Shown: one piece after another, positions 1 to 26,997 of the stretch
Layout of the letters: the number at the start of each line of letters is the position of its first letter
Numbering within the stretch: the first letter of the stretch is position 1
Origin: a virus
Virus record (IMG/VR): IMGVR_UViG_3300045918_000488
Location: 1 to 26,997 of that record
Strand: one strand, 5' to 3'
Length of the DNA: 26,997 bases
The notes under the pieces: model-generated
The model's input: the letters and a program-made list of their open reading frames with translations, nothing else
The model's database searches: none
Told to the model about the DNA's origin: nothing
Made by a program: the position numbers and the translations under genes

Positions 1-152
1 GCAGTGCATGCAAGTTGTTCATGGTTTTGTTTGTGCTGTTTAACTACCCTTGATCTTTAACCCCCCCCCTATCCGAAAATCACATTCACGCGAAATGTCA
101 TGAAGCGCTCGGTCTAGAGGGTGAAGGGTGTGGACTTTTGATGCCCCCTACC
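1..152. other. Left-edge spacer; possible start of next minus-strand gene
   Basis: This stretch is the downstream side of the HNH gene on the minus strand. It holds a run of nine C at 61-69. An ATG read leftward from position 22 gives MNNLHAL before the window ends and could be the start of the next late gene, where a terminase small subunit would be expected. No convincing ribosome binding site precedes it, so I only note it. Nothing else is seen. Confidence 0.25.
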
Positions 153-572
153 CTACAGCGCTATGCGGTTGCCGAATGCTCCATCTTCGCGCGCTGTCTT
201 CTCGTCGTGGCACGTCTTGCATAACGGCTGCCAGTTGTCGTGATCCCAGAAGAGCGACTGCGCCCTGGTTATCTGCGCTGCATCTCCGCTATTCATCGCA
301 TCGTCTAGCTTATGCGGAACCTTGTGGTCGACTACTGTAGCCCTGACCAGTTGGCCCTGCTTCTCATGGTTAGCACAGAGTGGATGGCTGCGAAGGTAAC
401 CCTCACGCGCCATCTGCCACTTGTACCCATAGCCTCGCTTTGTTGATGACTGCCGCCGTGACTCTACTTCTTTCTGCACAACCCGCTTATGAGCAGCACA
501 GTAACCACTTCCATCACGCACGAGTGCACTGCATGCTGATTGTCTGCATGGCTTAGGCGCTATCGAAGGCAT
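153..572 (-). CDS. HNH endonuclease (phage packaging-associated type)
   Basis: The product is about 139 residues. The C-terminal half carries the HNH fold: VVDHKVPHKLDD (first His), then DNWQPLCKTCHDEKTARED with the CxxC zinc pair and last His. The N-terminal part has further Cys residues (CRQSACSALV, GYCAAH). In many tailed phages such a nuclease lies just before the terminase genes and assists DNA cleavage during packaging. Here the terminase would lie off the left edge. I chose the ATG at 572. An in-frame GTG at 584 is possible, but it lies inside the stem of a terminator. Neither start has a strong ribosome binding site, so expression may depend on antitermination. The family assignment is firm; the packaging role is inferred from position. 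Confidence 0.85.
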   Translation of the reverse strand: MPSIAPKPCRQSACSALVRDGSGYCAAHKRVVQKEVESRRQSSTKRGYGYKWQMAREGYLRSHPLCANHEKQGQLVRATVVDHKVPHKLDDAMNSGDAAQITRAQSLFWDHDNWQPLCKTCHDEKTAREDGAFGNRIAL

Positions 573-604
573 GAAAAAAGCCACCGCAATTTCTTGGGTG
601 GCTT
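573..604 (-). terminator. Intrinsic terminator upstream of HNH gene
   Basis: Read on the minus strand, AAGCCACC (604-597) and GGTGGCTT (585-578) form a perfect 8-bp stem with an 11-nt loop, followed by a run of T. It lies between the Q-like gene and the HNH/late genes, which is where a late-gene antiterminator would act. The hairpin is directly visible; its regulatory use is inferred. Confidence 0.75.
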
Positions 605-691
605 GATATGTTTCTTACTGAGTCAACTATCCCCCCGCAAGGAGATTGAAGCGAATCGTGCTCTGAATGTGGAGCGCATTAATCCAGACAT

Positions 692-1081
692 TTAAAACTG
701 CGTCAAGTTATTTTTAACCATCAACACTGCGCGCTTTAGTTCCAATCCATACTGAGACCGATGGATACTTAGATGTACGGTTATTGCCCGAGCATCATGC
801 TTAAACACAAAATGACGACGAATGAGTTCACGATAAGTGCGCGTCAATTTCATGCTGACAATGCGTTCAACAGCCAGAACAGCCTGCAGATCACATCTGC
901 TCACAGAGCCACCTCCGCTAGACTCATAACGACCTTCCGCACTAGCACAACGCTCATGCGAATCAAGGCCCAATCTTGGACGAACCCAGATCGCCCAATT
1001 CTCTACACGCTCAACAGCCTCTGTCGGCACACTGATCAAGCCGCTTGGAACATAAATCGTTGTCATCGCTTCCCCTCTCAT
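692..1081 (-). CDS. Possible Q-like antitermination regulator
   Basis: The product is about 129 residues, or 124 from the second ATG at 1066, which also has a good GAGGGG ribosome binding site. Recognisable pattern: VENWAIWVRPRLGL, CASAEGRYES, then DLQAVLAVERIVSMKL and a helical end with HFVFKHDARAITVHLSIHRSQY. This resembles phage antitermination-Q-type proteins, where a WA-W motif and SAEGRY precede a helix-turn-helix-like end. It sits last in the leftward early arm, just before a strong terminator and the HNH/terminase side, which is where Q belongs. It overlaps the upstream small gene by ATGA. The family call rests on remembered pattern and position, so it is tentative. The alternative is an uncharacterised phage DNA-binding protein. 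Confidence 0.5.
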   Translation of the reverse strand: MRGEAMTTIYVPSGLISVPTEAVERVENWAIWVRPRLGLDSHERCASAEGRYESSGGGSVSRCDLQAVLAVERIVSMKLTRTYRELIRRHFVFKHDARAITVHLSIHRSQYGLELKRAVLMVKNNLTQF

Positions 1082-1260
1082 CGTCTACCCTCTATCGCCT
1101 TCTTCACCGATGCCTGAATGCGCATGCTCTTGTACCGCCGGTCACGAATCGCTTGCTTCTTGGCGAACTCGGACAACTTTCTCATCTCATCCACACAGTC
1201 AGCCGGATCGCCATAGAACCGCGACGGCAGCACGTTTATTTTTTCTTTTTCATCGACCAT
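1078..1260 (-). CDS. Small hypothetical phage protein (60 aa)
   Basis: This is a 60-residue, highly charged protein with a basic C-terminus (KKQAIRDRRYKSMRIQASVKKAIEGRR) and no Cys cluster beyond one residue. I do not recognise a family. It overlaps the gene before it (ends 1236) and ends in an ATGA overlap with the Q-like gene. Such tight coupling in the leftward operon is the main reason to accept it. The basic helix could bind nucleic acid, but that is only a guess. Confidence 0.6.
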   Translation of the reverse strand: MVDEKEKINVLPSRFYGDPADCVDEMRKLSEFAKKQAIRDRRYKSMRIQASVKKAIEGRR

Positions 1261-1511
1261 CTGGCGCTCACTTCCTTTTCGACTTTATCGCCCAATGCGC
1301 GGTTTTTCTTCTTCGTCCAGTCCAGCCATGCCCGCCTCACCTCAAGCCTCGTCTCATGCATCAGGTAGCGAACACAGCAGCAAACACGATCCATTTCGTA
1401 CACCGGAGAATCAACCACGCACAACTCACAATCCGTGACCACCTCGGCAGCAGCCTCAACCTGCTGCGCTTTGGGCCTCTCCGTTTCCTGTAGACAAAGA
1501 GATCTTTGCAT
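1236..1511 (-). CDS. Small Cys-rich hypothetical phage protein
   Basis: The product is 91 residues from the ATG at 1511. Its middle is Cys-rich (DCELCVVDSPVYEMDRVCCCVRYL), and its end is basic (DWTKKKNRALGDKVEKEVSARW, then KKKK). The first 56 bp overlap the 3' end of the replication gene, and its stop overlaps the start of the next small gene. A longer open frame to 1565 would only increase that overlap. I do not recognise the family. It sits in the Nin-like stretch between replication and Q genes, where small accessory proteins are common. Confidence 0.55.
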   Translation of the reverse strand: MQRSLCLQETERPKAQQVEAAAEVVTDCELCVVDSPVYEMDRVCCCVRYLMHETRLEVRRAWLDWTKKKNRALGDKVEKEVSARWSMKKKK

Positions 1512-2295
1512 TGATGCGGCCCTTAAATTCACCCATCGACTCGCCGGGTCTAGCGGACAAGCCAAGCTCGCTTCCCTTCGCCAGAATCAGCGAATCGCTT
1601 GACCACCAAGGCGGTCCAGACGTCTGCACACTTCCACCACCACGATCCTTCACCCACCCAGCCTCGAATCCTCGCCAGCCGTTTTTGCAGCACGTACGAA
1701 AAACCTGTTCCAGCGTGTAGCCAGCCTTTTCCGCTTCCAGCTGAAATTCCTTTAGCACCGTTCCCGTGATCGGTGCCTTGAGTTTCTTTCGAAGCTCAAC
1801 CCAGTCGCCGGCAACTTCCGGAGTTATCCCCAGACCGATCAGCACGTCTCGCGCGCTTTGATGGTTGCTTTTAGTGATGGTTGTATTTAGTGATGGTTCA
1901 TGTCCGGCAGAATCTGCCGCTGGGTTTGGAAGAATCTGCCGCTGGGTTTGGCAAAAACTGCCGGTGGTACCGGCAGAATCTGCCGCTGGCTGAGACGAGT
2001 TATCCACAGGGTCGATTTTGATTACCAAGCCGACATTTAGCTGAAAAAGATCGGTTGTATAACTTCCATCCTGCCGAACGCGCGGAATACGCTTAATCAC
2101 CTCCAGCTCTTCCAGGCGGACCAAGTTATCCCTGATCGCCCGCTCGCTTAAACAAGTCTTGCGAGCTAGTTCTTTTTGGCTAGGATAGGCCTCACCACGA
2201 TCATCAGCATAGTTCGCCAGGGTGAGCAGCACGAGCTTCTGCCCGGAGCTTGGCAGATTGATATTGAACGCCCAATTCAGCGCATCGATGCTCAC
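1456..2295 (-). CDS. O-like replication initiator with helix-turn-helix domain
   Basis: The product is 279 residues from a GTG start that overlaps the previous stop (GTGA). Residues 1-100 form a winged-helix/HTH_36-type domain (LNWAFNINLPSSGQKLVLLTLANYADD... YPSQKELARKTCLSERAIRDNLVRLEELEVIKR), typical of phage replication initiators and primosomal proteins. A flexible middle contains two PAADSAG copies, which come from DNA iterons rather than from a protein repeat. The C-terminal part (about 150-215) is helical (EVAGDWVELRKKLKAPITGTVL...GWRGFEAGWV). The protein probably binds the iterons inside its own gene and recruits host helicase loading, as lambda O does. No dnaC-like loader or helicase gene is seen nearby in the window. 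Confidence 0.75.
   Translation of the reverse strand: MSIDALNWAFNINLPSSGQKLVLLTLANYADDRGEAYPSQKELARKTCLSERAIRDNLVRLEELEVIKRIPRVRQDGSYTTDLFQLNVGLVIKIDPVDNSSQPAADSAGTTGSFCQTQRQILPNPAADSAGHEPSLNTTITKSNHQSARDVLIGLGITPEVAGDWVELRKKLKAPITGTVLKEFQLEAEKAGYTLEQVFRTCCKNGWRGFEAGWVKDRGGGSVQTSGPPWWSSDSLILAKGSELGLSARPGESMGEFKGRINAKISLSTGNGEAQSAAG
1870..2008. repeat. Putative replication origin: four 22-bp iterons plus DnaA box
   Basis: Inside the O-like gene, AGAATCTGCCGCTGG occurs at 1909-1923, 1931-1945 and 1975-1989, with a degenerate copy (AAAAACTGCCGGTGG) at 1953-1967. The period is exactly 22 bp. Because 22 is not a multiple of three, the repeat shifts reading frame in each unit, so selection appears to act on the DNA. 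On one side TTTAGTGATGGTT is repeated at 1870-1882 and 1886-1898 in an AT-richer stretch. On the other side TTATCCACA at 2000-2008 is a perfect DnaA-box consensus. Lambda ori has the same plan, with four iterons within O. The sequence structure is direct observation; origin function is inferred. Confidence 0.75.
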
Positions 2296-2450
2296 GCCCG
2301 CACCTCACGCTTCTTGTTTGCGTCTGCATGCAGGGCCTGCCGTTTCTTGCTGCAAGCCCTGTGCCCTTTTGGAGAGCGTGGCTTGCCACAAATCGAACAA
2401 ATACCGGTATCAGTAAATGGCAGATGCGGATTCAGTCTGTAGTCAAGCAT
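2292..2450 (-). CDS. Small zinc-finger-like protein (52 aa)
   Basis: The ATG at 2450 opens a 52-codon frame whose TGA overlaps the GTG start of the replication gene. The protein has CSICGKPRSPKGH followed by AC, giving a CxxC-N-H/C layout that could bind one zinc ion, and a basic tail (KKRQALHADANKKREVRA). Its start overlaps the end of the preceding gene by 19 bp. Small zinc proteins of this kind are common just upstream of phage replication initiators. The function is unknown. Confidence 0.6.
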   Translation of the reverse strand: MLDYRLNPHLPFTDTGICSICGKPRSPKGHRACSKKRQALHADANKKREVRA

Positions 2451-2695
2451 GGCTTCCTTCTGTGATCGCTCGACTCGTACTTGGAAACAAACCTTCCCCC
2501 GCTTACTTCACCCGACCACACCTCACCCTCTTTAGCCAGCGTGGCGCGAGACTGCTGACGGAACACAGAGAACTCCAGATCGTCCGGTAGATGATCCATG
2601 TACACCATGTTCATCACCACGCCAGCACGGATCGCGGCCCAGACGCGGCCATCAGGAAACGGATAAGGAAGTGGAAAAGATTGGGGCTGCTTCAT
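2432..2695 (-). CDS. Hypothetical phage protein (87 aa)
   Basis: This 87-residue protein starts MKQPQSFPLPYPFPDGRVWAA, followed by a segment with several acidic residues (DHLPDDLEFSVF) and a basic C-terminus. No family is recognised. It belongs to the leftward early operon, between the YmfL-like regulator (about 100 bp upstream) and the small zinc-finger-like protein, which it overlaps. It is accepted because its frame, length and coupling fit the operon; there is no functional clue. Confidence 0.5.
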   Translation of the reverse strand: MKQPQSFPLPYPFPDGRVWAAIRAGVVMNMVYMDHLPDDLEFSVFRQQSRATLAKEGEVWSGEVSGGRFVSKYESSDHRRKPCLTTD

Positions 2696-2798
2696 ACATC
2701 AGCCCCGGAATAAGAAACAACCATCCGGCCAATGCTTACGCTATGGCAACGCTTGCGCGCTGGTTGCTGCGGAAGGCCACTCAGAGGGAGGAGTAGTC

Positions 2799-3251
2799 TC
2801 ATGATTGAACCGGCTTGCAATAAACCCGATACGCCAGCGCCAGAAGCTCTTCCACCGTGCGGTGAATGTCTTGCGCTACCGCATCAAGATCGGCACGCTC
2901 GGTACTGGTGATCTCATTATCAACCACGTACACGCGGAATTTTGACGACAACTCGCCCAGCTCCGAGTACAGCAAATTGAATTCAGAAAGCAACTCTTCA
3001 TTGCCAATGTCGCGCACTTCCGGCAGCTTCATAAACACGCCACCCGCATCACGGGCGACACCTTCCGCGAAGAAGGTGGTGCTGGAAAGCTTCTGCATCA
3101 GCTCGGCCAGCTCGACCGTTATCGTCTGCCCCTTGCGCTCATATATTCGATTCTCCAGCGCGTCCTTCGATAATCCACATGCCGCTGAAATCGCATCCCA
3201 TCCGCCCGGAAAGGCACGGATCATCTTCAGATAATCCTGTCTTGTTGCCAC
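2799..3251 (-). CDS. YmfL-family / CII-like phage regulatory protein
   Basis: The product is 150 residues from a GTG start (3251) with AAAGGGGAA just upstream. The N-terminal DNA-binding part reads LKMIRAFPGGWDAISAACGLSKDALENRIYERKGQ, which is characteristic of the YmfL/CII-type (Phage_CP76-like) regulators first seen in the e14 prophage. A conserved middle (AGGVFMKLP) is followed by a long helical C-terminus rich in E, L and S that probably oligomerises. In lambda terms it occupies the CII position: second in the leftward operon after the Cro-like gene, in front of the replication initiator, and behind an intrinsic terminator. A nested inverted repeat at 3271-3309 lies just upstream. Regulation of lysogeny is inferred, not shown. 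Confidence 0.8.
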   Translation of the reverse strand: MATRQDYLKMIRAFPGGWDAISAACGLSKDALENRIYERKGQTITVELAELMQKLSSTTFFAEGVARDAGGVFMKLPEVRDIGNEELLSEFNLLYSELGELSSKFRVYVVDNEITSTERADLDAVAQDIHRTVEELLALAYRVYCKPVQS

Positions 3252-3270
3252 AACTTTCCCCTTTTACCTG

Positions 3271-3309
3271 TGGTTACGCAGTACGCAATGCGTACTTAAA
3301 CTGTAACCA
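3271..3309. promoter_or_regulatory. Nested inverted repeat upstream of YmfL-like gene
   Basis: TGGTTAC (3271-3277) pairs with GTAACCA (3303-3309). Inside that, GTACGCA (3281-3287) and TGCGTAC (3289-3295) form a second perfect 7-bp palindrome around a single A. The pair sits between the divergent YmfL-like and zinc-ribbon genes. It does not match the TTACC-N4-GGTAA repressor operator, so it may bind a different regulator, perhaps the YmfL-like protein itself. A TCTAAT at 3317-3322 could be a rightward -10 box, but no good -35 accompanies it. Confidence 0.5.
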
Positions 3310-3408
3310 TGAAAAATCTAATTCACATGCAACCCGCAAAAAGTTGGGCATCCACAGCCGTGATAAAGTGCAGCTCTCACACAACCACCAATCACAAAAG
3401 GAATGCCC

Positions 3409-3618
3409 ATGACCTCAAAAACGGACAGCATCGAAATCGCGTGCCCGAAGTGCAACAAGAAAACTTCGTATTTCATCAGTCGGCTGAAATTCAGTCACGA
3501 TGTGATTCGGTGCGGGAGTTGCGACTACCCTCTCGACGTAAACGAGACCATTCGCCGTCAAATATTTGGCGCGATCACGGAAATGGACGAACATTTCCTC
3601 AGGCAGCAACCGGAATAG
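3409..3618 (+). CDS. Small zinc-ribbon protein (divergent gene)
   Basis: This is a 69-residue protein with a CPKC...CGSC pair spaced as in a zinc ribbon (residues about 11-36), then a charged helical tail (NETIRRQIFGAITEMDEHFLRQQPE). ATG 3409 is preferred over ATG 3403 because AAAGGA lies at the right distance before it. Codons favour G/C at the third position, which supports this strand over a long frame on the opposite strand. It is the only rightward gene within the leftward early arm, so it probably has its own promoter, as a phage accessory gene would. The function is unknown. Confidence 0.6.
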   Translation: MTSKTDSIEIACPKCNKKTSYFISRLKFSHDVIRCGSCDYPLDVNETIRRQIFGAITEMDEHFLRQQPE

Positions 3619-3722
3619 CGCATTACGCTCCGCTAACAGCGCAAGCAACTCATCAGCTTTCGATTCGATCACCACATCCGCCTTGCGTCGGTATTGCATT
3701 TTCAAACCAGAACAAACCCTCC

Positions 3723-3754
3723 AAAAAAATGCCGCCCGGCGCGAACCGGACGGC
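3723..3754 (-). terminator. Intrinsic terminator after cro-like gene
   Basis: On the minus strand GCCGTCCGG (3754-3746) and CCGGGCGGC (3739-3731) pair through nine positions with one G-T wobble around a 6-nt loop, followed by A and seven T. It lies about 60 bp downstream of the Cro-like gene. The position equals lambda tR1, so leftward genes beyond it probably need readthrough or antitermination. The remaining bases of 3619-3815 hold no convincing gene. Confidence 0.75.
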
Positions 3755-3815
3755 AGCAACCGCACAGACGTGCGGACTTCGCTCAGGGAGAGACGGAAGA
3801 TGGTTGAGGCGCGCA

Positions 3816-4049
3816 TTACGCGGCCTCCCGAATCAACTCAGGCCATATCGATGGCCAGTCATCACGCAGATCCTGGCGCAATACTTTCAGACTAGATTCC
3901 CGCTCGATCGCCACACAGATCGCCGGACCAAGAAATTTTCCTTGGCTGGCCGCCTTTCTTGCGTACCCCTCAGTGGTCCCGCATCGGGTAAAAAACGCCC
4001 TTCTGTCTTCGGGGCTGAGTGGTTTTATGAATGCGAGCAATTTGTCCAT
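3816..4049 (-). CDS. Cro-like / YdaS-type helix-turn-helix regulator
   Basis: The product is 77 residues from ATG 4049 (MDKLLAFIKPLSPEDRRAFFTRCGTT...). The pattern PEDRRAFFTRCGTTEGYARKAASQGKFLGPAICVAIERES is a short Cro/YdaS-type HTH, in which the second helix ends in an L-GPAICVAIE-like stretch. It is the first gene of the leftward operon and is divergent from the CI-like repressor, with three operators between them, so it fills the Cro role. An upstream in-frame GTG at 4058 exists but lies inside the promoter. The likely -10 box ends only 7 nt before this ATG, which suggests a leaderless message. Confidence 0.75.
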   Translation of the reverse strand: MDKLLAFIKPLSPEDRRAFFTRCGTTEGYARKAASQGKFLGPAICVAIERESSLKVLRQDLRDDWPSIWPELIREAA

Positions 4050-4056
4050 GCTGCGC

Positions 4057-4085
4057 ACATTACCAAACGGTAAATATTAAATCAA
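4057..4085 (-). promoter_or_regulatory. Leftward early promoter (cro promoter)
   Basis: On the minus strand TTGATT (4085-4080) and TAATGT (4062-4057) are separated by 17 bp. The first operator (4060-4073) covers the -10 side. The same -10 and operator block, with 23 of 24 bases identical, occurs at the rightward promoter at 5314-5343. That duplication is the main support for the assignment. Confidence 0.55.
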
Positions 4086-4114
4086 TACCATTTGGTGAAT
4101 TTACTTAAAGGTAA
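4060..4114. promoter_or_regulatory. Three repressor operators between cro-like and cI-like genes
   Basis: Three sites of the form TTACC-N4-GGTAA are visible: TTACCAAACGGTAA at 4060-4073, ATACCATTTGGTGA at 4085-4098 (centre ACC-N4-GGT exact), and TTACTTAAAGGTAA at 4101-4114 (one mismatch). They fill the divergent intergenic region as lambda OR does. The binding protein is presumably the CI-like repressor, with the Cro-like protein competing. The motif recurs twice at 5301-5340. Confidence 0.8.
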
Positions 4115-4133
4115 TCCGTGGGAGAATCGCAAG

Positions 4134-4460
4134 ATGGATATCGTTGCCAATAGAAGACTCAAGCTGCAGCACCTGATCAACATCAAGTTTGGCGGATCAC
4201 AGGCCGCGTTTGCGACCAAAACCGAAATCAACCAAGGAGAGCTGTCCGGACTACTGCGCAATAAATCGTTTGGAGAAAAGAAGGCCAGGAAGATCGAGCA
4301 GATCGTCGGGCTCCCTTCCGGCTATCTAGATTCCCCAATCGGAGAAGATACCGACGCCGTTAAAGTTGAGCTGGAAGACATCTATCATCAGCTGCCCGAG
4401 AACATGCAGCGGCTAGTACTTGAGCAAGCGCGGGCGCTATACAACGCTGTGAAAAAATGA
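4134..4460 (+). CDS. CI-like repressor, short form without protease domain
   Basis: The product is 108 residues. ATG 4134 follows GGGAG at 4120-4124; an upstream in-frame ATG at 4092 would lie inside the operators. Residues about 5-65 form an XRE-type helix-turn-helix domain (LKLQHLINIKFGGSQAAFATKTEINQGELSGLLRNKSFGEKKARKIEQIVGLP). The rest is a short helical tail (VELEDIYHQLPENMQRLVLEQARALYNAV), probably for dimerisation. The LexA/S24 peptidase part and its Ser/Lys dyad are missing, so classical RecA-driven self-cleavage is not expected. It faces the Cro-like gene across three operators, as expected for the lysogeny repressor. This family fold is also used by many small regulators, but the context makes repressor the best call. 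Confidence 0.8.
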   Translation: MDIVANRRLKLQHLINIKFGGSQAAFATKTEINQGELSGLLRNKSFGEKKARKIEQIVGLPSGYLDSPIGEDTDAVKVELEDIYHQLPENMQRLVLEQARALYNAVKK

Positions 4461-4544
4461 TGAACACCCCTCTCTCACGCCCAATAGGCGCTGAGATCAA
4501 AGGGGGAAAATTCGGGACGCAAATCCTGACACAGGAGGAAAGGG

Positions 4545-4565
4545 GGCCATATATGCCAAATGGCC
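4545..4565. promoter_or_regulatory. Inverted repeat before BRCT gene
   Basis: GGCCA (4545-4549) and TGGCC (4561-4565) form a short palindrome around ATATATGCC. An AT-rich stretch (TATATACACAATTATTCC) follows and leads to the ribosome binding site of the BRCT gene. It may be a promoter or operator for that gene, but no clear -35/-10 pair can be fixed. The CI-operator motif is absent here. Confidence 0.3.
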
Positions 4566-4606
4566 TATATACACAATTATTCCTTTATTTTTGAAGGGGA
4601 ATTTAT

Positions 4607-5221
4607 ATGAGTATTGGAAGGGTCATGTCCAGTCACGCGCATCATCTGCGCAAGTCGTGCGAGGCATTGCTGGGCATCTGCACCGGAATCATCGCCGATG
4701 ACACATTGAACGAACGCGAAGTCAAATTCCTAAATCTATGGCTTCTGGACAATCAGGATATTTCCACCGTTTGGCCTGGCGAAATTCTTGCCAAACGTAT
4801 CAATGAAGTTCTTTCCGACGGTATCGTCACTCAAGACGAACTTGTTTACCTCAAACAAACTATCGAGGAATTGATAGGCGGCACCCTGCAGCAGACTGGC
4901 GCAATCAGCGGGCTATCAACCCGAATGCCGCTTAATGATGACCTTGCAACCCCTGTCATTTTCAACGACAACGCATTCTGTTTCACCGGCAATTTTCTGT
5001 ACGGTACCCGCGCAGCTTGCGAGCGAGCCATTATGCAGCGCGGCGGCACGGCCTTCGACGGTGTACGTAAAAACCTCGAATATTTGGTCATTGGTACGAT
5101 GATCAACGAAGACTGGGCTAACACTAGCTACGGCCGCAAGATTGAAAAAGCCGTCGAATACCAGAACAAAGGAAGCCCGGTCCTGATTATTAGCGAAGAG
5201 CATTGGGTCAAACACCTATAG
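4607..5221 (+). CDS. TerB-like / BRCT domain protein (lysogeny accessory gene)
   Basis: The product is 204 residues, with GAAGGGGA just before the ATG. Residues about 10-95 are helical and acidic, resembling TerB-type domains (ALLGICTGIIADDTLNEREV... LSDGIVTQDELVYLKQTIEELIGG). Residues about 118-204 form a BRCT domain (NAFCFTGNFLYGTRAACERAI, RGGTAFDGVRKNLEYLVIG, SYGRKIEKAVEYQ, VLIISEEHWVKHL) like that at the end of bacterial NAD-dependent DNA ligase. The gene follows the repressor in the same direction and ends at its own terminator, outside the lytic operons, so it is likely expressed in the lysogen. Roles in DNA-damage sensing or exclusion of other phages are possible, but nothing in the sequence shows which. 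Confidence 0.8.
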   Translation: MSIGRVMSSHAHHLRKSCEALLGICTGIIADDTLNEREVKFLNLWLLDNQDISTVWPGEILAKRINEVLSDGIVTQDELVYLKQTIEELIGGTLQQTGAISGLSTRMPLNDDLATPVIFNDNAFCFTGNFLYGTRAACERAIMQRGGTAFDGVRKNLEYLVIGTMINEDWANTSYGRKIEKAVEYQNKGSPVLIISEEHWVKHL

Positions 5222-5238
5222 CCACATAACCTCCAACC

Positions 5239-5270
5239 AAGCCGCAGGCATACGCTTGCGGCTTTTTTTT
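5239..5270 (+). terminator. Intrinsic terminator after BRCT gene
   Basis: AAGCCGCA (5239-5246) pairs with TGCGGCTT (5257-5264) around a 10-nt loop and is followed by a run of T to 5270. It closes the repressor-side transcription unit and insulates the rightward early promoter that begins about 45 bp later. Confidence 0.85.
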
Positions 5271-5300
5271 CGCCCTACCCTCCCCCTTAAGCATTAATCT

Positions 5301-5343
5301 TTACCATTTGGTATTGACATACGCATTTACCGTTTGGTAATGT
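5301..5343 (+). promoter_or_regulatory. Rightward early promoter with two repressor operators
   Basis: TTGACA (5314-5319) is a perfect -35 box, and TAATGT (5338-5343) follows after 18 bp. Operator TTACCATTTGGTAT (5301-5314) touches the -35, and TTACCGTTTGGTAA (5327-5340) covers the spacer and the -10. Repressor binding should therefore block this promoter. Bases 5325-5348 match the cro promoter block in 23 of 24 positions. It drives the long rightward gene string starting at 5375. Confidence 0.8.
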
Positions 5344-5374
5344 ACGCACCGTACCCACCCAAACGGAGACGGCG

Positions 5375-5551
5375 ATGGACCCAAAACAACAGCAAATCTG
5401 GCACGCAAAGCGGCTTATCTCCGTTGCTGCACGCGCTACAGCGCACGCCGCCAAACGCATCCGCCAAGGCCTTCCCGCTCGCATAGCACTACAACGCAGC
5501 GACCGCCTGATTCGCCTTTCGCATGCCGCCTGGAACGAAGCAATCGCATGA
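5375..5551 (+). CDS. Small basic hypothetical protein (58 aa)
   Basis: The ATG at 5375 has a GGAGA ribosome binding site and follows the early promoter by about 30 bp. The 58-residue product is rich in Ala and Arg and is predicted to be all helical (QIWHAKRLISVAARATAHAA, then RIRQGLPARIALQRSDRLIRLS). It ends in an ATGA overlap with the next gene. This is the first gene of the rightward operon. The family is not recognised; the charge suggests it could touch nucleic acid. Confidence 0.6.
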   Translation: MDPKQQQIWHAKRLISVAARATAHAAKRIRQGLPARIALQRSDRLIRLSHAAWNEAIA

Positions 5552-5748
5552 CACACCCAGTTGAACCGCCGACTTCAGACGAGCTATGGCGCGCTTATCG
5601 CGCGGCGCGACTGCGCTATTCCGGCATCAGCTTCACCAAGGCACTGATGTGCCCGCTGCTTTACAAGTCGCTGACCATCCAAGCGCTGGCAGAACGCAAG
5701 AAACAACAGCAGCACGGCATACCTGCGCCGGTCTTGCAGGCAGCTTAG
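5548..5748 (+). CDS. Small hypothetical protein (66 aa)
   Basis: This 66-residue protein starts in an ATGA overlap. It contains DELWRAYRAARLRYSGISFTKAL and a Gln/Lys-rich segment near the end. No known domain is visible. The coupled position in the rightward early operon supports it being expressed. Confidence 0.6.
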   Translation: MTHPVEPPTSDELWRAYRAARLRYSGISFTKALMCPLLYKSLTIQALAERKKQQQHGIPAPVLQAA

Positions 5749-5760
5749 GGAGACACAACG

Positions 5761-6051
5761 ATGGACGCTTCAAAAAGTGCAGACGTATCCACAGGGGGTT
5801 GCACCACACATCACCAGGCATGCGAATGCCGCGAGCAGCAGATCGCCACGCTCAACAAGGCCGCGCTCGACTGTGCGATTGAGCTGGACTGGATCAAGAA
5901 AGAATGCGGGCTGGATGAAGAAAAGTGTGAGGAGTTGACCTCAATCCTGATGCGCGTATATGCGGCCAGCGCAGCACTCTATCCATCCTTCGAAGACGAC
6001 ATCGAACAGGCACGCCGCCTTGTCGGCCAATACAACGAGGCGCTGCAATGA
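5761..6051 (+). CDS. Small hypothetical protein with His/Cys-rich N-terminus
   Basis: The product is 96 residues, with GGGAG shortly before the ATG. The N-terminus has a possible metal-binding cluster (GGCTTHHQACECREQQ), followed by two acidic helices (ALDCAIELDWIKKECGLDEEKCEELTSIL and DIEQARRLVGQYNEAL) that could pair as a coiled coil. The stop overlaps the next start (ATGA). The function is unknown. Confidence 0.6.
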   Translation: MDASKSADVSTGGCTTHHQACECREQQIATLNKAALDCAIELDWIKKECGLDEEKCEELTSILMRVYAASAALYPSFEDDIEQARRLVGQYNEALQ

Positions 6052-6218
6052 CCCCTCAAATGTATTGCTTCGTGATGATCCAGGGAAAAAAGCGCATCGA
6101 ACGCAAGATCGCCGCTTGCAGCACGTTCGAGGCAACGCGCACCGGATTGAATACTGCGGCCTTTACTGGTGCGCCGGTCTCCATCTTCTGCAAACCCCTC
6201 GAAAGGAAAGCCGCATGA
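6048..6218 (+). CDS. Small hypothetical protein (56 aa)
   Basis: This 56-codon frame, not part of any longer gene, starts and ends in ATGA overlaps. The protein reads MTPQMYCFVMIQGKKRIERK, then an Ala/Thr-rich middle and FCKPLERKAA. The double overlap with its neighbours and its place in a closely packed series are the evidence. No family is recognised. Confidence 0.5.
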   Translation: MTPQMYCFVMIQGKKRIERKIAACSTFEATRTGLNTAAFTGAPVSIFCKPLERKAA

Positions 6219-6364
6219 ATTCGCGCCTGCTCGTACCGCGCCGCAACCCGGCATCTATCACTCGCCTTGCACGGCTCATTGGCAAGTTCCGCTACTACCG
6301 GTCTATCGGGTTCGGTCGCTTCGAGGCCATCCCTATGGCGTGGCGCGCAGCACGGGCGAATTAA
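6215..6364 (+). CDS. Small basic hypothetical protein (49 aa)
   Basis: The ATG at 6215 overlaps the previous stop, and AAAGGAAAG upstream gives a ribosome binding site. The 49-residue protein is strongly basic (MNSRLLVPRRNPASI, RLARLIGKFRYYRSIGFGRFEAIPMAWRAARAN). The pattern around IGKFRYYRSIGFGRFEA looks like a short conserved phage peptide, but I cannot name it. An open frame extends further upstream, but the overlap start is preferred. Confidence 0.5.
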   Translation: MNSRLLVPRRNPASITRLARLIGKFRYYRSIGFGRFEAIPMAWRAARAN

Positions 6365-6383
6365 AGATCAAAAGGACACCAAC

Positions 6384-6755
6384 ATGGCATACGACTACAA
6401 CCCGATTAAAGCGGGACTCTTGAAACACCTGCGAGAACACTTTCAGGACAAGGTTTTCAGCCTGCTTGATGTTGCCGATCTTGGCGAACAATACGAGGCA
6501 GATCGCAACCAGGTAAAAAGCGCACTCTCGATGTTGGCGCGCGATGAATGCATCGTGCATCACGGCAGGTTCACCGGCAAACACGGCGGGTCACCGTTCA
6601 ATGTTTACAGACTTGGAGAACCGGGCGTTGAACCAAAGGAAAGAAGAACACAAAAGGAATTCCAACACGCCGTAATTGAGAAGCAGCGCCAAATGAATGC
6701 GGCAGCGCTGCGCCTGTCTAGGGCACTGGGTATTCCAACAGGGGTATCAGCATGA
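6384..6755 (+). CDS. Winged-helix-like small protein
   Basis: The product is 123 residues, with AAAGGA before the ATG. Residues about 8-70 look like a winged helix (LLKHLREHFQDKVFSLLDVADLGEQY, DRNQVKSALSMLARDECIVHH, PFNVYRL), with a helical basic C-terminus. Such a domain usually binds DNA. It is placed mid-operon, before two small membrane proteins and ParB. It could be a regulator of the operon, but no binding site is identified. Confidence 0.6.
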   Translation: MAYDYNPIKAGLLKHLREHFQDKVFSLLDVADLGEQYEADRNQVKSALSMLARDECIVHHGRFTGKHGGSPFNVYRLGEPGVEPKERRTQKEFQHAVIEKQRQMNAAALRLSRALGIPTGVSA

Positions 6756-6829
6756 TATCGCCTACACCATTTCCGTATTTTCTCGGCGGCTTGGCATTGC
6801 TGGCGCTGGTGATTTTGTGCCTGCTATGA
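6752..6829 (+). CDS. Very small single-span membrane peptide (25 aa)
   Basis: A 25-codon frame starts in an ATGA overlap with the winged-helix gene and ends in an ATGA overlap with the next membrane protein. It is nearly all hydrophobic after residue 8 (YFLGGLALLALVILCLL), giving one membrane span. The double coupling is the evidence; a translational-coupling leader is an alternative. Confidence 0.4.
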   Translation: MISPTPFPYFLGGLALLALVILCLL

Positions 6830-7047
6830 CCGAACTCATCCTCTTCGCCAGCACATTCGTGCTCGTCTTTGCGCTGGGCGCGCAGTCGCTCAATGTGAAT
6901 AACGGCCATTACATCGCCGCCGCTTTCACCAGCTTATTCATCGGAGCGGGCCAGATGGTTCTATTCAAACTAGCACCCAACGCAAGCGTGACAGAGATCG
7001 CCGCCTTCTTGCTGGGCGGTCCGTTCGGAATCACCGCATCAATGTAG
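6826..7047 (+). CDS. Small integral membrane protein (73 aa)
   Basis: The product is 73 residues from ATG 6826 (ATGA overlap). Two or three hydrophobic spans are visible: LILFASTFVLVFALGAQ, YIAAAFTSLFIGAGQMVLF, and a weaker AAFLLGGPFGITASM. The motif QSLNVNNGHY precedes span two. Similar small membrane proteins occur in many temperate phage early regions, but I know of no assigned role. Its place among early genes argues against a lysis role. Confidence 0.6.
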   Translation: MTELILFASTFVLVFALGAQSLNVNNGHYIAAAFTSLFIGAGQMVLFKLAPNASVTEIAAFLLGGPFGITASM

Positions 7048-7108
7048 GCGCACCCGCGTCTGCATCGCATTCTCAAACGCAGCAAATAACCCACCACAAG
7101 GAGAAACC

Positions 7109-8803
7109 ATGAACGCACCTGCACCCGCAGCAGTCCTCCAGCAGAACATCGCGCTGGATCTGCTATTCCCATCCCCCACCAATCCGCGCAAGCGATTTAA
7201 CCAGGTGAAGCTGGAAGAGCTTGCCGCATCGATCAAGACGCAAGGCGTGTTGCAGCCGATCCTGGTGCGCGTTGCACTCCAAGGAGACGGCTTCGGCGCT
7301 GTTGAAAACAAAGGCAATTACGAAGTCATTGCCGGTGAGCGCCGCTATCGCGCATCCAAGCTCGCAGGGCTTACAGAAGTACCGTGCTTCATCCGCAACC
7401 TCACCGACCTGCAGGTGCTACACGCCCAGGTGATTGAGAACTTGCAGCGCGACGATCTGCACCCGATTGAAGAAGCCGAGGGCTACGAGAACCTGATGCA
7501 GCAGATGGATGAAAACGGCAATAAATATACAGCCGACACTATCGCCGCCGAAGTCGGAAAGAGCCGAGGCTATGTGTATGGACGCCTCAAGCTGCTTGAT
7601 CTGTGCCAGGAAGCGCGCGACGCTTTCTTTGATGGCTCGCTGGAGAATTCCACCGGCCAGATCATTGCGCGAATCCCTACGCACAAACTGCAACTCGAAG
7701 CGCTGACCAGAATCGTCGAAGACGATATGTCTTTCCGTCAGGCAAAAGATTGGATACAGCGCCGCTTCATGCTGGATCTCGCGACCGCCCCATTCGAAAT
7801 CAAAGATGCCAGTCTTCTGGAAAGCGCTGGCGCATGCACAGAATGTCTCAAGCGCACCGGCAACCAACCAGAGCTTTTTGACGACGTATCAAGTAAAGAC
7901 ATCTGCACAGATACCGCATGTTTTGCCGAGAAGAAGACTGCGCACATCGCCTTTGCGATCAAATCAGCCGAAACAAACGGCGACGTAGTGATCCGCAAGG
8001 AAGAGGCGAAGAAACTGATTCGCTACCCATACATGATCGAACAAGAACTCAGCAATTCGAATCTGGCGCTGCTGAGTGACGAGATCCCCGACGATGCCGA
8101 AGAGCGAACCTGGGAAGACATGCTAAATGCACACGGCCTGCTCAGCGGAAAAAAGGCCCTGCATAAGACCATCATCGAGAACCCGTTCCAGGAAGAAGTG
8201 CTTGTCGCTATCGATACCAAGGTGGCGATGGCAGCATTGACCAAGGCAGGCTTTCAATTGGCCGAAGAACAAGAACCCAAGCAAAGCCAATCCAACCAAA
8301 AGGCATACGCTGAGCAAGAAAAAAAACGCGCTGCCGAAAAGGCCGCAGAAGAAGCTGAAGCCACCCAGAAAAACGCCTTCCGCAAGCGTCTGTTCGAAGT
8401 AGTGCGCCAAAAGATCGCAGCCGACTTTGCACAAGGAATCGTAGCCGAAGGCCTGTATCGCGTTCTCGCCAATGAGGTATTCACCAACTGCTCCGCCAGC
8501 CTCGACGAAGCCATTGAGCTATTCCAGCACCATTTGCCGGACTTCCAAATCGACGAAGACGCAGAGCCGGATGATGAGGGAGCGCGTTTCATCGACTCAT
8601 TGAGCGCACAGCAGCTCTTCCTGTTCATGCTCGATTGCATCCTGATCAGCGAGCGCTCAGTGCCGTCACGGAATCTCGATACTGAGCCTGTGCGCATGCT
8701 GCAAGCCGCCAAGGCTGTTGGAATCGATGCAGCAGCAGTTGAGCAAGAAGCGATCGAGACCAAGCCCACCAAAAAGACCAGCACCAAGAAAGGAGCCAAG
8801 TAA
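7109..8803 (+). CDS. ParB/Spo0J-family DNA-binding protein (no ParA seen)
   Basis: The product is 564 residues, with AAGGAG before the ATG. Residues about 14-115 form the ParB N-terminal CTP-binding domain: DLLFPSPTNPRKRF, LAASIKTQGVLQPILVR, VIAGERRYRASKLAGL (GERR box), then VIENLQRDDLHPIEEAEGY. A helix-turn-helix follows (YTADTIAAEVGKSRGYVYGRL). The middle carries a Cys cluster (ACTECLKR, DICTDTACF) that may bind zinc, followed by a long charged coiled region (about 385-425) and a Lys-rich tail. Classical ParB proteins load at parS and partner with ParA; no ParA is seen in this window. In phages such proteins may act in replication, partition or regulation. The stop overlaps the start of the first variable protein by one base, so it is co-transcribed with the DGR. 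Confidence 0.85.
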   Translation: MNAPAPAAVLQQNIALDLLFPSPTNPRKRFNQVKLEELAASIKTQGVLQPILVRVALQGDGFGAVENKGNYEVIAGERRYRASKLAGLTEVPCFIRNLTDLQVLHAQVIENLQRDDLHPIEEAEGYENLMQQMDENGNKYTADTIAAEVGKSRGYVYGRLKLLDLCQEARDAFFDGSLENSTGQIIARIPTHKLQLEALTRIVEDDMSFRQAKDWIQRRFMLDLATAPFEIKDASLLESAGACTECLKRTGNQPELFDDVSSKDICTDTACFAEKKTAHIAFAIKSAETNGDVVIRKEEAKKLIRYPYMIEQELSNSNLALLSDEIPDDAEERTWEDMLNAHGLLSGKKALHKTIIENPFQEEVLVAIDTKVAMAALTKAGFQLAEEQEPKQSQSNQKAYAEQEKKRAAEKAAEEAEATQKNAFRKRLFEVVRQKIAADFAQGIVAEGLYRVLANEVFTNCSASLDEAIELFQHHLPDFQIDEDAEPDDEGARFIDSLSAQQLFLFMLDCILISERSVPSRNLDTEPVRMLQAAKAVGIDAAAVEQEAIETKPTKKTSTKKGAK

Positions 8804-9486
8804 TGAAATTTATCACCGTACCCGAAACAACCCTACCGAACGGCCACGTCGAGCCCACCTTCCAGGTCGGCCAATTCCTTTGCAGCAAAGGCGTAGACGG
8901 TAAAGCCGAAGTTACTGCCGAAGGCACGCCCTGGACGAGCATCAAGTTTGCAGATGCCAAGGCCGCATGCGAAGCCATCGGCGCAGCGCTCATCACGGAA
9001 ACGCAGGCACTGGCCATCGCGCACAACGTCGCCGCGCAAGACTGCAACTGGACAAAGGGCAAGGTCGGGGAAGGCAAGCTGTTCCGTGGCCTGCGCAAGG
9101 GCAACGTTAGCAGCGCCCAGTCCGGCACCTACGAACCAACCGACCCCAAGGAACGGCGCTGGCTCACGCTCAGTAATGGCGAGCGCATCTGCGATATCAA
9201 CGGCAACGCATTTTCGTGGATCTTCGACAACGTGCGGGGTGATTCCGGCGGGCTCACCGGCATCATCGAAGCCGACTCCATGTCACTGCAAGCGCCCTTT
9301 CCATCGCAAGAAAATGGTATCGGCTGGCGTCCGGACGGTCGCCGCGATTGGTCCGGCCTTGCGCTCGTCCGAGGCGGCTGCTGGTATTCCGAGTCGTCTG
9401 CGGGCGTCTTCTACCTCAACATCGGCTGGCGTGACCGCGAGCTCGACCTTGTCGGCTTCCGCTGCACCAAGCCAATTGGCCTCTGA
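8803..9486 (+). CDS. DGR variable protein 1 (C-type lectin / FGE-sulfatase-like fold)
   Basis: The product is 227 residues and starts one base into the ParB stop. The C-terminal 130 residues match the formylglycine-generating-enzyme/C-type-lectin-like fold used by DGR targets: RRWLTLSNGERICDINGNAFSW, GWRPDGRRDWSGLALVRGG, WYSESSAGVF, DLVGFRC. Residues about 184-226 are encoded by VR1, which differs from the template only at adenines across 113 nt. Variable codons fall in the loop residues between YLN and VGFR, on the expected ligand-binding face. It has no signal peptide or membrane segment. It is a paralogue of the next variable protein but lacks that protein's N-terminal extension. The ligand is unknown; catalytic FGE activity is not expected. 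Confidence 0.9.
   Translation: MKFITVPETTLPNGHVEPTFQVGQFLCSKGVDGKAEVTAEGTPWTSIKFADAKAACEAIGAALITETQALAIAHNVAAQDCNWTKGKVGEGKLFRGLRKGNVSSAQSGTYEPTDPKERRWLTLSNGERICDINGNAFSWIFDNVRGDSGGLTGIIEADSMSLQAPFPSQENGIGWRPDGRRDWSGLALVRGGCWYSESSAGVFYLNIGWRDRELDLVGFRCTKPIGL
9352..9471 (+). repeat. DGR variable repeat 1 (VR1)
   Basis: This repeat aligns with the template repeat (offset 2039) from TCCGGC at 9352 to GCTG at 9464. It has 15 substitutions, all at template adenines, out of 25 adenines. The last bases CACCAAG (9465-9471) differ from template ACCCAAG at a non-A position, marking the boundary element (IMH versus IMH*). It encodes the last residues of variable protein 1. Confidence 0.95.
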
Positions 9487-9491
9487 TCCCA

Positions 9492-9519
9492 GGTCACGGG
9501 TCGCGGCGTAGCCGTGGCC
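9492..9519 (+). other. DGR hairpin downstream of VR1
   Basis: GGTCACGG (9492-9499) faces CCGTGGCC (9512-9519): an 8-bp stem with one T-G wobble and a 12-nt loop. It starts 20 bp after the VR1 boundary element. The same element follows VR2 with a perfect stem, but no equivalent follows the template. In the Bordetella phage DGR a hairpin or cruciform just after the VR is needed for efficient retrohoming. Target marking is inferred from that precedent. Confidence 0.8.
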
Positions 9520-9550
9520 CCTCATTCAAACCACAATACAGGAGCAACAT

Positions 9551-10462
9551 ATGAACGCGATCAATCAGAAAGAACTCGGCCTCTACGAGAAATTCAAAAT
9601 CACCCGCACCGACGGCAAAGATGCGCCCGGCGGAAAGCATGAAGGCGACAAGTACTTCGTCCTAAATCTCACCACGGACAAACACTCCATTCCCGCACTC
9701 GCCACCTACGCAGACGCCTGCAATGATGAATACCCCGCCCTTGCCGCCGATCTGCGCGCCATGATCGCCGAGAAGTTATCGGCAGCCAGCATCTACATCA
9801 CCGTGCCGCAAGTGACCCTTCCTGATGGCACCGTCGTCGAATCATTCCGCGCCGCGAAGTACTTGTCATCGCGCGCAGCTGGCGGATTCGCCGTATCGAC
9901 AGAAGATGGCAAGCTGTGGGTTGAGATCAACTACGACGACGCACGCAAGGCCTGCCTGCTCTCCGGCGCAACGCTCATCCTGGAATCCCAAGCATTGGCT
10001 ATCGCTTGGGATATCAGCCAGCAGGATATCAACTGGACCGGCGGCAAAGTCGGCTCCGGATCGATCTATCAAGGCATCCATCTTGGCAACGTCAGCGAAG
10101 CGCAGGCAGCCACATTCGAGCCGGAAGAATCCGAGCGCCGCTGGCATCAACTCAGCAACGGCGAACGCATCTATGACTTTGCGGGAAATGCCTACACCTG
10201 GGTATTCGACAACGTGCAAGGTGACATCGATGGCAAGAACAGCAAGATCGCCGCCGATTCAATCTCGCTGACTACAGCACCCTTCCCGTCGCGCGAGAAA
10301 GGCATGGGCTACCGTCCAGACGGAGCGCGTGATTGGTCCGGCGATGCGCTCATCCGAGGCGGCTACTGGTATTCCGAGTCGCGTGCGGGCGTCTTCTGCC
10401 TCGACGTCTGGCATGACTACGAGGTCGACCGTGTCGGCTTCCGCTGCACCAAGGGTCTCTGA
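9551..10462 (+). CDS. DGR variable protein 2 (C-type lectin / FGE-like, with extra N-terminal domain)
   Basis: The product is 303 residues, with CAGGAG before the ATG. Residues 1-80 form an extra N-terminal part (YEKFKITRTDGKDAPGGKH, KYFVLNLTTDKHSIPALATYADAC, YPALAADLRAMI) that is absent from protein 1. It resembles short domains found alone or fused in other phage proteins, but I cannot name it. The rest parallels protein 1 through ITVPQVTLPDG, LILESQALAIAWD, RRWHQLSNGERIYDFAGNAYTW, YRPDGARDWSG and VGFRC. Residues about 263-302 come from VR2. One codon is missing relative to the template and protein 1 (LDVW against LNIGW). The pair probably arose by duplication of gene plus downstream hairpin, followed by domain gain or loss. 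Confidence 0.9.
   Translation: MNAINQKELGLYEKFKITRTDGKDAPGGKHEGDKYFVLNLTTDKHSIPALATYADACNDEYPALAADLRAMIAEKLSAASIYITVPQVTLPDGTVVESFRAAKYLSSRAAGGFAVSTEDGKLWVEINYDDARKACLLSGATLILESQALAIAWDISQQDINWTGGKVGSGSIYQGIHLGNVSEAQAATFEPEESERRWHQLSNGERIYDFAGNAYTWVFDNVQGDIDGKNSKIAADSISLTTAPFPSREKGMGYRPDGARDWSGDALIRGGYWYSESRAGVFCLDVWHDYEVDRVGFRCTKGL
10337..10453 (+). repeat. DGR variable repeat 2 (VR2)
   Basis: This repeat aligns with the template (offset 1054, then 1057 after a gap) from TCCGGC at 10337 to GCTG at 10446. There are 11 or 12 substitutions depending on gap placement, all at template adenines. Template AAC AAC GAC is GAC GTC here, a clean 3-bp deletion. The end CACCAAG matches VR1, not the template. 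Confidence 0.95.
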
Positions 10463-10467
10463 TCACA

Positions 10468-10495
10468 GGTCACGGGTCGCGGCGCAGCCGTGACC
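10468..10495 (+). other. DGR hairpin downstream of VR2
   Basis: GGTCACGG (10468-10475) and CCGTGACC (10488-10495) form a perfect 8-bp stem with a 12-nt loop GTCGCGGCGCAG. It lies 14 bp after the VR2 boundary element, just past the stop codon. It is nearly identical to the VR1 element (two differences in 28 nt) and is absent after the template. Confidence 0.85.
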
Positions 10496-10516
10496 CCATC
10501 CACTAATAGGACGAAC

Positions 10517-11365
10517 ATGAGCGAAACACCAAAACCCACAGCCGAAGAACTGGACCTGCATAATCTCCGTACCTTCAAAGGTATCGAGGTCGGGCTAGGC
10601 GAGGCAGATCCGGTCGCGGCCATCGCACAGAAGCTGGAAGCACAGCACCCAGGTCACCTCATCCTGGTGCAGTCTGGAAACTTCCTGCACGGCTTCGACC
10701 GCACCGCCTACGCGCTATCGATCCTCAAGAGTTACAAACTCAAGCTGATCGGCGCCACCTCCGAGCCGCATCTTCGCGTCGGATTTCCACTCGGCAACTT
10801 CAAGCGCCGCCTTTGGACTGTCGTAGAAGAGTTCGGCATTCCCTACGTGGTCGCACTGGGCACTTTGGCCAGCGGTCGCACAATCTATACGTCTGCACAA
10901 CCCACCGGCAACACTCACGTGCTGGAATCCATATCGCCCAACGTCATCACAGACGTGATCGATGAACTCAAGCAGCGCGGAGAAGTGAACAAAGCCGCCG
11001 CCCAGCAGCTACTAACCAATCCAGACAACACCAGCTTCCAACTCAAGACAAAAGCCAAAGAACTGGACCTGCAACTGCTTCAGGACATCCTCAAGATGCC
11101 GCGCGATCTACGCACCACTTATGGCGAAAACCTGCGCACCTGCATGGGCCGCATCCTGCGCAGCGTCATGGCCTACGGGCTGGAAGACAACAAGCCCCAG
11201 CTGCTCAAGTCCATTTCTGCCGACGTGGACATGCTCAAGCACTACCTCGCACAGGCCCCACGGCTAAACGGACTCAAGCTCTCTTTCGAGCACCGAGCCG
11301 GTTTAGCCGTTGAGCTTGGCAAACTTGTTGGCGGCCTCATTCGCGCACAAGGATCGCAGCCATGA
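10517..11365 (+). CDS. DGR accessory protein: MutS-domain-I-like plus Avd-like region
   Basis: The product is 282 residues from ATG 10517, after TAGGACG. Residues about 40-125 resemble the MutS mismatch-recognition domain I: GHLILVQSGNFLHGFDRTAYAL, KLKLIGATSEP, RVGFPLGNFKRRLWTVVEEFGIPYVVAL. The Phe-x-Glu contact motif of MutS is not intact (FLH is present). Residues about 190-280 form a helical bundle resembling Avd, the DGR accessory protein that binds the reverse transcriptase and template RNA: MPRDLRTTYGENLRTCMGRILRSVMAYGL, DVDMLKHYLAQAPRLNGL, LAVELGKLVGGLI. It sits between VR2 and the template, where avd lies in the Bordetella phage. I recall MutS-like accessory proteins being reported in a minority of DGRs, but the domain calls here are by eye. 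Confidence 0.75.
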   Translation: MSETPKPTAEELDLHNLRTFKGIEVGLGEADPVAAIAQKLEAQHPGHLILVQSGNFLHGFDRTAYALSILKSYKLKLIGATSEPHLRVGFPLGNFKRRLWTVVEEFGIPYVVALGTLASGRTIYTSAQPTGNTHVLESISPNVITDVIDELKQRGEVNKAAAQQLLTNPDNTSFQLKTKAKELDLQLLQDILKMPRDLRTTYGENLRTCMGRILRSVMAYGLEDNKPQLLKSISADVDMLKHYLAQAPRLNGLKLSFEHRAGLAVELGKLVGGLIRAQGSQP

Positions 11366-11390
11366 CCCAACGAAGGGGATTCTCTGAAAA

Positions 11391-11510
11391 TCCGGCAATG
11401 CGCTCATCCGAGGCGGCTACTGGTATTCCGAGTCGAATGCGGGCGTCTTCTACCTCAACAACGACTGGCATGACAACGAGAACGACAATGTCGGCTTCCG
11501 CTGACCCAAG
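11391..11510 (+). repeat. DGR template repeat (TR)
   Basis: The repeat unit 11391-11503, with a diverged tail to 11510, matches both variable repeats at every non-adenine position. Its adenines are clustered in Asn codons (AAC/AAT) when read in the variable-protein frame (SNAGVFYLNNDWHDNENDN), giving maximal diversification. In that frame it ends CGC TGA, so the template itself could not serve as a protein end. It lies between the accessory gene and the reverse transcriptase. No VR-type hairpin follows it. Confidence 0.95.
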
Positions 11511-11640
11511 AAATAAACACCTAGACGCTGGGCATGCCCACGGAAGGCTCACTCTTGGTCGAGAGTCTCCTGGTGCGCAAGCACCAAAAGCACGGCAACA
11601 CGCCCAACCGGAAACCGCCGCGCTGCCTACGGGTTGCGCG

Positions 11641-12636
11641 GTGGAATGCGGTGCAGAATTCTATCGCCTCACCACCCTCGACAATCTATGGAACTGCTGG
11701 GAACACGCTCGCAGCAACAAGGGCGGACGCCTGCGCATCCAGCGCTTTGGCGAAGACCCGCTGGGCCACCTGATCACCATCCAGAAGCGCCTACGCGACC
11801 GGCAATACACCTTCGGCCCCTACAAGACCTTCACCGTACGCGAGAAGAAATTCCGCGACGTAGTCGACGCGCCCATGAAAGACCGCATCGTTCATTGGAT
11901 GCTCTACCAGTACCTGCTGCCGATCTGGCAGCCACGATTCATCCTTGACACCTTCGGCAACCTACCCGGACGCGGCACCCTTGCAGCAATCAATCGCCTG
12001 GCACAGTTCGCCCGCAGCGAGCGCGCCACATGGGTGCTTCAGCTCGACATCAGCAAGTATTTCTACTCGGTCAATCATGCGCTACTTAAGGAACGCATCT
12101 TGCAACACATCGGCGATCACGAGCTGCGCGTCCTACTGATCAGCCTGGTCGATTCATTCCAGACCGACGGCAGCTACGACCACTTATTCGGGCCCGACAC
12201 GCTATATCGGCAGACCACAGCCAAAGGCATGCCCATCGGCAACCTGACATCACAACTCTTCGCCAACATCTTCCTGAATGACTTCGACCACTGGATCAAG
12301 GAAACCCTGCGCGTGAAACGCTACGTCCGCTACGTGGACGATATGGCGATTCTTGGCGAGTCGCGTGAGCAGCTGCAAGAGGTTTGCGCCGCGATCACTA
12401 CCAAGCTGGCCAGCGAAGGCCTGACCATCCACCCGCACAAGATCCGTCTGGCACCGGCCAGCGCAGGTATTCCATTCTTGGGCTCAATCGTTTGGCAGAA
12501 CCATATCAGCATGGGGCGGTATATCCGCGCCCGCTACCACCAGCGCCTGCGCCAACATGAATCTGGCGTGCGCGATCGGAGTGAAGCGCTGAGGTCGTAT
12601 AGGGCGATGCTGGCACACACAGGGGCGACAAGATGA
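11641..12636 (+). CDS. DGR reverse transcriptase
   Basis: The product is about 331 residues if it begins at GTG 11641. The frame is open back to ATG 11362, but that would read through the template repeat in an unrelated frame, so the upstream part is unlikely to be protein. Motifs from 11641: LDNLWNCWEHAR, DAPMKDRIVHW (about 77-86), LQLDISKYFYSV with catalytic Asp136, GMPIGNLTSQLFANI (about 196-210) and YVDD (231-234) with the two Asp. The GN-xx-SQ box in place of the group II intron Q-G-xxx-SP box is diagnostic of DGR enzymes. It makes adenine-mutagenised cDNA from template RNA, which replaces VR sequence. The start has no strong ribosome binding site and is uncertain. It ends in an ATGA overlap with the next gene. 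Confidence 0.93.
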   Translation: MECGAEFYRLTTLDNLWNCWEHARSNKGGRLRIQRFGEDPLGHLITIQKRLRDRQYTFGPYKTFTVREKKFRDVVDAPMKDRIVHWMLYQYLLPIWQPRFILDTFGNLPGRGTLAAINRLAQFARSERATWVLQLDISKYFYSVNHALLKERILQHIGDHELRVLLISLVDSFQTDGSYDHLFGPDTLYRQTTAKGMPIGNLTSQLFANIFLNDFDHWIKETLRVKRYVRYVDDMAILGESREQLQEVCAAITTKLASEGLTIHPHKIRLAPASAGIPFLGSIVWQNHISMGRYIRARYHQRLRQHESGVRDRSEALRSYRAMLAHTGATR

Positions 12637-12998
12637 AAACCCTTGACCTCAAAGAAGCCGCCGCCTTCCTGCATTTACATCCACACACACTGGAAGCAAA
12701 GGCACGCGCAGGAGAGGTGCCAGGCGCGAAGCCCGGAAAATGCTGGGTATTTCTGGAAGTTGACCTTGCAGACTGGCTACGCGCACAATACCGCGCGCCA
12801 AAACAAGAAAAGGGAGAAGAGGTATGTCGCTCTACAAGCGTGGGCGCATCTACTGGTGCGAATGGACGATCAAAGAACTCAGCAGCAAACCAATTAGAGA
12901 AACGACTGGCACGTCCGACCGCCAAGCCGCGCAGGAATACCACGACCGCCGTCGTGCTGAACTTTGGCGGGAAAGCAAGCTCGGCGATGTCCGTGTAG
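12633..12998 (+). CDS. Excisionase-like helix-turn-helix protein
   Basis: The product is 121 residues, starting in an ATGA overlap with the reverse transcriptase. Residues 1-55 form a MerR/Xis-type HTH (LDLKEAAAFLHLHPHTLEAKARAGEVPGAKPGKCWVF, then VDLADWLRAQY), as in phage excisionases and directionality factors. The second half runs 175 bp into the integrase gene in another frame, has a low-complexity Thr/Ala/Arg composition, and may be functionally neutral. Its position directly before the integrase supports a role in excision or control of integration. Confidence 0.7.
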   Translation: MKTLDLKEAAAFLHLHPHTLEAKARAGEVPGAKPGKCWVFLEVDLADWLRAQYRAPKQEKGEEVCRSTSVGASTGANGRSKNSAANQLEKRLARPTAKPRRNTTTAVVLNFGGKASSAMSV

Positions 12999-13993
12999 CA
13001 ACTTGGGATGAAGCTACCCTTGAGTGGGTGGACGAACACGCAATCCACAAGGCCAGCTTCGAGACAGACCGCGTGCGACTGATATGGCTCACTGAACGGT
13101 TGACCGGAAAACCCATCACCACCATCAGCACCGAAGTCATGCTGGAGATCCGCAAGGAATTGCTGATCTCCCGCGCGTCGGCGACTGCGAACCGCTTCCT
13201 CGCCATCATCTCGGCAGTGCTCAACTACGCGCATGCCAAAAGCAAACTTGCCGCCGTACCCAAGATTCCATATCTAGCAGAGCCCAAAGATCGCTTCCGC
13301 TGGATCACTCGCACTGAGGCCAAACTGCTGATCGCCGAACTCCCAGAACACCTCGCAGCAATGACGCGCTTTGCACTAGCCACAGGCCTACGCCGCGCCA
13401 ACGTCACCGGCTTGACATGGCACAACATCGACACGGATCGTAAAGTTGCATGGGTATGGGCAGACGAGGCAAAGGCAGAGAAGGCTATACCTGTGCCGCT
13501 GAATGCGGACGCACTGGCTGTACTCAAGGAGAGATATGAACAGAAAGACAAGAACGGGAAGCCTTGCCGTGATGCGCGCTACGTCTTCACCTTCCGAAAA
13601 CAACCGGTGATTAGAACAACGACGAAGGCATGGGTGAGTGCACTTGAACGCGCCAGCATCGATGCCGGGTTTACTTTTCACGATCTGCGCCACACCTGGG
13701 CGAGCTGGCATGTAATGGGCGGCACACCGCTTGAAGTATTAAGACAGCTGGGAGGATGGGCAGATATGACGATGGTACTGAGATATGCGCACTTGGCACC
13801 AGGCTACATCGCAGGGTATGCCGAGAATGCATCCCTCACGATTTCACCCACACCCCCTCACGTTTTACCCTACAGCAAAGATAATGTTAGTGAGGACTAC
13901 CGCGAAGAGGCTAACAAATTGGGGTGGCTGAACGGGCTCGAACCGTCGACAACTGGAATCACAATCCTAAAACCGCGTAAAAAAGCCGCTTAG
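12824..13993 (+). CDS. int: Tyrosine-family phage integrase
   Basis: The product is 389 residues, with GGGAGAAGAGG before the ATG. The N-terminus (SLYKRGRIYWCEW, REGTTGTSDRQ-like arm-binding start) is followed by a core-binding domain and the catalytic domain. Visible catalytic residues are Arg190 (ATGLRRANVTGL), a likely Lys220 in the beta-hairpin (KAEKAIPVPL), His286 and Arg289 (HDLRHTW), Trp312 (GGWADM) and nucleophile Tyr321 (LRYAHLAPG). It catalyses integration at a tRNA-His gene, judging from the 48-nt tRNA fragment that forms its own 3' end (residues about 367-381, GWLNGLEPSTTGITI). In the integrated state the last residues (LKPRKKAA) would be replaced by others encoded beyond the crossover. 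Confidence 0.95.
   Translation: MSLYKRGRIYWCEWTIKELSSKPIRETTGTSDRQAAQEYHDRRRAELWRESKLGDVRVATWDEATLEWVDEHAIHKASFETDRVRLIWLTERLTGKPITTISTEVMLEIRKELLISRASATANRFLAIISAVLNYAHAKSKLAAVPKIPYLAEPKDRFRWITRTEAKLLIAELPEHLAAMTRFALATGLRRANVTGLTWHNIDTDRKVAWVWADEAKAEKAIPVPLNADALAVLKERYEQKDKNGKPCRDARYVFTFRKQPVIRTTTKAWVSALERASIDAGFTFHDLRHTWASWHVMGGTPLEVLRQLGGWADMTMVLRYAHLAPGYIAGYAENASLTISPTPPHVLPYSKDNVSEDYREEANKLGWLNGLEPSTTGITILKPRKKAA
13920..13967 (-). other. attP core: 3' part of a tRNA-His gene
   Basis: The minus strand carries tRNA positions 29-76: GGA, anticodon loop TTGTGAT (anticodon GTG, His), TCCAG, TTGTC, T-arm GACGG-TTCGAGC-CCGTT, acceptor strand CAGCCAC, discriminator C73 and CCA. C73 is the tRNA-His hallmark. 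The 5' half is absent: the sequence upstream does not form the anticodon stem. The fragment would restore the host tRNA after integration. It is not a functional tRNA gene here. Confidence 0.85.
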
Positions 13994-14113
13994 AATCAGA
14001 TACATCACCCCGCCTGTTGTGGTGAAAAGACGTGCCAAAACGTGCGATTGAAAGCTAGTCACGGCACAATTTCCCCCACAGGCTTTATTCTATCTTAAAA
14101 CAACCCGCCGGGC
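13994..14113. other. Intergenic region between attP core and lysis genes
   Basis: About 120 bp separate the convergent integrase and lysis cassette. ACGTGC occurs twice close together (in GACGTGCCAAAACGTGC) and may belong to an integrase arm-binding site. No U-tract hairpin is evident for either operon, although an AT-rich stretch precedes the lysis gene stop. Confidence 0.35.
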
Positions 14114-14656
14114 TTACCACCTATACCCCACCCCAGCCCCAACAAACCACGCCGCATCGGTGTCGATCGCCACATTGACGCCAGCATGCAGCGCCTTCAC
14201 CTGCAGCAGATCCTCGCGCAGGCTGAGCCGCCCTACTTTCACCAGGCCGGTCTTGTAGCCGTAGTCGATCCGGATCTCGCTGGTCTGTTCGGCCGCCAGC
14301 CAGGGCAGCGGATCGCGGCGGTCATACGTCTGCACTTCCCCGGTCTTGGCATCGATCACTGTGGTGACGGTGTGCGGGTGGGTGTCTGCCGGCAGCTTGG
14401 CCGAGCCCAACACGTACTTGTTCGGGTCGTCCTGGACGTCTGCCGGCAGATCCAACTTCTTCTTCGCTGGCGGCGTATAGGCCGATACCTTGGGCGGCGT
14501 GATATTTTGCTTGGGCGCGTTCTTCAGCTCCGGAGCGGGTGTTGCAATCACAACCGAGCCAATAGGTGCAGGCTTGGCTCTGAAGTAGTTCCAGGCTAAA
14601 GCTAATACCACCAGCCCGATCAGCAGGCTGCCATATCGTTTGATTGTTTCGTTCAT
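14114..14656 (-). CDS. Lysis-cassette periplasmic protein with N-terminal membrane anchor
   Basis: The product is 180 residues from ATG 14656 (ATGA overlap). Residues about 8-26 are a membrane span or signal anchor (YGSLLIGLVVLALAWNYF), followed by a Pro/Lys-rich linker (about 28-75). A globular part contains DAKTGEVQTYDRRDPLPWLA and ends GVNVAIDTDAAWFVGAGVGYRW, an alternating beta pattern with a terminal aromatic. Being the last gene of the lysis cassette, it could be a spanin-like or envelope-bridging protein. It does not look like the usual coiled-coil Rz, so the role is open. Confidence 0.6.
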   Translation of the reverse strand: MNETIKRYGSLLIGLVVLALAWNYFRAKPAPIGSVVIATPAPELKNAPKQNITPPKVSAYTPPAKKKLDLPADVQDDPNKYVLGSAKLPADTHPHTVTTVIDAKTGEVQTYDRRDPLPWLAAEQTSEIRIDYGYKTGLVKVGRLSLREDLLQVKALHAGVNVAIDTDAAWFVGAGVGYRW

Positions 14657-14754
14657 AGCGTCACCAATGCGAGAAAACATAGACCGAGCCCGACTATTCC
14701 AAGGATTAACGTCGAGACGGGCTTCCAATGCTCAACTAGCCATTCCCAGCCCAT
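14653..14754 (-). CDS. Very small single-span membrane protein (33 aa)
   Basis: ATG 14754 opens a 33-codon frame: MGWEWLVEHWKPVSTLILGI followed by a hydrophobic stretch ending LCFLALVTL. It has one membrane span and ends in an ATGA overlap with the next lysis gene. It lies 7 bp after the holin-like gene. It could be an antiholin or a spanin subunit; nothing decides between them. Confidence 0.5.
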   Translation of the reverse strand: MGWEWLVEHWKPVSTLILGIVGLGLCFLALVTL

Positions 14755-14761
14755 GTCCGGA

Positions 14762-14956
14762 CTATTTCAGCTTGTCGGGGAATACCGCCTTGAGTAGGCC
14801 GCTCACCACACCACCGGCGGCAGCTGCTGCGCCCCAGTCGAGTTCTGCGCCCCACTTCGCGCCAACCAGCGCGGCGAAGAAGCCCAAGCCCTGCCAGGTA
14901 GAAGCCTCACCCAGTCGGTCAACGATGTAGCCGATTACTGCTTGCAGTCTTTGCAT
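14762..14956 (-). CDS. Small holin-like membrane protein (64 aa)
   Basis: The product is 64 residues, with AAAGGGAG before the ATG. The layout is a short amphipathic start (MQRLQAVIGYIVDRLGEAS), then GLGFFAALVGAKWGAEL and GAAAAAGGVVSGLLKAVFPDK. The pattern STWQGLGF...GL..VFPDK resembles small phage holins that precede or follow the lysin. It is placed directly after the DUF5675-type gene. Confidence 0.6.
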   Translation of the reverse strand: MQRLQAVIGYIVDRLGEASTWQGLGFFAALVGAKWGAELDWGAAAAAGGVVSGLLKAVFPDKLK

Positions 14957-14960
14957 TTGC

Positions 14961-15398
14961 CTACTCCCTTTCTATCGTCAGCATGAAATCACGCGTTTGC
15001 AGCGCATCGTCGAACGTTGCAATGGCATCCTTGCTATGCAGCACAGCCGTCTGCGCTTCTTGATTAGGGCTTGGCGTCAACTCTCCAATCGATAGCCCGA
15101 GCGCGATGCATCCCAGCAGCTGGGACACCTTCCCCTGATCAACATCGCCCATAAAGTTGGCAGAATGGATCTCGATCATGTCCCTACCCGGCACATCCAT
15201 CACTTGGTAGCACCAGCCATGTTTGGGTGAGCGAATCCAGTGGCAACGGTATGTCCCAGCCGGTATGCAGCTCTTGCCGTGGTCGTTGTTTTTCCACGGC
15301 AGTTCGCCCGTCGCAAATGACAGACCATCATCAAGGACGATCAGACCAAACGTGCCATCATCGGTAGAGGGTTTCGTCTTCATCACCGCTGTTCTCAT
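14961..15398 (-). CDS. DUF5675-type phage protein in lysis cassette
   Basis: The product is 145 residues. The motifs GTFGLIVLDDG, TGELPWKNNDHGKSCIPAGTY, DVPGRDMIEIHSANFMGDVDQGKVSQLLGCIALG fit the DUF5675 family seen in phage lysis regions. Conserved His, Asp and Cys residues around IEIHSAN...LLGCIALG could form an active site. It lies where the endolysin is expected, between two holin-like genes, and no classical lysozyme, amidase or transglycosylase is visible in the window. It is therefore a candidate peptidoglycan-active enzyme, but that is inference. It overlaps the preceding gene by ATGA. Confidence 0.75.
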   Translation of the reverse strand: MRTAVMKTKPSTDDGTFGLIVLDDGLSFATGELPWKNNDHGKSCIPAGTYRCHWIRSPKHGWCYQVMDVPGRDMIEIHSANFMGDVDQGKVSQLLGCIALGLSIGELTPSPNQEAQTAVLHSKDAIATFDDALQTRDFMLTIERE

Positions 15399-15721
15399 GA
15401 TTTTTCCTTTCCGGTTTTTTTGAAGTAGCCTTCAATCCACTTCTCAATCGCGAATAAGAGCCGGGTTGCCATATGCCCACCAACCCCGGCCAAAGCTGCG
15501 CAAAGCCCCATAGGCTGCTCCAATGCCTGGGCCGCCATGAAGACGCCAACGCCGACGACCGCACTGGTGAAGATCTCGCCGACCAACTCGACAACATTGA
15601 AAGCGCGCGTATAGCCTCGCTTCACCCGCGCATACCAATTCACCAGGCCGCCAGCACAAGACATTCCCAGCGCGAGCAACCAGATGGACAATCCCCAGTT
15701 CGTCGGGTCTTTTTCCGGCAT
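15395..15721 (-). CDS. LydA-type phage holin
   Basis: The product is 108 residues from ATG 15721, preceded by GGGGAAAA; an upstream ATG at 15733 lies in the terminator T-run. Three membrane-associated segments are visible: GLSIWLLALGMSCAGGLVNWY, FTSAVVGVGVFMAAQAL, and MGLCAALAGVGGHMATRLLF. The middle loop (KRGYTRAFNVVELVGE) and the C-terminus FAIEKWIEGYF resemble the LydA/holin 3 family. It is the first gene after the intrinsic terminator, so it opens the lysis cassette and probably controls lysis timing. Confidence 0.75.
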   Translation of the reverse strand: MPEKDPTNWGLSIWLLALGMSCAGGLVNWYARVKRGYTRAFNVVELVGEIFTSAVVGVGVFMAAQALEQPMGLCAALAGVGGHMATRLLFAIEKWIEGYFKKTGKEKS

Positions 15722-15733
15722 TGTTTTCCCCAT

Positions 15734-15757
15734 AAAAAAAGGCACCCGAAGGTGCCT
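15734..15757 (-). terminator. Intrinsic terminator before lysis cassette
   Basis: On the minus strand AGGCACC (15757-15751), tetraloop TTCG, GGTGCCT (15746-15740), then a T run: a compact, strong hairpin. It separates the tail genes from the holin and would limit early lysis gene expression. The hairpin is directly seen. Confidence 0.85.
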
Positions 15758-15781
15758 GATTGATCTGCCAATGATGGCGAG

Positions 15782-16198
15782 TTACTTGATGTGCTGCCCG
15801 TCCGTGTCCATCTTGTCCAGGAGCGACTTGCCCAGATCGACAAATGGCTTGCGCATGTTGCGCGTCCACCAGCTGGTGCTGGTCGTATGGTTCCAGCGAA
15901 TTAACCTATAGGTTGTCAGCAGTTCCTTGGGCGGCTCAAGCATCACGACCGTGGCCACGATGATGTTGGTCAGCAGATCCAGCACAAGGCCAATCACCAG
16001 CACAGCCATGCACCACAACCACAGCATCTTGTCTTTTTGCCAGGTCATCGTGCGAGCATCGCGCAACTCACGCGCCCTCATCACCGCGCCAAAGTGGACG
16101 AACGTCAGGTACATCAGCGCCAGGCTGACGCCAACCCACCACAGGAAGATCATGCCTACCAGCGGCAGCCAGTCCAGCAAGATGGTCAGATAGTTCAT
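15782..16198 (-). CDS. Phage membrane protein with two to three spans
   Basis: The product is 138 residues. Hydrophobic segments are LLDWLPLVGMIFLWWVGVSLALMYLTFVHF (about 8-37) and LWLWCMAVLVIGLVLDLLTNIIVATVVM (about 60-87), followed by a soluble tail (LLTTYRLIRWNHTT...). It lies after the fibre assembly-like gene (ATGA overlap) and before the terminator. The family resembles unnamed membrane proteins near the tail-lysis junction of Mu-like phages. The function is unknown. Confidence 0.6.
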   Translation of the reverse strand: MNYLTILLDWLPLVGMIFLWWVGVSLALMYLTFVHFGAVMRARELRDARTMTWQKDKMLWLWCMAVLVIGLVLDLLTNIIVATVVMLEPPKELLTTYRLIRWNHTTSTSWWTRNMRKPFVDLGKSLLDKMDTDGQHIK

Positions 16199-16644
16199 AG
16201 TGTCAGCTCCAGTGCGTCAAAAGCGTTGATGGAAGACGGCGAGGCAGCAGCCAGCGCCAGGGCAGCGGCCTTGTAACAGCCCAGCACAGCGGCTGTGGTA
16301 GTTGCACCATCCTTGGCAGCTATCACCTTCTTGTTGTTGGTGATGTCCAGTAAGGTGGCGGCGGCGGTGTCACAGGCGGAGGCCGTGGCTGTATCGCCAG
16401 CACGTTGCGCGCGGCCTGCGATGCCTGCCAGCGCGTTAAGCACATCAGCGCGCAGGGAGCGCATTTGCTTGAGAATGGCGTCTTTCTCAGAGGCGGTATC
16501 AATAGCGTCAGCGGGTTCAGCCACGCCACCAGCGGCGACGAAGTCCAGATAGTGTTGGTAGTCCGCATTTGCGGGGTCTTCCGGAATATAGGCTCCATCA
16601 TCTTTGCGAATTACTGAACCAAGTGTTGTCAGTTTGTAGGTCAT
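16195..16644 (-). CDS. Tail fibre assembly-like / tail accessory protein
   Basis: The product is 149 residues. The N-terminus SVIRKDDGAYIPEDPANADYQHYLDFVAAGG is the pattern found in tail fibre assembly and fibre-adjacent proteins (IPxDPxNxDYxxYLxW-like). The rest is Ala-rich and helical, with no second known domain. It lies 2 bp downstream of the fibre gene. It may be a chaperone or a short fibre subunit. Confidence 0.65.
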   Translation of the reverse strand: MTYKLTTLGSVIRKDDGAYIPEDPANADYQHYLDFVAAGGVAEPADAIDTASEKDAILKQMRSLRADVLNALAGIAGRAQRAGDTATASACDTAAATLLDITNNKKVIAAKDGATTTAAVLGCYKAAALALAAASPSSINAFDALELTL

Positions 16645-16646
16645 GC

Positions 16647-17888
16647 TTATATCTCCGATGAAACAACAACGTTGTCAGTGATTGTTAGAACCGCATCTGT
16701 AAGACCATGCGCCGCTTTTGAGCCGTCTAGATTCCCTCCGCCGTCCATGCCAAAGGTAAATCCAATTTGAGCTACGCCGGTTGCGCCACTCAGGACTGAC
16801 CAGCTAACGCCTTCCGCTCCGTATGCCGCAAGCGATGGAATTGTTCGCATATCGTTAAATAGTTCGCTCGATGCAAACCTGATGTCAGTGGTTCCGTTGA
16901 TATAAGCCTTCGGAATTGACATATTCTTCAGTCTTCGCACGTAGTAACGGCATAAGCTATTTTCAAGCTGAACTGGCCTTTGCTCGAATGGTGTGACAAA
17001 TGGAAGCGCGGCAATCTGGAATTTCCGAATTGCATAGCTCTTGGTGACAATCGTCGATGCGGCATGACTGATAGTTGCCGTAACCTGTAAGCCCAGCGTT
17101 ACATCAATGCCGGTCAAATCGAATGTTTCAGAGACCGCTGTTAAAGCCCCACTCACGATTGCGTTAGCACTGCCAGTAGCGCTCAATGTAAGCGCAGAAA
17201 ACACATCAACGGTCGTGGTTGGAATATACAATCGGAATGTCACCACAGCCGCCAATCCGGTATCGTGAAAAGCATCGCACTGCACGGTTAATTTTCCGCC
17301 ATATGTGTCTGCAATATTTGACGATTCGATTCGATGCTCAAAAATGACAGAATTGACCGCCACTCCTGAAACGCTCTGAGCATATATACCGCGCTGACCA
17401 GAACCTGCGCCTGCAGTCGACCAATTCCCTGCTGAAATTGATGTGCAAGATATTTTCCCAAGCCACATATCTGCTGGGAGCCGTTGGTCTGTGTTTGCAA
17501 TAATCGCAGTCGCATTTCGGGATGCGATGTTAAACCCGCCATTGATGGCGCGGTTTTTATATCCCAAATATTGGCTGCTGATGACATTACGCACAAACTC
17601 CGTCGTAGCCGCTTTAGTCGTGTTGTCTAACTGGGCAGGGGTCGTGAACACACCCGCAGATCGCAATGCAGTCAGTAACTGGGTCAGTACAGCCGCATCC
17701 GGAGTAATTCCCGCTGCAGTCAGAATCACCCGTAATTCCTCACCCAACTGATGGAACCAATATGCGCCGCCCTTTGTCGATTGAATACCTAACGATGGAT
17801 TACCCGGTGTTGGATATCCAACCGAGGGCGATGCTGGCGGTGTTGGCGGCGTTCCGGATGCGCCAGATGACCATTGTCTATTGTCCAT
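16647..17888 (-). CDS. Tail fibre / tip protein
   Basis: The product is 413 residues. The N-terminus is Pro/Gly-rich (MDNRQWSSGASGTPPTPPASPSVGY), followed by WFHQLGEELRVILTAAG, TALRSAGVFTTPAQLDNTTKAATTEFV (a short fibre repeat) and GYKNRAINGGFNIASR. The C-terminal 260 residues are beta-rich, as in receptor-binding domains. It follows the gp48-like baseplate gene as in Mu-like phages. No variable repeat or C-type lectin ending is present, so it is not a target of the neighbouring DGR. Confidence 0.8.
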   Translation of the reverse strand: MDNRQWSSGASGTPPTPPASPSVGYPTPGNPSLGIQSTKGGAYWFHQLGEELRVILTAAGITPDAAVLTQLLTALRSAGVFTTPAQLDNTTKAATTEFVRNVISSQYLGYKNRAINGGFNIASRNATAIIANTDQRLPADMWLGKISCTSISAGNWSTAGAGSGQRGIYAQSVSGVAVNSVIFEHRIESSNIADTYGGKLTVQCDAFHDTGLAAVVTFRLYIPTTTVDVFSALTLSATGSANAIVSGALTAVSETFDLTGIDVTLGLQVTATISHAASTIVTKSYAIRKFQIAALPFVTPFEQRPVQLENSLCRYYVRRLKNMSIPKAYINGTTDIRFASSELFNDMRTIPSLAAYGAEGVSWSVLSGATGVAQIGFTFGMDGGGNLDGSKAAHGLTDAVLTITDNVVVSSEI

Positions 17889-17902
17889 ACCTTATGTCTC
17901 CT

Positions 17903-18493
17903 TTAAGAATATCTAAACAGCAGCACACTCTGTGCCGGCTTATCTGCATGCAAAACCGATTCCATCAGTGCGTTAACCCAAACTACAGCAAATGGAATTT
18001 CCGTATCGCTCTCAACAGTCCACTCGCTGTCCGTTACCAGTGGCGCATTGATGTGCCAGGCGAAGTTCCACTCAACTCCATTCAAGGAAGCCTCTGTATC
18101 GTCCAGCACGCTCCATTCTTTGAACTCGGTAATGGTTACAACGAATCCCAGGCGCAGGGCCAGACCAATAAAATATGCCGGTGACTGTCCTCCCCGCTCG
18201 GTGATACGCGAGACCAGATTAGATTGACGCTGATCTATGCTGAGCGCACTCCCATCAATGGATGAGGTTGCAGATAGGCCTGCGACAGACTCCCAATCAG
18301 CAATCATCTCGCTTGTGGTACACGGGTCACATTCATCGATAAGCTGGGCAGCGCGCCCATCGATGCGCGCGAACTCTTCAGCCAATCCGTCCAGCAATCG
18401 CGTCAACAGCGCATCTTGATCCTGAGACCACGCCGCACCGGGCGGCAGCAGCATCTGCAGCTGGCTCAGATAGGCATCACGACTCATGCCCAT
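17903..18493 (-). CDS. Baseplate protein, Mu gp48 / YmfQ family
   Basis: The product is 196 residues; the start at MSRDAYL (18487) is equally likely. The typical N-terminus is SQLQMLLPPGAAWSQDQDALLTRLLDGLAEEFARIDGRAAQLIDE and then CDPCTTSEMIADWESVAGL, the DUF2313/YmfQ signature. It forms part of the baseplate periphery and connects to the fibre. It overlaps the baseplate J gene slightly. Confidence 0.9.
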   Translation of the reverse strand: MGMSRDAYLSQLQMLLPPGAAWSQDQDALLTRLLDGLAEEFARIDGRAAQLIDECDPCTTSEMIADWESVAGLSATSSIDGSALSIDQRQSNLVSRITERGGQSPAYFIGLALRLGFVVTITEFKEWSVLDDTEASLNGVEWNFAWHINAPLVTDSEWTVESDTEIPFAVVWVNALMESVLHADKPAQSVLLFRYS

Positions 18494-19533
18494 GTGATCG
18501 TCCCCATCGTGGCAATCTGCCCGGTGGTGTGCGTCACGTCAGCCGCCGGTACCGAGATCGTATGGTTGGTCTCTCCGGTGGCGATGCTGATCGCCTCGCG
18601 GATATGCGACAACAGGATCGTCCCGCCCGGTATAGATTCGCGACGCAGCAGATCCGTCAGCTCTGCAGTGACAGCCGCTTTGACGTCGGCAGTGTTTGGA
18701 GTGACGAAGATGGTGAAATTCAGCGGGACCGCTACCGGCGCCACCACCGTTACCTGGGCGGTGACCGGACGCCGCGCATCGATGTAATCCTGCACAGCCG
18801 CTACCTCGGTCACGTCCGGGATCAGGCTGGCATCATCATCGCGCACAAAACGTACAGTTACCGTGCCCGGCCCCAGCTCCAGCGGATACACCCAGGCGCG
18901 GGTAACACCAGCAACTTCCAGCGCCCACGCCTCATAGTCCGCAGCAGATCCACCGTGTGGAGGCTCCTTGATGCGCGCCAGGATGCGCGCACGCAGCGCG
19001 CTGTCATCCTCGATGTCAGATGCATCAGTCAGCCCCAGCGATGTCACTGTTGCCGTTGAATTGACTCCAACGATGGGCGACACGAATGTCAGCGTCTCAC
19101 CGGCGGGCGCAGCTGTTTCTGCGCCCGTGGTGCTGGCCTGCACAGCGACGTTGGCAACACCGGCACTGATCGTTGCATCGGCAGTCGTGACGTATTCCAG
19201 CCCACTGGACCGCACCAGGGTGGTACCTGTCGGCACGACGCTACCATCTATGCCGGTCAGTGCGAGATCGCCGATGGCGGCTGTTGCTGGTTTTCTGGCC
19301 TGATCCAGCCACAACGAGGCAAAGCGGTCCAGAATCTCAGTATCTGCGGTATCGGGCAGCAACTGCCGGGATTGCCAATCCAGATAGCCATACAGGCCAT
19401 GCGCAGTTGCTGCCATCACAACGGCCAGCACATCGGGGTCGTTGCGACGCAGCAGCTCTTCTACCGTGAGGCGCGACTGCACGTCCGCCCGTGCACGGTT
19501 GATCAGCGTTTGCAGTGATGGCCGACTAAACAT
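18484..19533 (-). CDS. Baseplate J-like protein (Mu gp47 family)
   Basis: The product is 349 residues. The pattern PSLQTLINRARADVQSRL, LYGYLDWQSRQLLPDTADTEILDRFASLWL, RILARIKEPPHGGSAADYEAWALEVAGVTRAWVYP, VRFVRDDD and VQDYIDARRPVTAQVTVVAP is the baseplate J/gp47 signature. It builds the baseplate wedge ring around the tail spike. It lies between the gp46- and gp48-like genes, overlapping both by a few bases, as in phage Mu. Confidence 0.95.
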   Translation of the reverse strand: MFSRPSLQTLINRARADVQSRLTVEELLRRNDPDVLAVVMAATAHGLYGYLDWQSRQLLPDTADTEILDRFASLWLDQARKPATAAIGDLALTGIDGSVVPTGTTLVRSSGLEYVTTADATISAGVANVAVQASTTGAETAAPAGETLTFVSPIVGVNSTATVTSLGLTDASDIEDDSALRARILARIKEPPHGGSAADYEAWALEVAGVTRAWVYPLELGPGTVTVRFVRDDDASLIPDVTEVAAVQDYIDARRPVTAQVTVVAPVAVPLNFTIFVTPNTADVKAAVTAELTDLLRRESIPGGTILLSHIREAISIATGETNHTISVPAADVTHTTGQIATMGTITWA

Positions 19534-19954
19534 TCAAAGCTCCCCATAAATTATTAAAGCGAACTGCGAGCAGGCTGCCATCGTTCTGATGGAGCGTCAC
19601 CGACATAGCCAGCGCATCCAGCCCCATCCGCTCGGTAACGACATCGGCACGCAGCACAACACCGTCATCCTGCATCCATTGCAGCGCTTCCTGCGCATAC
19701 TCGCGGGCGCGGTTGAGGGTGTCATTGGTTAGTTTGGCGCGGGCCAACAACCACAGACGCGAGCCGATCTTGTCGCCAGGCGTACGTGCATAGGCATCTG
19801 CCCACCAGCCCATCTTCTGGCCCTCAGTTGCGTCATCCGCATTGGCGCGGCGCCAGGTGAAGAGGCTGATGATGACCGAGCGCAGCAGGTCGCTGGTGAC
19901 CGATGAGGCGGGAATGATCACGCCATTCATAGATACAATCAGATTTTCATTCAT
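19526..19954 (-). CDS. Baseplate protein, Mu gp46 family
   Basis: The product is 142 residues. The characteristic features are LRSVIISLFTWRRANADD, a Trp-rich KMGWWADAY, GSRLWLLARAKLTNDTLNRAREYAQEALQWMQDDGV. This is the gp46 family, related in role to the T4 gp25 wedge protein. Its start overlaps the stop of the small gene before it (ATGA), and its end overlaps the J gene. Confidence 0.92.
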   Translation of the reverse strand: MNENLIVSMNGVIIPASSVTSDLLRSVIISLFTWRRANADDATEGQKMGWWADAYARTPGDKIGSRLWLLARAKLTNDTLNRAREYAQEALQWMQDDGVVLRADVVTERMGLDALAMSVTLHQNDGSLLAVRFNNLWGALNV

Positions 19955-20157
19955 GCGATTGTTCCGGTATTGCTGCCGCCCTGGACATCGTTGGTAGTCA
20001 CCACCGTATTGGCCTTGAAGTAATCTACGATAGCTGTGCTATCTGCTAGCAGATAGGCCTGTGCTGCCGTTGCCGCCGCCGCCGGGTCGGATGTCTGCAC
20101 CGGCGCTGGGCGTGCTGCCGCCCTAGCTGCTGCGAGCCCTGCCCCTGTGATTGCCAT
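19951..20157 (-). CDS. Small Ala-rich baseplate-region protein (68 aa)
   Basis: This 68-residue protein has a strongly Ala-rich first half (GLAAARAAARPAPVQ, PAAAATAAQAYLL), then VDYFKANTVVTTNDVQGGSNTGTIA. It sits directly between the gp45- and gp46-like genes with overlap on the downstream side. Small proteins at this site occur in related phages. The function is unknown. Confidence 0.6.
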   Translation of the reverse strand: MAITGAGLAAARAAARPAPVQTSDPAAAATAAQAYLLADSTAIVDYFKANTVVTTNDVQGGSNTGTIA

Positions 20158-20742
20158 TTACATACTCCCTTTGACTTTTGCCGAGACCATCATGTGCGGC
20201 GCGTTGGTGAATGGACAGATGCAGTCACCCTGCACCACACCCTTCACCGCGCTGCCGTCGGTTAATTCGATTGTGTCTGCTGTTACCGTGGCTTTTCCTC
20301 CAGCGGTGACGTTTACAGCTCCCGCTGCTGTCACATTCAGATCGTCGATGTTCTGGATCGTCATCGTCAGCCCCGCGCCATCAATCACGATGCCATTGCG
20401 CGTCAGGTGTATCTTCTGGCCAAGATCGTCAGACAGTGCCACTTCCCCCTCTGCCAACCCCTGCAAACGATAGCGCCGGTCCGCCACCATAATGGTGACG
20501 CCATGGGAACGGTTACCGCCAAAGAATAGGGTGACATGCTCTGCCCCCGCGTGCGGGTGGGCGGTGAACCCATACGGCTCGATGTGCTCGACATCGTCCT
20601 GCACCTCGCCCGACAGCAGCTTGATCTGCAAGGTCTGCATCTTGGAGGTTGCCGTAGCCAGCACCACCGTGCCGCGCGCCATCATGCTGCCGATAGCGCG
20701 GGCCAGCGGCGCCAGCATACGGGCGATCAGTCGTTCGCTCAT
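20158..20742 (-). CDS. Baseplate spike protein, Mu gp45 family
   Basis: The product is 194 residues from ATG 20742, chosen because it overlaps the gp44-like stop by ATGA. The N-terminal region (RLIARMLAPLARAIGSMMARGTVV) leads to an OB-like domain (LLSGEVQDDVEHIEPYGFTAHPHAGAEHVTLFFGGNRSHGV) and a C-terminal repeated beta segment (VTAAGAVNVTAGGKATVTADTIELTDG), typical of a trimeric spike helix. It punctures the outer membrane. Confidence 0.92.
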   Translation of the reverse strand: MSERLIARMLAPLARAIGSMMARGTVVLATATSKMQTLQIKLLSGEVQDDVEHIEPYGFTAHPHAGAEHVTLFFGGNRSHGVTIMVADRRYRLQGLAEGEVALSDDLGQKIHLTRNGIVIDGAGLTMTIQNIDDLNVTAAGAVNVTAGGKATVTADTIELTDGSAVKGVVQGDCICPFTNAPHMMVSAKVKGSM

Positions 20743-21818
20743 TTGGCCGACCTCGCGTCTTTCCACACATTGTTCTTGGTTTTGGAAACCTCGGGCGCGG
20801 GGATATAGCCGGACTCCAGGCCGACCTTGAGCGTCGTAGTAGTGCCGCTATCTCCCTTGCGATACGCTACTTCCACAATCAAAAACTCCCCATTGAGGCC
20901 GATCACCGGATCTGTCACCCGCACGGTCTGGTTGGGTAGCCACAGCGAGCCATCGCCCTGCCGCCAGCCCTGCACGGTGTAATCCGTCTCCAGCGCCTTG
21001 GCTGCCCGGTGCATCATTTCAAAATACGCTCGGCTGCTGCACATCTTGGTGGTGACCTGACCGGACTGGCTGATCATCAGCGGACGGTAGCGCTTGATGG
21101 AGCTGTTTTTAACCGTAGCGTGTGCGCTGCAGGCGGGCTCGCTATTGTCGGTGTTGGTACCGGCACGCTGCCCGTTGACGATGTACTCGGCGAATACGTC
21201 TTTGCCATCCAGCGACGAGTCCGCGGACAGGATGTTTTTGCCATATTCCAGCGCCGTGCTTGCCGCGCCGCCCGAGCCGGTGCGAATGAATACCACACGG
21301 CCTTTTGCATCATCAGTTGCCAGCATTTGATTTGCCGTCAGCAGCCGGTCGAAACATTCAAATGCCGACTCGCCAGGGTTGATAGCATGCGCAATCAACG
21401 GATCGCCAGTTGCCGCCTCAACAACAATCTCAATGCCAAACTTACCCGCCAGATCTGCCGCGATCTTCTCGATCTTGGCGTTTTTCCACTGCCCGGTTTT
21501 ATAAACAGCCGAGCTGTCTACCAGGTCGGCAGTCAAGCTGCGCCCCTTTACACCGACGCTGATATTGCGTGCGTCATAGCGGATCGGCGTGGCATCCACA
21601 TGGCCGGTGAGCAGCAGATCGGGGCCGATAAAGACTTCGCACTTGTCGCCCTGGCTGATACGGCGCGGGATATCGGTAGCGCCCGGCCATTTGCTGGTGA
21701 CGCTCAGTGTAAATTCGCGGGCAACACGCTCAATGCCTGCCACGATCTCGACTTCTTTCCAGCCGGCGTATTCGGTGCCGTTGACCAGCAGCAGGACTTC
21801 GTCCCTGTTGTCGCTCAT
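20739..21818 (-). CDS. Tail hub protein, Mu gp44 (P) family
   Basis: The product is 359 residues. Features include LLVNGTEYAGWKEVEIVAGIERVAREFTLSVT, GDKCEVFIGPDLLLTGHVD, VGVKGRSLTADLVDSSAV and VRVTDPVIGLNGEFLIVEVAYRKGDSGTTTTLKVG, the gp44/gp27-like hub pattern. It forms the hub between tail tube and spike. It overlaps both neighbours by 4 bp. Confidence 0.92.
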   Translation of the reverse strand: MSDNRDEVLLLVNGTEYAGWKEVEIVAGIERVAREFTLSVTSKWPGATDIPRRISQGDKCEVFIGPDLLLTGHVDATPIRYDARNISVGVKGRSLTADLVDSSAVYKTGQWKNAKIEKIAADLAGKFGIEIVVEAATGDPLIAHAINPGESAFECFDRLLTANQMLATDDAKGRVVFIRTGSGGAASTALEYGKNILSADSSLDGKDVFAEYIVNGQRAGTNTDNSEPACSAHATVKNSSIKRYRPLMISQSGQVTTKMCSSRAYFEMMHRAAKALETDYTVQGWRQGDGSLWLPNQTVRVTDPVIGLNGEFLIVEVAYRKGDSGTTTTLKVGLESGYIPAPEVSKTKNNVWKDARSAK

Positions 21819-23044
21819 GCCGTCAGCACACGGATCGGGTTGGCCGGCACAAAGCCGGGATGCCGGATCTTGTTGCGCGCGATGATCTCGGCATCGCGGT
21901 CCGGCTGCTCATAAAGCTCATACGCCAGCACCAGGGCGGGCAATGTCTCTTTGGGCGTGTATTCGCGCAGCCGCGCGGCGTTGCGCATCTGGCTGGTGAT
22001 CGCCAGATTGACCTTGCTGCGCAGATCGCTGAAGGCGGCAAAGGACTCATCCGATTGCAGACGCATGCAATAGGCATCCAGCGCGCGCAATAATTGTTTG
22101 CGCAGTTGCGCGGCATCGTCATACACCGACAGGTTGATGCTGGCTGTCATGCCAGCCGCCTGCACCAGCAGCGCGCCGGTGACCAGCACCGAGACGGCAG
22201 CCTTGTTCGCATCGCTTTGCTGCTCGGAGGGGCTGGTTGCTGTGCTGGCGGCAACGCTGGCAAATGATGCTGTGGCGTTGGTGACGGTGAGTGTGTTGTA
22301 AAAATTGACCGTGTCCGCATTCCACGGGTAGTTGTTCCAGTTGCCCGATTGCGTGCTCTTGCCGGATACGATGCTGCTGGACTTGTTGAACAGGCTGAAC
22401 ACGCGGTTAGCCAGCGAGTACGAGTTCGGCAGCAGCTTGTGCAGATCGCCATGCAGCGCGGCCAGCGCCAGATCGTTGATCACACCCAGGTTGCGCATGC
22501 CGTTTTCCAGCGCGTTCATGGTTCCGGTTACCGACTTGAAGGCATCATCCAGCACGAACGACGGCAGGCCGTCCACCTTGAACAGGCTGCTGAATTCTGT
22601 CAGGGCGACAACCCGCGCGGCGTCGGCAGAGATCAGCGTTTGTGTGGACGGCGCATCGGTGGCGGAGGGAGATACCAGCTCGCCCGATTCGATGAAGCCG
22701 ATGGTGATAGTGCAGTAGCGGCCCTCTTTAACACCATGGCGGACGCGGCATTCGCCGTCCACGTCCATCTTCATGCGACCATGCCACGGATGCACCAGCT
22801 CGCCAGAACCGCCCCGCTCCAGCGCGGCCAGCAGTTTGTCGCGGCGCTCCATGTAGTCGTCGCCGACCAGGAAGGCTTCGATACTTACCTTGCGGGCAGC
22901 GCGTCCGAGATCCTCGGTGTAGGGAATATCCCGGCCGGGATACTCGTGCGTTTGACCGCGGCGACCTACGGTGAGGTCACCCGTTTCAACACCAAAGGGA
23001 ACGCCCCGGAAACTGGCCGGTTGTAGTTTTTCTTTCCAGCCCAT
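21815..23044 (-). CDS. DNA circularisation (N) protein, Mu gp43-like
   Basis: The product is 409 residues. The N-terminal half is the conserved DNA-circularisation N domain: WKEKLQPASFRGVPFGVETGDLTVGRRGQTHEYP, PYTEDLGRAARKVSIEAFLVGDDYMERRDKLLAALERGGSGELVHPWHGRM. The C-terminus is helical and ends DRDAEIIARNKIRHPGFVPANPI. In Mu-like phages this protein is a structural tail-tip/hub component and may help protect or circularise the incoming genome. It is placed between tape measure and hub, as expected. Confidence 0.92.
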   Translation of the reverse strand: MGWKEKLQPASFRGVPFGVETGDLTVGRRGQTHEYPGRDIPYTEDLGRAARKVSIEAFLVGDDYMERRDKLLAALERGGSGELVHPWHGRMKMDVDGECRVRHGVKEGRYCTITIGFIESGELVSPSATDAPSTQTLISADAARVVALTEFSSLFKVDGLPSFVLDDAFKSVTGTMNALENGMRNLGVINDLALAALHGDLHKLLPNSYSLANRVFSLFNKSSSIVSGKSTQSGNWNNYPWNADTVNFYNTLTVTNATASFASVAASTATSPSEQQSDANKAAVSVLVTGALLVQAAGMTASINLSVYDDAAQLRKQLLRALDAYCMRLQSDESFAAFSDLRSKVNLAITSQMRNAARLREYTPKETLPALVLAYELYEQPDRDAEIIARNKIRHPGFVPANPIRVLTA

Positions 23045-23046
23045 GA

Positions 23047-24561
23047 TTACAGCCCGTAGCTCAAACTACGCATACCCACATCCGGGTTGAAATCTAACCC
23101 CGGCGTATTTGTCTTGGCCTCACCTACACGGAAACCAGCCGGCGCATTTTCAAAGACCATGCGCATTTCGCCGCTGAATTGTTGACGGCCGCTGGCCAGC
23201 GACAGTGCGCCAGATTGCAACAGCGGAGACGTTGATTGCGATGAGGTTACCGATACATTTCCGCTCAGCAGGTTTTTTGCCCAGTCAGGCATCAATCCCT
23301 TAAACCACTCTGCAACCTTTCCAACCTTATCGGTGATCCATGTAAAAAATCCGGTAAACCATTCCTTGATGCTGTCCCAGTTTTTATAGACCAAGTACGC
23401 CGCCGTCGCTATCGCGGTAACCGCAATACCAATTGGATTAAGCAGGAACATACGACCGACGGCGACAAATATTTTTCCCAAAAAGAGCAACGCGCTACCT
23501 ACTCCACCGAAACCACCGACAACACTGAACAGCACCATACCCAGCCGACCGATAGAGCCAATCATAGTGAAGATTGCTGATACGGGACCGGCCAGCATCA
23601 ATACGCCGATTGCGATGAGTATATTTTTCATACCACCCATTGCGGTAATAAAATCTCCGATTCCAACTATTGCGTCTTTAATCCCTTTGAAAAATTCTTT
23701 CCAATCCACATCACGCAGCGCGGTGGCGATATCGGTCAACACATTAGTGATGGCGCTACTAATCATGTCCTTATTGGTAGCCAACCACTCTTGCATTTGT
23801 TTGATGATTGGCAGCAACACTGGAACCAACCGCGCAAGACTTTCAGAAAGCAGCACTTTAGTCTGCTTGCCGAGCATTCCAATAGAGTCGCCCATGTCGT
23901 CCAGAGCGCCAACAGAACCTTTACCCAATACCATGCCCAGGCGCTCTTGCTCGGCTGCATAGGCAGCATAGGCTGCTTTGCCTTGCGCCATGATCGGGAT
24001 CATCTTCTTGCCAGCCTTGCCCCATAGCTCGAATGCCATGCGGGTACGCAATGCCGGGTTGGTGTTTTTCTCGAAGGCGTCGGCCAGCTCCGGCATCATG
24101 TCGGTGAGGCTACGCACGTTGCCTTGCGCATCCCGCAACGGGATCTTGAGTTTGTTCAGTAGCCCGGCGAACTGGACATTTCCGCCCGAGGCGGCCTCAC
24201 TAATTCCCTTGTTGAAATTAGTGAACGCCATTTCGGCATCCTCGGCACTGCCGCCGACCGATTCCAAAATATTAACGAGCGTTTGGTACTCGGTTATTCC
24301 AGCACCGGTGCGTTCGGCAGAGTCCTGAATGCTGCCTGCAAACTGCATGGCAGCGGAGGCGGCGCGCGTCGCCCCGTAGACGATTGAGCCAAATGCGATC
24401 CCGGCAGGCAGGCCAAGGCTACCCATCAGCTTGCTGCCAGCCCCGCCAATATCGCGCAGCACTTTATTGGTCATCTTGGCGGAGCGCTGAACACCTTTTA
24501 GGACAGGTGAAATCTTGTCGACCGCACTGATGATTGCCTTCAGTTGAAATTTATCAGCCAT
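23047..24561 (-). CDS. Tail tape measure protein
   Basis: This 504-residue protein is short for this class. It starts with a conserved helical region (ISAVDKISPVLKGVQRSAKMTNKVLRDIG), then FAGSIQDSAERTGAGITEYQTL and AFTNFNKGISEA, as in Mu-like tape measure proteins. Hydrophobic stretches at about 310-385 (MKNILIAIGVLMLAGPVSAIF... FLLNPIGIAVTAIATAAYLVY) probably insert into the host membrane. It ends with WFTGFFTWITDKVGKVAEWFKGLMP and a Ser-rich tail. Its length implies a relatively short tail. It overlaps the chaperone extension at its start. Confidence 0.92.
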   Translation of the reverse strand: MADKFQLKAIISAVDKISPVLKGVQRSAKMTNKVLRDIGGAGSKLMGSLGLPAGIAFGSIVYGATRAASAAMQFAGSIQDSAERTGAGITEYQTLVNILESVGGSAEDAEMAFTNFNKGISEAASGGNVQFAGLLNKLKIPLRDAQGNVRSLTDMMPELADAFEKNTNPALRTRMAFELWGKAGKKMIPIMAQGKAAYAAYAAEQERLGMVLGKGSVGALDDMGDSIGMLGKQTKVLLSESLARLVPVLLPIIKQMQEWLATNKDMISSAITNVLTDIATALRDVDWKEFFKGIKDAIVGIGDFITAMGGMKNILIAIGVLMLAGPVSAIFTMIGSIGRLGMVLFSVVGGFGGVGSALLFLGKIFVAVGRMFLLNPIGIAVTAIATAAYLVYKNWDSIKEWFTGFFTWITDKVGKVAEWFKGLMPDWAKNLLSGNVSVTSSQSTSPLLQSGALSLASGRQQFSGEMRMVFENAPAGFRVGEAKTNTPGLDFNPDVGMRSLSYGL

Positions 24562-24727
24562 CTCCGTCCCTCAGTTGTTCAGCCAGCCGCATTGCTTGCT
24601 GTTCGTATAGTTCAAACTGCCTAAGTGATAACGCCATAACTGTTGCGGGATCGAGTCTCCAAAAATACGCAACCTCGAACATTCGCTCAATCAAACTTTC
24701 GGCGTTTCCACTTCTTTCCCGAAAAAA
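24554..24727 (-). CDS. Tail chaperone frameshift extension (Mu gp42-type)
   Basis: This segment extends the tail chaperone by -1 frameshifting. The heptamer T-TTT-TTC (24727-24721) is in the correct phase of the upstream gene. After slippage the ribosome reads RERSGNAESLIERMFEVAYFWRLDPATVMALSLRQFELYEQQAMRLAEQLRDGDG, 55 codons with no good start of its own. The fusion would be 146 residues. Such an extension binds the tape measure protein in many tailed phages. The open frame extends further upstream to 24769, but that part lies inside the first chaperone frame. Confidence 0.75.
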   Translation of the reverse strand, partial: FFRERSGNAESLIERMFEVAYFWRLDPATVMALSLRQFELYEQQAMRLAEQLRDGDG

Positions 24728-24993
24728 CCCAGCACTACACCCATCAGCATGGAGAAGTCTTGTGGACAAACTTTGTCAAGCGAAGATGGCGGGATACCGC
24801 CCAGCCTGGCCACATATTTACCAACGACCTTGGGCCGCACTTCAATTGCCTGATCTTCTCCATCGCTGACGATGATCAGGTACGGAAAGCCCAGCTCCAT
24901 CACGTCCTTTCCCGTCGGCTCGCGCAGTTCAATCTCCAGCACTTCTTCACCGTGCGCCATGATGGGATTTGAGAATTTAATTTTCATTGCCAC
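24691..24993 (-). CDS. Tail assembly chaperone (Mu gp41-type)
   Basis: The product is 100 residues. The N-terminus KIKFSNPIMAHGEEVLEIELREPTGKDVMELGFPYLI matches the gp41-type tail assembly chaperone family (shared hook KDVMELG). The end GVVLGFFGKE contains the slippery T run that leads to the frameshifted extension. It sits between tube and tape measure, the invariant place for this gene in tailed phages. Confidence 0.88.
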   Translation of the reverse strand: MAMKIKFSNPIMAHGEEVLEIELREPTGKDVMELGFPYLIIVSDGEDQAIEVRPKVVGKYVARLGGIPPSSLDKVCPQDFSMLMGVVLGFFGKEVETPKV

Positions 24994-25349
24994 AGCCCCT
25001 TGACACCGTTGAACTCCAGCTCGACTTCGCCTTCGTCACCCTTGGCAGCCGGATCGCCCACTAGATAGGCGCCGGACAGGACGTAGGTCTTTCCGTTGGC
25101 CAGTTCGGCAGTGATGGTCATGTCGGTACCGGATTCCAGCTTGCCCAGCGGGAAGTCCGGGCCGAAGACGAAATTGCCCTTAATGTACGGGGTGCGGGCG
25201 GTTTCTTTGTAACCAGCCACGCCGGTGAGACCTTCGACGGTCTCGCGCTTGGTGGTGGTGATGGGGCATTCGATGCCGCCCTTGGCTTCCAACTGCTCTC
25301 CGTCGATCTTGAAGTAGCAGATGCCTGCAACTCTTGGTGCTCTTGCCAT
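24984..25349 (-). CDS. Tail tube protein (Mu gpM family)
   Basis: The product is 121 residues. The features VAGICYFKIDGEQLEAKGGIECPITTTKRETVEGLTGVAGYKETARTPYIKG and GKTYVLSGAYLVGDPAAKGDEGEVELEFNGVKG are those of the Mu-type tail tube protein. It polymerises into the inner tube of the contractile tail. It lies directly after the sheath gene, separated by 75 bp that contain a REP-like palindrome. Confidence 0.95.
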   Translation of the reverse strand: MARAPRVAGICYFKIDGEQLEAKGGIECPITTTKRETVEGLTGVAGYKETARTPYIKGNFVFGPDFPLGKLESGTDMTITAELANGKTYVLSGAYLVGDPAAKGDEGEVELEFNGVKGLWQ

Positions 25350-25371
25350 GGTGTTCTCCTAAATAGTTAAA

Positions 25372-25410
25372 CCCTCACCCCCAACCCCTCTCCCGCTTGC
25401 GGGAGAGGGG
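25372..25410. repeat. REP-like palindrome between sheath and tube genes
   Basis: CCCCTCTCCCG (25385-25395) and CGGGAGAGGGG (25400-25410) form a perfect 11-bp stem with a 4-nt loop, preceded by CCCTCACCCCCAA. This is the pattern of an interspersed palindrome common in the chromosomes of Beta- and Gammaproteobacteria, and unusual inside a phage operon. It has no T run, so it is not an ordinary terminator. Confidence 0.75.
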
Positions 25411-25424
25411 AGAAGTCAGGTTGA

Positions 25425-26981
25425 TCAGTACTGCAGGCGGAATTGCGCCAACACTGCGAAGACGCGGAGCTGGTTGACCAGATCGGGCGGCAGCAGCACG
25501 TCGAGGCGGTTCGGGTCGTTGGCATTGCGTTCGACGATGAGGTGCTCGGCGAAGGCTTTGGCGTTTTCGCAGATGCCCATTTCTTCCAGTTGCGCATACT
25601 CGGCCAGAATCTCGCCGCGGATAACCTTGGGTGTGACGATGGCCTGTCCGGCGCCGAAGCGGGTGCCGTCGTTGCCCAGTTTGTGGCGCGGGTACTTGGT
25701 GGTGATGATGTTGCGCAGGCGGCGGATGATGTACGCCAGGGTATGCAGGGTTTCGCTGTCCAGGTACGAGGGGTCGGTCTGGCTGAAGGCGTTCTTTTGA
25801 TACGTTGTGATCGCGCGCTCGATGCGTACTGCGCCGCCGCCGATGTAGCTGGTGGCGATGCCGTAATTCAGCAGGCTTTGCCGCTCGGTGAGCAGGAAGC
25901 GGCTGCCAGCCGGTGCGGGCAAGATGCCGATGAGTTCGCCGGTTTGCGTGGGGCGCGCGGGATCTACCGAGATGTACACGGCATTGCGGGCACCGAAGGC
26001 GGCGGCGTAATCCCAGGGCGTATTCGGCACTGCGGTCTCGTAGCCTGCGATGCTGGCGTGTTGGTCATTGCGGCCGGTGCCCAGCGTCACCAGGTTGGCG
26101 AAGGTCTCGGCCTTGGCGGTGTAGACGTGGCCATAGATCTGCTTGTTGTATGCCCAGCGCCCGGTGGTGTCGTTCATCAGCGTCTTGAGCGCATCCAACG
26201 AGGTGGCGTCGGCATACGGCATGATGATGAAGTCGTATTCGTCATCACCCATGGCGGCCAGTGCGGTAGTCAGCACCGGGTCGGTAGTGCCGCCGGTCAT
26301 GGCGACAACGGTAACGCCCACGCCTGCGGGCAGGCTTTCGCCACCAGCCAGGCCGCGATAGTTGGCCTGCAACTTGATCGCATTGCCCAGCGTGCCTTTG
26401 TGGCGCGCGGTGACGGTGACGACGCCGGTCAGTACCGTAGAGGTTACCGGCAGGGTGGTGTCGGCATTGATCGCGGTGTTGATGGCAGTGGCAATGGCGG
26501 TGTTGGCATCACCCGAGGCAACCGCTACCTGTACGCGCTGCGCGCCGATGTAGAGGTTGATGGTGCCGTTGCCAGTTGCGGGCCCGGTGATGGTGAGCGT
26601 GCCGGTAGCTACCGCACCCGCACCATTATCGTCCAACGGCAGGCACCAGACTTCGCCGATGGTGTCGTTGGCGCGGTATAGCTCGTGCATGCGGGCAAGC
26701 ATGGAGCCGATGCCGAACTGCGTTTTGGCGGAATCGGTTTTACTCACCAGGATGGGCACATTGGCGACGGCAGATCCGGCGGCCAGCTTTTGCCCGATGA
26801 TAAGAGTACGCAGGCTCTGGCTGAAGTAGCCCGCCTGCGAGTTGTCCATCTCGGCATAGAACAACGGCACGCGCAGGTTGGACGGGATGTTGTTGAACGA
26901 GATGTTGCCGACCAGCCCGATCAGCGGCAATACGCCGAGGGACTCGTGCGGCAGGAAGCTGAAGTGGATGCCGATGGCCAC
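25425..26981 (-). CDS. Tail sheath protein (Mu gpL family)
   Basis: The product is 518 residues if it starts at GTG 26981; the frame stays open to the window edge. The conserved sheath begins ISFNNIPSNLRVPLFYAEMDNSQAG, and the contractile sheath pattern continues (RTLIIGQKLAAGSAV, FGIGSMLARMHELYRAND, EYDFIIMPYADATSLDAL, RWAYNKQIYGHVYTAKAETFANLV, ARPTQTGELIGILPA, FLLTERQSLLNYGIATSYIGGGAVRIERAITTY). The ending QLRVFAVLAQFRLQY is typical. About 26 residues precede the conserved region and look hydrophobic; they may be shadow sequence, so the true start is uncertain. No head genes are present in the window. Confidence 0.93.
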   Translation of the reverse strand: MAIGIHFSFLPHESLGVLPLIGLVGNISFNNIPSNLRVPLFYAEMDNSQAGYFSQSLRTLIIGQKLAAGSAVANVPILVSKTDSAKTQFGIGSMLARMHELYRANDTIGEVWCLPLDDNGAGAVATGTLTITGPATGNGTINLYIGAQRVQVAVASGDANTAIATAINTAINADTTLPVTSTVLTGVVTVTARHKGTLGNAIKLQANYRGLAGGESLPAGVGVTVVAMTGGTTDPVLTTALAAMGDDEYDFIIMPYADATSLDALKTLMNDTTGRWAYNKQIYGHVYTAKAETFANLVTLGTGRNDQHASIAGYETAVPNTPWDYAAAFGARNAVYISVDPARPTQTGELIGILPAPAGSRFLLTERQSLLNYGIATSYIGGGAVRIERAITTYQKNAFSQTDPSYLDSETLHTLAYIIRRLRNIITTKYPRHKLGNDGTRFGAGQAIVTPKVIRGEILAEYAQLEEMGICENAKAFAEHLIVERNANDPNRLDVLLPPDLVNQLRVFAVLAQFRLQY

Positions 26982-26997
26982 AACTGCCAGGGCGACA

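Follow-up and report, generated by a model that had tools for sequence, protein, structure and literature searches.

A two-target phage diversity-generating retroelement with a MutS domain I-Avd accessory gene and a probably translated leader that carries the template repeat

The diversity-generating retroelement (DGR) of Bordetella phage BPP-1 (mtd-avd-TR-brt; AY029185), the mechanism of which is described in PMC12875486, was used in this study as a reference for the locus presented here. In both systems the target, accessory gene, template repeat (TR) and reverse transcriptase (RT) follow in the same order, the differences between variable repeat (VR) and TR are adenine-directed, and IMH and IMH* sequences, a stem-loop behind the VR, a structured TR-RT spacer, an Avd protomer fold and a target of CLec fold are present. 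The locus differs from that of BPP-1 in that its RT is 31% identical to the BPP-1 RT, it has two targets, its Avd is fused to MutS domain I, its spacer RNA model (R1) does not match the BPP-1 spacer, and its RT is seemingly translated through the TR. The MSL (MutS-like) class of DGR accessory proteins (Pfam PF01624), for which PMC10053308 cites its reference 12, is a second point of comparison. MutS domain I homology is shared with the accessory family of our locus, in which profile and fold both identify the C-terminal part as an Avd protomer, the class being compared here as the citing paper presents it. That reference 12, the source of the MSL class, is presumably Wu et al. 2018. Finally, in structural group 3 of DiGReF (PMC3521204) the TR lies inside the RT open reading frame, as it does here. 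As far as that paper's account of the group goes, it is an annotation class, and its authors thought that the RT and the TR RNA were separately transcribed. Relative to that group, the clade of our locus adds a start at a conserved ATGA, a frame that is open in every locus and a leader that is also fused to other genes.

The window, that is, the whole stretch of 26,997 nucleotides analysed, is the complete virus record IMGVR_UViG_3300045918_000488; remote further targets could be present on missing parts of the virus. The locus is a complete DGR with two targets, as originally predicted, on part of a contractile-tailed temperate phage genome, and the RT, TR, two VRs, IMH and IMH*, stem-loops and accessory gene were all present. 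A DGR with a MutS_I-Avd accessory is, with high confidence, the best explanation for the locus, and on the basis of sequence it is very probably carried by prophages of a betaproteobacterial lineage and operates by adenine-mutagenic retrohoming. The core machinery is of an already known kind; for the variant that combines a translated, template-bearing leader with a MutS_I-Avd accessory, we could not find a description. The features are as follows.

7109-8803, + strand: neighbouring ParB-family gene (ParB_N 5e-27, HTH_ParB 7e-18)
8803-9486, + strand: target protein 1, variable protein of 227 aa (open reading frame; phrog_2889 6e-30)
9352-9464, + strand: VR1
9498-9520, + strand: stem-loop 3' of VR1 (inverted-repeat search)
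9551-10462, + strand: target protein 2, 303 aa, carrying an additional domain at its N terminus (phrog_9572 6e-44; AlphaFold model)
10337-10446, + strand: VR2
10474-10496, + strand: stem-loop 3' of VR2 (inverted-repeat search)
10517-11365, + strand: accessory gene, 282 aa, MutS domain I and Avd protomer fusion of the MSL class (Pfam, NCBIfam, fold)
10598-10909, + strand: MutS domain I part of the accessory, residues 28-131
11024-11359, + strand: Avd part of the accessory, residues 170-281
11362-12636, + strand: open reading frame through TR and spacer into the RT (frame reading; clade comparison)
11391-11503, + strand: TR (alignment with VR1 and VR2)
11490-11648, + strand: conserved structured RNA, comprising the TR 3' end with IMH* and the spacer (covariation; covariance model R1, 169 bits)
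11641-12633, + strand: RT domain part (RVT_1 8e-26)
12633-12998, + strand: neighbouring excisionase-like HTH gene (HTH_17 9e-11; phrog_1840 excisionase)
12824-13993, + strand: neighbouring tyrosine integrase (Phage_integrase 2e-29; phrog_1 5e-57)

The TR and both VRs were realigned. VR1 differed from the TR, without gaps, by 15 substitutions, all of them at template adenines and five each to C, G and T; as the TR has 25 A among its 113 bases, the chance of 15 random positions all being A is 1.8e-12. VR2 differed by 11 substitutions, again all at A (P = 3e-9), a count that becomes 12 under a less good gap placement. The adenine-directed diversification claimed for both targets was thus borne out, and no substitution at a template C, G or T was observed in either VR. 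The accompanying statement that no non-adenine position changes holds for substitutions; it overlooks a length change, as the AACAAC run at about 11456-11462 is shorter by one AAC codon in VR2, a 3-nt gap that keeps the frame. Across the clade, 1012 of the 1021 substitutions in 64 VR/TR pairs were at A, and selection on the TR tracked the target frame and not the RT frame.

Both targets have an FGE/C-type-lectin fold with the VR at the 3' end of the gene, in agreement with the prediction of paralogous lectin-like targets. They share 56% identity over the common domain, each has a PHROG match, and the AlphaFold model of target 2 matched formylglycine-generating enzyme, TaqVP and Mtd. The first difference past the repeat was TGACCC in the TR (11502-11507) versus TGCACC in both VRs. 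This is the IMH*/IMH boundary, and the same pair of motifs was found in 64/64 clade VR/TR pairs; since the IMH* differs from the TGCACC of every VR, copying stops at the IMH* or short of it. If it went further, a TGA stop would be carried into the target. A stem-loop was present 3' of each VR in the window and absent 3' of the TR. Most VR hairpins contain G-T or single mismatches and for that reason escaped an inverted-repeat search limited to exact stems, and a mismatch-tolerant search was used in its place; with it, clade stem-loops exceeded the 95% level of shuffled sequences for 68 of 70 VRs versus 2 of 41 TRs.

The motifs GMPIGNLTSQ and YVRYVDD were read in the RT frame, confirming the DGR box and YVDD of the original prediction. 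By sequence comparison the RT is nearest to BPP-1 bRT and of DGR type, rather than a retron or group II intron RT: its best solved-structure match was 8ub7_A (1.6e-32, versus 4e-14 for group II, a lead of 18 orders of magnitude), phrog_1423 was matched at 1e-99, and DGR profiles were far ahead of those of group II intron or retron RTs. The possibility that a retron or group II RT simply adjoins lectin genes that were duplicated in tandem by chance has a negligible probability, even though the best NCBIfam RT model was a group II RT (1.8e-38, below its cut-off). This identity was ruled out by the adenine-only TR/VR pattern.

It is also very improbable that the DGR has decayed or lost its activity, the VR differences being old and the element retained by chance. 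The window is a single sequence and not a population, and the 3-nt length difference might indicate that the last full replacement of VR2 predates a change in TR length. Against decay, all DGR open reading frames, RT motifs, RNA and stem-loops were intact in the window, and two relatives (L029 and L035) with 99.8% identical RT DNA and identical TRs had 15 + 15 = 30 VR differences, all at A, which lends comparative support to mutagenic retrohoming and points to very recent activity in the clade.

The gene between VR2 and the TR, which the original prediction had overlooked, is a MutS_I-Avd accessory of the MSL class. The top Foldseek matches of the protein were MutS, and its MutS domain I part aligned to MutS/MSH3 with a VIA-align Z of about 12. 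The Avd part aligned to BPP-1 Avd (8ub8_C) with a Z of 15.6 and an rmsd of 1.8 A over 110 residues. The bAvd Pfam model matched all 31 members of the accessory family and MutS_I (PF01624) matched 10 of them, and the NCBIfam model DivGenRetAVD gave 6e-8. A search of the accessory profile against PDB sequences returned chance matches only, and hhalign of the shallow profile against single MutS and Avd sequences gave low-probability alignments; the homology therefore rests on the Pfam and NCBIfam models and on the fold comparison. No such accessory was found in isolated phages. At the position of the mismatch-reading F-x-E motif of mismatch-repair MutS, the aligned motif was F/W-x-H (Q in a few), a difference that bears on MutS-like mismatch reading and not on membership of the MSL class.

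The TR 3' end and spacer form a strongly covarying RNA across the betaproteobacterial prophage clade, a second element missed by the original prediction. The structure has 38 pairs, 20 of them with compensatory changes, and 97.4% of cells are paired; in the predicted fold the IMH* pairs with the spacer. Model R1 also matched clade members beyond its training set. It did not match BPP-1 or DGRs with RTs 30-35% identical, and no match to the spacer RNA was obtained in Rfam. In a sample of 300 genomes from the order of Aromatoleum, the RNA was detected only in an already known genome, under strict filters that may miss some. In the homology comparison with BPP-1, a TR-spacer pairing resembling that of R1 was seen by eye only.

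The third repeat copy had been described as non-coding. On the contrary, the TR sits in a frame that runs open from the ATG at 11362, which overlaps the accessory stop (ATGA), to the RT stop at 12636, so that the locus agrees with DiGReF structural group 3. The ATGA overlap was conserved in 56/56 clade loci and preceded by an SD-like sequence in 53/56 (versus 11% of random windows), and the leader frame was open through TR and spacer in 56/56 loci, compared with 0/56 for the other forward frames. The clade loci are related, and these counts do not represent independent events. An open frame is in itself weak evidence, as the BPP-1 brt frame is likewise open through the TR although brt has its own ATG. 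From these comparisons, the likely start codon of the RT is the ATG that overlaps the accessory stop, with translation continuing across TR and spacer. Alternatively, the locus may be an ordinary DGR whose TR occupies a non-coding spacer; the RT would then start locally, at GTG 11641 or elsewhere, and the open frame would be a by-product of composition. That GTG exists, and is the only in-frame start between the IMH* and the RT domain in the window; about 39% of Markov-shuffled spacers keep the frame open; and the spacer codons lacked third-position bias, so that no selection on the leader peptide itself is visible. This alternative is nevertheless unlikely, as it leaves the conserved overlap and SD-like motif unaccounted for, as well as the absence of any ATG, GTG or TTG between IMH* and RT domain in 21 of the 47 loci in which the leader continues into the RT. 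In all 47, moreover, the distance from stop to RT was equal modulo 3 despite length changes. In the other nine loci the leader runs into unrelated cargo genes, all in the leader frame in place of the RT, and in two of these (L012 and L098) the codons read at the junction include no start codon.

A single transcript, to judge from the overlapping genes, may extend from the target genes to the RT and include the accessory gene, TR and spacer. By analogy with BPP-1, the TR 3' end and spacer would fold into an RNA to which both the RT and the accessory's Avd part probably bind and from which they prime. The cDNA is mutated opposite template adenines, as the VR/TR pattern shows, and could replace the VR of either target, guided by the IMH and by the stem-loop that follows each VR. 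Tentatively, the leading candidate role for the MutS mismatch-recognition domain is binding of the mismatched cDNA-target heteroduplex, which it might protect or direct. If RT translation does pass through TR and spacer, one RNA would be both message and template. A more speculative joint reading is that ribosome crossing of TR and spacer limits the RT level, while the MutS_I domain with its F-x-H motif shields the heteroduplex from host mismatch repair. RNA occupied by RT and accessory would be untranslatable and translated RNA would be no template, giving a built-in switch that limits the RT level.

PMC12875486 describes cDNA integration as incompletely understood, and mutS was deleted in that work to preserve substitutions. 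How mutated cDNA survives mismatch repair and gets into the target is an open question for DGRs, and the fusion of a MutS domain to Avd makes it directly testable. A translated template suggests a simple way in which RT dose and template use could be balanced. The nine cargo fusions show that other genes can be joined to the leader, a point relevant to engineering and to the annotation of RT start sites.

On the 3' side of the DGR, the ATG of the excisionase-like HTH gene overlaps the RT stop. The ParB-family gene lies directly 5' of target 1, and its TAA stop overlaps the target 1 ATG; the two genes are possibly in the same operon.

The diversity-generating retroelement (DGR) with two targets that had been predicted was upheld by variable repeats that depart from their template only at adenines, and by a reverse transcriptase (RT) nearest to the BPP-1 bRT. 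The finding is correct, and the core of the element adds a further example to a well-known kind. All three repeats were confirmed at their predicted positions, and a stem-loop lies behind each variable repeat:

11391-11503, template repeat (TR)
9352-9464, variable repeat of target 1 (VR1)
10337-10446, variable repeat of target 2 (VR2)
9498-9520, GC-rich stem-loop behind VR1
10474-10496, GC-rich stem-loop behind VR2

In a gapless realignment, VR1 differed from the TR at 15 positions, all 15 of them template adenines, which were replaced by C, G and T five times each. The 11 substitutions in VR2 were all at template adenines as well, but the original account of this repeat has to be extended by a 3-nt gap in AACAAC. 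The probability of such a restriction to adenine arising by chance is about 2e-12 for VR1 and 3e-9 for VR2. The indel in the AAC run leaves VR2 one codon off the TR length, and a length difference of exactly one codon was also observed for VR2 of another element (L020). This indel goes beyond adenine mutagenesis alone, and RT slippage is a candidate explanation. The hexamer directly 3' of the repeat is TGACCC in the TR and TGCACC in both VRs of the window, a contrast found in all 64 VR/TR pairs of related elements; this site is the IMH*/IMH boundary. At the IMH* the TR carries a TGA in frame, where the targets encode Cys, so the copied tract must stop at or before the IMH*. A stem-loop exceeding the 95% level of shuffles was present for 68 of 70 VRs versus 2 of 41 TRs (41 elements).

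The RT matched phrog_1423 at 1e-99 and, among solved structures, BPP-1 bRT at the top (1.6e-32) and a group II intron RT at 4e-14. The two targets are paralogues with 56% identity over the shared domain, and the AlphaFold model of target 2 (pLDDT 80) resembles formylglycine-generating enzymes, the DGR variable protein TaqVP and Mtd.

Related elements were found in IMG/VR contigs, in genomes of Gallionella, Aromatoleum, Thauera, Duganella, Pseudoduganella, Paracandidimonas and Methylotenera, and in a Lysobacteraceae MAG, with 46-80% (accessory) and 62-80% (RT) identity and, in most, one to three VRs. Across 64 VR/TR pairs of the clade, 1012 of 1021 substitutions were at template adenines. In two near-identical viral contigs (L029 and L035), RT DNA is 99.8% identical and the TRs are identical, and their VRs carry 15 + 15 = 30 differences, all at template adenines. 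This divergence is good evidence that the DGR machine worked recently in the clade, and the pair is a ready-made natural experiment on DGR activity. In one locus, the accessory gene is tandemly duplicated together with the TR-like repeat behind it (L041:3828-4815 and 4898-5879), the second repeat copy being the TR ahead of the RT. On another contig, an additional RT that is divergent (30% identical) lies on the opposite strand (L009:11166-11936, minus strand).

The original prediction did not include an accessory gene:

10517-11365 (+), accessory ORF, C-terminal part matching Avd models

The C-terminal part matched bAvd (1.6e-4), DivGenRetAVD (6e-8) and a phrog Avd (2.5e-8). When an alignment of 31 relatives was examined, bAvd was matched in 31/31 and MutS_I (PF01624) in 10/31, at best at 3.6e-4. 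The predicted structure has one part like MutS domain I (residues 28-131; MutS proteins were the top Foldseek hits, with a VIA Z of about 12) and another like BPP-1 Avd (residues 170-281; 110 residues superposed at 1.8 A, Z 15.6). The model is moderate overall (pLDDT 75, pTM 0.48), so the relative placement of the two domains is not fixed by it. At the MutS F-x-E motif the accessory aligns F/W-x-H (Q in a few), which indicates that the stacking aromatic is retained and the Glu lost. MutS-like (MSL) accessories carrying PF01624 are already known, as text from PMC10053308 indicates; the Avd half of the present accessory is established here through profile matches and the predicted fold.

The TR had been described as non-coding. 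This is not simply so, as the TR sits inside a leader whose reading frame is open from ATG 11362, overlapping the accessory stop (ATGA), through TR and spacer into the RT. Against translation of this leader, a codon-position test detected no third-position bias in the spacer, so the frame is held open with no conservation of the peptide. The ATGA and a frame open over 270 nt were present in 56/56 distinct clade loci, and the other two forward frames were open throughout in 0/56. As a second point against translation, open reverse frames are likewise common in DNA this rich in GC (31/56 for one of them). An SD-like sequence precedes the leader ATG in 53/56 loci versus 11% of random windows. The leader frame continues into the RT in 47/56 loci, where accessory stop and RT lie 263-287 nt apart, or 515/524 with an insert, a spacing that is always the same modulo 3. 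Of these 47 loci, 21 lack any ATG, GTG or TTG between the IMH* and the RT domain; as a third point against translation from the leader, GTG 11641 is a possible RT start of its own in the window. The brt frame of BPP-1 is open through the TR, as is the RT frame in most divergent elements with a TR found (L061, L070, L071, L076, L082, L085, L086, L089, L090), and L085 has no start codon downstream of the TR. Judging from these frames, an open or translated TR may extend beyond the window's clade and be more general than thought. DiGReF names a class for TRs overlapping the annotated RT ORF, and Roux et al. give the TR as intergenic in most cases; no publication describing translation across the TR as a conserved feature was found. 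The template-bearing open leader, together with the MutS_I-Avd accessory, makes the element a variant worth experiments.

The same region is predicted to fold as RNA:

11490-11648, conserved RNA structure (8 helices, 38 pairs) over the TR 3' end and spacer

In the alignment, 97.4% of cells were paired and compensatory changes were observed at 20/38 pairs. The covariation score was reached by 0/500 shuffles, and slid versions scored far lower. The covariance model detected clade members beyond the training set at 118-167 bits, whereas BPP-1 and the DGRs whose RTs are 30-35% identical gave no match, and no Rfam match was obtained for the region. In the predicted fold, TGACC of the IMH* is paired with a near-invariant spacer GGTCG; as these pairs are invariant, covariation speaks neither for nor against this helix, which, if right, would account for the IMH* having to differ from the IMH.

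In 9/56 clade loci a cargo gene is placed exactly between spacer and RT; the leader enters it in frame, and the RT begins near its stop codon:

L024 and L098, D12 methyltransferase
L026, N6_N4 methylase
L054, Dam
L033, PAPS-reductase-like protein
L093, H-NS-tail protein, with a near-copy in L095
L012 and L027, proteins without assigned family

Several cargo genes are DNA adenine methyltransferases. Dam-type methylation and MutS are both part of mismatch repair, and their co-occurrence in these elements may or may not be due to chance.

On this 27-kb linear virus record, the minus strand carries a contractile tail module (sheath, tape measure, baseplate, tail fibre). The plus strand carries ParB, the targets, accessory, TR, RT, an excisionase-like gene and an integrase, several overlapping head to tail, which places the targets on the early/integration side, away from the tail fibre gene. 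They may serve the virion as receptor-binding proteins or be proteins of the lysogen. ParB-like genes, 35-50% identical, were observed near the RT in the window (7109-8803) and in several unrelated prophage DGRs (L071, L073, L074, L076, L085, L090, L092, L097, L099 and L107). In the phage protein at 4607-5221 (+), phrog_3989, the C-terminal part gives a BRCT-like match to models of DNA ligase and of DNA polymerase III epsilon.
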